A DNA stretch of 64,000 nt from an uncultured Paracoccus sp. Lineage in GTDB: Bacteria > Pseudomonadota > Alphaproteobacteria > Rhodobacterales > Rhodobacteraceae. The notes beneath the pieces were generated by a model, which worked only from the letters and a program-made list of their open reading frames with translations, did not search any database and had not been told where the DNA came from. The stretch covers positions 1-64,000 of the forward strand of contig NZ_CALMYP010000066.1 of assembly GCF_937873615.1 (NCBI RefSeq), written 5' to 3'. The translations under genes were made by a program, and so were the position numbers. Positions 1 to 64,000 of the stretch are shown here, one piece after another; position 1 is the stretch's first letter, and every line of letters begins with the position of its first letter.

Positions 1-275
1 TGGAACTTCAAGCCGTCAAGCTGAGGCCGCTGTGCCAGTCAGACAACGCTTACGGATAGCCACGCTGACTTGAGCACCATGAGGGCCTTCGTCCGGACCG
101 TCCACGCTGTCACAGTCTGTGCAAAGGCAACTCCTGCGCTTCGCGGACATTCGCGCCTGAGAGCAGCACCGGTCAACCTGGGCTCAAAGCGGGCATCGCG
201 TTCAATCCCTTGATCTGACGATCCAGCGTGAAAGCCCGCCTCTCCAGACGGCTAGCAGACCGTCGGACCGTCTGA
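1..275. other. Left-edge stretch without recognisable gene
   Basis: No open frame with a recognisable product is seen on either strand. The stretch lies beyond the stop of the thiolase gene. It contains a short direct repeat (GACCGTCG, GACCGTC) close to the thiolase stop, but no hairpin followed by a T-run that would make a convincing terminator. Confidence 0.4.
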
Positions 276-1466
276 TCAGGCGAAACGTTCGATGGCAACG
301 GCGGTCGCCTCGCCGCCGCCGATGCACAGGGATGCAACGCCGCGATCCATGCCATGCGTTTCCAGCGCCGCCAGCAGCGTCACCAGCACCCGCGCGCCGG
401 ACGCGCCAATGGGATGACCGAGCGCGCAGGCGCCGCCATGGATATTCACCTTCTCATGCGGCAGGTGCAGATCGCGCATCGCCGCCATGGTGACGACGGC
501 AAAGGCCTCGTTGATCTCGAACAGATCGACCTCGGGGAAGTTCCAGTCCACCCGCTCCATCAGCCGCTTCATCGCCCCGACCGGCGCGGTCGGAAACAGC
601 GAGGGCTTGTCGGCAAAGCTGGCATGACCCCGGATCACGCCGCGCGGCACCAACCCGAGCGCCCGCGCCCGGCTGAGCCGCATCAGCACCAGCGCCGCCG
701 CCCCGTCCGAGATCGAGGAGGAATTCGCCGCCGTCACCGTGCCGTCCTTGCGGAAGGCGGGTTTCAGGCTGCGGATCTTGCCCGGATCGGCCTTTCCGGG
801 CTGTTCGTCGGTATCCACGACCACCTCGCCCTTGCGGGTCGGCACGGTCACGGGCGCGATTTCGGCCTTGAACCGGCCCTCGGCAATCGCCGCCTGTGCG
901 CGATCCAGCGAGGCGATGGCGAAATCGTCCTGTTGCTGGCGGGTGAAGCTATAGGCTTCGGCGCAATCCTCGGCGAAGGTGCCCATCAGGCGGCCCTTGT
1001 CATAGGCGTCTTCCAGCCCGTCGAGGAACATGTGATCCATCACCTGCCCATGACCCATGCGCATCCCGGCACGGGCCTTGGGCAGCAGATAGGGGGCGTT
1101 CGACATGCTCTCCATGCCGCCGGCGACGACGACCTGCGCGCTGCCGGCAAGGATCGCGTCATGGGCCAGCATCGCGGCCTTCATGCCCGATCCGCACATC
1201 TTGTTGACCGTGGTCGCGCAGGCGCCAAGCGGCAGCCCGGCACCGAGCGCCGCCTGCCGGGCCGGTGCCTGACCCTGACCGGCGGGCAGGACGCAGCCCA
1301 TGATGACCTCCTCGACCAGATCGGGGCCGACACCGCTGCGCGCGACGGCGGCGCGGATCGCGGCCGCGCCCAGATCGGCGGCGGGGACAGTGGCGAAATC
1401 GCCCTGAAACCCGCCCATCGGCGTGCGGGCAAAATCGACGATGACGACAGGATCTTCGGTGGACAT
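276..1466 (-). CDS. Acetyl-CoA acetyltransferase (thiolase)
   Basis: A 396-residue thiolase, close to the usual 390-395 of biosynthetic (PhaA/AtoB-type) acetyl-CoA acetyltransferases, which condense two acetyl-CoA to acetoacetyl-CoA. The nucleophile Cys91 lies in NKMCGSGMKA; the catalytic His351 is in ALGHPIGASGAR and Cys381 in CIGGGEATA, so all three thiolase signatures are intact. The ATG at 1466 was chosen over an in-frame start six codons upstream because a GGAGG sits directly before it and the family starts there. It follows the phosphatase gene by about 30 bases on the same strand and may be the last gene of the murA operon. No phaB or phaC is in the window, so polyhydroxybutyrate synthesis, a mevalonate-type route and fatty acid use remain open. 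Confidence 0.9.
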   Translation of the reverse strand: MSTEDPVVIVDFARTPMGGFQGDFATVPAADLGAAAIRAAVARSGVGPDLVEEVIMGCVLPAGQGQAPARQAALGAGLPLGACATTVNKMCGSGMKAAMLAHDAILAGSAQVVVAGGMESMSNAPYLLPKARAGMRMGHGQVMDHMFLDGLEDAYDKGRLMGTFAEDCAEAYSFTRQQQDDFAIASLDRAQAAIAEGRFKAEIAPVTVPTRKGEVVVDTDEQPGKADPGKIRSLKPAFRKDGTVTAANSSSISDGAAALVLMRLSRARALGLVPRGVIRGHASFADKPSLFPTAPVGAMKRLMERVDWNFPEVDLFEINEAFAVVTMAAMRDLHLPHEKVNIHGGACALGHPIGASGARVLVTLLAALETHGMDRGVASLCIGGGEATAVAIERFA

Positions 1467-1495
1467 GGTTCCTCCCCTTTCCACGGTTGCCGCGC

Positions 1496-1957
1496 CTAGG
1501 GCTCGGTCGGCGGGCCGAAGCGGTCGACCATGCGGCCGCGAATCTGATCGCGCGCCTCGCGGTATTTCAGCAGCACCGCCTCGCGCCCCTCGGCCAGGCC
1601 GGTCGGGTCCATGACCGGCCAGTATTCGATATCCAGATGCGCATGACGCGTCAGTTCCATCGCCTGCCGCTGCGAGGCCGGCGACAGCGCCACGATCAGG
1701 TCGAAACTGCCCAGATCGTCGCCCCAGCTTTGCATCTCCTCGAAGCTGCGCGAGCGGTGGCGCGACAGTTCCACCCCCAGTTCGGCACAGACGGCGACGG
1801 CGAAACCGTCGATTTCGAGATCGTTCTTGACCCCCGCCGACTGCACATAGGCCGAGCGGCCATAGAAGCGCTTCATCATCCCCTCGGCCATGGGCGAGCG
1901 AACGGCGTTGTGATCGCAGCAGAACAGGATGGAATGGGGGATGATCGGCCCGGGCAT
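1496..1957 (-). CDS. Low-molecular-weight protein tyrosine phosphatase family protein
   Basis: A 153-residue cytosolic protein of the LMW phosphotyrosine phosphatase/arsenate reductase-like fold. The P-loop signature CX5R(S) is at residues 14-21 (CDHNAVRS) after a short beta strand, and a DP pair (WPVMDPTG) near residue 110 supplies the expected general acid. The substrate cannot be told from sequence: the family includes protein phosphatases and arsenate reductases. The start lies one base past the stop of the UPF0262 gene, so the two are almost certainly cotranscribed; a phosphatase next to UPF0262 and hisD is a common alphaproteobacterial arrangement. Confidence 0.85.
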   Translation of the reverse strand: MPGPIIPHSILFCCDHNAVRSPMAEGMMKRFYGRSAYVQSAGVKNDLEIDGFAVAVCAELGVELSRHRSRSFEEMQSWGDDLGSFDLIVALSPASQRQAMELTRHAHLDIEYWPVMDPTGLAEGREAVLLKYREARDQIRGRMVDRFGPPTEP

Positions 1958-1958
1958 G

Positions 1959-2438
1959 TCAGCCTTGCGGGATCAGCGCGCAAATCAGGGTGAACAGCCG
2001 GCGCGAGGTGTCGATATCGACCACGGCCTTGCCTTCCAGCCGTTCCTGCAGGGTGCGCGCGCCCTCGTTATGGATGCCGCGCCGGGCCATGTCGATGGCC
2101 TCGATCTGGGCCGGAGGCATGGTCTTCACGGCATCGTAATAGCTGGCGCAGATCTGGAAATAGTCCTTCACCACCTGCCGGAACGGTCCCAGCGACAGGT
2201 GAAACTCGCCGACCTTGCCGCCATCCTCGGTCGAGATGTCGAAGACCAGCCGGCCATCGCGAATCGCCAGTTGCAGCCCATAGGGGCCGGGCGGCACGGG
2301 CTGGCCGTCGCGGCCCGGCAGATCGAAGCTGTTTTCCTCGATCAGATCGTAGATCGCGACCTTGCGATCCTGAATGACCTCGGCCGAGGCCGGCGGGATG
2401 GCGCTGTCGTCGATGGTGACGCGGATCAGGCTGCTCAT
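1959..2438 (-). CDS. UPF0262 family protein
   Basis: A 159-residue protein of UPF0262, an alphaproteobacterial family of unknown function. The start at 2438 gives MSSLIRVTIDDS and the usual family length; longer in-frame starts upstream run into the neighbouring coding region. It is predicted soluble, with no signal peptide or membrane segment. Its start codon overlaps the last four bases of the SemiSWEET-like gene (ATGA), and its stop is one base from the phosphatase start, so it is translationally coupled on both sides. Function unknown; the conserved company (murA, hisD, phosphatase) is the only hint. Confidence 0.85.
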   Translation of the reverse strand: MSSLIRVTIDDSAIPPASAEVIQDRKVAIYDLIEENSFDLPGRDGQPVPPGPYGLQLAIRDGRLVFDISTEDGGKVGEFHLSLGPFRQVVKDYFQICASYYDAVKTMPPAQIEAIDMARRGIHNEGARTLQERLEGKAVVDIDTSRRLFTLICALIPQG

Positions 2439-2701
2439 GGCTTCTCCCAGATAATCTTGGCAATCAGCAGGCCGGCGATTGCACATGCACTTAACACATT
2501 GGCGACGATGATCGGCCAGGCCCCGAGAATCAAGCCATAGAGAAGCCAAAGGCTGACGGTGATCAGCAGAAGCAGCGTCGTCCAGAAGGATATGTCACGC
2601 ACCATGCGGGTGCGAAAGGTCCGCGCCAGCTGCGGCACCCAGCAGAGCGTGCCCAGCACCGCCGCCGCATAGCCGAGATAGGGGGCGATACCTTCAAGCA
2701 T
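2435..2701 (-). CDS. SemiSWEET-like PQ-loop membrane protein
   Basis: An 88-residue protein with three hydrophobic segments (about 7-24, 38-57 and 61-82) and a PQ pair at residues 24-25 (WVPQLARTFRTR). This is the layout of a bacterial SemiSWEET, a three-helix half transporter that dimerises to carry small sugars across the inner membrane. The substrate cannot be read from sequence. Its start overlaps the end of hisD by eight bases and its stop overlaps the UPF0262 start, so it is an in-line member of the operon rather than an insertion. Confidence 0.75.
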   Translation of the reverse strand: MLEGIAPYLGYAAAVLGTLCWVPQLARTFRTRMVRDISFWTTLLLLITVSLWLLYGLILGAWPIIVANVLSACAIAGLLIAKIIWEKP

Positions 2702-4013
2702 CCGTGCCCGCCTTCTGGTTCAGCATCCCGATGCGGGCCGCGACCGACAGGCCATGCGCCTGCAGGCCCTCCGATTCCGCCAGCCGCACCGCCGCCGGCC
2801 CGATGGCCGCAAGCGCACCCGGCGAAAGCCGCGCCAGCGTCGTGCGCTTGAGGAAATCCATCACCGACAGGCCCGAGGAAAACCGCGCCGAGCGGGCCGT
2901 CGGCAGCACATGGTTCGGCCCGCTGACATAATCGCCCACCGCCTCGGGCGTATGGGCGCCAAGGAAGATCGCGCCGGCATGGCGGGTCTTTTGCGCCAGG
3001 GCTTCGGGATCGGCCACGCAAAGCTCCAGATGCTCGGGCGCGATGCGGTCTGAAAGCGCCGCCGCCTCGTCAAGATCGCGGGTGACGATGACGGTGCCGT
3101 AATCGCGCCAGCTGGCACCGGCGATCCCGGCGCGTTCCAGGGTCGGGATCAGGCGTTCGACGGCCTCGGCCACGGCGCGGGCCATCGCCGGATCGGGGGT
3201 GATCAGGATCGACTGGGCATCGGCGTCATGTTCGGCCTGCGCCATCAGATCGAGCGCCAGCCAATCGGGGTTCTGATCGGCATCGGCGATGATCAGAACT
3301 TCGGAGGGGCCGGCGATCATGTCGATGCCCACGCGCCCGAAGACCTGCCGCTTGGCGGCGGCGACATATGCATTGCCCGGCCCGGTGATCTTGTCGACCG
3401 GGGCCATGCTGGCGGTCCCGTAGGCCATGGCCGCAATCGCCTGCGCCCCGCCCACACGGTAAATCTCGTCCACCCCGGCCAGTCGGCAGGCCAGAAGCAC
3501 CAGCGGATTGACCGCGCCGCCCGGTGTGGGCACGCAAACCACCAGCCGCTCGACGCCTGCAACCCGTGCCGGCACCGCATTCATCAGCACCGAGGACGGA
3601 TAGCTGGCCTGCCCGCCCGGCACATAAAGCCCCGCCGCCGAAACCGGCGTCCACCGCCAGCCGAGCGTCGCGCCAACCTCATCCGTCCAGGACTGGTCCT
3701 GAGGCATCTGGCGGGCATGATAGGCGCGGATGCGTTCCGCCGCCAGTTCCAGCGCGGCGCGATCCCCGGGCGCGACCCGGGCGATCTCTGCCGCGATCTC
3801 GGCATCGGAAAAGCGCAGCGTCCGGGGCGTCAGGTCGAGCCGGTCGAAACGCGCGGTATAGTCGATCAGCGCCGCATCGCCCCGCGCCCGGACATCGGCG
3901 ATAATCGCCGCGACCACATCGCCCACATCGGCCGAATCCTCGCGCTTGGCCGAAAGCATGGCCGCAAAACGGGTCTCGAAATCGGGATCGGCGGTGGTCA
4001 GGGTGACGGGCAT
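2694..4013 (-). CDS. hisD: Histidinol dehydrogenase
   Basis: A 439-residue enzyme that catalyses the last two steps of histidine synthesis, histidinol to histidine with two NAD+ and zinc. Family hallmarks are the VPGG segment, the AGPSEVLIIAD block, the zinc-ligand region QAEHDADAQ and the GPNHVLPT segment near the C-terminus. Length fits the family (about 430-440). An AAGGAG lies just before the ATG. No other his gene is adjacent; hisD sits between GNAT/DUF2948/murA and UPF0262, as often found in alphaproteobacteria. Confidence 0.97.
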   Translation of the reverse strand: MPVTLTTADPDFETRFAAMLSAKREDSADVGDVVAAIIADVRARGDAALIDYTARFDRLDLTPRTLRFSDAEIAAEIARVAPGDRAALELAAERIRAYHARQMPQDQSWTDEVGATLGWRWTPVSAAGLYVPGGQASYPSSVLMNAVPARVAGVERLVVCVPTPGGAVNPLVLLACRLAGVDEIYRVGGAQAIAAMAYGTASMAPVDKITGPGNAYVAAAKRQVFGRVGIDMIAGPSEVLIIADADQNPDWLALDLMAQAEHDADAQSILITPDPAMARAVAEAVERLIPTLERAGIAGASWRDYGTVIVTRDLDEAAALSDRIAPEHLELCVADPEALAQKTRHAGAIFLGAHTPEAVGDYVSGPNHVLPTARSARFSSGLSVMDFLKRTTLARLSPGALAAIGPAAVRLAESEGLQAHGLSVAARIGMLNQKAGTDA

Positions 4014-4061
4014 GGCGGGCTCCTTCTTGCGGCAAAGGTCTAGCCGCTAGGCCCGCGACGC

Positions 4062-4595
4062 TCAAGCGCAGAGCGCGCGCAGCCGGTGACGCAGGGCCGG
4101 GCGCAGCATCCGGCGCATCTCGATTTCCCAGTTGCCGCGTTCGTTCAGCATCGGCGGCCCGCCGGTCGGCACGAAACCGGCGCGGCTGTAAAGCGCCTGC
4201 GCCGGCGCATTGTGCTGGCCGACATGCAGCCCCATCCGCGTCATCCCGGCAAGGGCCGCGCGTTCCATCAGCCGCGCGAAGATGGCATCGCCAAGCCCCC
4301 GGCCCCGCGCGCCCGGCGCGACATAGACCGACATCACCCAGCCCAGGTCGGGCTCGGCGGGGGAAATGTCGGCCTCCCAGCTGGCCACGGCCTGCGGATG
4401 GCCCGGGGCGGGTCCGGCGGCCCACATCTCGCAACTGGTCAGCCGTTGCGCAAAATCCTCAAGCGGGCGACCGTCCCAGTCGTCGAAGGACGACCCGAAG
4501 GCCTCGGGCGCGGTGCGCAAGGCCTCCATCCGGATCGCGCGCCATTCCTCGGCCCGGTCCGGTGTCAGCTGCCAAAGCTGGAAGCCCGCCGTCAC
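4062..4595 (-). CDS. GNAT family N-acetyltransferase
   Basis: A 177-residue single-domain GNAT acetyltransferase. The acetyl-CoA binding motif A is at about residues 90-110 (VYVAPGARGRGLGDAIF), followed by a motif B region with ALYSRAGF. The acceptor substrate is unknown. It starts with GTG; the GTGA overlaps the stop of the DUF2948 gene, indicating translational coupling. The last 15 or so residues are Arg- and Leu-rich, beyond the core fold. Confidence 0.85.
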   Translation of the reverse strand: MTAGFQLWQLTPDRAEEWRAIRMEALRTAPEAFGSSFDDWDGRPLEDFAQRLTSCEMWAAGPAPGHPQAVASWEADISPAEPDLGWVMSVYVAPGARGRGLGDAIFARLMERAALAGMTRMGLHVGQHNAPAQALYSRAGFVPTGGPPMLNERGNWEIEMRRMLRPALRHRLRALCA

Positions 4596-5071
4596 GCGTC
4601 GTCATGGCGCGGCATGTGCCGCGAATTCGCCGCATAGGGGCGGGTCACGTCGCGCAGATCGACGGAAATGCACTCGACATCCGCCGCAATCGTGCCGTCG
4701 CCGGCGAATTCCAGCAGCAGGCGGCCGGTGCCGTCCTCGCCGGGTTGCCAGGCAAGCGCCAGAAGCGAAAGCACCTCCTCGGGGTCGTCGCGCCGGATGC
4801 CGTCGCTGCTGAGCCCGGTAATGTCCGAGATCACCAGAAGCGCCCGGACGCGTTCGAAATCGCGGCCCTCGCGCTCGGCGGCCTCGGCATCTTCCCAGCG
4901 GAAGCGGTTGATCAGCATCGCCAATTGCCGGCGCTTGCGGTCGAAGGTGATATCGGCGCCGGTCAGGACCGCGTCCTGCACCAGCATCGACAGGACCGAG
5001 ATATCCTCGGACCCCTCGGCGCGCAGGCTCAGCGGGCCGGGTTCGACATCGTGGAAGCTGGCGTCACTCAT
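4592..5071 (-). CDS. DUF2948 family protein
   Basis: A 159-residue protein matching the DUF2948 family of alphaproteobacteria, function unknown. The segment [21 protein letters not shown] and a following basic region [19 protein letters not shown] are the recognisable parts. Start at 5071 overlaps the end of murA by eight bases and its stop overlaps the GNAT start. No signal peptide or membrane helix. Its constant position behind murA suggests cotranscription with cell-wall synthesis, not necessarily a shared function. Confidence 0.8.
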
Positions 5072-6347
5072 CGGGATGGGCCTCTTTGATCCGTTTGATA
5101 TTGGCACCCACGTCGCGCAGCTTGCGCACGACGCGCTCATAGCCGCGATCCAGGTGATAGACGCGGCTGACCACGGTTTCGCCTTCCGCCGCCAGACCGG
5201 CAAGGATCAGGCTGATCGAGGCGCGCAGATCGGTCGCCATCACCGGCGCACCGCGCAGTTTATCGACCCCGGTGACGGTGGCATGACCGCCATGAACGTC
5301 GATGCGCGCGCCCATGCGGATCAGTTCCGGCGCGTGCATGAAACGGTTCTCGAAGATCTTTTCCTCCAGCACCGAGGTGCCTTCGGCGGTGCACATCAGC
5401 GCCATCATCTGCGCCTGCAGATCGGTCGGGAAGCCGGGGAAGGGTTCGGTAACCACATCGACGGCGCGGACGCGGCCGTTCTTGCGGCTGACCTTGATGC
5501 CGCGCTCGGTCTGGATGACGCCGATCCCGGCCTCGTCCAGCTTCTCGGCAAAGGCGCCGATCAGGTCGAGCCTGCCGCCCAGGCATTCGACCTCGCCGCC
5601 GCAGATCGCGGGCAGCAGCATATAGGTGCCCAGCTCGATCCGGTCGGTGACGACGGGATGGGTGGCACCGCGCAGCGCCGGCACACCCTGAACGGTGATG
5701 GTGCCGGTCTCCTCGCCCTCGATCTGGGCGCCCATGCGGCGCAGGCATTCGGCCAGATCGACGATCTCGGGTTCGCGCGCGGCGTTCTTCAGGACCGTGG
5801 TGCCACGCGCCAGCGTCGCCGCCATCAGCGCGTTTTCCGTGGCCCCGACCGAGACCAGCGGGAATTCGATCACCGCCCCCTTCAGCCCGCCAGCAGGCGC
5901 CTTGGCATGGACATAGCCGTCGCGCAGGTCAAGCGTCGCGCCCATCGCCTCCAGCGCCTGCAGGTGCAGATCGACGGGGCGCGCGCCGATGGCACAGCCC
6001 CCGGGCAGCGAGACCGTCGCCTCGCCATAACGCGCCAGCAGCGGACCCAGCACCAGAATCGAGGCGCGCATCTTGCGCACGATCTCGTATTCGGCGGTCT
6101 GGCTGGTCAGGTCGTGGCTGGACATGGCCAGAACCTGACCGTCCTGCATCGACACGACCTCGGCCCCCAGCGATTGCAGAAGCGCGGTCATGGTCTTGAT
6201 GTCGGACAGCCGCGGCGCATTGGTCAGCGTAAGCGGCTGATCGGTCAGCAGCGTCGCCGGCATCAGCGTCAGGCAGGCATTCTTGGCACCGGTAATCGGG
6301 ATCTCGCCATAAAGCTCTCCCCCGCCCTGCACGATGATCTGGTCCAT
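5064..6347 (-). CDS. murA: UDP-N-acetylglucosamine 1-carboxyvinyltransferase
   Basis: A 427-residue MurA, the enzyme that transfers enolpyruvate from PEP to UDP-GlcNAc in the first committed step of peptidoglycan synthesis. Lys22 in the substrate motif (GAKNA) and the catalytic loop with Cys118 ([14 protein letters not shown]) are present; a Cys rather than Asp here is the form inactivated by fosfomycin. Length fits. Its start shares one base with the stop of the 56-codon gene upstream (TAATG), and its end overlaps DUF2948. It lies far from the dcw cluster at 21-30 kb, as is usual for murA. Confidence 0.97.
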
Positions 6348-6517
6348 TATTCCTCGCTTTCGGGGGCGTTGTCCGGCCTAGCCGCGCCCTCTTGCTGCTC
6401 GTCCTGATCGGCGCGCGCCCGGGCCTGAGCCTTGCGCCGAGCGAGGTTCGCCCTCAGCGCCGCGCCAAGCTTGTCCTCGCGGCTGGGGTTCTCACCGGGT
6501 TTGCGCGTCTTGGTCAT
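6347..6517 (-). CDS. Small conserved protein upstream of murA (56 aa)
   Basis: A 56-codon frame starting [17 protein letters not shown] and ending in an acidic tail. The middle is a basic, Ala/Arg-rich helix ([18 protein letters not shown]), the end Glu/Asp-rich. The stop TAA overlaps the murA ATG as TAATG, which argues for real, coupled translation. Proteins of this kind in front of murA are familiar from Rhodobacteraceae genomes, but no function is known to me. Soluble, no cysteines. Confidence 0.65.
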
Positions 6518-6549
6518 TGCGTCCTGTTAGCGCTTTGCCCCGCCAAGGT

Positions 6550-7290
6550 CTAGCGCCGGGTGAGCTGGCGCAGCATCCCGTGCAGCACCTGCACATCGGC
6601 GCGGGTCAGCCCCATGCGCGACCAGAGGTTGCGCAGGTTCAGCTTCATCGGCGGCGCCTTCTCGGGCGGGAAGAAGTAGCCGGCCTCGTCCAGCTTCGCC
6701 TCGTAATGATCGGCCAGCTTCTCGATCTCGACCCGGTCGGCCACGACCTCGCCCGCAGGCCGCCGCCCGGTCGGCATGGGCTGCGCCGGCAGCCGGTCCT
6801 GCGCCCATTCGTAGCCCACCAGCAACACCGCCTGACCAAGGTTCAGCGACGGGAAATCCGGGTTCACCGGCACCGTCAGGATGGCATTGGCCCGGGCGAT
6901 ATCGTCATTCTCAAGCCCGGCGCGTTCCGGGCCGAAGATGAAGGCAACGCGACCGCCCTGCCCGATCTCGTCGCGCGCCTGCGCGCTTGCCGTCGCCGGC
7001 GTGAAGACCGGCTTGGTCAATTCGCGGCCCCGCGCGGTGGTGGCGAAGGCATAGGTGATGCCCTCCATCGCCTCGGCCAGGGTCGGATAGACCCGCGCCC
7101 GGTCCAGCACCTGCCCCGCCGCCCCCGAGGCCATGGCCACGGCGCGCGGATTGGGCCAGCCGTCGCGCGGATCGACGATGCGCATCTCGGTCAGGCCGAA
7201 ATTCAGCATCGCACGGGCCGCCGCGCCGATATTCTCGCCCATCTGCGGGCGGGTCAGGATGATGACGGGCTGGGACGGGTTCTGAGGCAT
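6550..7290 (-). CDS. tRNA/rRNA methyltransferase, TrmJ-like (SpoU/TrmH superfamily)
   Basis: A 246-residue SPOUT methyltransferase. It starts PVIILTRPQMGENIGAAARAM, the typical TrmJ N-terminal motif; motif 2 appears as FIFGPERAGLENDD and motif 3 as FPSLNLGQAVLLVGYEW, which together form the knotted SAM site. TrmJ 2'-O-methylates position 32 of tRNAs. The start at 7290 is fixed by family alignment; upstream in-frame codons are not family sequence. It is divergent from the ThiE-like gene across 90 bases. Confidence 0.85.
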   Translation of the reverse strand: MPQNPSQPVIILTRPQMGENIGAAARAMLNFGLTEMRIVDPRDGWPNPRAVAMASGAAGQVLDRARVYPTLAEAMEGITYAFATTARGRELTKPVFTPATASAQARDEIGQGGRVAFIFGPERAGLENDDIARANAILTVPVNPDFPSLNLGQAVLLVGYEWAQDRLPAQPMPTGRRPAGEVVADRVEIEKLADHYEAKLDEAGYFFPPEKAPPMKLNLRNLWSRMGLTRADVQVLHGMLRQLTRR

Positions 7291-7380
7291 GACGCGCCTG
7301 TTAGCGCCGCGCGCCCGCACCCGCAAGCTCTGGCGCGCGGGACGATGCGCTGATATGCCATGCGCAAAGAGGAAGACGCG

Positions 7381-8007
7381 ATGACCGACCAGCCCGATGC
7401 GCCGACGGCGCCGCAGCTTTACCTGATTACCCCCGTCGGTGCCGAGCCGAGCGCGATCCAGCCGATGCTGGCCGAGATCATCGAACGATTCGAGGTCGCC
7501 TGCATCCGCATCCCCGGCGCCGGCGACGAGGCCAAGCTGGGACGCATGGCCGATACGGTGCGCGAACTGGCCCATGCCCATGACATCGCCGTGGTGATCG
7601 AGGATCACGTCCAGCTGGCACAGCAGCACGGGCTGGACGGCGTGCATCTGCTGAAATCGGGCGGCCGGCATATCCGCCAGGCCCGCGCCGTGCTGGGCCC
7701 CGACGCCATCGTCGGCGCCTATTGCAACGCCTCGCGCCACGAGGGCATGACGGCGGCGGAAGCCGGCGCCGATTATGTCAGCTTCGGCCCGGTGCGCCCG
7801 ACCAGCCTCGGTTCGGGCGAGATGGCCGAGCCGGAGCTTTTCGCCTGGTGGAGCGAGATGATCGAGGTCCCGGTCGTGGCCGAGGGCGGGCTCGATGCCG
7901 CGATCATGGGCAAGCTGGCCCCGATCACCGATTTCATTGCCATCGGCAGCGAGATCTGGTCAGCCGACAACCCCACCAAGGCATTGTCGCATCTGTGGCG
8001 CGGATAG
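7381..8007 (+). CDS. Thiamine phosphate synthase-like protein (ThiE/TenI family)
   Basis: A 208-residue TIM-barrel protein of the ThiE/TenI family. Segments matching the family are GLDGVHLLKSGGRHIRQAR (phosphate/pyrimidine site), ADYVSFGPVRPTSLGSG and VVAEGGLDAA. Classical ThiE has HLGQ and a Lys/Arg-rich GTSTH loop that are altered here, so the enzyme may be a divergent ThiE or a TenI-like paralogue. The ATG at 7381 was preferred over one seven codons upstream. Convergent with aroG across a bidirectional terminator. No thiamine operon or TPP riboswitch is nearby. Confidence 0.7.
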   Translation: MTDQPDAPTAPQLYLITPVGAEPSAIQPMLAEIIERFEVACIRIPGAGDEAKLGRMADTVRELAHAHDIAVVIEDHVQLAQQHGLDGVHLLKSGGRHIRQARAVLGPDAIVGAYCNASRHEGMTAAEAGADYVSFGPVRPTSLGSGEMAEPELFAWWSEMIEVPVVAEGGLDAAIMGKLAPITDFIAIGSEIWSADNPTKALSHLWRG

Positions 8008-8031
8008 GCGCAGGGCACGGCAGGGCATGAA

Positions 8032-8055
8032 AAAAGGGGCCGCTCGGCCCCTTTT
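8032..8055. terminator. Bidirectional rho-independent terminator
   Basis: AAAAGGGGCC, a four-base loop GCTC, then GGCCCCTTTT. The stem carries an A-run on one side and a T-run on the other, so it can stop transcription from both the ThiE-like gene and the convergent aroG. Confidence 0.9.
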
Positions 8056-8075
8056 CCATGTCATGTCAGCCCGGT

Positions 8076-9482
8076 TCAGCTTGCCGCCGCGCGCGGCGCG
8101 GCTTCGGCGACGCGGCGGGCGCGCAACTCCTCGGCCACGAGGAATGCCAGTTCCAGCGATTGGCTGGCATTCAGGCGCGGGTCGCAGGCGGTGTGATAGC
8201 GATCTGACAGATCCTCGTCCGTCACCGCGCGCACGCCGCCGGTGCATTCGGTCACGTCCTTGCCGGTCATCTCGAAATGCACGCCGCCAGGGATCGAGCC
8301 CTCGGCCTTGTGGATGGCGAAGAACTCGCGCACCTCGCGCAGGATCGAATCGAAGGGCCGGGTCTTGTAGCCGGTCGAGGACTTGATGACATTGCCGTGC
8401 ATCGGGTCGCAGGACCAGACCACATTGGCGCCTTCCTGCTGAACTGTCTGAATCAGGCGCGGCAGGTTGTCGCCGACCTTGCCGGCCCCGAAGCGGGCGA
8501 TCAGGGTCAGCCGGCCGGCCTCGTTTTCCGGGTTCAGCTTTTCCATCAGGATTTTCAGATCCTCGGCGGTCGTGGTCGGGCCGCATTTCAGCCCGATCGG
8601 GTTCTGCACGCCACGGCAGAATTCGACATGCGCCCCGTCCGGCTGGCGGGTGCGGTCGCCGATCCAGATCATGTGGCCCGAACCCGCGACCGGCACACCG
8701 GTCGTCGTGTCGATCCGCGAAAGCGCCTCTTCATATTCCAGAAGCAGGGCCTCGTGGCTGGTATAGAACTCGACCTGACCCAGCTCATGCGCGGTGTCGG
8801 CGGTGACGCCGGCAGCCTGCATGAAGGCCATCGCATCGCTGATCCGGTCGGCGATGGAGCGATACCGTTCGGCCTCGGGACCCGAGGTGAAATCGGCGAT
8901 CCAGCTTTGCACGCGGTGGATATCGGCATAACCGCCGGTCGAGAACGCGCGCAGCAGGTTCAGCGAGGCGGCGGCCTGCGTATAGGCGGCCAGCATCCTC
9001 TGCGGATCGGGCACCCGCGCCGCCGAGGTGAAGTCGAAGCCGTTGATGATATCGCCGCGATAGGAGGGCAGTTCCACCCCGTCCACGGTTTCCGTGGGGG
9101 CCGAGCGCGGCTTGGCGAATTGCCCGGCCATGCGGCCGACCTTCACCACCGGAAGCTGGGCGCCCCAGGTCAGCACCACGGCCATCTGCAGCATGACCTT
9201 GAAGGTGTCGCGGATATTGTCAGCGCTGAATTCGCCGAAGCTTTCCGCGCAATCCCCGCCCTGCAGCAGGAAGGCACGACCCGCCGCGACATCGGCCAGA
9301 TGGGCGCGCAGCCGGCGCGCCTCGCCGGCGAAGACCAGCGGCGGGTATTTCGCCAGTTGCGCCTCGACCGCGTTCAGCGCGGCGGCGTCGGGATAATCCG
9401 GCATCTGGATGCGCGGATAGGCGCGCCAGCCGGCCTTGTCCCAGTTGCGGGCGGCGGTGTTCGGGCGCTGATCCTGCGTCAT
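8076..9482 (-). CDS. 3-deoxy-7-phosphoheptulonate synthase, class II
   Basis: A 468-residue class II (plant-like) DAHP synthase, which condenses PEP and erythrose 4-phosphate as the entry step of the shikimate pathway. It begins with the typical W..Y segment and contains [11 protein letters not shown] with a metal-binding Cys near residue 77, [13 protein letters not shown], and the [12 protein letters not shown] and SCDPMHGN active-site segments. Length fits the family (about 450-480). Single gene, with a promoter region of about 200 bases shared with livK, which is divergent. Confidence 0.95.
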
Positions 9483-9599
9483 GGCAGATACTCCTTAAGG
9501 TTACGCGCCCGTATATAGAGACGCGCAGCAGGAAGGGAAAGCCCGCAGAGGCCATGCGAGTTCAATGGTCGTTCACGACGCAGCCGCCCGACCGAGGCG

Positions 9600-9646
9600 A
9601 GTTGACTCTACAATCAACTTTACAATCTGGCTTATGGCCCGATAAC
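9600..9646 (+). promoter_or_regulatory. Candidate livK promoter with inverted-repeat operator
   Basis: An inverted repeat AGTTGA-N8-TCAACT spans 9600-9619, next to a plausible -35 TTTACA (9619-9624) and -10 GATAAC (9641-9646) spaced 16. A very similar motif lies before livG (10937-10953), sharing TACAATYAAC. This suggests one regulator for both transcripts. Inferred from pattern only. Confidence 0.4.
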
Positions 9647-9681
9647 CTCACCTTATGATCAAGACCAACAGGGGATCTGAA

Positions 9682-10863
9682 ATGAAAAAACTGCTTCTCG
9701 CGACTGCTGCCAGCGCGCTTCTGGTCGGAACTGCCAGCGCCGAAGAGGTCAAGCTGGGCCTGCATCTCGGCTTTACCGGGCCGCTCGAATCCATGGCACC
9801 CGACATCGCAGCCGGCGGCGAGGCCGCGGCCAAGGAAGTCAGCGATTCCGGCAAGTTCCTTGACGGATCTACCGTAGTTACCTCGCGCTCCGACACCACC
9901 TGCACCGACGCCGCCGCCAGCGTGGCCGCAGCCGAACGCCAGGTCGCCGAAGGCGCCAAGGTGATGGTCGGCGGGCAATGCTCGGGCGAAACCATCGCGG
10001 TGCTGGAAAAGGTCGGCATTCCCAACGGCGTGATGATGATCTCGCCCTCGGCCACCTCGCCGGCGCTGTCGAGCATCGAGGATAACGGGCTGTTCTTCCG
10101 CACCGCACCTTCGGATGCACGTCAGGGCGAAGTCATCGCCGATCTGATGAAGGCCAAAGGCTTCGAATCGGTCGCCATCACCTATACCAACAACGATTAC
10201 GGCAAGGGGCTGGCCGACAGCATACAGGCCGCATTCGAAAAGCTTGGCGGCACGGTCACCATCTCGGCCGCGCATGACGACGGCAAGGCCGATTACTCGG
10301 CCGAGGTCGCGGCTCTGGCTGCGGCAGGCGGTGACGCGCTCGTGGTGGCGGGCTATGTCGATCAGGGTGGCTCGGGCGTGACCCGTGGCGCACTCGACAC
10401 GGGCGCCTTCGACATGTTCGTCTTCCCTGACGGCATGGTCAACGACGCCCTGGTCAATAATTTCGGCTCCGAGATCGAGGGCTCCATCGGCATCAACCCG
10501 GCCGCCGACGGTGACGGCCCGGCGCGCTTCGCCGACGTGGCCTCGGCCGGCGGTTTCGACGCCACCGGTGCCTATGCCGCCGAAGCCTATGACGCCGCCG
10601 CGCTGATTCTGCTGTCGATGCAGGCTGCGGGATCGTCGGATCCGGCGATGGCCAAGGAAAAGGTGATGGAAATCGCCAATGCACCGGGCGAACAGATCCT
10701 GCCGGGCGAACTCGCCAAGGGTCTGGAGCTTCTGGCTGCCGGCACCGATATCGACTATGTCGGCGCCTCGTCGGTGGAACTGGTCGAGCCGGGCGAGAGC
10801 GCCGGCTCCTACCGCGAAACCACCATCAAGGACGGCAAGCTGGAAGTCGTGGGCTTCCACTGA
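9682..10863 (+). CDS. livK: Branched-chain amino-acid-type ABC transporter, substrate-binding protein
   Basis: A 393-residue periplasmic binding protein of the Leu/Ile/Val-binding (LivK) type. It has a signal peptide (MKKLLLATAASALLVGTASA, cleavage after residue 20) and the family start EVKLGLHLGFTGPLESM. A disulfide pair is likely between the cysteines in TTCTDA and GGQCSGE. The ATG at 9682 has an AGGGGAT upstream. The ligand could be a branched-chain amino acid, amide or urea-like compound; sequence alone cannot decide. It is followed by its own terminator, which would let it be made in excess over the membrane parts. Confidence 0.85.
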   Translation: MKKLLLATAASALLVGTASAEEVKLGLHLGFTGPLESMAPDIAAGGEAAAKEVSDSGKFLDGSTVVTSRSDTTCTDAAASVAAAERQVAEGAKVMVGGQCSGETIAVLEKVGIPNGVMMISPSATSPALSSIEDNGLFFRTAPSDARQGEVIADLMKAKGFESVAITYTNNDYGKGLADSIQAAFEKLGGTVTISAAHDDGKADYSAEVAALAAAGGDALVVAGYVDQGGSGVTRGALDTGAFDMFVFPDGMVNDALVNNFGSEIEGSIGINPAADGDGPARFADVASAGGFDATGAYAAEAYDAAALILLSMQAAGSSDPAMAKEKVMEIANAPGEQILPGELAKGLELLAAGTDIDYVGASSVELVEPGESAGSYRETTIKDGKLEVVGFH

Positions 10864-10881
10864 TCGCCCAACAGCAATTTC

Positions 10882-10910
10882 GGCCCGGCGCTTTCAGCGC
10901 CGGGCCTTTT
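10882..10910 (+). terminator. Terminator/attenuator behind livK
   Basis: An 11-bp perfect stem GGCCCGGCGCT / AGCGCCGGGCC with a TTC loop followed by TTTT. It separates the binding-protein gene from livG, fitting differential expression. Confidence 0.85.
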
Positions 10911-10936
10911 GCGATGGCCAGAAGCGCGAAAAAATG

Positions 10937-10953
10937 TTAGATTACAATTAACA
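10937..10953 (+). promoter_or_regulatory. Inverted repeat upstream of livG, similar to the livK site
   Basis: GTTAGATTACAATTAAC, an inverted repeat with half-sites GTTA/TAAC, about 45 bases before the livG ATG. It matches GTTGACTCTACAATCAAC at 9601-9618 in its TACAATYAAC half. A candidate operator. Confidence 0.35.
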
Positions 10954-10995
10954 AGCGCGCGGCCTTGAGACACCATCTTGCACGACGGGGATGCA

Positions 10996-11778
10996 ATGAT
11001 CCGGGTTGAAAACCTGCACAAGAAATTCGGCGGCTTCTCCGCCGTGGACGGCGCAAGCCTGACCATCGAGACCGGTTCGATTACCGGGCTGATTGGTCCC
11101 AACGGCGCCGGAAAATCCACCCTTTTCAATGTGATCGCCGGCGTTCATGCGCCGACATCGGGACGCGTCCTGATGGATGGCGAGGACATTACCGGGTTGG
11201 CACCGCACCAGTTGTTCCATAAGGGGCTGCTGCGCACCTTCCAGCTGGCGCATGAATTCGCCTCGATGACGGTGCGAGAGAACCTGATGATGGTGCCCGC
11301 CGGCCAGACCGGCGAAGCCCTGGTCAATACATGGTTCGCGCGCGGCAAGATCCGGCAGGAGGAAGAGCGGCTGCGGGCCAAGGCCGACGAGGTGCTGGAA
11401 TTCCTGACCATTTCCCATGTCGCCGACGAGAAGGCCGGCAATCTGTCGGGCGGGCAGAAAAAGCTGCTGGAACTGGGCCGGACGATGATGGTCGATGCCA
11501 AGATCGTCTTTCTGGACGAGGTCGGCGCCGGCGTGAACCGCACCCTGCTGATGACCATCGCCGACGCCATCACCCGGCTGAACAAGGAGCGCGGCTATAC
11601 TTTCTGCGTCATCGAGCATGACATGGATTTCATCGGCAAGCTTTGCGACCCGGTCATCGTCATGGCCGAGGGCAAGGTTCTGGCCGAGGGCTCGGCCGAC
11701 AGCATCATGCAGAACGAGGCCGTGATCGAGGCCTATCTGGGTCGCGGTTTGAAGAACAAGGAGATGATCGGCGCATGA
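10996..11778 (+). CDS. livG: Branched-chain amino-acid-type ABC transporter, ATPase LivG
   Basis: A 260-residue cytoplasmic ATPase. Walker A GPNGAGKST lies near residues 35-43, the signature is LSGGQKKLLELG, and Walker B is KIVFLDEVGAGVN, where DEVGAG replaces the more usual DEPAAG. The C-terminal extension with EHDMDFI and EAYLG is the LivG-type tail. The ATG at 10996 gives MIRVENLHKKFGG. It overlaps livF by ATGA. Confidence 0.92.
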   Translation: MIRVENLHKKFGGFSAVDGASLTIETGSITGLIGPNGAGKSTLFNVIAGVHAPTSGRVLMDGEDITGLAPHQLFHKGLLRTFQLAHEFASMTVRENLMMVPAGQTGEALVNTWFARGKIRQEEERLRAKADEVLEFLTISHVADEKAGNLSGGQKKLLELGRTMMVDAKIVFLDEVGAGVNRTLLMTIADAITRLNKERGYTFCVIEHDMDFIGKLCDPVIVMAEGKVLAEGSADSIMQNEAVIEAYLGRGLKNKEMIGA

Positions 11779-12599
11779 GCGACAAGGATCCTTTCGGCAA
11801 GAGCCGTGACGCCTCGATCGTCAACCCGGGTGGCCGGGGCGAGATCGACGGCGAACGTCGTTCCGGCCCGACCGGCCCCGGCCGGCCCGGCGACCCGTTC
11901 CTGATCGGCGAGAACATGACCGGCGGCTATGGCCGCGGTCCCGATATCCTGCACGATTGCACCATCGCCGTCGAGCAGGGCGAGATTGCGGTCATCGTCG
12001 GCCCGAACGGTGCCGGCAAATCCACCGCGATGAAGGCGCTGTTCGGGATGCTGAACCTGCGCGAAGGCTCGGTCCGGCTGAACGGCACCGACATCACCCA
12101 GCTGAACCCGCAGGACCGGGTCAAGGCGGGGATGGGCTTCGTGCCGCAGGTGAACAACATCTTCCCCTCGATGTCGGTCGAGGAGAATCTGGAGATGGGC
12201 GCCTTCATCCGCGACGACGATATCCGCCAGACGATGGAACAGGTCTATGAACTGTTTCCCGCCGTGGCCGACAAGCGCAAGCAGGCAGCAGGCGAGTTGT
12301 CCGGCGGTCAGCGCCAGCAGGTCGCGGTCAGCCGGGCGCTGATGACCCGGCCCAGCCTGCTGATGCTGGACGAGCCGACGGCGGGCGTCAGCCCCATCGT
12401 CATGGACGAGCTTTTTGACCGCATCATCGCCATCGCCCGTGGCGGTCTGCCGGTGCTGATGGTCGAACAGAACGCCAAGCAGGCCATGAACATCGCCGAC
12501 AAGGCTTACGTTCTGGTCCAGGGCGCCAATGCCCATACCGGCACCGGCAAGGAGCTGATGGACAATGACGAGGTGCGCCGCACCTTCCTGGGGGGCTGA
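11775..12599 (+). CDS. livF: Branched-chain amino-acid-type ABC transporter, ATPase LivF
   Basis: A 274-residue ATPase, longer than typical LivF (about 235) because of a polar, disordered N-terminal extension of about 40 residues rich in Gly, Arg and Pro. Walker A is GPNGAGKST, signature LSGGQRQQVAVSRAL, Walker B LLMLDEPTAGVSP, H-loop region VEQN. The ATG overlaps the livG stop (ATGA), indicating coupled, stoichiometric synthesis of the two ATPases. The extension is unusual but lies upstream of a complete ATPase domain. Confidence 0.92.
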   Translation: MSDKDPFGKSRDASIVNPGGRGEIDGERRSGPTGPGRPGDPFLIGENMTGGYGRGPDILHDCTIAVEQGEIAVIVGPNGAGKSTAMKALFGMLNLREGSVRLNGTDITQLNPQDRVKAGMGFVPQVNNIFPSMSVEENLEMGAFIRDDDIRQTMEQVYELFPAVADKRKQAAGELSGGQRQQVAVSRALMTRPSLLMLDEPTAGVSPIVMDELFDRIIAIARGGLPVLMVEQNAKQAMNIADKAYVLVQGANAHTGTGKELMDNDEVRRTFLGG

Positions 12600-12603
12600 G
12601 CCG

Positions 12604-13098
12604 ATGAGAGCAGCCCTGATGGCCACCGCCCTGACGCTGAGCGCCCTGCCCGCCCTGGCGCAGGACGCCGCCCCGAACGAGGCCCTGCCGCCCGTCGAAA
12701 CCGAAACCCTGCCCCCCGCCGGCGAAGCGCCGGTCGATGGAATCGCGCCGATCTCGGATGTCGCCCCTGATGGCGGCGCCCCCGATGCCGATGCGGTCCG
12801 GATGGGCTGCACATTCCAGACCGAGTGCATGGACGCCGAATGCAGCGCCTCGGGTTACGAAGGCTGGATGACGGTGATTTCCGACGGTGCCGGCATGGCC
12901 GAGGTCGAATGGGACGATCCGTCCGAAAGCGTCGCCATGTCCGCCGTCACAGATGGCGGGATGCTGTTTGCCTCCTCCACCGGGACCGAGGCCGGACGGC
13001 AGCGGATGCTGACCGTTCTGCCGGACGGGCAGGCGCGCTTCACCACCCATCTGACCGACCCGCCCATGGCGATCACCTATCTGGGGGAATGCAAATGA
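12604..13098 (+). CDS. Exported protein of unknown function inside the liv operon
   Basis: A 164-residue protein with a signal peptide (MRAALMATALTLSALPALA, cleavage before QDAAP), a Pro/Ala/Glu-rich linker of about 45 residues, then a small domain with cysteines in MGCTFQTECMDAECSASGY and a C-terminal LGECK. The cysteines probably form disulfides in the periplasm. It begins four bases after livF and overlaps the next small gene by ATGA. Function unknown; the position suggests a periplasmic accessory to the transporter or simple hitch-hiking. Confidence 0.7.
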   Translation: MRAALMATALTLSALPALAQDAAPNEALPPVETETLPPAGEAPVDGIAPISDVAPDGGAPDADAVRMGCTFQTECMDAECSASGYEGWMTVISDGAGMAEVEWDDPSESVAMSAVTDGGMLFASSTGTEAGRQRMLTVLPDGQARFTTHLTDPPMAITYLGECK

Positions 13099-13268
13099 CC
13101 GCGTTTCATCCCGCCAGCCTGACCGCCCTGGCCGCACCAGCCAACCACGACGCCGGAGACCTGGTCACTTTCATGCTCGACACCCAGACTGGCCATTACG
13201 GCTTCAACCAGATCGGCCCGGACGGCATCGCCGCGACGGAATCCGGCCGCTGCCAGGAGGTCCGCTGA
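13095..13268 (+). CDS. Small protein (57 aa) coupled between the exported protein and livH
   Basis: A 57-codon frame, MTAFHPASLTALAAP to SGRCQEVR. The start overlaps the preceding stop (ATGA) and the stop overlaps the livH start (TGATG), which is good circumstantial evidence of translation. It has no clear signal peptide or membrane segment and resembles nothing I recognise. Its translation may serve to couple livH to the upstream genes. Confidence 0.5.
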   Translation: MTAFHPASLTALAAPANHDAGDLVTFMLDTQTGHYGFNQIGPDGIAATESGRCQEVR

Positions 13269-14272
13269 TGGATATCCTCAACGCCCTTGTGACATTCCTG
13301 AACTTCGTCTTCATCCCCGCCGCCGCCTATGGCGCGCAGCTTGCGCTCGGCGCGCTCGGGGTGACGCTGATCTATGGCATCCTGCGTTTCTCGAACTTCG
13401 CCCATGGCGACACCATGGCCTTCGGCACCGCAATCACCATCATCGCCACCTGGGGGCTTCAATCGCTCGGCATCAGCCTCGGACCGATTCCGGTGGCGCT
13501 GCTGGCCTTGCCCATCGGCATCGCCGGCTGCGCGCTGACGGTGCTGGCGACGGATCGCGTCGTTTATCGCTTTTACCGGCGCAAGAAATCCGATCCGATC
13601 ATTCTGGTCATGGCCTCGGTCGGGGTCATGTTCATCATGAACGGCCTGACCCGCATCCTGATCGGCGTGGACGAGATCCGCTTCGCAGACGGTGCCCGCT
13701 TCGTCATCGACGTGAGAGGCTTCCGCGAATGGACCGGGCTGCAGGAAGGGCTGGCGCTGCGCACCACCCAGCTGATCACGGTCGTCGTGGCGGTGCTGGT
13801 GGTCTGGGCGCTGTTCCGCTTCCTGAACAAAACCAAGTCGGGCAAGGCCATGCGCGCCTATTCCGATAACGAGGATCTGGCGCTTCTGTCGGGCATCGAC
13901 CCCGAGCGCGTCGTGCGCCTGACCTGGATCATCGCCGCCGGGCTGATGACCATCGCCGGCGTGCTTTACGGTCTCGACAAGGCGTTCAAGCCCTTCAACT
14001 ACTTCCAGATCCTGCTGCCGATCTTCGCCGCCGCCATCGTCGGCGGTCTGGGCAGCCCGATCGGGGCCATCGCCGGCGGCTTCATCGTCGCCTTTTCCGA
14101 GGTCGCGATCACCTATCCCTGGAAGAAGGTGGTGGAATATCTGGGCTTCGATACCGGGAATTCGCTGCTGCAACTGATGTCGACGGAATACAAGTTCGCC
14201 GTCAGCTTCGTCATCCTCATCATCGTCCTGCTGTTCCGGCCCACCGGCCTGTTCCGCGGCAAATCCGTGTAA
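13268..14272 (+). CDS. livH: Branched-chain amino-acid-type ABC transporter permease LivH
   Basis: A 334-residue inner-membrane permease with about eight hydrophobic segments. Family features are GVTLIYGILRFSNFAHGD near residues 31-48, the cytoplasmic loop with KTKSGKAMRAYSDNEDLALLSGID, and the GGLGSPIGAIAGG segment. It pairs with LivM to form the channel. The start is shared with the previous stop codon (TGATG). Eleven bases separate it from livM. Confidence 0.93.
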   Translation: MDILNALVTFLNFVFIPAAAYGAQLALGALGVTLIYGILRFSNFAHGDTMAFGTAITIIATWGLQSLGISLGPIPVALLALPIGIAGCALTVLATDRVVYRFYRRKKSDPIILVMASVGVMFIMNGLTRILIGVDEIRFADGARFVIDVRGFREWTGLQEGLALRTTQLITVVVAVLVVWALFRFLNKTKSGKAMRAYSDNEDLALLSGIDPERVVRLTWIIAAGLMTIAGVLYGLDKAFKPFNYFQILLPIFAAAIVGGLGSPIGAIAGGFIVAFSEVAITYPWKKVVEYLGFDTGNSLLQLMSTEYKFAVSFVILIIVLLFRPTGLFRGKSV

Positions 14273-14283
14273 GGAGGCAGATC

Positions 14284-15624
14284 ATGGCAACCTCTCGTCA
14301 GGCAGAAACCTCCAGCCGCTGGCGCGCGCCGATCCTGGTCGCGGTGCTGGTGGCATTGTTCGTGCTGGAAGGCACCACCCGCAATGCGCTGTTCACCGGG
14401 TCCTGGAACACCTCGCTCGCGATCCTGAACATGGGGCTGATCTCGGCGGTCATGGCGCTCGGGCTGAACATGCAATGGGGCTATGCCGGCCTCTTCAACT
14501 CGGGCGTGGTGGGGTTCGTGGCGCTTGGCGGTCTGGCCCCGGTGCTGATCTCGGTCGCGCCGGTCGATGGCGCCTTCGGGGCCGGCGGCATGCGCATGAT
14601 CGCGGCGCTGATCGTGGGCTTCGGCACGCTGGCGCTGTCGGCAATGACCTGGCAGCGCAGCCCCCGCAAGTGGCGGGTGCCGGCGATCATCGCCGTGCTG
14701 ATCGTGGGTTTCGCCGCCTATCGCTGGCTGTTCGACCCGGCGGTCGATGCGATAGAGGCCAATCAGGCGGCGCAATTCGGCAATCTCGGCGGGCTCGGCC
14801 TGCCGGTGCTGCTGTCCTGGCCGGTCGGCGCGCTGTTTGCCGCAGCCGCCGCCTGGGGCGTCGGCAAGGTGGCGCTCGGGCTGCGCTCGGACTATCTGGC
14901 CATCGCCACGCTGGGGATCGGCGAGATCATCGTCGCCGTGTTGAAGAACGAGGAATGGCTGGCGCGCGGCGTCAAGAACGTCACCTCGATCCCGCGCCCG
15001 GTGCCATATGAGATCGCCCTCCAGCAGGACCCCGCCTTCATCGAGCGGGCGCAAAGCTGGGGCATTCCGGTGGCCGAAGCCTCGGGAATCTGGGTCAAGC
15101 TCTGCTATGCCGGGCTGTTCGGTGTCGTGCTGCTGCTGCTGATCCTGCTGGCCGAGCTGTCGCTGAAATCGCCCTGGGGGCGGATGATGCGCTCGATCCG
15201 CGACAACGAGACCGCAGCCGAGGCCATGGGCAAGAATGTCACCGGTCGGCACCTGCAGATCTTCGTGATCGGTTGTGCGGTCATGGGACTGGCCGGGGCG
15301 ATGATGATCACCCATGACGGGCTGATGGCGCCGACGCAGTATAACCCGCTGCGCTATACTTTCGTGATCTGGGTGATGGTGATCGTCGGCGGCTCTGGCA
15401 ACAACTGGGGCGCGGCACTTGGCGGGATCCTGATCTGGTTCCTCTGGGTCAAGGCCGAAAGCTGGGGACCGCAGCTGATCGGCCTGCTGACCTCGCCGCT
15501 GCCTGCGGGTGCCCTGAAAGCGCATCTGCTGGACAGCTCGCCCCATATGCGCTTCATCGCCATGGGACTGATCCTGCTGCTGGTGCTGCGCTTCTCGCCG
15601 CGCGGGCTAGTGCCCGAGAAATAG
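14284..15624 (+). CDS. livM: Branched-chain amino-acid-type ABC transporter permease LivM
   Basis: A 446-residue permease with about ten hydrophobic segments, longer than LivH as usual for LivM. Recognisable parts are GLNMQWGYAGLFNSG, ALGLRSDYLAIATLGIGEI, and the coupling loop GRMMRSIRDNETAAEAMGKN. A GGAGG lies before the ATG. It is the last gene of the transporter operon, followed by a strong terminator. Confidence 0.93.
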   Translation: MATSRQAETSSRWRAPILVAVLVALFVLEGTTRNALFTGSWNTSLAILNMGLISAVMALGLNMQWGYAGLFNSGVVGFVALGGLAPVLISVAPVDGAFGAGGMRMIAALIVGFGTLALSAMTWQRSPRKWRVPAIIAVLIVGFAAYRWLFDPAVDAIEANQAAQFGNLGGLGLPVLLSWPVGALFAAAAAWGVGKVALGLRSDYLAIATLGIGEIIVAVLKNEEWLARGVKNVTSIPRPVPYEIALQQDPAFIERAQSWGIPVAEASGIWVKLCYAGLFGVVLLLLILLAELSLKSPWGRMMRSIRDNETAAEAMGKNVTGRHLQIFVIGCAVMGLAGAMMITHDGLMAPTQYNPLRYTFVIWVMVIVGGSGNNWGAALGGILIWFLWVKAESWGPQLIGLLTSPLPAGALKAHLLDSSPHMRFIAMGLILLLVLRFSPRGLVPEK

Positions 15625-15644
15625 GCTCGACCGCGTATCCATCA

Positions 15645-15670
15645 AAAAAGGGGCCTTCGGGCCCCTTTTT
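15645..15670. terminator. Bidirectional terminator behind livM
   Basis: AAAAAGGGGCC, loop TTCG, GGCCCCTTTTT: an 11-bp stem with a stable UUCG tetraloop and T-run. It serves livM and the convergent CAP-protein gene. Confidence 0.92.
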
Positions 15671-15696
15671 CATATTCGGCAAATCGTGGGCTGCGA

Positions 15697-16272
15697 TCAG
15701 TGGCAACGATCCGCAAGAACCACCGACCACCACAGCCGACCGCCCATATTGACCACACCGACCCCGGCATCGTCGAATTTCTGGTGCACGAGCACTTCCT
15801 CATCCGGCTCATGCGCCATCCAGTTGTTCATCTGGCTATATGCATCGCTGCCGCGACCGACGACCTGCGCCGAGGAACAGGCCGTATATTCCACCGCCCG
15901 CACCCGGTTCACCACCGAGGACCCGTTCGATCCGGCCACCGTCGCCCGACCCATCGTGGCCATGTCGCAGGCATGAGCCTGGGCCGCAAAACCGAGATTT
16001 TCCTTGAACTTGAGCGGCGAGCGGCCAAGCGCCGTGCGTTCGGCATTCAGACGCTCCTCCATCTGCGCGATCTGCGCCGGATCGGCGGGGGCACAGACCG
16101 GTCCGAGCGCCTCGACCGCCGGGGCCGGCAGGCTCGGGTCGCCCATGGGCGTGATAGAGGCCGGGCGCGAACTGTCGCCGGCCGTGGCCAGGTTATCCGG
16201 CGAGCACGCCCCCAAGGCCAGCACCGGCACGGCGAGCGCAATACTCAATGAACGAAACGTCGGGCAGAACAT
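15697..16272 (-). CDS. CAP/SCP domain lipoprotein
   Basis: A 191-residue exported protein. The N-terminus has a hydrophobic signal ending in a lipobox (ALGAC, Cys at about 23), so it is probably lipid-anchored. Residues about 65-185 form a CAP (SCP/PR-1) domain: LNAERTALGRSPLKFKENLGFAAQAHACDMA, a central MNNWMAHEPDEE region, and a C-terminal GGRLWWSVVLADRCH resembling the CAP end motif. The role of bacterial CAP proteins is mostly unknown. Convergent with livM, divergent from guaA. Confidence 0.75.
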   Translation of the reverse strand: MFCPTFRSLSIALAVPVLALGACSPDNLATAGDSSRPASITPMGDPSLPAPAVEALGPVCAPADPAQIAQMEERLNAERTALGRSPLKFKENLGFAAQAHACDMATMGRATVAGSNGSSVVNRVRAVEYTACSSAQVVGRGSDAYSQMNNWMAHEPDEEVLVHQKFDDAGVGVVNMGGRLWWSVVLADRCH

Positions 16273-16398
16273 GCTTGCCTCTCCTGCGAATCAAGTCGTT
16301 GTTTCGGAAGTCTAATCCACAACGTCACGAGGAAAGAAACGGTTCCGGCACCGGCGATTGCACGCGCGACCCTTGCCAGCCGCACGCCTGCGCCGTAA

Positions 16399-17961
16399 AT
16401 GCCGGACATGACCCAGCATCAGCGCCTTCTCATCATCGATTTCGGCTCTCAGGTGACGCAGCTGATCGCGCGCCGCCTGCGCGAGCTGAACATCTATTGC
16501 GAAATCCACCCCTATCAGAATGTCACCCCCGATTTTCTGAAGGGCTTCGCCCCCCGCGCCGTGATCCTTTCGGGCGGCCCCGACAGCGTGACGCGCGAAA
16601 ACAGCCCGCGCGCGCCGGAAAACCTCTGGGCGATGGGGGTGCCGGTCTTCGGCATCTGCTATGGCCAGCAGGTGATGATGACCCAGCTTGGCGGGCGCGT
16701 CGAAGCCGGTCACCATGCCGAATATGGCCGCGCCTATGTGACGCCCGCGCCGGATCACAGGAAGGACGGGATATTCGCCGGGCTTTCGGATCGCGAACAG
16801 GTCTGGATGAGCCATGGCGACCGCGTGACCGAGCTGGCACCTGGCTTCGAGGTCATCGGCACCTCGCCCAATGCGCCCTATGCGATCACCGCCGACGAGG
16901 GCCGCGGCTTCTATGCCGTGCAGTTCCACCCCGAGGTGCATCACACGCCCCATGGCAAGCAATTGCTGGAGAACTTCGTCCGCATGGCGGGCTTCACCGG
17001 CGACTGGACCATGGCCGCCTATAAGGACGAGGCGATCCGCAAGATCCGCGAGCAGGTCGGCGACAAGCAGGTGATCTGCGGGCTGTCGGGCGGGGTCGAT
17101 TCGTCGGTCGCCGCCGTGCTGATCCATGAGGCGATCGGCGACCAGCTGACCTGCGTCTTCGTCGATCACGGGCTGATGCGCCTGAACGAGGCCGAGGAAG
17201 TCGTCGGCATGTTCCGCGACAATTACAATATCCCGCTGATCCATGCCGAGGAATCGGACCTGTTCATCGGCGCGCTGGAAGGGGTTTCCGACCCCGAGGT
17301 GAAGCGCAAGACCATCGGCAAGCTGTTCATCGACGTGTTCCAGCGCGAGGCCGCGAAGATCGAGGGCGCCGAGTTTCTGGCCCAGGGCACACTTTACCCG
17401 GATGTGATCGAAAGCGTCAGCTTCACCGGCGGACCTTCGGTCACCATCAAGTCGCACCACAATGTCGGCGGCCTGCCCGAGAAGATGGGCCTGAAACTGG
17501 TCGAACCCCTGCGCGAGCTGTTCAAGGACGAGGTTCGCGCCCTTGGCCGCGAACTCGGCCTGCCCGAGAAATTCATCGGCCGCCACCCCTTCCCCGGACC
17601 GGGCCTCGCCATCCGCTGCCCCGGAGAGATCACCCGCGACAAGCTCGACATCCTGCGCAAGGCCGATGCGGTCTTCATCGACCAGATCCGCAAGCACGGG
17701 CTCTATGACGAAATCTGGCAGGCCTTCGTCGCCATCCTGCCGGTCCGCACCGTCGGCGTGATGGGCGACGGGCGCACCTATGACTATGCCTGCGCCTTGC
17801 GCGCGGTGACCTCGGTCGATGGGATGACGGCGGATTACTATCCGTTCCAGCACGATTTCCTGGGCGAGACCGCGACCCGGATCATCAACGAGGTCAAGGG
17901 CATCAACCGGGTGACCTATGACATCACATCGAAGCCGCCCGGCACCATCGAGTGGGAGTGA
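16399..17961 (+). CDS. guaA: GMP synthase (glutamine-hydrolysing)
   Basis: A 520-residue two-domain enzyme converting XMP to GMP. The N-terminal class I amidotransferase has the nucleophile Cys in FGICYGQQ and the His/Glu pair in QFHPEVHHT; the ATP pyrophosphatase domain has the P-loop LSGGVDSSV, and the C-terminal dimerisation domain ends TIEWE as in the family. Either ATG at 16399 or 16408 could be the start; the difference is three residues. guaB is not in the window. Confidence 0.97.
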
Positions 17962-18121
17962 GCGCGCCTTACCGAGCCACATCGCCGTTCGCGTAACCCC
18001 GCAGGTCAGCACGTCTCTGGCCCGCAGACACTGAAGGCCGAACCGATCAACGGCTTCGGTTGCGTGGATAAAGTCCGTCCGGGCAAGGCAGATTGCCGGT
18101 CTGGCGGGAAGTGCTGCGGCC

Positions 18122-20359
18122 TCAGTTGAACTTGTTGTCGCGCGGGAAGCCGCGCGGGGCCATGCGCCCGGCACTGGCGCGTTTGCCCAGCCATTCGCTC
18201 AGATCCGGCTCGGTCCGGGTGCGGCCGCCGCTTTCCTGCCAGCGCAGCCCCTCGGTCAGGGTCAGGCAGATCGCGTCGGACAGCCCGCCATCCTTGAACT
18301 TCTGCAACCGGACACCCTTGCCGCGCGCCATTTCCGGCAATTCGGTCAGCGGGAAGACCAGCATCTTGCGGTTCTCGCCAACGGTCGCGACGTGATCGCC
18401 TTCGACCGGGCGGCACAGAAGCGCGTCGCCGTTCAGCACCTGCTTGCCGGATTTCGTCTGCGCCAGAATATCCGCCGCATTCACCACGAACCCGTCGCCC
18501 GCCTTCGAGGCCAGCAGATATCTGACCCCGTCCCGCCACGGGAACAGATCGACGATTGCGGCATCGTTCGGCAGGTCGACCATCAGGCGCACGGGCTCGC
18601 CCAGACCGCGCCCGCCGGGCAGGTCATTGGCGCTGAGCGTATAGAAGCGCCCGTTCGAGCCGTAGAGCATCAGCTTGTCGGTGGTTTCGGCATGAAGCGC
18701 CATGAACGGGCCGTCGCCATCGCGGAACTTCACCTCGCCGTCCAGCGGCTGGTGGCCCTTCATCGCCCGGATCCAGCCCATCTTGGACAGGATTACCGTC
18801 ACCGGCTCGCGCTCGATCATCGCATCCATGTCGAGCGGCTGCTCATCGACCGAAGCCGTGATCTCGGTCCGGCGCATCCCGCCATCGGCGGATTTGCCGA
18901 ACTGGCTGCGGGTCTCGCGCAGCTCTTCGGTGATGCGGCCCCATTGCAGGCCCTCATCGGCGACAAGCGCGCTCAGCCCCTGCTGTTCGTCCAGCAGGCT
19001 GTCGCGTTCGGCGCGCAGTTCCATCTCCTCCAGTCGGCGCAGGGCGCGCAGGCGCATGTTCAGGATCGCCTCGGCCTGAACCTCGGTCAGGAAGACGCCG
19101 CCGCCCCAATCCTCGGCCAGCAGACCGGCCTTGGGATCGTCGTCGTTGCGGATGATCTCGATCACCCGGTCGAGGTTCAGGAAGGCGATGATATAGCCTT
19201 CCAGCACCTCAAGCCTGGCGGCGATCTTGCCCAGCCGGAAGTTCGAGCGACGCAGAAGCACATCGCGGCGATGGTCCAGAAAGGCGCGCAGCACCTCCTT
19301 GAGCGAGCAGACCTTGGGCACGCGCCCGTCGATCAGCACGTTCATGTTCATGCCGAAACGGATCTCCAGATCCGAGGCCTTGAACAGCGCCGCCATCATC
19401 TGCCCCGGATCGACGCCACGGGTCTTGGGTTCCAGAACGATGCGCACATCCTCGGCGGATTCGTCGCGCACATCGGCCAGGATCGGCATCTTCTTCAGCT
19501 GGATCAACTCTGCCAGACGCTCGATCAGCTTGGATTTCTGCACCTGATAGGGGATTTCCGTGACCACGATCTGCCAGGTGCCGCGGCCCAGATCCTCCTG
19601 CATCCAGCGGGCGCGCAGGCGCAGGCTGCCGCGGCCGGTGCGATAAACCTCGCGCAGGGTCTCGGCATCCTCGACCAGCACGCCGCCGGTCGGGAAATCG
19701 GGCCCCTGCACGAAATTCAGCAGCGTGTCGTCGCGCGCATCGGGGGTCTTGATCAGATGCAGGCAGGCGTCGATGACCTCGTGCAGGTTATGCGGCGGGA
19801 TATTCGTGGCCATGCCGACCGCGATGCCCGAAGACCCGTTGCAGAGAAGGTTCGGAAAGGCCGCCGGCAGCACCACGGGTTCGGTCAGGGTGCCGTCGTA
19901 ATTGGGGCGGAACTCGACCGAATCCTCGGCCAGCCCTTCCATCAGCGCATCGCCCGGACTGGCCAGCCGCGCTTCGGTGTAGCGCGAGGCGGCCGGGCTG
20001 TCGCCGTCGATATTGCCGAAATTCCCCTGCCCGTTCACCAGCGGATAGCGCATGGCGAAATCCTGGGCGAGGCGCGCCATCGCGTCATAGATCGCGGCAT
20101 CGCCATGGGGGTGATAATTGCCCATCACATCGCCCGAGATCTTCGCCGATTTCCGGAACGGCCCGTTCGGCGCCAGCCGGAGTTCGCGCATCGCGTAAAG
20201 GATGCGGCGATGGACCGGCTTCAGCCCGTCGCGGGCATCGGGCAACGCCCGGTTCATGATCGTGGAAAGCGCATAGGTCAGATAGCGCTCGCCAATTGCG
20301 CGCGACAGCGGTTCGGCGCTGAGGTTCTCGGGCTGGTCGGGGATCAGATCGTCGGACAT
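18122..20359 (-). CDS. parC: DNA topoisomerase IV subunit A
   Basis: A 745-residue type IIA topoisomerase A subunit. The winged-helix/tower region contains the active-site tyrosine in AASRYTEARL (about residue 122) and the quinolone-determining region around MGNYHPHGDAAIYDAM. The C-terminal beta-propeller is shorter than in GyrA and lacks a clear GyrA box, favouring ParC over GyrA. It decatenates replicated chromosomes with ParE. The partner parE is not in the window. Confidence 0.93.
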   Translation of the reverse strand: MSDDLIPDQPENLSAEPLSRAIGERYLTYALSTIMNRALPDARDGLKPVHRRILYAMRELRLAPNGPFRKSAKISGDVMGNYHPHGDAAIYDAMARLAQDFAMRYPLVNGQGNFGNIDGDSPAASRYTEARLASPGDALMEGLAEDSVEFRPNYDGTLTEPVVLPAAFPNLLCNGSSGIAVGMATNIPPHNLHEVIDACLHLIKTPDARDDTLLNFVQGPDFPTGGVLVEDAETLREVYRTGRGSLRLRARWMQEDLGRGTWQIVVTEIPYQVQKSKLIERLAELIQLKKMPILADVRDESAEDVRIVLEPKTRGVDPGQMMAALFKASDLEIRFGMNMNVLIDGRVPKVCSLKEVLRAFLDHRRDVLLRRSNFRLGKIAARLEVLEGYIIAFLNLDRVIEIIRNDDDPKAGLLAEDWGGGVFLTEVQAEAILNMRLRALRRLEEMELRAERDSLLDEQQGLSALVADEGLQWGRITEELRETRSQFGKSADGGMRRTEITASVDEQPLDMDAMIEREPVTVILSKMGWIRAMKGHQPLDGEVKFRDGDGPFMALHAETTDKLMLYGSNGRFYTLSANDLPGGRGLGEPVRLMVDLPNDAAIVDLFPWRDGVRYLLASKAGDGFVVNAADILAQTKSGKQVLNGDALLCRPVEGDHVATVGENRKMLVFPLTELPEMARGKGVRLQKFKDGGLSDAICLTLTEGLRWQESGGRTRTEPDLSEWLGKRASAGRMAPRGFPRDNKFN

Positions 20360-20509
20360 GGAAGGGATTTAGGCCGCGCCCGCGCGCCGGTCCAGCCAGA
20401 AATCGCGCAGCGGCGCAAAACCTGCCGGAACGGCCAGCTTGTCACGGGCGTTGCCTCTCGGTATCGCGTTCAGGTTCAAGCGGCCAAAGGGGCCGGACAG
20501 GTAGGGTTC

Positions 20510-21004
20510 ATGTTCAAGCTGATCTTTGTGACATTGCTGGCATTGGGGGCAGTTCTCATGGTCTTCGGCGAGGGCGATGGCCGCAGGCTCGATCCGCCCA
20601 AAGCCGAAGCGGCCACGACGGACAGCACGCCGACCGCCCCGCCGGCAGAGGCGACGAGTGCCAGCGCCGATATTGTCACCGCCCCGGTGGTCGAACAAAC
20701 CCCCTCGCGCCAGCGCCAGTTTCCGGGGCCAGAGCTGCGCCCCTCGCCCGAATATGCCGGGCAGACGCCTGACGCCCCGGCAGAGGACCTGGCGGCGGCA
20801 CCGACGAATACGCTCTATGTCACGGGCAATACGGTCAACTTCCGCGCCGAACCCAGCACATCCGCTGACATCGTCGGCAAGCTGTCACGCGGGCAGATGG
20901 TGGTCGCCCTGGGCGAGCGCAGCGGCGACTGGGTCGAGATCCGCGACAGTAATGGCCGCGCCGGCTTCATGTCGGCACAATTCCTTTCGGCCAGCAGACC
21001 CTGA
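20510..21004 (+). CDS. Membrane-anchored SH3-domain protein
   Basis: A 164-residue protein with an N-terminal hydrophobic segment (about 1-19), a Pro/Ala/Thr-rich linker (about 25-95), and a bacterial SH3 (SH3b) domain at about 100-160 with the typical TGNTVNFRAEPSTSADIVG start and GDWVEIRD and GRAGFMSAQFL repeats. Such domains often bind cell-wall peptides in the periplasm. It has GTAGGG just upstream of the ATG. Convergent with murD, so it interrupts the minus-strand dcw run. Confidence 0.75.
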   Translation: MFKLIFVTLLALGAVLMVFGEGDGRRLDPPKAEAATTDSTPTAPPAEATSASADIVTAPVVEQTPSRQRQFPGPELRPSPEYAGQTPDAPAEDLAAAPTNTLYVTGNTVNFRAEPSTSADIVGKLSRGQMVVALGERSGDWVEIRDSNGRAGFMSAQFLSASRP

Positions 21005-21025
21005 GCCTGACAGCCGCGCGGATCA

Positions 21026-22420
21026 TCAGAGCGCGTTCACCAACTGGGTGAAATGCTCGCCCCGTTTCTCGAAATTCGGATATTGGTCGAAGCTGGCGGC
21101 GGCGGGCGCAAGAAGGACGGTTTCGCCCGCCACGGCCTCGGCATGGGCGCGGGCGACGGCGGCTTCCATCGTATCGACGACCTCATGCGGGGTCTCGCCC
21201 AGTTGCAGCGCGAAGTCACGGGCGGAATGGCCGATCAGATAGGCTTTCACGACCTCGGCCAGATGCGGCTGCAACGCACCGATACCGCCATCCTTGCCAA
21301 GCCCGCCGACGATCCAGCGAATGCGGGTAAAGGCGTGCAGCGCCTGCTGGGCAGCATCGACATTGGTCGCCTTGGAATCGTTGACGTAACGCACCCCGTT
21401 CAGCTCACGCACCGTCTGGCTGCGATGGGGAAGGCCGGCAAAGCTGTGGAAGGCCGCCTCGATCTCTCGGGGCGCGATGCCGACGGCGCGACAGGCGGCG
21501 TAAGCCGCGCAGGCATTCTGGTGGTTATGCGCCCCCGGCAGCCCGCCGATCCCGCGCAGGTCGATGGACGCCACCTGACGCCCCTTGCGATATTCGTTGA
21601 GGAAGCCCTTCTTCGCAAAGACCGCCCAGCCGAACCGGTCGAGCTTCTGCCCCGAGGAGACCCGGATCACCCGGTCATCGCCCGGCCCCTGCCCCATCTG
21701 GTTGGCAAGGTAACGCCCCTCGACCTCGTCGATGCCGATCACGCAGCGATCCGGCCCGCCTTCGGCAAACAGCCGCCGCTTGGCCGCGAAATAACCGCCG
21801 GGGCCCCCGTGCCGGTCGAGATGATCGGGCGACAGATTGGTGAAGACCGCCACATCCGGGGTCAGCGCCCGGGCGAGGTCGGTCTGATAGGAAGACAGCT
21901 CGATCACCACCACCTCGCCGTCATGCGCGGGCTCCAGCGAGAGCACGCCGGTGCCGATATTGCCGCCCATCTGCGTGGGCCGTCCGGCCGCTTGCAGGAT
22001 GTGATGGATCAGCGCCGTGGTGGTCGATTTGCCGTTCGAGCCGGTGACGGTGATGACGCGCGGCATGGTGTCGAACTCGTCCCAGTCCCGCGTCGCGAAG
22101 CTGCGGAAGAACAGGCCGATGTCGTTATCGACCGGCACCCCCTTTTCCAGCGCCCGGGCGATGACCGGGTTCGGCTGCGGATAAAGATGCGGAATACCAG
22201 GCGAGGTGATAAGCGCGCCGATCCCCTCCCAGGTATCCTCGCGGCTGAGATCGCGAACCTCCAGCCCCTCGGCCTCGGCCCCCGCGCGGGCTTCCTGCCC
22301 GTCGTCCCAGACGACGACATGGGCGCCGCCTGCCTGCAATGCCGCGGCGGTGGCCTTGCCGGAGCGACCAAGACCCAGAACGGCGATGGTCTGGCCGGAA
22401 ACACCTTGGACGGGGATCAT
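21026..22420 (-). CDS. murD: UDP-N-acetylmuramoylalanine--D-glutamate ligase
   Basis: A 464-residue Mur ligase that adds D-Glu to UDP-MurNAc-L-Ala. The N-terminal Rossmann segment [16 protein letters not shown], the ATP site [13 protein letters not shown] and the C-terminal [12 protein letters not shown] motif are all present. The start at 22420 follows the family; nine upstream codons are excluded. About 90 bases separate it from mraY. In most relatives ftsW, murG and murC follow murD, but here the cluster ends and a plus-strand gene is convergent. Confidence 0.96.
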
Positions 22421-22509
22421 GGGTTCACCTTGGGTTGCCGCGCCCAAAAAGCGCAGCCTGCGTCATGTTTCGGAATCGTAGGCCGCGCTTCAGCGCATCG
22501 CAACGGCGT

Positions 22510-23592
22510 TCACCGCAGCTTCAGCGTCGACAGCCCGATCAGGGCCAGGATCAGCGCGATGATCCAGAAGCGGATCACGATCTGGCTTTCCTTCCAGCCC
22601 TTCTTCTCGAAATGGTGGTGGATCGGGGCCATCAGGAAGACGCGCTTGCCGGTCTTCTTGAAGTAAAGCACCTGGATGATCACCGACAGCGCCTCGACCA
22701 CGAACAACCCGCCGACAATGGCCAGCACGATCTCGTGCTTGGTGATGACGGCCATGGCGCCAAGTGCGCCGCCAAGCGCAAGGCTGCCGGTATCGCCCAT
22801 GAATACCGCCGCTGGCGGCGCGTTATACCACAGAAAGCCCAGCCCGCCGCCGATCAGGGCGGCGACGAACACCACCAGCTCGTCACTGCCGGGGACGCGG
22901 TGGACGCCCAGATAATCGGCGAAGGTGGCATTGCCGACCGCATAGGCGATGACGGCAAAAGTGGCCGCCGCGATCATCACCGGCATGATCGCCAGCCCGT
23001 CCAGCCCGTCGGTCAGGTTGACCGCATTGGCCGCGCCGACAATGACGATCATCGCGAAGGGCACGAAGAGAACCGAGAGATTCAGCAGCAGGTCCTTGAA
23101 GAACGGGAATGCCAGCCGGCCCGACAGCGCATCGGGATGCAGATACATGGTCCAGAGCGCGGCAACGAAGGCCAGCCCGAGGCCGAGCGCCATGCGCACC
23201 CGCCCCGACACACCCTTGGTATTGTGTTTGGAAACCTTGGCGTAATCGTCGGCGAAACCGATGGCGGCATAGCCATAGGTCACCATCAGCATGATCCAGA
23301 TATAGCCATTGCCAAGCCGCGCCCAAAGCAGCGTGCCGACCAGCAGCGCCGAAAGGATCAAGATCCCGCCCATGGTCGGCGTGCCGGCCTTGACGAAATG
23401 GGTTTCCGGGCCGTCGTCGCGGATCGGCTGGCCCTTCTTCTGGGTGCGGCGCAGCGCCTCGATCAGCGGCTTGCCGAAGAGGAAGGCGAAGATCAGCGCG
23501 GTGAAGAAGGCCCCGCCGGCGCGGAAGGTGATATAGCGAAACAGGTTGAACGGGCCTTCGCCGCCCGTGATTTCATACAGCCAGTAAAGCAT
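22510..23592 (-). CDS. mraY: Phospho-N-acetylmuramoyl-pentapeptide transferase
   Basis: A 360-residue integral membrane enzyme, about ten helices, that transfers phospho-MurNAc-pentapeptide to undecaprenyl phosphate to make lipid I. Typical motifs are [10 protein letters not shown], the Asp-rich GFADDYAK with the two catalytic aspartates, [10 protein letters not shown], and the magnesium-site [11 protein letters not shown] and HHHFEKKGW segments. Three bases separate it from the murF stop. Confidence 0.97.
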
Positions 23593-23595
23593 GTC

Positions 23596-24975
23596 TTACG
23601 TCCCCGTTCCCTCGACCGTGTGCCCGGCCTTGCGCAGCGCCTCGACGACGCGGCTGATATACGAGCTTTTCGAGCCCTTGATCATCACGGTATCGCCGGG
23701 ATGGACCATTTCGTCCAGCCGCGAGGCAAGCCCGTCGGCGGATTCCGACCAGATGCCCCGCTTTCCATCCGGAAGAGCGTCGAAAAGATGTTTCATCAGC
23801 GGCCCGGCGGCATGGACAAGGTCGATCTGCGCCATCACCGGATCGGCGGCAAGCGCGGCATGCTGGGCGGCCTCGTCCGGCCCGAGTTCCAGCATGTCGC
23901 CCAGAATCGCCACCCGCCGCGTGCCGGGCAGTCGCGCCAGCGTACCAAGCCCCGCCCGCATCGAGGCCGGGTTGGCGTTGAAGGCATCGTCGATCAGCCG
24001 GATATCGCCCAGTCGTTCGACCGCACCGCGCCCCTGCGGCGGCAGCCAGTCGCCCAGCCCCTTCGCCGCCTCGATCACATCGCCGCCGATGGCGCTGACG
24101 GTGGCCAGCACGCCCATCGCATTCTCGGCGAAATGCGGCCCGACTGAGCGCAGGGTGAAATTGATCGGCTTGCCCGAAAGCGCGCCGCGCAGGCGCAGGC
24201 TTTCCCCGTCGGGTTCCGAGGAGATCAGCCGCGCCTCGCCCTCTGGCCCGAAGGAGAGGATCGGCGCGCCGGCATCGTCGGCGGCCTCGCGCAGGATCGC
24301 GGTGGTCGAAAGCCCGGTCGGGATGATCGCGGCACCCGCCGGAACCAGCCCCTGAAAGATCGCGGCCTTTTCGCGGGCGATGCCGTCGAGATGGCCGAAG
24401 GCGCCGATATGGGCCGGCGCGATGGTGGTGATCAGCGCCGCATGGGGGCGGGCCAGTTTTGCCAGAGGCGCGATCTCGCCCGGATTGCTCATCCCGATCT
24501 CGATAATGGCGAAATCGGCATCGGCGGGCATCCGCGCCAGCGTCAGCGGCACGCCCCAATGGTTGTTATAGCTGGCCTCGGCCGCGTGAACATGGCCCTG
24601 CCCGGCAAGTGCCGCGCGCAGCATTTCCTTGGTCGAGGTCTTGCCGACCGAGCCGGTCACGCCGACGACCTTGCCCGCCATCCGCGCCCGTCCCGCCCGA
24701 CCAAGGTCTTCCAGCCCCTTCAGCACATCATCGACGATCAGCAGCGGTGCATCCTCGGCCACGCCGTCCGGGATGCGGCTGACCAGTGCCGCCGCCGCGC
24801 CCTTTTCCAGCGCCTGCGCGACGAAATCATGGCCGTCACGGGCGGCCTGCAACGCCACGAACAGATCGCCGGGCCGGATGGTCCGGGTGTCGATGCTGAC
24901 CCCGTCGGCCTGCCAGTCGCAGGTCACGCGCCCGCCCGTCGCGCGGGCGGCATCATCCGAGGTCCAGAGCGCCAT
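23596..24975 (-). CDS. murF: UDP-N-acetylmuramoyl-tripeptide--D-alanyl-D-alanine ligase
   Basis: A 459-residue Mur ligase that adds D-Ala-D-Ala to the tripeptide precursor. P-loop TGSVGKTSTKEML and the motif LIDDAFNANPASM are diagnostic for MurF. Length fits (450-480). Its ATG shares one base with the murE stop (TGATG), so translation is coupled in the order murE, murF. Confidence 0.96.
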   Translation of the reverse strand: MALWTSDDAARATGGRVTCDWQADGVSIDTRTIRPGDLFVALQAARDGHDFVAQALEKGAAAALVSRIPDGVAEDAPLLIVDDVLKGLEDLGRAGRARMAGKVVGVTGSVGKTSTKEMLRAALAGQGHVHAAEASYNNHWGVPLTLARMPADADFAIIEIGMSNPGEIAPLAKLARPHAALITTIAPAHIGAFGHLDGIAREKAAIFQGLVPAGAAIIPTGLSTTAILREAADDAGAPILSFGPEGEARLISSEPDGESLRLRGALSGKPINFTLRSVGPHFAENAMGVLATVSAIGGDVIEAAKGLGDWLPPQGRGAVERLGDIRLIDDAFNANPASMRAGLGTLARLPGTRRVAILGDMLELGPDEAAQHAALAADPVMAQIDLVHAAGPLMKHLFDALPDGKRGIWSESADGLASRLDEMVHPGDTVMIKGSKSSYISRVVEALRKAGHTVEGTGT

Positions 24976-26459
24976 CAGATCTTCCCATCCAGGGCCGCCA
25001 CCGCGACCGAGGCCTGCTCGGCATCGTCGAAGGGGAACACGTCCGAGCCGATGATCTGCCCCGTCTCATGGCCCTTGCCGGCGATCAGAAGCGCATCGCC
25101 CGGTTGCAGCGCATCGACGCCGCGCAGGATCGCCTCGGCCCTGTCGCCGACCTCGACCGCATCGGGGCCGGCGCCGGCCATGACCTCGGCGCGGATCGCG
25201 GCCGGGTCCTCGGTCCTCGGGTTGTCATCGGTGACGAAGACGACATCGGCAAAGTCACGCGCCGCCTGCCCCATCAGCGGGCGCTTGCCACGGTCGCGGT
25301 CGCCGCCGGCACCCAGCACAACAATAATCCGACCCATGACATGCGGGCGCAGGCTTTGCAGCGCCGCGATCACCGCGCCGGGCTTGTGGGCATAGTCGAC
25401 GAAGACCGCCGCGCCATTGTCGCGCTGCGCCACCAGCTGCATCCGGCCACGCACGGTTTCCAGATGCGGCAGGGTAGCCAGAACCGCACCGGCCTCGTCC
25501 CCCGAGGCGATGGCCAGCCCCGCCGCCGCCAGCACGTTTTCGGCCTGAAAGCCGCCGATCAGGTTCAGCCGCGCCAGATGCGTCTGGTCCAGATAGCTGA
25601 AGCGCAGCTCCTGCCCGGTGGCATCGTAACGCTGGCCGAGAATGCGGAAATCGCAGCCCTCGCCGGTGCCGATGGTGGTCAGGATCAACTCGCGGTCGCG
25701 GGCGATATCGGCCATCTGGCGGCCACGCTCGCTGTCGGTATTGATCACCGCCGCGTCGCCGGCATCGAGGATATGGTTGAAAAGCAATGCCTTGGCGGCG
25801 AAATATTCGTCAAAACCGGCGTGGTAATCCAGATGGTCCTGGCTGAAATTGGTGAAGGCCCCGGCCATCACCCGGACCCCGTCCAGCCGGCGCTGATCGA
25901 GGCCGTGGCTCGACGCCTCCATCGCCACATTGGTGACGCCAGCCTCGGCGGCGGCGGCAAGGATGCGGTGCAGCGTGATCGGTTCGGGCGTGGTATGGGC
26001 CAGCTTCGCCTCGTAATCGCCCTGCACGCCCATGGTGCCAAGGCTGATCGCCTTCAGCCCGAGATGCTGCCAGATCTGCCGGGTGAAATTGGCGACCGAA
26101 GTCTTGCCCGAGGTGCCGGTGACGGCCACGACCTTCTCGGGCTGGCGACCGAACCAGAGTGCGGCGGCCCCGGAAAGCGCCGCGCGCGGATCCTCGGCCA
26201 CGATCAGGGCGCCGTCCCAGCCGCGCAGCACATCCGCCGCAAGCGCCGCACCCGCCGCATCGGTCAGGATCGCCGCCGCACCCTGACGCAGCGCATATTG
26301 GATGAACTCGCCGCCATGCAGCGCCGACCCCGGCAGGGCCGCGAACAGATGGCCCGGCCTGACCGTGCGGCTGTCGACCGACAGGCCCGTAATCTCGGGG
26401 TCGCGCCCGCCGATGGCGTTCAGCCCCAACTGGGACAGCCGCTTGACCGCTTCAATCAT
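24975..26459 (-). CDS. murE: UDP-N-acetylmuramoyl-tripeptide synthetase (meso-DAP-adding)
   Basis: A 494-residue Mur ligase. P-loop TGTSGKTSVANF; the motif DNPR in VFVTDDNPRTEDP indicates specificity for meso-diaminopimelate rather than lysine, as expected for a Gram-negative cell wall. The SSHGLD segment and the carbamylated Lys region are in place. Eleven bases separate it from the ftsI stop. Confidence 0.96.
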   Translation of the reverse strand: MIEAVKRLSQLGLNAIGGRDPEITGLSVDSRTVRPGHLFAALPGSALHGGEFIQYALRQGAAAILTDAAGAALAADVLRGWDGALIVAEDPRAALSGAAALWFGRQPEKVVAVTGTSGKTSVANFTRQIWQHLGLKAISLGTMGVQGDYEAKLAHTTPEPITLHRILAAAAEAGVTNVAMEASSHGLDQRRLDGVRVMAGAFTNFSQDHLDYHAGFDEYFAAKALLFNHILDAGDAAVINTDSERGRQMADIARDRELILTTIGTGEGCDFRILGQRYDATGQELRFSYLDQTHLARLNLIGGFQAENVLAAAGLAIASGDEAGAVLATLPHLETVRGRMQLVAQRDNGAAVFVDYAHKPGAVIAALQSLRPHVMGRIIVVLGAGGDRDRGKRPLMGQAARDFADVVFVTDDNPRTEDPAAIRAEVMAGAGPDAVEVGDRAEAILRGVDALQPGDALLIAGKGHETGQIIGSDVFPFDDAEQASVAVAALDGKI

Positions 26460-26469
26460 GCTTGCCTCA

Positions 26470-28281
26470 TCACTGGTTCGCGGCGACCTTTACCCCAGCT
26501 TTGGGTGGCGCTTCAATGTCGGGAAGCGGCTTGGCGCCAACCGGGCGCAGGCCCAGGATCGGGGCCAGCCGGCTGATCACATCGGCCGCGACCGGCACCG
26601 CCGTCGCCCCGGCCACACGCGATTCACCGCCGCCCAATTGCCCGGTCGGCTCGTCCAGCGTCACCACCAGCACATATTTCGGATCGTCATAGGGGAAGAT
26701 CGAGGCGAAGTTCGCCACCACCTTGTTGTCGTAATAGCCGCCGCCGGGGCGCGGCTTGTCGGCGGTGCCGGTCTTGCCGGCAACCGCATAGCCCTCGACA
26801 TTGCCGGCGCGCGCGGTACCGCGCAGGACGACATCGCGCAGCATGGTGACGGCCAGCCGCGCCGCCTGTTCCGAGATCACCCGCTCGCCCGCCGGGCGCT
26901 TCTTGCCATGGACCAGCGTCGGCGTGACCTTCTGTCCGCCATTGGCCAGCGTCGCATAGGCCGCGGCCAGATGCAGCGGGCTGGCGGCAAGACCATGCCC
27001 GAAGCTGACCGTGGCCGAGGTCACAGCCGGCCAGCGGGAGGGAACGATCGGCTTGCCGGTCGGGGCTTCGACCATCTCGATGCTGGTCGCCGCGAAAAAG
27101 CCCATCTTTTCCAGGAAGGCCTTCTGCCGCTCGACCCCGATCATCTGCGCGATCCGCACCGTGCCCACGTTCGAGGATTTCACGATGATATCAGAGACCG
27201 ACAGGCTCGACCCGTAATTGTGGTAATCGCTGATGCTGTATTTGCCGATCTTCATCGGCGTGGTCGAGTTGATATGCGTGTTCGGATTGACCAGCTTCAG
27301 GTCCATCGCCTGCGCCACCGGGAAGATCTTGAAGGTCGAGCCAAGCTCGTATTGCCCCTGCACCGCGCGGTTGAACAGCGGGCTGTCCGAGGGATCGCCC
27401 TTCAGCGCCGGGCGCGGCCGGTCATTGGGATCGAAATCGGGCAGGCTGGCCATGGCCAGGATCTCGCCAGTCTCGATCTCCATCAGCACGCCTGCGGCAC
27501 CCTTGGCATTCATGCGCCGCATCCCCGAGGACAGCACCTCCTCCATCGCCGATTGCGCGGTCAGGTCAATGGACAGCGTCAATGGCGCGCCTTCATTCGC
27601 CGGATTGCGCAGCCAGCCGTCGAAGGCCTTCTCGACCCCCGCCGTGCCGATCACCTCGGCCGAGTTCACGCCCTCAACCCCGAAGGCAGAACCGCCGAGG
27701 ATATGGCTGGCGATGCGCCCGTTCGGGTAAAGCCGCATCTCGCGCGGGCCGAACAGCAGTCCCGGCTCGCCGATATCATGGACGGCCTGCATCTGCTCGG
27801 GGCTGAGTTTCTTCTTCACCCACAGGAACTTGCGGTTCGGATCTGTGAAATCCTTCACCAGCCGGTCATGGTCGAGATCGGGGAAAATCCGCGACAGCGC
27901 CTCGGCGGCGCGCTTGCCGTCGACCATCTGGTTGGGCTGGGCGTAAAGGCTGTGGGTCAGCATGTTCGTCGCCAGCACCCGGCCCTTGCGGTCGGTGATA
28001 TCGGCGCGCTGGCTGATGATCTGGGCGCCGGTCGCCTGGGCGCGCGGCTCGGCCGGGTCAGAGGCCGCGAGCGCCCCCATCCGGAACCCCACCAGAGCGA
28101 AGGCGGCCAGAAAGCCCAGTGCCATGAAGACCAGCCGGCCCTCGGCCCGCCTGCGGGCGCGGTCCTGGATCTCGGCATGGCGTTCGGCCCGGTTCTCGGC
28201 CTCGATCGCATCGGGGTCCTGGCCGGTTTCACGGGCGCGGAGAATGCGGGCCAGCGGGCGCAGGGGCTTGCGGATCATCAT
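26470..28281 (-). CDS. ftsI: Peptidoglycan D,D-transpeptidase FtsI (PBP3)
   Basis: A 603-residue division transpeptidase. A basic N-terminal tail of about 50 residues precedes one membrane anchor (about 51-71), then the PBP dimer domain and a transpeptidase domain with the catalytic Ser in GSTFKIF, SSN in VKSSNVGT, and KTGT in AGKTGTAD. It cross-links septal peptidoglycan with FtsW. Start overlaps the ftsL stop (ATGA). The cytoplasmic tail is unusually long and charged. Confidence 0.96.
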   Translation of the reverse strand: MMIRKPLRPLARILRARETGQDPDAIEAENRAERHAEIQDRARRRAEGRLVFMALGFLAAFALVGFRMGALAASDPAEPRAQATGAQIISQRADITDRKGRVLATNMLTHSLYAQPNQMVDGKRAAEALSRIFPDLDHDRLVKDFTDPNRKFLWVKKKLSPEQMQAVHDIGEPGLLFGPREMRLYPNGRIASHILGGSAFGVEGVNSAEVIGTAGVEKAFDGWLRNPANEGAPLTLSIDLTAQSAMEEVLSSGMRRMNAKGAAGVLMEIETGEILAMASLPDFDPNDRPRPALKGDPSDSPLFNRAVQGQYELGSTFKIFPVAQAMDLKLVNPNTHINSTTPMKIGKYSISDYHNYGSSLSVSDIIVKSSNVGTVRIAQMIGVERQKAFLEKMGFFAATSIEMVEAPTGKPIVPSRWPAVTSATVSFGHGLAASPLHLAAAYATLANGGQKVTPTLVHGKKRPAGERVISEQAARLAVTMLRDVVLRGTARAGNVEGYAVAGKTGTADKPRPGGGYYDNKVVANFASIFPYDDPKYVLVVTLDEPTGQLGGGESRVAGATAVPVAADVISRLAPILGLRPVGAKPLPDIEAPPKAGVKVAANQ

Positions 28282-28667
28282 TGGGCCTCCTGTTCGGAAG
28301 GGGTCAAATCGTCATCGGTAATGGCGCCCTCGGTCGGGGGCACGAAATTCTCGGGCCGGCGCGGCGGGTATTGGACCGGCGGCGGCGGATAGTCGATCTT
28401 GGCGCTGTCGACGAACTGATCCGAGGTGATCGGGGCGAGGTTCAGCTTGTCGGCATTCAGTGCCACCAGCTCGCGCAGGCGCGCGGGCCGGTTGAGATAG
28501 GCCCATTCGGCGCGCAGCACGACCAGTTGCTCGCGCAGGCCCGAGATGTCGCGCTGCACGGCTTCCATCTCGTTCAGCGCGTCCTGAGTGCGATAATTCT
28601 CTCGGTAGGCCCAGAAGGCCAGCGACATCACCGCCATGGCGATCAGCAGATAAAGGATCGACCTCAT
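28278..28667 (-). CDS. ftsL: Cell division protein FtsL
   Basis: A 129-residue single-pass protein: an N-terminal membrane segment (about 3-20), a coiled-coil stretch (about 25-65, [19 protein letters not shown]), and a Pro/Glu-rich periplasmic tail. Sequence similarity in FtsL is low; size, topology and position between rsmH and ftsI make the call. It overlaps both neighbours by ATGA. It bridges FtsB/FtsQ to FtsWI at the septum. Confidence 0.85.
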
Positions 28668-29656
28668 CGCCGGCCCCCTTTCTGCGGCAGGCGCGGCAGG
28701 GCGATGGCGTCGCGGTCGAGATCGCGGGCCAGGGCCTCGGTGCGGATGCCAAGGCGCAGGAAGGCGCTGCGGGCGCGCGGATTCACGGCCAGTTCGGCCT
28801 CGTCCGCGCCGATGGCGCGGCGGTGCGGCTGGGTGAAGGTCGGCGCATCCACGGCCTCGGCCGGGGCATGGCGCGAGCCGCCGCCCGCCGTCGCCGCCCG
28901 CGATTGCAGGAAGCGCTTCACCACCCGATCCTCCAGCGAGTGAAAGCTGACCACGGCCAGCTTGCCACCGGGCTTCAGCGCCCGTTCCGCCGCCGCCAGC
29001 CCCTCGGCCAATTGCCCGAATTCATCGTTCACCCAGATGCGGATGGCCTGAAAGCTGCGCGTGGCCGGATGGCTTTGCCCGGGCTTGGCGCGCGGCAACT
29101 GGCTGGCCACGACCTCGGCCAGTTGCGCCGTCGTCTCAAGCGGGCGCGCCGCGACAATGGCCCTGGCGATCCGGCGCGAGGCGCGCTCCTCGCCGTAATG
29201 ATACAGCACATCGGCGATCTCGGCCTCGCTTGCCGTATTCAGAAGCTCTGCCGCACTTGGCCCCTCGGCCCCCATGCGCATGTCCAGCGGGCCGTCGCGC
29301 AGGAAGGAAAAGCCGCGCTCGGCCTGATCGAGCTGCATCGAGCTGACGCCGAGATCCAGCACCACCCCATCGACCGGGCCGCCGGCCAGACGGTCGAGAT
29401 CGGAAAACGTGCCCTCGACCAGCCGCAGCCGGTCGCCATAGTCGCCCGCCCAAGCGGCGGCCATGTCGAAAACCTGCGGATCGCGGTCGATGCCGATCAC
29501 CGTCCCGGCCCCGGCTTCCAGCAGACGCCGCGCATAGCCGCCGGCGCCGAAAGTGCCATCGACCCAGATGCCGGCGACGGGTTCCACCGCCCGAATCAAC
29601 GGGTCGATCAGGACCGGGATATGGGGATCGGCAATGGGGGTCTCGGGCGCGGCCAT
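28664..29656 (-). CDS. rsmH: 16S rRNA (cytosine1402-N4)-methyltransferase
   Basis: A 330-residue SAM-dependent methyltransferase (MraW). It begins [15 protein letters not shown] and has the SAM motif [16 protein letters not shown], the segment [21 protein letters not shown], and the typical [15 protein letters not shown] near the C-terminus. It methylates C1402 in the P-site of 16S rRNA. It overlaps ftsL (ATGA) and lies four bases from the mraZ stop. Confidence 0.97.
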
Positions 29657-29659
29657 GGC

Positions 29660-30175
29660 CTAGCCCTCTGCCCCATCGGGGGCCTGCCCCCCGGCAAGGA
29701 AGCTGCGCGGGTCGAAATCCTCGGGGAATTGCGACATGAATTCCTCAAGCGAGCCGCTGGCCTCGGAATAGTTCGCCGGGCTCCAGACCTCGATGAAATC
29801 GCCCTTCGAGGTGAAGAAGGCCATCTCGTCCAGCCCGGCCTTGTCGCGCAGCTTCTGCGGCAGGACCAGCCGGCCATCGGTGTCGATCTCGGCCTCGGTC
29901 GCCATCCCGTTCATCAGGGTTTCCAGCCAGATCCGCTGCTGCGAACCGCGCGGAAGCCGGTCGATTTCCTCGTCGATGCGCTCGGCCGCCCGGACGGTAT
30001 AGAATTCCAGCTTCTTCCAGCTGCTCGGGCCATAGACGACGATCATGCGGGTGCGTTCGGCAGAGCTCCAGTCAGGATCGCCGGCTTCGAAGATACGGCG
30101 AAAGCGGGCCGGGATCGACATGCGACCCTTGCCATCTACCTTGACCTCTTCCGAGCCTCTGAACTTGCGCGCCAC
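29660..30175 (-). CDS. mraZ: Transcriptional regulator MraZ
   Basis: A 171-residue protein with two SpoVT/AbrB-like repeats. The DNA-binding repeats are visible at about 12-25 (KVDGKGRMSIPARFR) and about 95-110 (EIDTDGRLVLPQKLRDKAG), matching the DxxGRxxLP consensus. The start is GTG at 30175 with an AAGGAAAGG upstream. MraZ binds TGGGN-type repeats in front of its own operon and represses it in E. coli. It is the first gene of the dcw operon. Confidence 0.95.
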   Translation of the reverse strand: MARKFRGSEEVKVDGKGRMSIPARFRRIFEAGDPDWSSAERTRMIVVYGPSSWKKLEFYTVRAAERIDEEIDRLPRGSQQRIWLETLMNGMATEAEIDTDGRLVLPQKLRDKAGLDEMAFFTSKGDFIEVWSPANYSEASGSLEEFMSQFPEDFDPRSFLAGGQAPDGAEG

Positions 30176-30805
30176 TGGCGAGCCTTTCCTTCGATCCTGT
30201 CCATCCCTTCCGGCCCACCCGGAAAAGAAAGGCGGACCGGGCCGCTGCCACCGCCCGATCCGCCGCCCTCGTTCCCATCACTGGGGCCCGCATCGTTGGC
30301 GGGCCGGTCCCATGTGCCACCTTGGGGGAGGTGCTGCTCGCACATCTGGAACCGTCTTGTCCGGAGTTGGGTGCCTGTATGAAGCCTGCTATCGCCTTCA
30401 GGGTCTTGATCGCCCGTTAAAGCCCGTCTCCGTGTTAGCAGTGATGACATGGGAATTTACGGGACGCAATGGAAAAGAACGGGCAGCGCCGGCGTGAGCA
30501 GCGGTGAGCCGCCGTGAACAACGCGGGAACGTCCGAAGCTCATCGCAAAAAACTGCGCAAGTATAGAAGCATTGGCCCGTTATCACACCAGATATAGTGA
30601 TCGCGAGTCGGCCAACACAAAATCCCGAATATTCCCGAAATGCTGTGCCTCAGGCCAAGGACCGCCAGACAATCCCGGCAGATCTACCGCCGGATCGCTC
30701 GAATCACGCCGATTCGCGCGGTGGTGATTCGGAAGCTACACCACCGTTCCCATGCATTCCCACTACTTCGGCGATGTCCCACGCGTGCCCGGGCAGCCTT
30801 TGCAG
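30176..30805. other. Long non-coding stretch upstream of mraZ
   Basis: About 630 bases between the phzF stop and the mraZ start, with no gene I can support on either strand. On the minus strand a possible promoter reads TTGTGT-N18-TATATC around 30588-30620. RNase P RNA was looked for because it often lies near mraZ, but no GAGGAAAGTCC-type core was found. TGGGA repeats lie at the far end (separate entry). Confidence 0.5.
30748..30781 (-). promoter_or_regulatory. Candidate MraZ boxes (TGGGA repeats)
   Basis: On the minus strand TGGGA occurs three times: at 30777-30781, 30758-30762 and 30748-30752, the last two spaced exactly ten bases. MraZ of other bacteria binds TGGGN repeats separated by five bases. 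The distance of about 570 bases from the mraZ start and the 19-base gap are unlike E. coli, so this is tentative. Confidence 0.3.
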
Positions 30806-31615
30806 TCACGAGGATGCACCCGGCAGGAATATCTGCGCATCCATGAAGGTCACCGCCTGCCCGATCAGCACCACCCGCGCCCCGGCAAGTTCGCAACCCA
30901 GCCAGCCACCCCTTGCCGAGGCCTGATAGGCCAGCAGCTTGTTCCGCCCCAACCGTCCGGCCCAGTAAGGCACGAGGGTCGCATGGATGGAGCCGGTCAC
31001 CGGATCCTCGGGAATACCGGCACCGGGGGCGAGATAGCGCGAGACGAAATCCGCCCGTTCGCCCGCCATCCCCTGCCCCGTCACCACGAGCCCGAGCCGC
31101 CCCAGCTTGCCAAGGGCAGAAAAATCGGGCCGGAAGTCCCGCACCGCCTCAGCATCGCCCAGATCGGCAAAGATATTCTCGAAATTGCGAAACAGGTGCA
31201 GGGGTGGTTTTGCAAAGCTGGTCATTGCCTCGGGCGGAAGCCGGTCGAGCGGTTCCGGCGGCAGGCATGGCAGGTCCAGCCGATAGCCATCGCCTGCCGC
31301 CGCCACTTGCAGCCGGCCCACACGGGTCTGAAAGCCGACCGGCGAAGGCTCGCCCCGCTCGGCCAGAAGCACATGGGCGGTGGCAAGCGTGGCATGACCG
31401 CAGAAATCCACCTCGATCGCCGGGGTGAACCAGCGCAGATCCCAATCCCCATCTGCGCGGGGCCTTGCGAAAGCGGTTTCGGCGAGGTTGTTTTCCTGCG
31501 CGATGGCCAGCATCAGCGCCTCGTCCAGCCAGTCCTCCAGAACGAGAACCGCCGCCGGGTTTCCGGCAAAGGGACGGTCGGTGAAGGCATCCACCTGGTA
31601 CATTCGCATCGTCAT
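30806..31615 (-). CDS. PhzF family isomerase/epimerase-like protein
   Basis: A 269-residue protein of the PhzF family (diaminopimelate-epimerase fold, two similar halves). The family start YQVDAFTDRPFAGNPAAVLVL, the catalytic Glu in NLAETAF, the RWFTP segment and DFCGHATLATAHVL are present; the second half has PEDPVTGSIHATLVPYWA. Most PhzF relatives have unknown substrates and there is no phenazine cluster here. The frame stays open upstream to about 32113, but that extension is not family sequence. Confidence 0.85.
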   Translation of the reverse strand: MTMRMYQVDAFTDRPFAGNPAAVLVLEDWLDEALMLAIAQENNLAETAFARPRADGDWDLRWFTPAIEVDFCGHATLATAHVLLAERGEPSPVGFQTRVGRLQVAAAGDGYRLDLPCLPPEPLDRLPPEAMTSFAKPPLHLFRNFENIFADLGDAEAVRDFRPDFSALGKLGRLGLVVTGQGMAGERADFVSRYLAPGAGIPEDPVTGSIHATLVPYWAGRLGRNKLLAYQASARGGWLGCELAGARVVLIGQAVTFMDAQIFLPGASS

Positions 31616-31927
31616 CCCCCTTGCCAAAGCCCGGCCAGAGTAAAGTTGAGGCCCGATTCCGCAAGCCAAACGAATCGAATTGAGACGGCGCAGGGCCCGA
31701 CGGCCCGCATTGGTTGAAGCCGCAACACCCAAAGCCGCCATGAGGAGAATTCGCCCACGACCGAACGACATGAATCCCCCCGGCAAGCAGATATCCTTGT
31801 GACGTGGCGTCATATGGAACCGTTGCAACGATGTCTCGGCCCTGGGGCGATCAAGCACCCGTTCAAGGCTCAACTTATGTCCAGATTGCCGCAATTTGCC
31901 GCAGGCCTCGGGCCAACTGCCAGTATT
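31616..31927. other. Intergenic stretch upstream of phzF
   Basis: Non-coding as far as can be seen. The phzF frame runs on through it without a stop, which in this GC-rich DNA is not evidence of coding. The phzF promoter presumably lies here; no clear -35/-10 pair was found. Confidence 0.35.
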
Positions 31928-31963
31928 TCCGTAACAAATCCGTGACTGTCCGTGCGCATCCGT
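31928..31963 (+). promoter_or_regulatory. Four helically phased TCCGT direct repeats
   Basis: TCCGT occurs at 31928, 31939, 31949 and 31959, spaced 11, 10 and 10 bases, so all lie on one face of the helix. The last three are followed by G (TCCGTG). They are 140-175 bases before the DUF1127 gene and immediately before the inverted repeat TGCTGC-ATG-GCAGCA (31979-31993). A candidate operator array. Confidence 0.35.
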
Positions 31964-31974
31964 GAGGCGCATTG

Positions 31975-31996
31975 CAATTGCTGCATGGCAGCATTG
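31975..31996 (+). promoter_or_regulatory. Inverted repeat upstream of the DUF1127 gene
   Basis: CAAT-TGCTGC-ATG-GCAGCA-TTG: a nine-pair inverted repeat with one bulged T, loop ATG. It could be a protein site or an RNA hairpin in the leader. No heat-shock promoter could be assigned with confidence; CTTGAT at 32035-32040 is the best -35-like element, but without a good -10. Confidence 0.3.
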
Positions 31997-32103
31997 AGGG
32001 AATGAGCATTGTGCAATCGCAGCATCAGGTCCATCTTGATCCCAACGAGGCGGATGCGCCGCCCCGTCGACATGAACCGAATAGATACGAAGCGAATAAG
32101 ACG

Positions 32104-32328
32104 ATGGCCGCAACGAACACGATCACCCAAACCGCCCTGAACGAACGGGCTGCCAGCACCGGCATCATGGGCCTGTTTGCACGCCTTCAGGAAGCCCGCG
32201 CCCGCCGCGCCGTGTATCGTCAGACGGTGGCCGAGCTTTCGAGCCTTTCCAGCCGCGAGCTGGACGACCTCGGCATTCACCGCAGCATGATCACCCGGAT
32301 CGCGTCGGAAGCTGCCTGGGGCAAGTAA
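32104..32328 (+). CDS. DUF1127 protein, CcaF1-like RNA-binding protein
   Basis: A 74-residue, Arg-rich protein with a C-terminal DUF1127 domain (about 24-70): LFARLQEARARRAVYRQT, then LSSLSSRELDDLGIHRSMI, the hallmark of the family. In Rhodobacter sphaeroides a DUF1127 protein, CcaF1 (RSP_6037), is encoded directly before the CcsR sRNAs, is made under stress from RpoH promoters, and binds RNA to aid sRNA maturation. The size and the hairpin array starting 11 bases after the stop match that locus. The ATG at 32104 was chosen over one 44 codons upstream on length and family start. Confidence 0.8.
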   Translation: MAATNTITQTALNERAASTGIMGLFARLQEARARRAVYRQTVAELSSLSSRELDDLGIHRSMITRIASEAAWGK

Positions 32329-32330
32329 GA

Positions 32331-32410
32331 ACACCTATACCCGACCCTCCCTCCTCCCTGGGTCCGGGTTTAGGCGGCACCTCCCCTCCTCCTCCCTGGA
32401 GGTGCCGCCG
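32331..32410 (+). ncRNA. CcsR-like sRNA unit 1 (two hairpins)
   Basis: Leader ACACCTATAC, then hairpin 1 at 32340-32368 (arms CCCGACCC / GGGTCCGGG, loop TCCCTCCTCCCT) and hairpin 2 at 32373-32409 (perfect 12-bp stem GGCGGCACCTCC, loop CCTCCTCCTCCCT). Each loop displays the CCUCCUCCC-type anti-Shine-Dalgarno motif. Confidence 0.8.
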
Positions 32411-32499
32411 ACAGAATTCGACAGGGCCTCTCCTCCTCCCTCGGCCTTGTTGGTGACAGCGGCGCCCGCGCTCTCCTCCTCCCTGCGAGGGCGTCGCTA
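32411..32499 (+). ncRNA. CcsR-like sRNA unit 2 (two hairpins)
   Basis: Hairpin 3 at 32421-32450 (ACAGGGCC / GGCCTTGT, loop TCTCCTCCTCCCTC) and hairpin 4 at 32458-32498 (14 positions with one G-U and one mismatch, loop TCTCCTCCTCCCT). The leader differs most from the other units, which share CACC...ATA. Confidence 0.75.
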
Positions 32500-32581
32500 G
32501 ACACCGGATACGTCCGCCCCTCCCTCCTCCCTGGGGCACGACGTCAGCGATGCAGGCTCTCCTCCTCCCTGCCTGCGTCGC
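32500..32581 (+). ncRNA. CcsR-like sRNA unit 3 (two hairpins)
   Basis: Leader GACACCGGATACG, hairpin 5 at 32511-32543 (CGTC and GCCCC arms around an internal loop, loop TCCCTCCTCCCT), linker TCAGCGAT, hairpin 6 at 32547-32581 (GCGATGCAGGC / GCCTGCGTCGC, loop TCTCCTCCTCCCT). Confidence 0.8.
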
Positions 32582-32659
32582 ACCCTATATGCCGGCCCCC
32601 TCCTCCTCCCTGGGGCTGGCATCAGCGATACGGGCTCTCCTCCCTGTGCCCCGTGTCGC
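32582..32659 (+). ncRNA. CcsR-like sRNA unit 4 (two hairpins)
   Basis: Leader CACCCTATATG, hairpin 7 at 32589-32622 (ATGCCGGCCCC / GGGGCTGGCAT, loop CTCCTCCTCCCT), linker CAGCGAT, hairpin 8 at 32625-32659 (GCGATACGGG-type arm with a bulge, shorter loop TCTCCTCCCT). Hairpin 8 has one CTC fewer than the others. Confidence 0.8.
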
Positions 32660-32742
32660 ACCCCATACGCGGCCCTCTCCTCCTCCCTGGGCCAGCGTTG
32701 ATGCGGCGGCGCCCCTCCTCCTCCCTGGGTGCCGCCGCTTTT
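32660..32742 (+). ncRNA. CcsR-like sRNA unit 5 (two hairpins, terminator)
   Basis: Leader CACCCCATACG, hairpin 9 at 32667-32698 (ACGCGGCCC / GGGCCAGCGT with a bulged A, loop TCTCCTCCTCCCT), linker TTGATGC, hairpin 10 at 32703-32738 (12-bp stem GCGGCGGCGCCC / GGGTGCCGCCGC, loop CTCCTCCTCCCT) followed by TTTT. Confidence 0.8.
32703..32742 (+). terminator. Terminator formed by the tenth hairpin
   Basis: The last CCUCCUCCC hairpin is directly followed by TTTT, so the same element ends the DUF1127-sRNA transcript. Distance to the rlmJ start is 30 bases. Confidence 0.75.
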
Positions 32743-32772
32743 CATTTCGGACATGGCGGGCGATAAGGCGGG

Positions 32773-33546
32773 ATGTTGTCCTATCAGCACATCTATCACG
32801 CCGGGAACGCGGCCGATCTGCACAAGCATGCGCTGCTGGCGTGGATGCTGGATTACCTGACCGCCAAGGACAAACCGCTGAGCTATATCGAGACCCATGC
32901 CGGGCGCGGGCTTTACGATCTTGGATCCGTGGAGGCGCGCAAGACCGGCGAGGCCGAGGCGGGGATTTTTCGGGCGGAACGGGCCGGATCGCTGGCCAAT
33001 AACCACCCTTTGATGCGGGCTCTGGCCTGGGTCCGGGCCGGTTACGGCGATCAGGCCTATCCCGGTTCTCCCTTGATTTCACAGTATTTTCTGCGGGATG
33101 GCGACAGCAGCCACCTGGCCGAACTGCACCCTGCCGAGCATGAGGCACTGGCGGGGGTGGCGGGGGATGGCAAGCTCTACCGGCGGGACGGGTTCGAGAT
33201 GGCCCGCGCGGTCACGCCGCCGATGCCGCGCCGGGGGCTGATGCTGGTCGACCCGAGCTATGAGGTGAAGGCGGATTACGCGACAATCCCCGGATTTCTC
33301 AGGGAAATTTCGCGGAAATGGAATGTCGGGACGTTGGCGCTCTGGTATCCGGTGCTGACCGACAAACGCCAGCAGAACATGGTCGAAACGCTGCGCGAGG
33401 GCTTTCCCGAGGCGCTGATCTCTCAGGTCGGATTCGCGCCGGCGAGACCGGGGCATGGCATGATCGGATCGGGGATGTTCGTGGTCAATCCGCCCTGGGG
33501 GCTGGCCGAGGAGGCCGCCCGGATCGAGGTGATCTTCGCCGGCTGA
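32773..33546 (+). CDS. rlmJ: 23S rRNA (adenine2030-N6)-methyltransferase
   Basis: A 257-residue methyltransferase. It begins MLSYQHIYHAGNAADLHKH, the strongly conserved RlmJ N-terminus, with the SAM segment ETHAGRGLYDL and the motif IV loop DPSYE, where the DPPY of N6-adenine methylases has Ser at the third position. The C-terminal SGMFVVNPPWGL segment is also typical. It modifies A2030 of 23S rRNA. It lies just after the sRNA terminator, so it needs its own promoter within or after the array. Confidence 0.93.
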   Translation: MLSYQHIYHAGNAADLHKHALLAWMLDYLTAKDKPLSYIETHAGRGLYDLGSVEARKTGEAEAGIFRAERAGSLANNHPLMRALAWVRAGYGDQAYPGSPLISQYFLRDGDSSHLAELHPAEHEALAGVAGDGKLYRRDGFEMARAVTPPMPRRGLMLVDPSYEVKADYATIPGFLREISRKWNVGTLALWYPVLTDKRQQNMVETLREGFPEALISQVGFAPARPGHGMIGSGMFVVNPPWGLAEEAARIEVIFAG

Positions 33547-33572
33547 GGCCCCCAGAACGCCCGGCACAAGCC

Positions 33573-33602
33573 GTACATATCCTGTACATACCCCGTGCAT
33601 AT
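33573..33602. repeat. Three 11-bp direct repeats between convergent genes
   Basis: GTACATA at 33573, GTACATA at 33584 and GTGCATA at 33595 recur every 11 bases. The stretch lies between the stops of rlmJ and the His-rich gene, with no T-run hairpin. Purpose unknown. Confidence 0.5.
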
Positions 33603-33674
33603 CGCGTCGCGACGGGTTTCGCGCCGCCTTTCCCCCGATCCGCGCGCCCGGAGGGACGCGCGGCGGGCTCGGTC

Positions 33675-34118
33675 CTAATGGTGATGACCGCCATGATGAT
33701 GGCCGCCACCATGATGGCCGCCGCTGTGATGGCCGCCGCTATGACCGACGAGGTGGTCGTGATGGCCGCCATGAGTGCCATGCGCCTCTCCGCCATGCGA
33801 ATTGTGGTGGCGGTGGCGGTGGGTATGCGAGAAACCGCCATGGCTGTGGTGGTGGTTGTGATAGAAGAAGTCGTCGTCGCTATTGATGGCCTCGTTCAGA
33901 ATCGCGCCGGCAGCCACGGCCCCGAGAAGCGCGCCGCGCCCGTCGCGCGACCCGCGCTCGTATTCCTGCATGTAGCGCGCATTGCCCTCGCAGACCGCCG
34001 GGATCTCTCGGCCCTCATGGCCGAAGCGATAGGCTTCCGCATCCGAACAGATATCCTGAGCGAAAAGGGGCGTGGCAAAGACCGCCCCGAAGAGCATCGG
34101 CAAACTGATCCGCATCAT
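33675..34118 (-). CDS. Exported histidine-rich protein
   Basis: A 147-residue protein with a signal peptide (MMRISLPMLFGAVFATPLFA, cleavage before QDICS), a folded segment with two Cys (QDICSDAEA, PAVCEGNA), a Gly/Ala hydrophobic stretch (GALLGAVAAGAILNEA, residues about 62-77), and a C-terminal half dominated by His and Gly, ending in HHHGGHHH. Such tails bind Ni, Cu, Zn or Co, so a periplasmic metal buffer is plausible, but no metal transporter is adjacent. AAGGAGAAGG precedes the start. The middle hydrophobic stretch could also be a glycine-zipper. Confidence 0.75.
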   Translation of the reverse strand: MMRISLPMLFGAVFATPLFAQDICSDAEAYRFGHEGREIPAVCEGNARYMQEYERGSRDGRGALLGAVAAGAILNEAINSDDDFFYHNHHHSHGGFSHTHRHRHHNSHGGEAHGTHGGHHDHLVGHSGGHHSGGHHGGGHHHGGHHH

Positions 34119-34280
34119 GTCCTTCTCCTTTTTCAAAGGGCGCAGGCCCATGGGGTGACTATAGGTCAAGCGGGGCTGTTTGCGGAGGGGGGTTGTGGTG
34201 GGGATGCGTTGGAAATGAAAGGTCGGAGTTGCATCGTTGTGGCAACTGCTACAGCAGAATTGAGCGAACCCTACACGCTG

Positions 34281-34298
34281 CCGACTTTGTAGAGTCGG
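34281..34298 (+). promoter_or_regulatory. Short hairpin upstream of the ApeA-like gene
   Basis: CCGACT, loop TTGTAG, AGTCGG: a perfect six-bp inverted repeat about 55 bases before the ATG. It may be an operator or leader hairpin; it coincides with the start of the AT-rich island. Confidence 0.3.
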
Positions 34299-34352
34299 AT
34301 GAGATGCACTAAGTTTGGCCTCTGAATCGAAACAGGCTAGGAGTAAATATTG

Positions 34353-35681
34353 ATGTTTGAGGATTTTGAGGAGTGGTTCGCTGTTCGTGACCGGCATGAT
34401 GACGAAAAAATCTGTCCAGCAAAGCTGACTTTCAGTCAAGAGAATGGAATTACCCTTGAATCGATTCAATTCGCAGAATTCGGCGAAATTTATAGCGCGC
34501 CAAACTGCGATGGCGAGACCCTTACCGGGTACCTCGACTACCAATGTCCCACAACCCTTATCAAGCCTTGGGTTCAATCGCGAGGCGGCGGAAACCTTGG
34601 CATAAACACACCTATAATGCGAAGCAAGTCGCGCATATTTGCCAGCGCGATACTGAAGAATATCCACTTGGAGGATTTAAATGAGAAGTGCTTCACAGCT
34701 CTGTACATGGATATGCCTGCATTCAGCGCATGGTATGCACCCGAACTTGTCAAGTCAGGTTATCAAGATATAAAAGTCAACAAACCTTCCAAACTACAAA
34801 TTAATGTTGAAGAACCCATACGCGAAGAATTCTCCCTTAAAGACAAGACGACCGCTCTCGTTAGCAGCTTTGCAGAAGCCAGAGACGAAGAAAATACAAC
34901 CATTATTACGCAACGGACCTTGCTCACCTTTGAGTTTCCCGAAGCCCTCGATTACTCAGCTATTCAGAAGCGGTTGATGCGTGTCAACACAATATTTTCC
35001 TTTTTCCTTGGCCATCAAATGGCACAAAATCCATCGAAGCTAAAGACCACTCACACAAAGAAATGGAACGATAGAAATGAAAATCTGGTAGCCGAATTTA
35101 TATTCCAAACCGACCAAAATAGAAAAACGCGTTTCGTTCGATGGCATGACGCCCTATTTTTGAGACAGGATTGCGCCCTGACGCTCGAAAATACACTAAA
35201 TTTAACAATCGAACTGCCAGACGATATATTCTACCTCATGAATATAATACTACACATAGAGAATTCAAAAAAATTGTCTGCTGGTGACTTCAGCCAACTT
35301 CTTGGGTGCATTGAAAATTATGATATCAATGAAAATGGCAGCATGCCATCAAGTAGAGCCGAACCCAACCATAGGTCAGCGAGGATCACTTTAGCGGAGC
35401 GACTGAATCGCTTGCAGCGGGATTGGGCAGACAGTGGCTTTCGAGAGCATTTGGAGATTCAAGAAATTGTATCAATAAGGAATGATATATCTCATGGCCG
35501 GGGCATAAATTTGTCCAGCGAAATTTATCAAAAAATGGTCTGGTTCAACTATGACCTTTGCGCAATCGCACGTTTTCATATCTTCCGCACGCTCGGCATT
35601 CAAGCAGAGGAGATTGGCGCTGCTTTCAGGCGAATGCACAATAAGTATGGGAAATACGCTCCGGCCCGCACATCGCAATAG
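34353..35681 (+). CDS. ApeA-like HEPN-domain protein, putative phage defence
   Basis: A 442-residue protein in an AT-rich patch that stands out sharply from the GC-rich neighbours, with A/T-ending codons common (AAA, AAT, ATA), which indicates recent transfer. The N-terminal half resembles the ApeA N-terminal domain (SAPNCDGETLTGYLDY, pTTLIKPW, and a FSAWYAPEL segment). The C-terminal part has helices and the HEPN RNase motif Rx4H as RNDISH at residues 376-381. ApeA is a single-gene HEPN anti-phage protein that blocks phage growth by abortive means. The assignment rests on pattern memory. TAGGAG precedes the ATG at 34353. No partner gene is adjacent; the next stretch is a tandem repeat. Confidence 0.6.
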   Translation: MFEDFEEWFAVRDRHDDEKICPAKLTFSQENGITLESIQFAEFGEIYSAPNCDGETLTGYLDYQCPTTLIKPWVQSRGGGNLGINTPIMRSKSRIFASAILKNIHLEDLNEKCFTALYMDMPAFSAWYAPELVKSGYQDIKVNKPSKLQINVEEPIREEFSLKDKTTALVSSFAEARDEENTTIITQRTLLTFEFPEALDYSAIQKRLMRVNTIFSFFLGHQMAQNPSKLKTTHTKKWNDRNENLVAEFIFQTDQNRKTRFVRWHDALFLRQDCALTLENTLNLTIELPDDIFYLMNIILHIENSKKLSAGDFSQLLGCIENYDINENGSMPSSRAEPNHRSARITLAERLNRLQRDWADSGFREHLEIQEIVSIRNDISHGRGINLSSEIYQKMVWFNYDLCAIARFHIFRTLGIQAEEIGAAFRRMHNKYGKYAPARTSQ

Positions 35682-35809
35682 AGATAGGAGATCATGGGCG
35701 CTGCTGCAACGTTCCGCCGCGCCGTATCGGACGAAGCGCTCTTCGCATAGGCTGCCACTCCGCAGGGCCAGCGGACGACCGCGGGTGGCCGCTGCCGATA
35801 ATCGGGGTG
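35682..35809. other. Junction between AT-rich island and repeat array
   Basis: Base composition returns to GC-rich within a few dozen bases of the HEPN gene stop. No gene, integrase, tRNA fragment or flanking direct repeat marking an insertion end was recognised. Confidence 0.4.
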
Positions 35810-36495
35810 AGCGCTTTATCGTGCCTCTTGCCGCTGACCGGCTGTTCGGCGCGGGCCGGTGAAGAAGCGGCCGCCCAGGGGGCGGTCGGCCGCTGGCCCG
35901 GGCCGCTCGCGCGGCGTGATTCCGGGCCGGGTTGTCGTGGGACGTGCAGGAGAAGGGCGGGGGTGCGTGCTTCATGGGGCCTCTCGCCGCTGAACGGCTG
36001 TTCGGCGAGGATCGGCGAAGAAGCGGTCACCCGGCGGGCGGTCGGCTGCTGGCCCCGGGCCGCTGGCGCGGCTTGATTTCGGGTCGGGTTGTCGGGGGAG
36101 GTGCGGGATAAGGGCGGGGGTGCGTGCTCTATGGGGTGTATCGCCGCTGAACGGCTGTTCGGCGTGGGTCGGCGAAGAAGCAGACACACAGGGGGCGGTC
36201 GGCTGCTGGTCCGGGGCGCTCGCGCGGCGTGATTCCGGGCCGGGCTGTCGGGGGAGGTGCGGGATAAGGGCGGGGGTGCGTGCTCTATGGGGCCTCTCGC
36301 CGCTGAACGGCTGTTCGGCGCGGGTCGGTGAAGAAGCGGCCGCCCAGGGGGCGGTCGGCCGCTGGCCCGGGCCGCTGGCGCGGCTTGATTCCGGGCCGGG
36401 CTGTCGGGCGAGGTGCGGGACAAGGGCGGGGGTGCGTGCTCTATGGGGTCTCTCGCCGCTGAACGGCTGTTCGGCGTGGATCGGCGAAGACGCGG
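35810..36495. repeat. 156-bp tandem repeat, about 4.3 copies
   Basis: The landmark CCGCTGAMCGGCTGTTCGGC starts at 35831, 35987, 36144, 36300 and 36456, a period of 156-157 bases. The first and last copies are partial. Because 156 is divisible by three, long frames stay open on both strands; the minus strand would encode a 52-residue Pro/Arg/Ala repeat. Each full unit carries an inverted repeat around AGCGGCCG / CGGCCGCT (35866-35894, copy 1; 36335-36363, copy 4). In copy 3 (36179-36207) it is AGCAG / CTGCT, a compensated change. No SD-led start supports translation. Confidence 0.85.
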
Positions 36496-36501
36496 GCGCG
36501 C

Positions 36502-37101
36502 TCACTCGGACGGGGCGAGGGCGGGCGGCAGGTTCTCGATGGCGTCAAGGGCGACGTTATCGGCGAGGATGTCGTCGCAATAGACCTCATTGAGCGAGAT
36601 CGAGGGGGAATAAAGCCCGTCGATCACGCCCAGAGACTCAGGACCGCGCGGGCCGTATCGGGCGGTCGACCATGCCTCCAGCGAGTCGAGGCCGTCATTC
36701 GATCCGAAGGAGAGCATCTGGTAGCGGTCGAGATCGTCGATCCGCTCATTCGGGGGGTAGAGATCGGGGTTTTCGGCATTGACGGTCGCGCTCATCACCC
36801 CGCCGCAGACGGCATTGGCGTTGAAACCGTCGAGCCAGAGGCCGCCGGGAATGGCGAAGCAACTGTAGGATTCGAAATCCTCGCGGTCGCCGGGATGGAT
36901 CAGCCCGGCCTCCATCATCGCGCGCAGGATGCGGGTCGGGTCGGGATCACGGGTGCAGGCCAGTTCCTCAACCGCCAGGGCGGTGATATGGGGCGGCGCG
37001 GGCGGTGCCTGCGCGACGGTGGCGGATGGCGGCATCGGGCCGGGGAACCAGCCGTTCAGGATATAGAAGAAGACAAAGCCGAAGATGAAATCGAAGATCA
37101 C
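36502..37101 (-). CDS. Membrane-anchored protein of unknown function
   Basis: A 199-residue protein with one N-terminal hydrophobic segment (MIFDFIFGFVFFYILNGWF), a Pro/Ala-rich linker, then a probably periplasmic acidic domain with Cys in LACTRDPD, YSCFAIPG, AVCGG and VYCDD that may form disulfides. Not recognised. Its stop lies just where the tandem repeat ends, so the repeat array occupies its 3' flank. Confidence 0.55.
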   Translation of the reverse strand: MIFDFIFGFVFFYILNGWFPGPMPPSATVAQAPPAPPHITALAVEELACTRDPDPTRILRAMMEAGLIHPGDREDFESYSCFAIPGGLWLDGFNANAVCGGVMSATVNAENPDLYPPNERIDDLDRYQMLSFGSNDGLDSLEAWSTARYGPRGPESLGVIDGLYSPSISLNEVYCDDILADNVALDAIENLPPALAPSE

Positions 37102-37190
37102 CGCGTAACCCCAAGCCGTTCAAACGATGCGCCGAGACTAGCACCGGCGGCGCGGATCGGCACCCCGGATTTCGGGTGCGTGGCCGGGTG

Positions 37191-38168
37191 TCAGCCGCGA
37201 TGCAGCAGGCTGGCGAAGGTGGTCGGATCGAGGCTGTCCTGCGCGAAGGTCGGGCCGTTGACCAGCATCGACACGGCGTCGTGGCTGTGCAGCGATTCCT
37301 GGTGGCTGGCGATGACGCGGAAATCGGCGATGCGGGGATCGGCGATCAGCTGCTCGGCAAAGCTGCGCACCGCGTCTTCGACGAAGATCGGGTTGGCGGC
37401 GTTCAACTCGGCGAAGGCCTGTTCGTCCTCGCGCTTGACCATGACCTGGGTTTCGGTGGGCACGGCGCGGCGGCACAGCGCGATCATGTCCTCGAACCAG
37501 AGCTTGTCATGGCCCTTCATCAGCACCGAGATCCGCGCCACCGAACGCTGCGAATGCGGCGTCGCCAGCCGGCCTCGGCTTTCGCGGGCATGTTCGGACA
37601 GTTCCAGCGAGCAGGGGCAGGTCGAGGAATAGACGTAATCGACATGCATGATCCGCCGGCGCTGGCCCTGATGTTCGATCAGTTCCAGCGCGATGTCGTA
37701 ATATTGCCAGCCCGACAGGCCCGAGCGCAGAGAATCGACCCGCACCGGATAGGAGAACCGCATCTGGATGCGGGCGTCCATGCTGCCCAGATCGTCCTTG
37801 TAGTCGTCGAGCGCCGTCTGCAGCACGTCGAGGCTGAATTCCTTGTCTGCATGGGCATAGAAGCTGCGCATGATGCGGCTCATGTTGATGCCCTTGCGGT
37901 CGGCTTCCAGGCTGACGGTGCCGGTGACGCTGGTTTCCAGCGCAATCTCTCCGCCGTCGCGGGTCTGATAGCGGATCGGCAGGCGGAAATTGGAAATCCC
38001 GACATGCTGGATCAGCACATTGGCGCCGACGATCAGGCTGGCCGGGCCGTTCTGCAGGTCGGGCAGGCTGGCCTTGTATTGCGGATCGACCTTGAAATCG
38101 GCGTCATAGTCGCGGGCGAGCGCGGGATAGACGGTCGGCGGGCGCGGCGTGTTCACGGGCGGCTCCAT
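37191..38168 (-). CDS. folE2: GTP cyclohydrolase FolE2 (type IB)
   Basis: A 325-residue GTP cyclohydrolase of the FolE2 class, which makes dihydroneopterin triphosphate for folate. The diagnostic segment is SSTCPCSLELSEH (about residues 180-195) with the metal-site Cys, plus VGISNFRLPIRY and EDAVRSFAEQLIADPR. FolE2 is the metal-flexible alternative to zinc-dependent FolE and in many bacteria is induced by zinc limitation; no Zur box was identified here. Confidence 0.92.
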   Translation of the reverse strand: MEPPVNTPRPPTVYPALARDYDADFKVDPQYKASLPDLQNGPASLIVGANVLIQHVGISNFRLPIRYQTRDGGEIALETSVTGTVSLEADRKGINMSRIMRSFYAHADKEFSLDVLQTALDDYKDDLGSMDARIQMRFSYPVRVDSLRSGLSGWQYYDIALELIEHQGQRRRIMHVDYVYSSTCPCSLELSEHARESRGRLATPHSQRSVARISVLMKGHDKLWFEDMIALCRRAVPTETQVMVKREDEQAFAELNAANPIFVEDAVRSFAEQLIADPRIADFRVIASHQESLHSHDAVSMLVNGPTFAQDSLDPTTFASLLHRG

Positions 38169-38220
38169 GGCTGTTCGCCCGTCCGATATAGGGCGGATTG
38201 ACGAAATCTAAAGAGTTTTC

Positions 38221-38255
38221 GGCAAGGATCGCGACAAATGACGCGAATCCTTGCC
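38221..38255. other. Hairpin between metZ and folE2
   Basis: GGCAAGGATCGCG and CGCG-A-ATCCTTGCC form a 13-bp inverted repeat with one bulge. It follows the metZ stop on the minus strand but no T-run follows it in that direction, so it may be a weak terminator or processing structure. Confidence 0.45.
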
Positions 38256-38267
38256 GCCCTGATCCGG

Positions 38268-39443
38268 TTATTCCAATGCCTGACGCAGATCCGCGATCAG
38301 GTCGTCGGGATGTTCCAGCCCGACCGACAGGCGCACCAGACCGGGGGTGATGCCAAGCGCCAGCCGGTCTTCCTCGGCCAGGCGCTGATGGGTGGTGGTT
38401 GTCGGGTGGGTGACGATGGATTTCGCATCGCCGAGATTGTTCGAGATCAGGATCAGGTTCAGTTTGTTCAGCACCTCGAAAGCCGCCTGCTGGCCGCCTT
38501 TGATCTCAAGCGCGATCATGGTGCCGCCCGATCCCATCTGCACCATCGCCAGATCGTGCTGGGGATGATCCGGCAGGCCGGGATAGATCAGCCGCGACAG
38601 TTTCGCATGGTCCGTCAGCGCCTTGGCGATGGCCGCCGCGCTGTCGGCCATGGCCCGCACCCGCAGGTCGAGCGTGGTCAGCCCGGTCAGCATCAGCCAG
38701 GAATTGAACGGGCTGATCGCGCCGCCCGAATGTTTCAGATAGGGCTCGGCCACCTCGCGGATGAACTGCCTGGTGCCGCAGATCACCCCGCCCAAGCCCC
38801 GGCCCGCGCCGTCGATATGCTTGGTCGTCGAATAGATCACCACATCGGCGCCCTGTTCGACCACGCGCGAGAAGACCGGGGTGGCGAAGACATTGTCGAC
38901 CATCACCAGCGCGCCTTGCGCATGGGCGATCTTGGCCACGGCCTCGATATCGACCACATCCAGCGCCGGGTTCGAGACCGATTCGAAGAATACCGCCACC
39001 GTGCCGGGGCGCACCGCCGCGCGCCACTGGTCCAGATCGGTGCCGTCGACCAGCGTCACCTCGACCCCGAAGCGCTTGAGCACATCGAGGATATAGAGGT
39101 TCGATCCGAACAGCGCCCGCGCGGCGACGACATGGCTGCCCTGCTGGCAGACCGCCATCAGCGCGCCATTGACAGCGGCCATGCCCGAGGTGGTGGCGAA
39201 GGCGTCCTCGGTCCCTTCCAGCGCCGCCATCCGGTCTTCGAACATGCGGTTGGTCGGGTTGCCGTAGCGGGCATAGATGAATTCGTCCTCGCCCACCTTC
39301 TCGAACCGGGCCTGAGCCTGTTCGGCGGTGTCATAGACGAAGCCCTGGGTCATGAACATCGCCTCGGCCATCTCGCCATATTGGCTGCGACGGGTGCCGG
39401 CGTGCACGGCAAGGCTGCGCTTGTGCAGATTGCGATTGTCCAT
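38268..39443 (-). CDS. metZ: O-succinylhomoserine sulfhydrylase
   Basis: A 391-residue PLP enzyme of the Cys/Met metabolism family. The PLP lysine is in VVIYSTTKHIDGAG, preceded by VMVDNVFATPV; ARYGNPTNRMFEDRMAALEGTE and SGMAAVNGA are family hallmarks. It makes homocysteine from activated homoserine and sulfide. The MetZ-type start MDNRNLHKRSLAVHAGTRRS fixes the ATG at 39443. It could in principle use O-acetylhomoserine instead. Upstream lie three phased GTCAC repeats. Confidence 0.9.
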   Translation of the reverse strand: MDNRNLHKRSLAVHAGTRRSQYGEMAEAMFMTQGFVYDTAEQAQARFEKVGEDEFIYARYGNPTNRMFEDRMAALEGTEDAFATTSGMAAVNGALMAVCQQGSHVVAARALFGSNLYILDVLKRFGVEVTLVDGTDLDQWRAAVRPGTVAVFFESVSNPALDVVDIEAVAKIAHAQGALVMVDNVFATPVFSRVVEQGADVVIYSTTKHIDGAGRGLGGVICGTRQFIREVAEPYLKHSGGAISPFNSWLMLTGLTTLDLRVRAMADSAAAIAKALTDHAKLSRLIYPGLPDHPQHDLAMVQMGSGGTMIALEIKGGQQAAFEVLNKLNLILISNNLGDAKSIVTHPTTTTHQRLAEEDRLALGITPGLVRLSVGLEHPDDLIADLRQALE

Positions 39444-39544
39444 GAGATGCCTCGTTTGTTGCCTGCCCGCGTTAACCCTGCGGGCGGGCAAAAGCAAGAA
39501 ACCGACGGGACCATTCCGCCAGCCGCCGGGATTGGCGGGGCGAT

Positions 39545-39571
39545 GTCACATCGGCGTCACAGCCCGGTCAC
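39545..39571. promoter_or_regulatory. Three GTCAC direct repeats with 11-bp spacing
   Basis: GTCAC at 39545, 39556 and 39567, in the 190-base divergent region between metZ and the hydrolase gene. Equal 11-base spacing puts the repeats on one helix face, as for a multimeric regulator site. No known regulator is assigned. Confidence 0.35.
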
Positions 39572-39630
39572 GCCGCTGTCGCGCCTGAGGTCTATGGCGC
39601 AAGCAACGGAAACCGAGGGCGAAGTGGATC

Positions 39631-40533
39631 ATGGCCATCCTTCCGGTCAATGCCGGGCAGCCGCTTCCGGCTGGACTTATGGCCCGCGCCGCCGGGCTGG
39701 CACCGGGCGCGCCGATCATCGTCATGATCCACGGCTATCGCTATTGCCCGACCGATCCCGCCTGCGATCCCCACCGCCATATCCTTGCGCCAGAACCTGC
39801 AAGACCGGGGGCGCGCCGTTCCCGATCCTGGCCCAGCGCGCTGGGTTTCAGCGCCGAGGGCCCCGAGGGGCTGGGCATCGCCTTTGGCTGGCCGGCGCGG
39901 GGGCGGCTGTCGGCGGCCTATCGGCGGGCGGGCAGCGCCGGGCAGGAACTGGCGGAACTGATCGCGGCGCTCTCGCAGGTGGGCGCGCGCCCGGTGCAGC
40001 TGATCGGGCATTCGCTGGGCGCGCGCGTGGCCCTGCAGGCGCTGGCTGCGGCGGCACCCGGCGAGATCGGGCGCATGGTGCTGATGGCCGCAGCCGAATT
40101 GCGTCCCGCGGCCGAGGCTGCGATCGACAGCCCCGCCGGCCAGCGGGCCGAGGTCATCAACGTCACCTCGCGCGAGAACGATCTTTTCGATCTGGGGCTG
40201 GAGCTTCTGGTCGGGCGCGCCCGCAGTCCGGCGCTTGGCTTTGGCCTGTCGCGGTCGCGGCGCAACTGGCTGGACCTGCAGATCGACGCGGCAGAGGTGC
40301 GCGACGGGCTGGCCCGGCTTGGCTTTCACATCGGCACCGATATCGCCCGCGCCTGCCACTGGTCGCCCTATCTGCGCGACGGGTTGTTCGATTTCTACCG
40401 CATGGCGCTGGCCCGGCCCTGGGCGCTGCCGCTGGGGCTGCTGCGCGACCATTTGCCGATCGGGCAGACGCCGCGCTGGTCGCGGCTGTTGCAGGGGCCG
40501 GCCGGGCGTCAGTCGTCCTTGTCGAGCGCATAG
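39631..40533 (+). CDS. Alpha/beta hydrolase family protein
   Basis: A 300-residue protein with an alpha/beta-hydrolase core: oxyanion segment MIHGYRYCP (about residues 32-40), nucleophile elbow GHSLGAR near residue 130, and likely His in the C-terminal third (RACHWSPY). Substrate unknown. It has no signal peptide. Its end overlaps the convergent yciB stop by 25 bases. Confidence 0.75.
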   Translation: MAILPVNAGQPLPAGLMARAAGLAPGAPIIVMIHGYRYCPTDPACDPHRHILAPEPARPGARRSRSWPSALGFSAEGPEGLGIAFGWPARGRLSAAYRRAGSAGQELAELIAALSQVGARPVQLIGHSLGARVALQALAAAAPGEIGRMVLMAAAELRPAAEAAIDSPAGQRAEVINVTSRENDLFDLGLELLVGRARSPALGFGLSRSRRNWLDLQIDAAEVRDGLARLGFHIGTDIARACHWSPYLRDGLFDFYRMALARPWALPLGLLRDHLPIGQTPRWSRLLQGPAGRQSSLSSA

Positions 40534-41102
40534 GCCGAGAACAGCCGCGTATTGGCCATGAAGAAGGCGAACATGACCACCGGCAGGCCGAAGGTCTTGA
40601 AATTCACCCAGGCGGTATCCGAGAGGTTGCGCCAGATCAGTTCGTTGGCGATGGCGAGGCCGATGAACAGCAGCACCATGCGGAAGGTCAGTTTCATCCA
40701 GCCCTCGTGGCGCATCGGCAGGGCCTCGCCCATGACCAGTTCCAGCCAGTTCTTGCGCAGCACCAGCCCGAGGCTGAGCAGGCCGGCGAAGATCGCATAG
40801 ATGATCGTCACCTTCATCTTCAGGAAGCGTTCATCGTTCAGCCAGATCGTCAGCCCGCCGAAGACCACCACCAGCACCAGCGTCAAGAGTTGCATGGCCG
40901 AGACCTTGCCGGTCAGCCGCCACAGCGCGAAAGTGGTCAGCGCCAGCACCGGCACGAAGATCATCGTCGCCACGATGAAGCCGCCATATTCGGTCCCGCC
41001 CAGCATCACCGTGCGGCTGCGCATGACCATGAAGACGGCGAAGAACAGGATCAGCGGCCCGTATTCCAGCGCCGGTCTGACCCAGGGTTTGACCTCTTTC
41101 AT
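40509..41102 (-). CDS. Inner-membrane-spanning protein YciB (septation protein A)
   Basis: A 197-residue protein with five or six hydrophobic segments. The family features KPWVRPALEYGPLILFF, KMKVTIIYAIFAG, and NWLELVMGEALPMRHEGW are clear. YciB/IspZ proteins span the inner membrane and influence envelope integrity and division; the exact activity is unsettled. It is convergent with the hydrolase gene and lies before a DUF1223 gene. Confidence 0.9.
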   Translation of the reverse strand: MKEVKPWVRPALEYGPLILFFAVFMVMRSRTVMLGGTEYGGFIVATMIFVPVLALTTFALWRLTGKVSAMQLLTLVLVVVFGGLTIWLNDERFLKMKVTIIYAIFAGLLSLGLVLRKNWLELVMGEALPMRHEGWMKLTFRMVLLFIGLAIANELIWRNLSDTAWVNFKTFGLPVVMFAFFMANTRLFSAYALDKDD

Positions 41103-41177
41103 TCTGTTTCCTTCAACGGGGCGTTTATCGGCGCAATCTTTCGCATTCCGCCGCCATGGGCAAGCCGCCGCCCGGGT

Positions 41178-42182
41178 TCAGTCCAGCAGGATGGTGGCGA
41201 AGATCTCTCCGGGGCGCTGCTGGCGCATGTGCTGGACGATCAGCGCGTGACGTGTGTCTTTCGGCAGATCGGCTGCGGCGCCGGCGCCCAGCGTCACCGT
41301 CATCCGAAGCGGCGCCTTGCCGTCCCAATGCGAAAGGACATCGCTGCTGACGACGATATTGTGCATGGCAAGCGTCTTGCCGGCATTCTCTCCCGCGCTG
41401 ACCGTGACCGAGCGCGCCGGCAGGTAGCGGATCAGTTGCACCGCGATCTCGGCGGGCAGCGCGGCCAGCGGCGTCAACTCGATCTCGCTGCGCGCGCCGT
41501 CGAGCTTGCGGCTGATGGCGACATGATCGCCCTCGGCGCGTTCGCGCTTGACCGCCGCCATCAGCGCCGCCGGGTTCGGGTGGTCCAGCGCCGCCTCTCC
41601 TTCAACGATGACCTGCGGGGTGAACAGGATGCGCGCCCCCCGCGAGATGTTATAGCCCTTCTGCCGGTCGCCGGATTCGGGTCGGGCGAAATCGTCGGCC
41701 CAGCCCAGATAATCCCAGTAATCGACATGCCAGCCGAGAATCAGCACATCCGGCCGGCCTTTCAGGTCGGCCAGCATGTCCTCGGCAAAGGGGCAGGCCT
41801 CGCAGCCCTGGGCGGTGAACAGCTCGACCACGATGGGCGAGGGGATGCGCGGGCCATGGGCGATTTCCGGCTGCGCGGAGCGGCTTGTCGGGGCGATGGA
41901 CATCAGCCCGGTGGCGGGGGCGGCGCCTTCCGAGCGGCCGCGCGGTTTCGCCACGGCGTCATCCATGGCGTCGATCACCGCATCCACATCGTCCATGATG
42001 TCGCCGTAATCGGGTTTCTGCGCCAGCCGGCGGGGGGCGTCCTGCATCGGTGAAGATGTCACCGCCGCCCTGCCCCCAGGATCGCGCGGCGCGGCGTCGA
42101 AGGCGGCGGCAGGACCGGGCTGCACCGGCAGCAGCAGCAGGGCGAGGCCCAGGATGATGAAAGGGGCGGTCTTCGGCAGCAT
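41178..42182 (-). CDS. DUF1223 thioredoxin-fold exported protein
   Basis: A 334-residue protein with a signal peptide (about 1-27), a low-complexity segment of about 90 residues, then a DUF1223 domain: SPIVVELFTAQGCEACPFAED with a CxxC pair (CEAC), GWHVDYWDYLGW and a TPQVIVEG cis-Pro segment. The fold is thioredoxin-like; it may have redox activity in the periplasm. The start at 42182 gives the signal peptide. Substrate unknown. Confidence 0.8.
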   Translation of the reverse strand: MLPKTAPFIILGLALLLLPVQPGPAAAFDAAPRDPGGRAAVTSSPMQDAPRRLAQKPDYGDIMDDVDAVIDAMDDAVAKPRGRSEGAAPATGLMSIAPTSRSAQPEIAHGPRIPSPIVVELFTAQGCEACPFAEDMLADLKGRPDVLILGWHVDYWDYLGWADDFARPESGDRQKGYNISRGARILFTPQVIVEGEAALDHPNPAALMAAVKRERAEGDHVAISRKLDGARSEIELTPLAALPAEIAVQLIRYLPARSVTVSAGENAGKTLAMHNIVVSSDVLSHWDGKAPLRMTVTLGAGAAADLPKDTRHALIVQHMRQQRPGEIFATILLD

Positions 42183-42437
42183 CGCGGTCGGTCTGTCCTT
42201 TCCTGCCCCACTTGGCCCTGTCGTCGGCAATGGGGGATAGGCCATCGGCTGCGAAATCCCAAATCAACGCTGTGTTACGGGCAATGTCCCGCCGCCACGT
42301 TGCACTTGTGCAACAAGCCGCTTGTCGGTATACATTCGCATACCAAGCGAGTCTCGCCCACTTGAAACGACTCTCCGAATGGGGCATTTCAGGCGCGAAC
42401 CGACTGCCGAACCCATCCAACCGACAGGGAGGCCCAC

Positions 42438-45206
<2,769 letters not shown>

Positions 45207-45229
45207 GCCCGCAGTCACAAGAGAAACAA

Positions 45230-45259
45230 AAAACCCCCGGCCTTTGCGCCGGGGGTTTT
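45230..45259. terminator. Bidirectional terminator behind acnA
   Basis: AAAACCCCCGGC, loop CTTTGC, GCCGGGGGTTTT: a 12-bp perfect stem with A- and T-runs. It serves acnA and the convergent Ala-rich protein gene. Confidence 0.93.
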
Positions 45260-45302
45260 GCTTTTTGCGGCCCTGTCCGATGGCCAGCCGGGGGCGGTCA
45301 GG

Positions 45303-46295
45303 TCACTGGCTGGCAGCGTCGCTTGCGGCTTCTGCCGCTTCGCTGGCGGCTTCGGCTGCGGCTTCGGCGGCCTGCTGGACCGCATCCTCAACCGCGCTCG
45401 CGGCGGCATCTGCCGCTTCCGCCGCCGCTTCGGCTGCGGATTCCGCCGCGTCTACGGCTTCCTCGGCCTCTGAGGCGGAGTCGAATTGGTCGTTCCCCGG
45501 TATCTGCGGCGAGATTGACGTGGGCGACAGCGACATCGAATAGATTCCACGATCTTCATCCAGCGAAGACAGCGTGACGCAGTAATCCGCCCCGTCTTCG
45601 CTTGTCAGATCCAGCAGGCTGTTGGTGTCCCCGCCGCCATCGTCGTCGCTGGCGATCTCGCGGCCATATTTGTCCTCGACCTTCAGGAAGGTGTCGAACA
45701 TCGGGCTGCGGGCGGCGATGGTCACGACGGTGCCTGCGGCCAGACGGAAGGCGAGGTTCACATTCTCGTCAAAGACGCCGGTGGTGATGATTTCCTCGCT
45801 GTCGGGGCCAAGCTCGACCGGATCGGCCGCGTTCAGGATGCAGGCATCGGGCGGCGGCGCGGCGCTGATCGAGAAGGGCACGACCAGGCTGGACGCGTCG
45901 AGCCCGCCATAGACACCGACCTGTGCGCAATAGGTGCCGGGATCCAGCATCGCGATCAGGCGGGCATTGGAGTCCGCGCCGCTATCGTCGTCGGATTCCA
46001 CCACATTGCCATCGGTATCGAAGAGGATCAGCGTCGTATCCCGTTCAGACGTCAAGGTGGTCAGGGTGATCGCCATCTGCGATTTCACCGTCAGTTCGGT
46101 ATAGCGCGGCTCGTTCCGGCGCAGTTCGACAAGCCCGCCGGTGGTTTCGGTCGGCGTCGCTTCCAGCACCATGGGCGGGCTGTTCAGCGCGAGCGGTTGG
46201 CCGCAGGCGCCGGTATCCTGCGCGGCGGCGGCACCGGCGAAAAGCGTCAGCGGGGCGGCAAGGGCAAGGGGACGAATCTGTTGCGTGATCTTCAT
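45303..46295 (-). CDS. Exported protein with Ala/Glu-rich C-terminal helix
   Basis: A 330-residue protein: signal peptide (about 1-25, LALAAPLTLFAGAAAA before QDTGA), then two similar beta-rich domains (about 60-140 and 170-260) resembling bacterial pre-peptidase C-terminal modules (TLILFDTDGNVVESDDDSG and FLKVEDKYGREIASDDDGG), then a C-terminal stretch of about 55 residues made of AAEAA-type repeats, probably a long amphipathic helix. A GAGG precedes the ATG. Function unknown, perhaps surface- or wall-associated. Confidence 0.65.
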   Translation of the reverse strand: MKITQQIRPLALAAPLTLFAGAAAAQDTGACGQPLALNSPPMVLEATPTETTGGLVELRRNEPRYTELTVKSQMAITLTTLTSERDTTLILFDTDGNVVESDDDSGADSNARLIAMLDPGTYCAQVGVYGGLDASSLVVPFSISAAPPPDACILNAADPVELGPDSEEIITTGVFDENVNLAFRLAAGTVVTIAARSPMFDTFLKVEDKYGREIASDDDGGGDTNSLLDLTSEDGADYCVTLSSLDEDRGIYSMSLSPTSISPQIPGNDQFDSASEAEEAVDAAESAAEAAAEAADAAASAVEDAVQQAAEAAAEAASEAAEAASDAASQ

Positions 46296-46395
46296 ATGAA
46301 CCTCGGAAACCTGAAACAGACCCTTCATAGCCCGCCGCCGTGAATTGGCCAACCGACCGAGGCGGAAACGTGCCGGTGAGACCCTTCGGGCGCGG

Positions 46396-47454
46396 CTATA
46401 CGAAGATCGGTTCGGGCTGCGGGGCGGCAATGACCGCAGGCTTGCCATTCTTCATCAGCCGGTCGGCGAAGTTGCGCGCCGGGCGCCCTTTCACCAGATC
46501 GCGGGCCGGTTTCAGCCCCTGCGGATCGGGCCGCCCGAGATCGGGAAACAGCCTGAGGATCTCGGCGCGGCTTTCGGCACTGACCGAGGCCATGGCCTGC
46601 GGGCCGGTGAACAGGCTTTCGGTCGCGGCACCGTTCGAGAAGACGATCTCGTGGCAGTCGAGCAGGAAATGCCAATAGGTGACTTCGGCCATATCCAGGG
46701 CGGGCTCGATCCCGTCGATCGCGGTCAGGTGAATGGCGCCGATCAGCACCTCGTTTTGCCCGAACATGCGCTGCACGACCTGCGATCTGACCAGAACGCG
46801 ATGCTGGGGCGAGACCAGCAGATCGGCTTGCGGTATCCCCGCGCCCAGAGCGCCCTTGCGGATGCGGATCGGCCGATGCTTCGGATAAAGCGCCAGTTCC
46901 GCCGCCGAAAGACTGCGCTCGCCAATCCAGAGCAGCGGCTTGAAGCCATGATCCTGCGTGCGAATCAGGTCGCCGATCTGCAGATGCTCCACCCTGACCA
47001 TGCCGCGTGCCGTCTCGATCCGGGTGCCGGCGGCAAAGCAGATGACCGTGCCCGCGCCCGGATCATAGCCCGCCGCAAAGATGGTCGTGGTCGCCGCCAC
47101 GGTGCCAACCAGAACCGGGGCGTCGCCATTGGGAAAGACGATATATTGCGTGCCGAGTTCATCCTCGCCGATGATTACGGTTCTGGTCGGGGTCAGCAGG
47201 GCGGAATAGGTGCCGGCCCCGGTCATGGTCAGCAGGACCGGCTCTCCTGCCGTGGTCAGGGTGAAGGTTTCACCGAGATTAAGCCGCCCGTCGCCGTTTG
47301 GATCATCGGCCAGCAGCGCCTCGGAATAGGTGGTGGCGACCGTGCTCAGGTTGATGAGGTCGATCTGGGTCTGGACCGCCTCGGTGCCGGTTCCGATCGC
47401 GATCAGCCCGCCAAAATACTGAAAATAGTCCACATCATTGAGAATAATGCTCAT
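46396..47454 (-). CDS. Hint-domain protein (Hedgehog/intein-type)
   Basis: A 352-residue protein. Residues about 1-135 form a beta-rich domain with an EF-hand-like loop DPNGDGRLNLGE; from about 138 a Hint domain begins with Cys in ICFAAGTRIETARG, continues DLIRTQDHGFKPLLWIG and SPQHRVLV, where the TxxH/HRV part is the conserved Hint block. Hint proteins of this kind are frequent in Rhodobacteraceae and are thought to self-process or be exported. Whether this one cleaves is unknown: a C-terminal HN pair is not obvious. Confidence 0.8.
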   Translation of the reverse strand: MSIILNDVDYFQYFGGLIAIGTGTEAVQTQIDLINLSTVATTYSEALLADDPNGDGRLNLGETFTLTTAGEPVLLTMTGAGTYSALLTPTRTVIIGEDELGTQYIVFPNGDAPVLVGTVAATTTIFAAGYDPGAGTVICFAAGTRIETARGMVRVEHLQIGDLIRTQDHGFKPLLWIGERSLSAAELALYPKHRPIRIRKGALGAGIPQADLLVSPQHRVLVRSQVVQRMFGQNEVLIGAIHLTAIDGIEPALDMAEVTYWHFLLDCHEIVFSNGAATESLFTGPQAMASVSAESRAEILRLFPDLGRPDPQGLKPARDLVKGRPARNFADRLMKNGKPAVIAAPQPEPIFV

Positions 47455-47709
47455 CCGTCATGCACCAATGGTTGCGGCGCAGTCCTCGCGCCGTGTCAGG
47501 GCCGAAAACAGTGAGTCACTGGCAAGAACAAGGATTGTATGGCAAACCCGTAGGGGTCTTAGTCATTGATAGTTAATATTCTTTCGGCGGCACAGGTCTA
47601 AACTTGCACGCCAGATGCAGGAATAAGACTGACCAAAAGACGTGCCGCGCCCGAACATACGGTGAACACCATCTTTCCCTGACCGCAGTGGCGCGCTATT
47701 GTCGCGACC

Positions 47710-50097
47710 ATGATGGATGACGATCCCTTCGAAGCCGCCGAGCGCAAGCTCAGCCTGTCGCAGCGCGCCATGGGCGCGCCTGCCGGCCCGCCCCCCTATC
47801 TGGAGGGGCTGAACGACGCGCAGCGCCGGGCGGTCGAGGCGCTGGATGGGCCGGTGCTGATGCTGGCCGGGGCCGGCACCGGCAAGACGCGGGCGCTGAC
47901 GACGCGAATCGCGCATCTGATCGCGACGGGCCGGGCCTTTCCGGGGCAGATTCTTGCCGTGACCTTCACCAACAAGGCCGCGCGCGAGATGCGCGACCGC
48001 ATTGGCCGGTTGCTGGGCGACGCGGTCGAGGGGATGCCTTGGCTCGGCACATTTCACAGCGTTTCGGTCAAGATCCTGCGCCGCCATGCCGAACTGATCG
48101 GCGCGGGCGATCTGCATCTGAAGCCCAGTTTCACCATTCTGGACACCGACGACCAGTTGCGCCTGCTGAAGCAGCTGATCGCGGCGGAAAACATCGACGA
48201 GAAGCGGTGGCCGGCGCGGCAACTGGCCGGGATGATCGACGGCTGGAAGAACCGGGCGCTGACGCCGGACAAGGTCAGCCGCAACGAGGGCACGGCCTAC
48301 GATGGCAAGGGCGTGCAGCTTTACCGCGCCTATCAGGACCGTCTGCTGGCACTGAACGCGGTCGATTTCGGCGATCTGCTGCTGCATTGCGTGACGCTGT
48401 TTCAGGCCCATCCCGATATTCTGGCCGGCTGGCAGAACCGCTTCCGCTATATCCTCGTCGACGAATATCAGGATACCAACGTCGCCCAATATCTGTGGCT
48501 GCGGCTGCTGGCTCAGTCCCATCGCAATGTCTGCTGCGTCGGCGATGACGACCAGTCGATCTATGGCTGGCGCGGGGCCGAGGTCGGCAATATCCTGCGC
48601 TTCGAGAAGGATTTTCCGGGCGCGCAGGTGATCCGGCTGGAACAGAACTATCGTTCCTCCCCGCAGATCCTGGGCGCGGCCTCGGGGCTGATTACCGCGA
48701 ACAAGGGCCGGCTGGGCAAGACGCTCTGGACCGATGCCGAGGACGGCTTGCAGGTCCGCCTGATCGGGCATTGGGACAGCGAGGCCGAGGCCCGCTGGAT
48801 CGGCGAGGAGATCGAGGATTTCCATGCCGGCACCCGCCGCAGCCTGGGCCGCCACGATCTGAACGATGTGGCGATTCTGGTCCGTGCCAGCCACCAGATG
48901 CGCGCTTTCGAGGACCGTTTCCTGACCATCGGCCTGCCTTACCGGGTCATCGGCGGCCCGCGCTTCTATGAGCGGCAGGAAATCCGCGACGCCATGGCCT
49001 ATTTCCGGCTGGCGGTCTCGCCCAGCGACGATCTGGCCTTCGAGCGCGTGGTCAACACGCCCAAGCGCGGCCTTGGCGACAAGGCGGTGAAGACCATCCA
49101 GCAGGAGGCGCGGGATCTGGCCGAACCGCTGCTGATCGGCGCGCAATCGGTCGTGGCCAACGGGCTTCTGGGCGGCAAGGGCGCGGCCAATCTGCGCGAA
49201 TTCACCGATGCGATGGGCCGCTTCCACGCCGATACCCTGAACCCCGACACGAACCATGTCGAACTGGCCGAGCGGATTCTGGACGAGACCGGCTATACCG
49301 CCATGTGGCAGAGTGACAAATCGCCCGAGGCGCCGGGCCGGCTGGAAAACCTCAAGGAATTGGTCAAGGCGCTGGAGGAATTCGACAACCTTCAGGGCTT
49401 TCTGGAACATGTCGCGCTCGTCATGGATCGCGACAATGACGAGGCGCAGGACGCGGTCTCGATCATGACGCTGCACGCAGCGAAGGGGCTGGAATATCCC
49501 ATCGTCTTCCTGCCGGGATGGGAGGACGGTCTGTTCCCCAGCCAGCGCAGCATGGACGAATCCGGCATGAAGGGGCTGGAGGAGGAGCGGCGCCTTGCCT
49601 ATGTCGGCCTGACCCGGGCCGAGACGCTGGCGACGATCAGCTTCGCCGGCAACCGGCGCATGTATGGGCAATGGCAGTCGTCCCTGCCCTCGCGCTTCAT
49701 TGACGAGTTGCCTGATGAGCATGTCGAGGTGCTGACCGCGCCCGGCCTTTACGGGCAGGGTTACGGTGCCGCTGCGGTCGCCGCGGGATCGCCCGATTTC
49801 GGGGCCTCGATGCATCAGCGCGCCGCCAATGCCGATGTCTACAACTCCCCCGGCTGGAAGCGCATGGCCGAACGCGGCGATCAGCGCGCGAAGCCCCGTA
49901 CCCCTGCCGCCGTGGTGATAGATGCCGAGGCGGTAGGCTTCGGTGTCGGCGAGCGTGTAACGCATCCGAAATTCGGAGAGGGCACGGTGATGGGCATCGC
50001 CGAGGATACGCTGACCATCCAGTTCGCCGCCGGTTTCAAGAACGTGAAGGCAGGATATGTGCAGCCCGTGGGCGCGGCGGATGATGTGCCGTTTTGA
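47710..50097 (+). CDS. ATP-dependent DNA helicase UvrD/PcrA type
   Basis: A 795-residue superfamily 1A helicase. Motifs in order: Walker A GAGTGKTRALTTR (about residue 57), FTNKAAREM, DEYQDTN, DDDQSIYGWRGA, EQNYRSS, TLHAAKGLEYP and VGLTRAE. The C-terminal segment ends in a Tudor-like GERVTHPKFGEGTVMGI fold typical of UvrD/PcrA that bind RNA polymerase. It acts in nucleotide excision and mismatch repair. The 255 bases upstream show no other gene. Confidence 0.93.
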   Translation: MMDDDPFEAAERKLSLSQRAMGAPAGPPPYLEGLNDAQRRAVEALDGPVLMLAGAGTGKTRALTTRIAHLIATGRAFPGQILAVTFTNKAAREMRDRIGRLLGDAVEGMPWLGTFHSVSVKILRRHAELIGAGDLHLKPSFTILDTDDQLRLLKQLIAAENIDEKRWPARQLAGMIDGWKNRALTPDKVSRNEGTAYDGKGVQLYRAYQDRLLALNAVDFGDLLLHCVTLFQAHPDILAGWQNRFRYILVDEYQDTNVAQYLWLRLLAQSHRNVCCVGDDDQSIYGWRGAEVGNILRFEKDFPGAQVIRLEQNYRSSPQILGAASGLITANKGRLGKTLWTDAEDGLQVRLIGHWDSEAEARWIGEEIEDFHAGTRRSLGRHDLNDVAILVRASHQMRAFEDRFLTIGLPYRVIGGPRFYERQEIRDAMAYFRLAVSPSDDLAFERVVNTPKRGLGDKAVKTIQQEARDLAEPLLIGAQSVVANGLLGGKGAANLREFTDAMGRFHADTLNPDTNHVELAERILDETGYTAMWQSDKSPEAPGRLENLKELVKALEEFDNLQGFLEHVALVMDRDNDEAQDAVSIMTLHAAKGLEYPIVFLPGWEDGLFPSQRSMDESGMKGLEEERRLAYVGLTRAETLATISFAGNRRMYGQWQSSLPSRFIDELPDEHVEVLTAPGLYGQGYGAAAVAAGSPDFGASMHQRAANADVYNSPGWKRMAERGDQRAKPRTPAAVVIDAEAVGFGVGERVTHPKFGEGTVMGIAEDTLTIQFAAGFKNVKAGYVQPVGAADDVPF

Positions 50098-50177
50098 GAC
50101 AGCCCAATCTGCACTGGCCGATCGCAGGACCGCCGGCCTATCCTCGACCCAGACCTGTCCCAAACAGAGATCGCGCC

Positions 50178-51353
50178 ATGTTCCGCAAGATTGCCATCGC
50201 CCTGTTCTGCCTGATCCTCATCGCGGCGGCCGCCTTTTTCACCTTCGCGCCCGCCTATGTGGAACGCGGCCTGAACCCGGTGAACGGCCCGGCAGAAGGC
50301 TGGCCCGTCAGCGATGAGGCAAGGGCGCTGCATGAGAGGCTGGTGATCGGCGACTGGCATTCGGATGCGCTGCTCTGGGATCGCGACCTGCTGAAACGCG
50401 CCGCACAGGGTCATACCGACATCCCGCGCCTGCAGGAAGGCAATGTCGCGGTGCAGGTCTTCACCACGGTGACGAAAAGCCCTTCGGGCCTGAATTACGG
50501 TCAGAACAGCGCCGAGGCACCGGACAATATCACCAAGCTGGTCATGGGCCAGCTGCGCCCCATCCGCACCTGGTCGAGCCTGAAGGAACGTGCGCTCGAT
50601 CAGGCCGCGCGCCTGAACGCCATGGCGAAACGCGACCCCGAAGACCTGCGCGTCATCCTGAACCGCCGGGAGCTGGAGGAACATCTCGCCCAGCGCGAGA
50701 CCGGCGCGCGAACCGTCGGCGGCATCCTCGGGACCGAGGGCGGGCATCCGCTGGAAGGCGATATCGCCAATCTCGATACGCTTTATGGTGCCGGGTTCCG
50801 GCTGATGGGGCTGACGCATTTCTTCGACAACGAGTTGGGCGGCTCGCTGCATGGCGAAAGCGGTGCCGGCCTGTCGGATTTCGGCCGGCAGGTGGTGGCC
50901 GGGCTGATGGAAAGGGGGATGGTTATCGACCTTGCCCATGCCAGCCCGCAAATGGTGCGCGACGTGCTGGCCATCGACGGCACGCGGCCCATCGTCTCGC
51001 ATACCGGCATTCACGGCAATTGCGAGACCCGGCGCAACATTCATGACGAGTTGATCCGGGCCGTGGCCGACAAGGGCGGCGTGATCGGCATCGGTTACTG
51101 GCGCGAGGTGACATGCGGCACGACCCCAGCCGATATCGCGACATCGATCAGTGCCGCTATCGCCCTCGTGGGCGAGGATCACGTTTCGCTCGGCTCGGAT
51201 TACGACGGCTCGGTCGATGCGCCTTTCGATACGGCGGGCCTCGCCGCGCTCACTCAGGCGCTGATCGACGCGGGTCTGAGCGAGGATCGGATCGCCAAAG
51301 TCATGGGCGGCAATATGATGCGCTATCTTTCGGAAACCCTGCCCGAAGGCTGA
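50178..51353 (+). CDS. Membrane dipeptidase (peptidase M19)
   Basis: A 391-residue metallopeptidase anchored by an N-terminal helix (about 3-24). The two-zinc site is visible: HxD in DWHSDALLWD, the bridging Glu in GTEGGHPLEGD, His in DLAHASP and HTGIHG, and Asp in GSDYDGSV. M19 enzymes cleave dipeptides, including D-amino-acid-containing ones; a periplasmic role in peptide or wall turnover is likely. Convergent with the NUDIX gene. Confidence 0.88.
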   Translation: MFRKIAIALFCLILIAAAAFFTFAPAYVERGLNPVNGPAEGWPVSDEARALHERLVIGDWHSDALLWDRDLLKRAAQGHTDIPRLQEGNVAVQVFTTVTKSPSGLNYGQNSAEAPDNITKLVMGQLRPIRTWSSLKERALDQAARLNAMAKRDPEDLRVILNRRELEEHLAQRETGARTVGGILGTEGGHPLEGDIANLDTLYGAGFRLMGLTHFFDNELGGSLHGESGAGLSDFGRQVVAGLMERGMVIDLAHASPQMVRDVLAIDGTRPIVSHTGIHGNCETRRNIHDELIRAVADKGGVIGIGYWREVTCGTTPADIATSISAAIALVGEDHVSLGSDYDGSVDAPFDTAGLAALTQALIDAGLSEDRIAKVMGGNMMRYLSETLPEG

Positions 51354-51410
51354 TCTGCCTTTCTGGCGCAGAAATAGCGTGGCAGGACGAAAGGCACCCA
51401 CCTTCCCGAT

Positions 51411-51857
51411 TTACCGCACGATCTCCTCCAGCGGGTCATACCAGGCGGCGTGCTGCCCCCAGACAGCGCGCGCCAGAAGGCGTGGCCGGTGATGCAGCTT
51501 CGCCAGTTCCGCCCGCGTGACCCAGCGGGCGCGGTTCACCACGCCCTCGGGATCGTCCAGAACCAGATCGGCATTGCCCAGAAGCGTGGCGCGGTGGATC
51601 AGCTCGACCTGATGAAAGCCCGATGCCGGGTCGTGAAATTCGTTCACCAGAATCACCGCGCCGACCGCGATTGCCAGCCCTGTTTCCTCCTGCACCTCTC
51701 GGAGCAGGTTTTCGGGCAGCGACTGCCCCGGCTCGACCCCGCCGCCCGGCAAGGCCCAGAGCGCGGATTGCTGGCCGGGATAGGCATTGACCACCAGCAG
51801 CCGGTCGTCGCGCAGGATCGCGGCCCGCACGGCCAACCGGGGCCGCGCCGGCTTCAC
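51411..51857 (-). CDS. NUDIX hydrolase
   Basis: A 148-residue NUDIX protein with the box GGGVEPGQSLPENLLREVQEETGL, split here only by its own spacing: Gly run, REVQEE and a hydrophobic end, matching Gx5Ex7REUxEExGU. Substrate unknown. Its start overlaps the purK stop (ATGA), so it is likely expressed with purE and purK. Confidence 0.85.
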   Translation of the reverse strand: MKPARPRLAVRAAILRDDRLLVVNAYPGQQSALWALPGGGVEPGQSLPENLLREVQEETGLAIAVGAVILVNEFHDPASGFHQVELIHRATLLGNADLVLDDPEGVVNRARWVTRAELAKLHHRPRLLARAVWGQHAAWYDPLEEIVR

Positions 51858-52903
51858 CGGATGATCCGGTTCACATGGCCCATCTTGCGGCCCGGACGGG
51901 TCTCGGCCTTGCCGTAGAGATGGACCTGAACGTCGGGCGCGCGCAGAAGCTCCGGCAGGCGGTCCATGTCATCGCCGATCAGGTTTTCCATGACCACATC
52001 GGCATGGCGCTTGCCGTCGCCAAGCGGCAGCCCGGCCACGGCGCGGATATGCTGCTCGAACTGGTCGACCGTGCAGCCGGCCTGCGTCCAATGCCCGGAA
52101 TTATGCACACGCGGCGCGATCTCGTTCACCACCAGCCCTGCGGGGGTCACGAAAAGCTCCACCCCCATGACGCCGATGTAATCGAGCGCACCCACGATCC
52201 GCGCCGCCAGCAGCACCGCATCGGTCACGAGACCCTGATTTACGCCGCTGGGAACGGTGGTGGTGCGCAGGATGCCGCCTTCATGGACGTTCAGCCCCGG
52301 ATCATAGGCCGCGACCGCGCCATCGGCCGCGCGCGCCACGATCACGCTGATCTCGCCCGAGAAGGTGACAAAACCTTCCAGCACCGAAGGCGCGCCGGTC
52401 CAGTCCCGCTGGCCCGGATCCTTGAACCTGATCTGCCCCTTGCCGTCATAGCCCATGCGCCGGGTCTTGAGGATCGAGGGCGCGCCGATCCGCTCCAGCG
52501 CCGCCGGCAGATCGGCCTCGGTCTCGACATTGGCGAAGGGCGCGGTTCTCAGCCCGAGACCGGCCAGAAATTCCTTCTCGCTCAGCCGGTCCTGCGAGAC
52601 CGCCAACGCCCGGCGATTGGGCCGGATCGGGCGGATCGATTCCAGCAGGTCCAGCGAGGCCGCCGGCACATTCTCGAATTCATAGGTGATGACATCGACC
52701 GATTCCGCGAAAGCCCGCAGCGCCGCCGCATCGTCATAGGCCGCAGTCGTCAGCGCATGGGCCACATCCGCCGCCGGGGCCGCGCCCGGCTCATAGACAT
52801 GGGTCCGATACCCAAGCCGCGAGGCCGCGACCGAGAGCATCCGGCCAAGCTGTCCGCCGCCCAGAATCCCGATGACCGAACCCGGTGCCAGTGCGTCAGT
52901 CAT
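51854..52903 (-). CDS. purK: N5-carboxyaminoimidazole ribonucleotide synthase
   Basis: A 349-residue ATP-grasp enzyme of purine synthesis that carboxylates AIR with bicarbonate and ATP. N-terminal [20 protein letters not shown], the ATP-grasp [12 protein letters not shown], and the C-terminal [14 protein letters not shown] are diagnostic. The ATG at 52903 overlaps the purE stop by eight bases. Length fits (350-380). Confidence 0.96.
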
Positions 52904-53399
52904 CGGAAGGCTCCTCGGGGATCGAGGCCGAAAGCGCCGCGCGCCAAGCATCCAGCCGTTCGGCAAGCGCCGGATCGGACAGCGCCAGTATCCCCGCCGC
53001 CATCAGCCCGGCATTGGCGGCACCTGCCGCGCCGATGGCCATGGTCGCCACCGGAAAGCCCTTCGGCATCTGGACGATGGAATAAAGCGAATCGACGCCC
53101 GAAAGCGCCTTCGTCTGAACCGGCACGCCCACGACCGGCACCCGCGTCTTCGAGGCCATCATGCCCGGCAGATGTGCAGCACCCCCTGCCCCGGCGATGA
53201 TTACCTTCAGCCCGCGCCCCGCCGCCGCCTTGCCATAAGCCCAAAGCCGGTCGGGCGTGCGATGGGCGCTGACGATCTTCGCCTCGTAACCCACGCCCAG
53301 ATCGTCCAGGATCGCCGCCGCCTCGCGCAGGGTCGGCCAGTCCGACTGGCTTCCCATGATGATGCCGACCGGCACCCCCGCTTGCTCGCTCAGTTTCAT
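52896..53399 (-). CDS. purE: 5-(carboxyamino)imidazole ribonucleotide mutase
   Basis: A 167-residue mutase acting after PurK. The [17 protein letters not shown]-terminus, [16 protein letters not shown] with the catalytic His, and [15 protein letters not shown] are the class I PurE signatures. A PurK next door confirms class I (N5-CAIR) rather than the animal-type enzyme. Preceded by 66 bases to the DUF465 gene. Confidence 0.96.
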
Positions 53400-53465
53400 A
53401 ACGCCCCCGTCGCAGAAAGCCGCACTATATTCACCCCGTCGCGGGACGCAATGAAGCGCGGTGCC

Positions 53466-53684
53466 TCAGGCGATGATGTCGGGGGTCAATTCGTCTTCCA
53501 GCCGGGCGATGCGATCCTTCAGCGCCAGTTTCTGCCGCTTCAGCCGCTGCAGTTCCAGCGATGGGGGCATCGGCAGTTCGGCAAGGGCCACGATCTTCTC
53601 GTCGAGGTCGCGGTGTTCCCGCTTCAGGACCGCCAGCTTCGCGCGGGCGATCTCCTCGTGGCTCATCTCGGATTGGAAGCTCAT
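53466..53684 (-). CDS. DUF465 (YdcH-type) small protein
   Basis: A 72-residue helical protein, HEEIARAKLAVLKREHRDLDEKI, then LQRLKRQKLALKDRIARLEDEL: the two-helix coiled hairpin of DUF465. Function unknown. Leucine-rich, no membrane segment. It shares the minus strand with purE. Confidence 0.85.
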   Translation of the reverse strand: MSFQSEMSHEEIARAKLAVLKREHRDLDEKIVALAELPMPPSLELQRLKRQKLALKDRIARLEDELTPDIIA

Positions 53685-53757
53685 GCTGGGCTCATGCTGG
53701 GTCTGGCGAATGCCGATTATAGAGGCAGGCGCGGAAATGTTAACTGGGATCGCACAT

Positions 53758-53787
53758 CTTGTCGCTGGCCCTCATAGACCACATATT
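53758..53787 (+). promoter_or_regulatory. Heat-shock (RpoH-type) promoter for hsp20
   Basis: CTTGTCG (53758-53764), a 14-base spacer, then CCACATATT (53779-53787). This is close to the sigma-32 consensus CTTGAAA / CCCCATNT and lies about 70 bases before the Hsp20 start, as expected for a small heat-shock gene. Pattern match only. Confidence 0.55.
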
Positions 53788-53855
53788 GAACCCATGGGCC
53801 GCCGCTTCCGGGGCCCGCTGAATGGCACGAGTCGCTGCACAAGGGCTTGAAGACG

Positions 53856-54266
53856 ATGACGAAACTGACGCTGGCGGCGCATCCGCACCTGCTGGGCTTC
53901 GACCAGATCGAACGGCTGGCCGAGCGGGCCTCGAAAGGCGCCGAGGGCTATCCGCCCTATAATATCGAGCATCAGGAGCCGGATGGCTTCACCATCACCC
54001 TCGCCGTGGCCGGTTTTTCCGAGGACGATCTGTCGATCGCGCTGGAAAACAGCCAGTTGACCATTGCCGGCAGGCAGCCCGATTCTGACAAGGATCGCGT
54101 CTTCCTGCATCGCGGCATCGCCTCGCGGGCGTTTCAGCGCAGCTTCGTGCTGGCCGACGGGGTCGAGGTCGAGGGCGCCCGGCTGGAAAACGGGCTTCTG
54201 CGCATCGCGCTCAAGCGGCGTCCGCAGCAGAATGTCGTCCAGACCATTCCGATCAGCCGCAAATGA
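53856..54266 (+). CDS. Hsp20 family small heat-shock protein
   Basis: A 136-residue small heat-shock protein with an alpha-crystallin domain at about 35-128: YPPYNIEHQEPDGFTITLAVAGF, ENSQLTIAGRQ, FQRSFVLADGVEV, then the LENGLLRIALKR variant of the GVL motif. It holds unfolded proteins. AAGGG lies before the ATG at 53856. Its stop overlaps an in-frame ATG of the next gene (ATGA), and a sigma-32-type promoter lies upstream. Confidence 0.92.
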   Translation: MTKLTLAAHPHLLGFDQIERLAERASKGAEGYPPYNIEHQEPDGFTITLAVAGFSEDDLSIALENSQLTIAGRQPDSDKDRVFLHRGIASRAFQRSFVLADGVEVEGARLENGLLRIALKRRPQQNVVQTIPISRK

Positions 54267-54277
54267 AGGGGATCATC

Positions 54278-54505
54278 ATGGATACCAAATATGAAGCTCT
54301 GCCGGAAATGACCGGCAATACCGTCTATATCCGCCGCGTCCCGGTGGACAGCCTGCCCGACGAGGTGCGCGAGCAGGCATCGGGGCTGGACAGCCTCTAT
54401 GCCGTGCACGGGCTGGATGGCGCGCGACTGGCACTGGTGAAGGACCGCCAGATGGCGTTCTTCCTGGCCCGTCAGAACGACTTGAGCCCGGTCAGCGTCC
54501 ACTGA
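54278..54505 (+). CDS. DUF1150 family protein
   Basis: A 75-residue protein of DUF1150, often encoded directly behind hsp20 in alphaproteobacteria. Segments YIRRVPVDSLPDEVREQA, LYAVHGLDGARLALVKDRQ and AFFLARQNDLSPVSVH match the family. The ATG at 54278 was chosen because GGGGATC sits just before it; an alternative ATG at 54263 overlaps the hsp20 stop. Function unknown; heat-shock induction is inferred from position. Confidence 0.85.
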   Translation: MDTKYEALPEMTGNTVYIRRVPVDSLPDEVREQASGLDSLYAVHGLDGARLALVKDRQMAFFLARQNDLSPVSVH

Positions 54506-54563
54506 TCCGGCCACCGTGCCGCCACCTTCGCTCCGGGGTGGCGGCACCGGCTTTCCGGGGCGT

Positions 54564-55370
54564 TCATTCAGGCCAGCCGTATTCCGCGATCATCGCCTGA
54601 AGCGCCCGGTCATTCCCGCCCGAGCCGAGATTGCCGCCGCGCAGGTTCTGCGTCTGGCTGCCCGGCCATTCGACGACGCGGAATTTCCCGCCGATCTTCT
54701 CGGGCCGGGAACCACGCAAACGGTGCATCCAGTAAAGCCAGACATCGTCGGCCGAGGGCGCGAGGCGGGTGAATTTCCCGGCGTCGGTCACATCGGGATG
54801 AAAGATGCCCGGCGCATAAAGCACGCCGCCGACCCCGGTCGGAAAGATCAGCGGTCCCGCCGCTGGCGCGCCGATATTCCAGTCCCAATCGCCATAGGGG
54901 CGCGGCTGGCCATCCGTCAGGGCGATCCGGTGGCCGCGATGACAGACGACGCCGGCCCCGGCCCGCGCCACCAGCCCGGCCAGCCAGTCGGGACCGTAAT
55001 AGACATCGTCGTCGGCGGTGACGATATAGGCATCGGGCGCTTCCAGCAGGGTCGGGACGATCTTCTTGTAGGATTTCCAGTTCGGGCAGGTGCGGATTTC
55101 CGCGCCGAGCGCCCGAACCTCCTCGGGCAGAAGACCCGCATCCGCCTCGGTCAGCCAGAGGATGACACGGTCGGGCCGCACCGTCTGGCGCAGCAGCGAT
55201 TGCAGCACCTTGCCGACCACGGGCAGGCGCGGCCCGAAGCTGGTCAGGCTGACCACCAGCGGCGCATCCAGCCCATGCGGCTTGGGCGTGAAGCTGCGCG
55301 CGGCGATCTCGGACTCGGCGGCGCGGATGCGGCGGGCGTGTTTCCAGCGCCGGAAGGCCTGTGCGATCAT
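54564..55370 (-). CDS. Glycosyltransferase-like protein (GT-A type)
   Basis: A 268-residue protein with PLVVSLTSFGPRLPVV at about 38-53, a QTVRPDRVILWLTEA segment and the acidic nucleotide-sugar motif TADDDVYYG (about 130), then DDVWLYWMHRL. It fits a GT-A fold glycosyltransferase, sugar and acceptor unknown. Its ATG overlaps the stop of the next gene upstream (ATGA), so the two are coupled and probably build one surface polysaccharide. Confidence 0.7.
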   Translation of the reverse strand: MIAQAFRRWKHARRIRAAESEIAARSFTPKPHGLDAPLVVSLTSFGPRLPVVGKVLQSLLRQTVRPDRVILWLTEADAGLLPEEVRALGAEIRTCPNWKSYKKIVPTLLEAPDAYIVTADDDVYYGPDWLAGLVARAGAGVVCHRGHRIALTDGQPRPYGDWDWNIGAPAAGPLIFPTGVGGVLYAPGIFHPDVTDAGKFTRLAPSADDVWLYWMHRLRGSRPEKIGGKFRVVEWPGSQTQNLRGGNLGSGGNDRALQAMIAEYGWPE

Positions 55371-56146
55371 CCGCCCCAGGCCCTGCGCAGCCAGTCGATA
55401 TTGCCGATGCGCCGATACCATTTGCCGCCGCGTCCGGCGAAGACATCCTCCATCTTCGGATTGCCGGCAAAGGCCACGATCTTCGCCCCCTCGGGCAGTT
55501 TCGGATCCGAGAGATAGCTCAGCAGGTGTCGCGGGACGCAATCGTTCTTGAAGCTGACCACCCAGCCCTTCGGCCAGTAATTCAGGTGCCCATGCGCGGC
55601 CAGTTGCGCCGACTGGAACTGCTGGGAAATCTCGTAACCCGTGGTCGCGGCCTTCGGATCGGCCAGATAGGCGTCAAGGATATAGGCGTGATCGCCGACG
55701 ACATAGCGAAAGACCGAGGAATTGCCGACCGAATGCATGAACCGGTCGCGTTCCGGGTTCACCTTGCGCAGGGGTTTGGCGCGGAACAGGTCGTCGTCGC
55801 GGATGATGAAGTAATCGCCGGGCAGATCGAAGAAGGGCGCGAGGTCATCGACCACCACCAGATCGAGGTCGAGAAACAACGCCACCTGCCCGGTCATGCC
55901 GCCAAGATCGCGCCGGAACAGTGCCAGCTTGCGCCAGCGGGTATCGCCATGCCCTTCCGGCAGGCCGAGTTCGGGCAAGGGCAGGCAATCGACGCCGGGA
56001 TCTATGCCCTCGGCATCGTCGGTGAAGCAGACGAAGCGATGCGGCCGGGCAAGGTGGCGCTTCACCTGTTCGTGAAGCCGGTTCACATCCGCGGCGCCAT
56101 ACATGGTGCCCCATTTGATGCAGATGATATTGACGATCTCGGCCAT
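55367..56146 (-). CDS. Glycosyltransferase family protein
   Basis: A 259-residue protein: IICIKWGTMYGAADVNRLHEQ, FVCFTDDAEGI, WRKLALFRRDL and the DxD-containing LFLDLDLVVVDDLAPFF. These form a GT-A type donor site. It resembles GT8- or DUF-type transferases of surface polysaccharide genes, but no precise sugar can be given. First gene of the pair, directly after the sat/cysC terminator. Confidence 0.75.
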   Translation of the reverse strand: MAEIVNIICIKWGTMYGAADVNRLHEQVKRHLARPHRFVCFTDDAEGIDPGVDCLPLPELGLPEGHGDTRWRKLALFRRDLGGMTGQVALFLDLDLVVVDDLAPFFDLPGDYFIIRDDDLFRAKPLRKVNPERDRFMHSVGNSSVFRYVVGDHAYILDAYLADPKAATTGYEISQQFQSAQLAAHGHLNYWPKGWVVSFKNDCVPRHLLSYLSDPKLPEGAKIVAFAGNPKMEDVFAGRGGKWYRRIGNIDWLRRAWGG

Positions 56147-56162
56147 CCTGCCCCCGGATATG

Positions 56163-56189
56163 AAAACGCCGGGCCATCATGGCCCGGCG
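56163..56189 (-). terminator. Terminator behind sat/cysC
   Basis: On the minus strand CGCCGGGCCAT and ATGGCCCGGCG form an 11-bp perfect inverted repeat (loop about five bases), followed by TTTTCA. It separates sat/cysC from the glycosyltransferase pair. Confidence 0.85.
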
Positions 56190-56212
56190 CGCGTTCTCAT
56201 TCAATTGCCGGA

Positions 56213-57922
<1,710 letters not shown>

Positions 57923-58115
57923 GAGAGGCACTCGGTCGGTTCGGACGAAAGAATTGGCCGCGACCGGGACCGGCCACAGCTTTGCGCCGCGCATAGACCC
58001 CAATGCCCCAACAATCAACTACAGCTATGGGCATTTTGCTGCATTCCTGTGCATGACGGCAATTCCGTCACTGCATGACCGGGGGTGGCCGGATCGCGGT
58101 TGAGGCAGGACGGAG

Positions 58116-58619
58116 TTACAGCTTGCGGCTGTCATAGGCCCAGTGCAGCAGCGCCTGACGCTGGCGCGGGCGGCAGAAGACATCGCCCGGATCGCAGGCC
58201 TTGCGCAATTGCCCGACATGGCGGCGGATGGCGCGCCAGCGGCCGATCTGGCGGGCATCGTCAGCATGGCGGCGACCCATCCAATAGCGGCAATACCATT
58301 GAAACCAGCCGCGTGGATCGTCCTGATGCAGCCACCCCTTGCGCCGCCATTCCGAAAGCGGCTGGCTGGCATCGACGCCGAAACAGTTCAGCGACGGATC
58401 CGGCTTGCCCGGCGAAAGCTTCGCATCCTTGAACCAGTCGGCGGGAAATTCGGCCCGGCAATCGGTCAGGTAGCAGCCGCCGAAAACGCCGAGCCTCAGC
58501 ATCTCGGCCGGCGTCAGGTCGGGGCTGAAACCTTCGCCGAAATCCGCGCCCGAAGGCGCGGTCAGTTCATAGGCGTAGCCCCGCTGCATCCTGTCATCGA
58601 CCTCGATACGGCGGGGCAT
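58116..58619 (-). CDS. Conserved protein of unknown function upstream-coupled to trxB
   Basis: A 167-residue soluble protein, start MPRRIEVDDRMQRGYAYELTAPSGADF, with a Trp/Tyr-rich centre (WFQWYCRYWMGRR) and an Arg-rich C-terminus. Its start lies five bases after the trxB stop on the same strand, so it is probably cotranscribed with trxB. It resembles hypothetical proteins of Rhodobacteraceae, but no function is known to me. Confidence 0.6.
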   Translation of the reverse strand: MPRRIEVDDRMQRGYAYELTAPSGADFGEGFSPDLTPAEMLRLGVFGGCYLTDCRAEFPADWFKDAKLSPGKPDPSLNCFGVDASQPLSEWRRKGWLHQDDPRGWFQWYCRYWMGRRHADDARQIGRWRAIRRHVGQLRKACDPGDVFCRPRQRQALLHWAYDSRKL

Positions 58620-58623
58620 GGCG

Positions 58624-59640
<1,017 letters not shown>

Positions 59641-59705
59641 TTAGCTAATGCACTGGTCCCGGCTCTTCAATCGCGGCGGAACGAGCGTGTGACGTTAAGG
59701 CAAAA

Positions 59706-59724
59706 CGCGAAATATTATTGCGCG
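59706..59724. promoter_or_regulatory. Palindromic Lrp-type operator
   Basis: CGCGAAATATTATTGCGCG, an almost perfect palindrome with AT-rich centre (one mismatched pair), 65 bases before the Lrp-family ATG and in the divergent region with trxB. Lrp/AsnC proteins bind AT-centred palindromes and often their own promoter. Inferred from pattern. Confidence 0.5.
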
Positions 59725-59788
59725 AAGGCCCCGCCGCGTATAGCTTCATTCCCATTTCCAGACCGACCCATTCCATGAGGGCTTAGCC

Positions 59789-60277
59789 ATGGCCAGTACC
59801 AAACTGGACGAAATCGACCGCCGGATTCTGGCCGAGCTTCAGGGCGACGGGCGGATGACCAATGTCGAACTGGCCCGCCGGGTCGGCATATCCGCCCCGC
59901 CCTGCCTGCGCCGCGTCCGGGTGCTGGAGGAAGCCGGTTACATCCGTGGCTATCACGCCGATCTCGATCCGGGCTGCCTCGGCTTCGATGTGCAGGTCTT
60001 CGCCATGGTCCGCCTGCAGAACCAGTCCGAGCGCGACCTCGCCACCTTCGAGGAGCGCGTCCGGGCCTGGCCGCTGGTCCGCGAATGCCACATGCTGAAC
60101 GGCGAGATCGACTTCATCCTGAAATGCGTGGCCCCCGACCTGCCGAGCTTTCAGCATTTCCTGACCGAAAGCCTGACCGCCGCGCCGAACGTCGCCTCGG
60201 TCAAGACCTCGCTGGTGATCCGGGGCGCCAAGGACGAGCCGGGCGTGCCTTTCCCGGCTGGCTACAGCAAACGCTAG
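59789..60277 (+). CDS. Lrp/AsnC family transcriptional regulator
   Basis: A 162-residue regulator with an N-terminal helix-turn-helix (KLDEIDRRILAELQGDGRMTNVELARRVG, recognition helix SAPPCLRRVRVLEEAG) and a C-terminal RAM effector domain with CHMLNGEIDFILK. It senses amino acids in relatives. No transporter of amino acids lies alongside; the liv operon 45 kb upstream is a possible but unproven target. Its end overlaps the pgeF stop. Confidence 0.9.
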   Translation: MASTKLDEIDRRILAELQGDGRMTNVELARRVGISAPPCLRRVRVLEEAGYIRGYHADLDPGCLGFDVQVFAMVRLQNQSERDLATFEERVRAWPLVRECHMLNGEIDFILKCVAPDLPSFQHFLTESLTAAPNVASVKTSLVIRGAKDEPGVPFPAGYSKR

Positions 60278-61095
60278 GACTGCCCGAGCGATCCCGTCGC
60301 CATCGGTTGCAGCGTGATCCCCGCCTGGCCCGGCAGGGCGATGGCCGAGATCAGCCGGCCATAATCGGCCTCGCCCTGATGGGTGCTGCGGCGATAGGAA
60401 AAGAAGCGTTCGGGGTCGGAATAGGTGCAATGGCGTGTCCATGCCGCCTCGACCCCAGCGGCGCGCAGACGCATCAGCCCGAAAGAGGGCAGATCGAACA
60501 TCGGCTTCTCATTCGGACCGTTCGAGAAGAAGCGTTGGTAGTCCGGGTCTTCGGCGGTGAACTCATCCATGAAATCCCAGCCGACCTCATAGGCGCGCTG
60601 CGAGATCGTGGGCCCGATCACCGCGCGGATGTTCTGCGCGCCGAGATCGCGCATCGCCTGCACCGTCGCCTCCAGCACGCCGCCAAGCGCGCCGCGCCAG
60701 CCGGCATGGGCGGCACCGATCACACCGGCGGCAGGGTCGGCGAACAGCACCGGCTGGCAATCCGCCGTCAGCACCGCCAACGCCACCCCCGGCAGGGCCG
60801 AGACGATGCCATCGGCGCGGATATGGTCGCTTGTCGCCGCATCCTCGAGCACAGAAAGCGTCACCACATCGGCGGAATGAACCTGATGGACACCGGCCAG
60901 CCGGTCGGGGGCCACGCCCATCGCCTCGGCCACGCGGGCGCGGTTGGTGGCCACGATCTCGGTCTGGTCGTTCGAGCCGCGCCCGCAATTCAGCCCCGCA
61001 TAAAGGCCGGAACTGGCCCCGCCCTTGCGGGTGAAAAAGCCGTGCCGGACGCCGTCCAGCAGATCATGGGTCAGGATTTCGAGCGTCAGTTTCAT
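60274..61095 (-). CDS. pgeF: Peptidoglycan editing factor PgeF
   Basis: A 273-residue protein of the YfiH/DUF152 (laccase-like) family. It has GFFTRKGGASSGLYAGLNCG at the start, the zinc-site segments QVHSADVV, TADCQPVLFADP and AAHAGWRGALGGVLE, and IGPTISQRAYEVG. It removes non-canonical L-Ser from the peptidoglycan stem peptide in E. coli. Start overlaps the preceding midA-like stop by four bases, so it is coupled. Confidence 0.92.
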   Translation of the reverse strand: MKLTLEILTHDLLDGVRHGFFTRKGGASSGLYAGLNCGRGSNDQTEIVATNRARVAEAMGVAPDRLAGVHQVHSADVVTLSVLEDAATSDHIRADGIVSALPGVALAVLTADCQPVLFADPAAGVIGAAHAGWRGALGGVLEATVQAMRDLGAQNIRAVIGPTISQRAYEVGWDFMDEFTAEDPDYQRFFSNGPNEKPMFDLPSFGLMRLRAAGVEAAWTRHCTYSDPERFFSYRRSTHQGEADYGRLISAIALPGQAGITLQPMATGSLGQS

Positions 61096-62153
61096 GTTTC
61101 CCTGTCCGCGCCGCGCGTCGGTTGGCGCGTGAAGCCTGCGGGCGCGGGCGCGGCTTTCGGCCAGATGGCAAGCGCCTTGAACAACTCACCCATTTCCGCC
61201 GAGTCGGTCAAGCGTCGTGCCGCAACCAAGGCCCCGGCATCGCCCGAAGCCGCCAGCTTTTCCGCCCGGGCCGCGATCCCGAGCGCGCCCAGAAGCGCGC
61301 CCTGCGTAGTATAGCCGAAGGCGCAGCCGGCCGCATCCGCTGCCGCCGCCAGATGGGCGAAATCGACATGCGCCGTCAGATCGGCCATGCCGGGCGCGGC
61401 CAGCGGATCGACAGGCCGATGCGCCGACAGCGCCTGAAACGTGTCGCAGCGCCCGTTCCAACCGCCGTAATCGAGGATCAGCGCCACCCCGCCATGGGTC
61501 GCGATCCTGCTGGCGATTTCGGTCACGATGGCACCGGCGGCGGGACAACGCTCGATCACATCGCCCTCAACACCGGGCAGATCCACGCTGAGCGGCGGGC
61601 CGAGGCCGAAGCGCAGGTCTTCGCCGTCGAGGCCGATCAGCCGCTCGGCCCAGCCCTGCGCGCCGCGCTGGAACTGCTGGATCGGCAGGGCATCGAAGAA
61701 TTCGTTGGCGATCAGGAACAGTGGCGCCTGCGGCAGGGCGGCGACATCGTCGGCATGGACCAGCTCTCCAAGCGCCTGCCGCTGCATCGCGCGCAGATGC
61801 GGCGAGGCCTCGACCAGATGCAGCCGCGCCGCCTCGCTCATGCCGGGCACAATGCGGATGGCGCGGCCAAGATCGGCCATCAAGGTGCCCCGGCCCGGCC
61901 CGATCTCGGCCAGTGTAAACGGCGAAGGCCGGCCCTGATCCAGCCAGGCCTGCCCGAGGCAGAGGCCCAGCAATTCCCCGAACATCTGGCTGATCTCGGG
62001 CGCGGTGGTGAAATCGCCCGCCACGCCGAAAGGATCGCGGGTGGTGTAATAGCCATGCTCAGGGTGCAGCAGGCAGATTTCCATGTAGCGCGCGACCGAG
62101 ATCGGCCCCGAGCGCCGGATCTCGTCCCGGATCTGGGCGTCAAGCGGCGTCAT
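61092..62153 (-). CDS. SAM-dependent methyltransferase, MidA/NDUFAF7 family
   Basis: A 353-residue protein of DUF185. The family N-terminus ISVARYMEICLLHPEHGYYTTRDPFGVAGDFTTAPEISQ is split here by its own length, and AEIGPGRGTLMADLGRAIR is the SAM loop. The eukaryotic relative methylates an Arg of complex I subunit NDUFS2, so a complex I target is possible in this organism but unproven. Its start overlaps the lgt stop (ATGA), forming lgt-midA-pgeF. Confidence 0.85.
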   Translation of the reverse strand: MTPLDAQIRDEIRRSGPISVARYMEICLLHPEHGYYTTRDPFGVAGDFTTAPEISQMFGELLGLCLGQAWLDQGRPSPFTLAEIGPGRGTLMADLGRAIRIVPGMSEAARLHLVEASPHLRAMQRQALGELVHADDVAALPQAPLFLIANEFFDALPIQQFQRGAQGWAERLIGLDGEDLRFGLGPPLSVDLPGVEGDVIERCPAAGAIVTEIASRIATHGGVALILDYGGWNGRCDTFQALSAHRPVDPLAAPGMADLTAHVDFAHLAAAADAAGCAFGYTTQGALLGALGIAARAEKLAASGDAGALVAARRLTDSAEMGELFKALAIWPKAAPAPAGFTRQPTRGADRET

Positions 62154-63013
62154 CGGGCCGGCAGGCGCAGCGCGCGGATGATGAACAGAAGGCCAAGTGC
62201 CAGCATCGGCAGCGACAGGATCTGCCCCATGCTCAGCCCCAGTGCCACGCGGCCAAGCGGGTTTTCGGGCGTGATGAACTGCGCATCCGCGACCCTGAAA
62301 AGCTCGACGAAGATCCGTGCCAGCGCATAGCCCGACAGGAAGACCCCAAGCGCCAGCCCCGGCCTGCGCAGCCCGCCCGCCCGGACCAGCCCGAACAGGA
62401 TCAGGCCCAGAAGCAGCCCTTCCAGCCCGGCCTCGTAAAGCTGGCTGGGATGGCGGGCGCAAAGCCCCTCGACCCCTGGGCAGTTCTGCGCCATCTCGCC
62501 GGGAAAGATCACCCCCCAGGGCAGATCGGTGGGCCGGCCCCAAAGCTCGGCATTGATGAAATTGGCGATGCGCCCGAAGAACAGCCCGATGGGGGCCACC
62601 ACTGCCAGCGCATCGGCCAGCCGCAGGGGCGAGACCTCATTGCGCCGCGCCCACCACCAGGCGGCCAGCACCACGCCGGCAAAGCCGCCATGGAAGGACA
62701 TGCCGCCTTCCCAGACCTTCAGGATCTCCAGCGGATTCTTCAGGTAAAAGCCGGGCTGATAGAAGAACACGAATCCCAGCCGCCCGCCGATCACCACCCC
62801 GGCCACGATCCAGGTCAGCAGATCCTCGACCTTCCCGGCGGGCATCGGCGCCTTGTCGCCCCAGACCCGGACGGATTTCATCAGCTTCCAGACCGCCAGC
62901 GCCCCCAGCACCAGCCCGACCAGATAGGCAAGCGCATACCAGCGCAGCGAAAACGCGCGCTCGCCCAGATGGATGGTGAAGATCTCGGGCGAAATATCGG
63001 GGAACGGGATCAT
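62150..63013 (-). CDS. lgt: Prolipoprotein diacylglyceryl transferase
   Basis: A 287-residue membrane enzyme with about seven helices that attaches diacylglycerol to lipoprotein cysteines. The Lgt signature GRIANFINAELWGRPT, the segment FHGGFAGV and the RHPSQLYEAGLEG motif are all present. It is the first gene of the lgt-midA-pgeF operon. It would modify the CAP lipoprotein predicted at 15.7-16.3 kb. Confidence 0.96.
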   Translation of the reverse strand: MIPFPDISPEIFTIHLGERAFSLRWYALAYLVGLVLGALAVWKLMKSVRVWGDKAPMPAGKVEDLLTWIVAGVVIGGRLGFVFFYQPGFYLKNPLEILKVWEGGMSFHGGFAGVVLAAWWWARRNEVSPLRLADALAVVAPIGLFFGRIANFINAELWGRPTDLPWGVIFPGEMAQNCPGVEGLCARHPSQLYEAGLEGLLLGLILFGLVRAGGLRRPGLALGVFLSGYALARIFVELFRVADAQFITPENPLGRVALGLSMGQILSLPMLALGLLFIIRALRLPAR

Positions 63014-63122
63014 GGCGGTCCTTCATTTTCGCGCGCACGCTAGCGACGGAACGGTCGGTGTCAACATTGAACCCGGGCGCGCCCTGCCCCATATAGTCGG
63101 CAAACGCCTTGAGGAGCATCAT

Positions 63123-63383
63123 ATGTCCACGCAAAACAAGTTCTTCGACGATATGTCACGGATGATGACAAACGCGATGGGTGTCGCCCAGGGCGCCAAG
63201 GACGAGGCCGGGAACGCCTTCAATTCCTGGATCGACCGCTGGCTGGCCGAGCGCGATCTGGTCACGCGCGAGGAATTCGACGCCGTGCGCGACATGGCGA
63301 TCAAGGCCCGCACCGAGAATGCCGAACTGAAATCCCGCCTCGACGCGATCGAGACGCGGCTGAACGAAGCCGGTCAGGGCTGA
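63123..63383 (+). CDS. Accessory factor UbiK family protein
   Basis: An 86-residue helical protein. The N-terminal NKFFDDMSRMMTNAMGVAQG segment and the C-terminal coiled coil LVTREEFDAVRDMAIKARTENAELKSRL fit the BMFP/UbiK family, which helps the ubiquinone-synthesis complex. A GAGGAG lies just before the ATG. Its last bases overlap the stop of the convergent membrane protein by ten bases. Confidence 0.8.
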   Translation: MSTQNKFFDDMSRMMTNAMGVAQGAKDEAGNAFNSWIDRWLAERDLVTREEFDAVRDMAIKARTENAELKSRLDAIETRLNEAGQG

Positions 63384-63703
63384 TCCAGCGCAATCCTTTG
63401 CTGAAGACTGCCGTCGCGGCCATAGACCAGCACCTCGCCGGTATCGGTCACCACGATCAGGTGCCGCGCCGAAAAGGTCACGGCCTCGGCGCTGGCACCT
63501 TCCGGCAGGGCGACGGCGGCGGGAAGCTCTGGCAGGGGCGGCGCGCTCAGGCGGATCCACAGGATGGCGACGATGGCGGCAAGCCCCAGCACCATGGCCA
63601 CGGCCATTCCGGCGACGAGCAGACGCAGAAATCTCAAATGCGGCACGATCTGGGGCGAATCCGCCTCGTCCTGCGCCTTCGCATGATCTATGTCGCGTTG
63701 CAT
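63374..63703 (-). CDS. Small membrane protein, DUF6476-like
   Basis: A 109-residue protein with a polar N-terminus, one membrane helix (about 27-50, LLVAGMAVAMVLGLAAIVAILWI) and a C-terminal periplasmic beta segment (VTFSARHLIVVTDTGEVLVYGRDGS). The DUF6476 name is from memory and tentative. Its ATG overlaps the ATG of the divergent RluA-type gene by two bases (CATG). Confidence 0.65.
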   Translation of the reverse strand: MQRDIDHAKAQDEADSPQIVPHLRFLRLLVAGMAVAMVLGLAAIVAILWIRLSAPPLPELPAAVALPEGASAEAVTFSARHLIVVTDTGEVLVYGRDGSLQQRIALDQP

Positions 63704-64000
63704 GGCTGAGTTGATCCTGACAATTCCCGACGATCTGACCGTGCGCCTTGATAAGGCGCTTGCCGATCTTGCGCCAGCGGAAGCGGCCCTGTCACGTTCG
63801 CGCATCGCCCGGCTGATCGCTGACGGCGCGGTCAGCGGGCCGGATGGGGCGGTGACGCAGCCGAAGCACCGCACCACACCGGGCGAAACCTATCGCATCG
63901 CCCTGCCCGCGCCGGAACCGGTCGAGACCCTGCCGCAGGACATCCCGCTGAACGTGGTCCATGAGGACGACGATCTGATCGTCATCGACAAGCCCGCCGG
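63702..64000 (+). CDS. RluA family pseudouridine synthase (5' part, cut by window edge)
   Basis: The first 99 codons. An S4 RNA-binding domain at about 15-75 (VRLDKALADLAPA, LSRSRIARLIADGAV) is followed by the start of the catalytic domain at the conserved DDDLIVIDKPAG. RluD-like enzymes convert uridines of 23S rRNA to pseudouridine. The reading frame is intact up to the right edge; the catalytic Asp lies beyond it. Divergent from the small membrane protein with overlapping start codons. Confidence 0.85.
   Translation, partial: MAELILTIPDDLTVRLDKALADLAPAEAALSRSRIARLIADGAVSGPDGAVTQPKHRTTPGETYRIALPAPEPVETLPQDIPLNVVHEDDDLIVIDKPA

Follow-up and report, generated by a model that had tools for sequence, protein, structure and literature searches.

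What kind of locus places ten hairpins with one shared loop directly behind a small protein gene in a Paracoccus genome, by what unit is it built, and what are its loops likely to do? In the window analysed here, the whole stretch of 64,000 nucleotides, the loop core CTCCTCCC occurs ten times, always on the + strand and confined to 32351-32725. Dinucleotide shuffles of the window contained it 2.8 times on average and seven times at most; chance origin of the loops was rejected, because ten were never reached in any such shuffle. The interval 32329-32750 folds into ten hairpins at -213.9 kcal/mol, whereas its shuffles average -151.2 (z = -11) and none of 100 reaches so low an energy, and the original prediction of ten consecutive hairpins with a shared loop therefore holds. 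The extended loop CTCCTCCTCCC, which had been assigned to nearly all of the hairpins, is present in 7 copies.

Immediately before the array, in the same orientation, lies a DUF1127 gene, and after it rlmJ (from 32773); the first stem begins at 32340. The upstream gene, ccaF1 (32104-32328, +), encodes a 74-residue protein whose predicted DUF1127 identity is confirmed by a match to PF06568 (50.6 bits, E 1.5e-13); its codon differences from nine relatives range from 24 synonymous and 6 nonsynonymous (G008) to 17 and 24 (G100). Five two-hairpin units follow on the + strand. Unit 1 (32340-32409) comprises hairpins 1 and 2 (32340-32368 and 32373-32409) and is defined by the fold, with loops at 32351 and 32389; unit 2 (32420-32498; hairpins 3 and 4 at 32420-32451 and 32458-32498), unit 3 (32510-32581; hairpins 5 and 6 at 32510-32544 and 32547-32581) and unit 5 (32667-32738; hairpins 9 and 10 at 32667-32699 and 32703-32738) are each marked by fold, loops and covariation. 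Unit 4 (32589-32659; hairpins 7 and 8 at 32589-32622 and 32625-32659) is a near tandem copy of unit 3, and TRF reports a repeat at 32517-32691 (period 78, 2.2 copies, 82% matches) that spans units 3 and 4 and runs into unit 5. Hairpin 10, with TTTT directly after it at 32739-32742, looks like a terminator.

The grouping into five pairs, as originally proposed, is not obvious from spacing in the window alone, since the loop-start distances within units (38, 43, 38, 34 and 38 nt) overlap those between them (44, 48, 41 and 43 nt), i.e. 34-43 versus 41-48 nt; it is species comparison, as described below, that supports it. The CACC..ATA leader, which had been ascribed to four of the units, is exact in units 3, 4 and 5 and one base shorter in unit 1 (CACCTATA), whereas unit 2 has AGAATTC. 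An ATA leader is thus present in 4 of the 5 units and, although unit 2 is without it, ATA is found at that place in 9 of 9 aligned relatives; the portion of the leader mostly common to the ten-species alignment is ATAC. Two further features of the window lie outside the operon, namely a 156-bp tandem repeat at 35804-36495 (4.4 copies, 87% matches), with open frames through the repeat on both strands, and a gene at 33675-34118 (-) for a secreted-looking protein with a long histidine/glycine-rich tail, possibly metal-binding; the 3' end of this gene carries repeats of 15 and 30 bp.

With respect to family, positions 32505-32627 (+), i.e. from just before unit 3, match Rfam RF02344 (ar14) with 63.1 bits, above the gathering threshold of 58.8. 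This is the one match above cut-off among four overlapping RF02344 matches at E <= 0.001 in the genome to which the window belongs, all of them in the array; the other three score 37.9-54.6 bits. At the same E-value, 120 of the 125 genus genomes have an RF02344 match, which exceeds the cut-off in 39; of 394 family genomes, representing 393 genera, 331 have one, and in 54 it exceeds the cut-off. Cereibacter johrii, a relative of R. sphaeroides, has eight hairpins in four pairs, spaced 37|66|38|77|38|75|38. This four-by-two arrangement agrees with the four published CcsR RNAs, which RNase E releases from the ccaF1 transcript (PMC10253847, PMC7866481), and with RS0680a, described as having two stem-loops (PMC3927594). 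Together with the Rfam match and the DUF1127 gene, it bears out the assignment to the ccaF1-CcsR type: in this Paracoccus species the locus represents the ccaF1-CcsR operon and belongs to the ar14/cuckoo family of anti-Shine-Dalgarno small RNAs.

This kind of locus is already known. CcaF1-CcsR1-4 of Rhodobacter (Cereibacter) sphaeroides is described with the same components, i.e. a DUF1127 gene, tandem two-hairpin RNAs, the same loop motif and a 3' terminator (PMC10253847), but with four units, whereas the Paracoccus locus has five, with its own stem sequences; relative to C. johrii, the loops of neighbouring units are closer (41-48 nt versus 66-77). The ar14/cuckoo RNAs of the Rhizobiales (NfeR1, SmelA075, SmelA099) share the RF02344 match, the loop motif and variable stems (PMC3927594, PMC10746234). 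They are reported to have two to four hairpins (PMC3927594), compared with ten behind a protein gene here, and NfeR1 is reported to have its own sigma70-type promoter (PMC10746234), whereas the present array follows a protein gene. The aR8 family (SisA-D, MmgR) also has an anti-Shine-Dalgarno core, and SisA a large target set, but the core is a single-stranded stretch of 10 nt 3' of a weak hairpin, with no hairpin array (PMC12559287). Among the papers listed in literature searches, none treated the array sizes of Paracoccus or regulation of ccaF1 by a LysR-type protein, which is not a claim of absence from print; in the main text of the P. denitrificans sRNA paper (PMC5107571), the terms 'ar14', 'Rfam' and 'DUF1127' are all absent.

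Analyses of an alignment of ten Paracoccus arrays, each of ten hairpins, reveal strong conservation of pairing. RNAalifold predicts 100 pairs, 19 of them with compensatory change, and the ten named helices are paired in 93.9% of cells versus 39.5-44.5% in slid controls, in accord with the claim that the stems vary yet keep pairing. Pairs altered on both sides number 23, versus 10.8 in shuffled alignments (0 of 500 shuffles as high); further pair types, at 57 versus 52.9, are barely above the shuffled value (25 of 500 shuffles). Helix 7 is least conserved (73.7% of cells paired) and, in unit 1, helix 1 is invariant and helix 2 co-varies. Conservation of stem pairing across related genomes, on which the original prediction had staked its reading, is thus apparent. 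All ten species retain ten CTCCTCCC. Among these close orthologues, however, the loop columns do not exceed the stem columns in conservation (mean majority fraction 0.903 versus 0.895), and the contrast between a constant loop and variable stems is one between the hairpins of a single array; the proposal that structure and loop, not the stems, are selected is accordingly upheld for the pairing, but not by the loop columns of orthologues. A coding array was also considered and rejected, because the many 1-2 nt gaps seen by inspection inside the array of the alignment make a conserved reading frame through it implausible.

The comparison of unit counts between Paracoccus species that had been suggested gives a wide range of sizes. 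The hairpin counter applied constrained folding to the surroundings of each exact CTCCTCC and therefore overlooks decayed hairpins, and arrays at contig ends may be cut, e.g. in G057 (9 hairpins, close to the contig end); by this counter, 4 of 80 named loci gave no array (L329, L336, L353, L356). Taking the largest array in each of 113 of the 125 Paracoccus genomes (12 were left out), sizes run from 2 to 20 hairpins: 8 in 22 genomes, 10 in 26, 12 in 27, 14 in 17, 16 in 3 and 20 in 1, with other sizes in the remainder. With more than ten hairpins in 55 of the 113, we rejected a uniquely expanded locus; the description of the window's array as expanded is thus not supported in that form, the array being ordinary for Paracoccus, although it exceeds the published R. 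sphaeroides locus by one unit.

Even counts predominate in the genus (98 even and 15 odd of 113; p 4e-16, with kinship ignored), and several of the odd arrays have a gap of 82-85 nt, some of these gaps containing a hairpin with an altered loop. In even arrays of at least 6 hairpins, the distance between loops is near-fixed within pairs (median 38 nt, IQR 37-39, n=533), compared with 45 nt (41-66, n=437) between pairs; in such arrays with a DUF1127 gene, ATA occurs in 316 of 428 between-pair spacers versus 17 of 521 within-pair spacers. A T-run of at least 4 follows 72 of 106 last hairpins versus 4 of 1056 internal ones (genus arrays of at least 4 hairpins with a DUF1127 gene). The even counts, within-pair spacing and ATA spacers, along with the four pairs of C. 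johrii, imply that the unit is probably a two-hairpin CcsR. At the level of sequence comparison, these analyses show ten co-varying hairpins with one loop motif and, in the genus, a two-hairpin unit, ATA spacers and a terminal T-run; they indicate that the two-hairpin RNA is the usual unit of evolution and that the ATA spacers are candidate processing sites. In Paracoccus saliphilus, the twenty hairpins repeat with a 188-nt, four-hairpin period at 96% matches, showing that this array recently grew through tandem duplication. In one genus, the fourteen hairpins of L221 (G481) have a three-hairpin period (spacing 40, 33, 37) and so depart from the pairwise pattern of other arrays.

Small arrays, of only two or three hairpins that share this loop, occur at L139 (G008), L138 (G056), L127 (G025), L125 (G085) and L126 (G093), the last three being the sole array fetched from their genomes; a DUF1127 gene was not detected upstream of them, either by motif search (L139, L138) or by profile (L127, L125, L126). 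Linkage to a DUF1127 gene in 107 of 113 genus genomes is a biased figure, because most genus loci were fetched by their CcaF1 matches. The family sample avoids that bias, its arrays being fetched by RNA match, but is biased otherwise, as its 90 genomes (of the 331 with RF02344 matches) were taken from the best-scoring list. With G329 giving no array, the other 89 have arrays of 2-15 hairpins, most commonly 8 (23 genomes), with weaker parity (58 even, 31 odd); a DUF1127 gene lies within 300 nt upstream in 82 of the 89, as judged by a profile built from Paracoccus proteins, and T-runs follow 47 of 79 last hairpins versus 17 of 561 internal ones. A similar organisation of the locus is thus shown, as regards sequence, in many genera of the family.

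As to function, we consider it likely that the ccaF1 transcript carries five tandem two-hairpin CcsR RNAs, with the loops blocking the Shine-Dalgarno sequences of uptake and catabolic mRNAs at a dose set by unit number. The DUF1127 gene and, in its 3' UTR, the five RNAs would be made as one transcript; to judge from position and composition, RNase E, aided by CcaF1, would cut at the ATA spacers to give five CcsR RNAs of about 70 nt. Each of these would expose two CCUCCUCCC loops able to pair with purine-rich Shine-Dalgarno sequences, and pairing would block ribosome binding, chiefly on mRNAs for solute uptake and catabolism. The number of units would then represent the dose of one activity, not added specificities, and would change via tandem duplication. 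Published work on relatives is consistent with several of these steps. In R. sphaeroides, transcription of ccaF1-CcsR is reported to start at a promoter of the RpoHI/RpoHII type and RNase E to cleave the transcript (PMC10253847), and the 3' ends of CcsR1-4 to depend on RNase E and PNPase (PMC7866481). In the case of S. meliloti NfeR1, ntrB is reported to be silenced via the loops, with repression of an ntrB reporter lost when all three loops are mutated, and the predicted targets are described as mostly ABC transport systems (PMC10746234).

Potential targets in Paracoccus point to the same class. Among genes with GGGAGGAG, which is complementary to the loop core, ahead of their start, transport components (a class assigned by reading Pfam names) make up 8 of the 19 scanned in the genome of the window and 6 of the 13 scanned in G008, after sites without a frame of at least 60 aa had been dropped (4 of 23 and 7 of 20, respectively, two of the latter being one place). 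Control Shine-Dalgarno words in the former genome gave 1 transport gene of 21 for AAAGGAGA (24 sites listed, with one duplicate and two short frames dropped) and 0 of 7 for AAGGAGGT (8 of 15 sites dropped); one control gene of the AAAGGAGA set, L267, has no Pfam match. The pooled difference between GGGAGGAG and the control words has a Fisher p of 3e-4. The only gene recognised by N-termini in both GGGAGGAG sets encodes a Peripla_BP_6 protein (L247, L360). The signal is an enrichment of one class among a small number of genes; it agrees with the target class described in the literature and is no proof of regulation.

The same loops might instead mainly sequester G/A-rich small RNAs or mRNA leaders, as a decoy for RNA that does not silence chosen genes. 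In Caulobacter, a sponge RNA whose stem loop is G/A-rich is reported to counteract the anti-Shine-Dalgarno RNA SisA (PMC12559287), implying that such pairs exist in the class, and many loops per transcript would suit buffering; given, however, that the published ar14 member NfeR1 silences mRNAs (PMC10746234), we regard such a decoy as unlikely. A protein could also be the ligand, the ten loops titrating CcaF1 or some other protein that binds C-rich RNA, in which case pairing to mRNAs would not be required. The sponge RNAs CsrB and RsmZ likewise have many hairpins with one loop motif, although their loops carry GGA and bind CsrA, whereas the loops here are CCUCCUCCC and in a relative the transcript is processed into units. 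The repetition of one loop on differing stems and arrays that reach 20 hairpins would suit a protein sponge, as would the reported binding of RNA by CcaF1 and its reported part in the maturation of CcsR (PMC10253847, PMC12501420); the unit-wise spacers and the published processing into separate RNAs are at odds with one long sponge, and the loops of the related NfeR1 act by pairing at ntrB (PMC10746234), so that we give titration of a protein a rather low probability.

That the hairpins only protect or end the ccaF1 mRNA, with the loop incidental, is very improbable: the T-run does usually follow the last hairpin, but internal hairpins are nearly without T-runs, and near-constant loops on varied stems, with all ten CTCCTCCC kept in every aligned species, argue against an incidental loop. 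Titration of ribosomes, which had been suggested earlier, or binding of 16S rRNA would fit the resemblance of the loop to ribosomal sequence but is of negligible probability, because the loops have the same sense as the anti-Shine-Dalgarno tail of 16S rRNA and same-sense sequences cannot pair, whereas the Shine-Dalgarno sequence of an mRNA can pair with the loop (the 16S tail pattern had no match in this draft genome). The part of that suggestion concerning titration or occlusion of mRNA targets remains plausible, in keeping with the preferred reading of CcsR loops as blockers of Shine-Dalgarno sequences.

Transcription of the operon would probably be stress-responsive, and the region upstream of ccaF1 suggests that a LysR-type regulator may act there, at conserved dyads. 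LysR-type promoters usually combine a remote recognition site with a second one that covers the -35 element. In the window, a distal dyad, TGCTGCATGGCAGCATTG (31979-31996, +), resembles a VtlR-type box, with 1 mismatch to the motif CAATGCAGCCATGCA reported for Brucella VtlR (PMC12595884), and is the best match in its genome to TGCATGGCWGCATTG, the pattern with A or T at the differing base. The proximal element TTGTGCAATCGCAGCAT (32009-32025, +), conserved in upstream regions, contains TGCA-N6-GCAT and overlaps a -35-like TTGTGC; a -10-like CATCTT (32032-32037, +) lies 16 nt past TTGTGCA. Across 189 upstream regions (107 from the genus, 82 from the family), TTGTGCAnnYGCAG is found in 160 (0 in mononucleotide shuffles) and a -10-like hexamer 13-17 nt further on in 156, at 16 nt in 120 of those, such that a TTGTGC-N17-CATCTT-like core is conserved upstream of ccaF1; the distal dyad as a strict inverted repeat, TGCyGCATnGCAGCA, is found in 90.

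The distal dyad lies 1-2 bases off CAATGCAGCCATGCA in 116 of the 189 regions, always in a single orientation (0.2 regions in mononucleotide shuffles), and 27-28 nt before TTGTGCA in the 105 of these that have TTGTGCA. TGCA-N6-GCAT, the form reported for the LsrB motif of the NfeR1 promoter (PMC10746234), is found in 145 of 189 regions versus 1.6 in shuffles, and the proximal element fits it. The resemblance of this conserved dyad pair to VtlR/LsrB boxes suggests LysR-type control of ccaF1-CcsR across the Rhodobacteraceae. Against this, the promoter reported for R. sphaeroides is RpoH-type, and the one mismatch of the distal dyad to CAATGCAGCCATGCA falls on a base that is fixed in the box form GCAT-N3-TG-N3-T (PMC7486931). 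LsrB is stated to be confined to the Rhizobiales, on the basis of few representative species (PMC11975290), and the trxB-vtlR arrangement is called well conserved in the class (PMC7486931). An LsrB beside trxB was rejected as the regulator here, the trxB locus of the window (58624-59613, -) having no lysR neighbour; after it come a 167-aa frame without a Pfam match and an ATP-sulfurylase/APS-kinase gene. Two other sites were also rejected: a second box-like site at 58708-58722 is inside the trxB coding sequence, and the second copy of TTGTGCANNNGCAGC in the genome (L357) falls within an open frame of 712 aa and is hence unlikely to serve as a promoter.

We therefore put forward, tentatively and as somewhat less than an even prospect, the possibility that a putative LysR-type regulator switches ccaF1-CcsR across the Rhodobacteraceae via a distal TGCTGCATrGCAGCATTG and a proximal TTGTGCAnnnGCAGCAT over the -35 element, in the way that VtlR/LsrB controls DUF1127 genes and anti-Shine-Dalgarno sRNAs among the Rhizobiales, with the array serving as a copy-number dial that in Paracoccus ranges from 2 to 20 hairpins, mostly in steps of two (or four).

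The range of 2 to 20 hairpins within one genus constitutes a natural dosage series of a single riboregulator in which the loop sequence is unchanged, and in which loop dose can be related to physiology. The upstream promoter element may connect the operon with a circuit of a different order, that of VtlR/LsrB, and makes it possible to test whether DUF1127 proteins and anti-Shine-Dalgarno sRNAs belong to a single stress module conserved in the Alphaproteobacteria.
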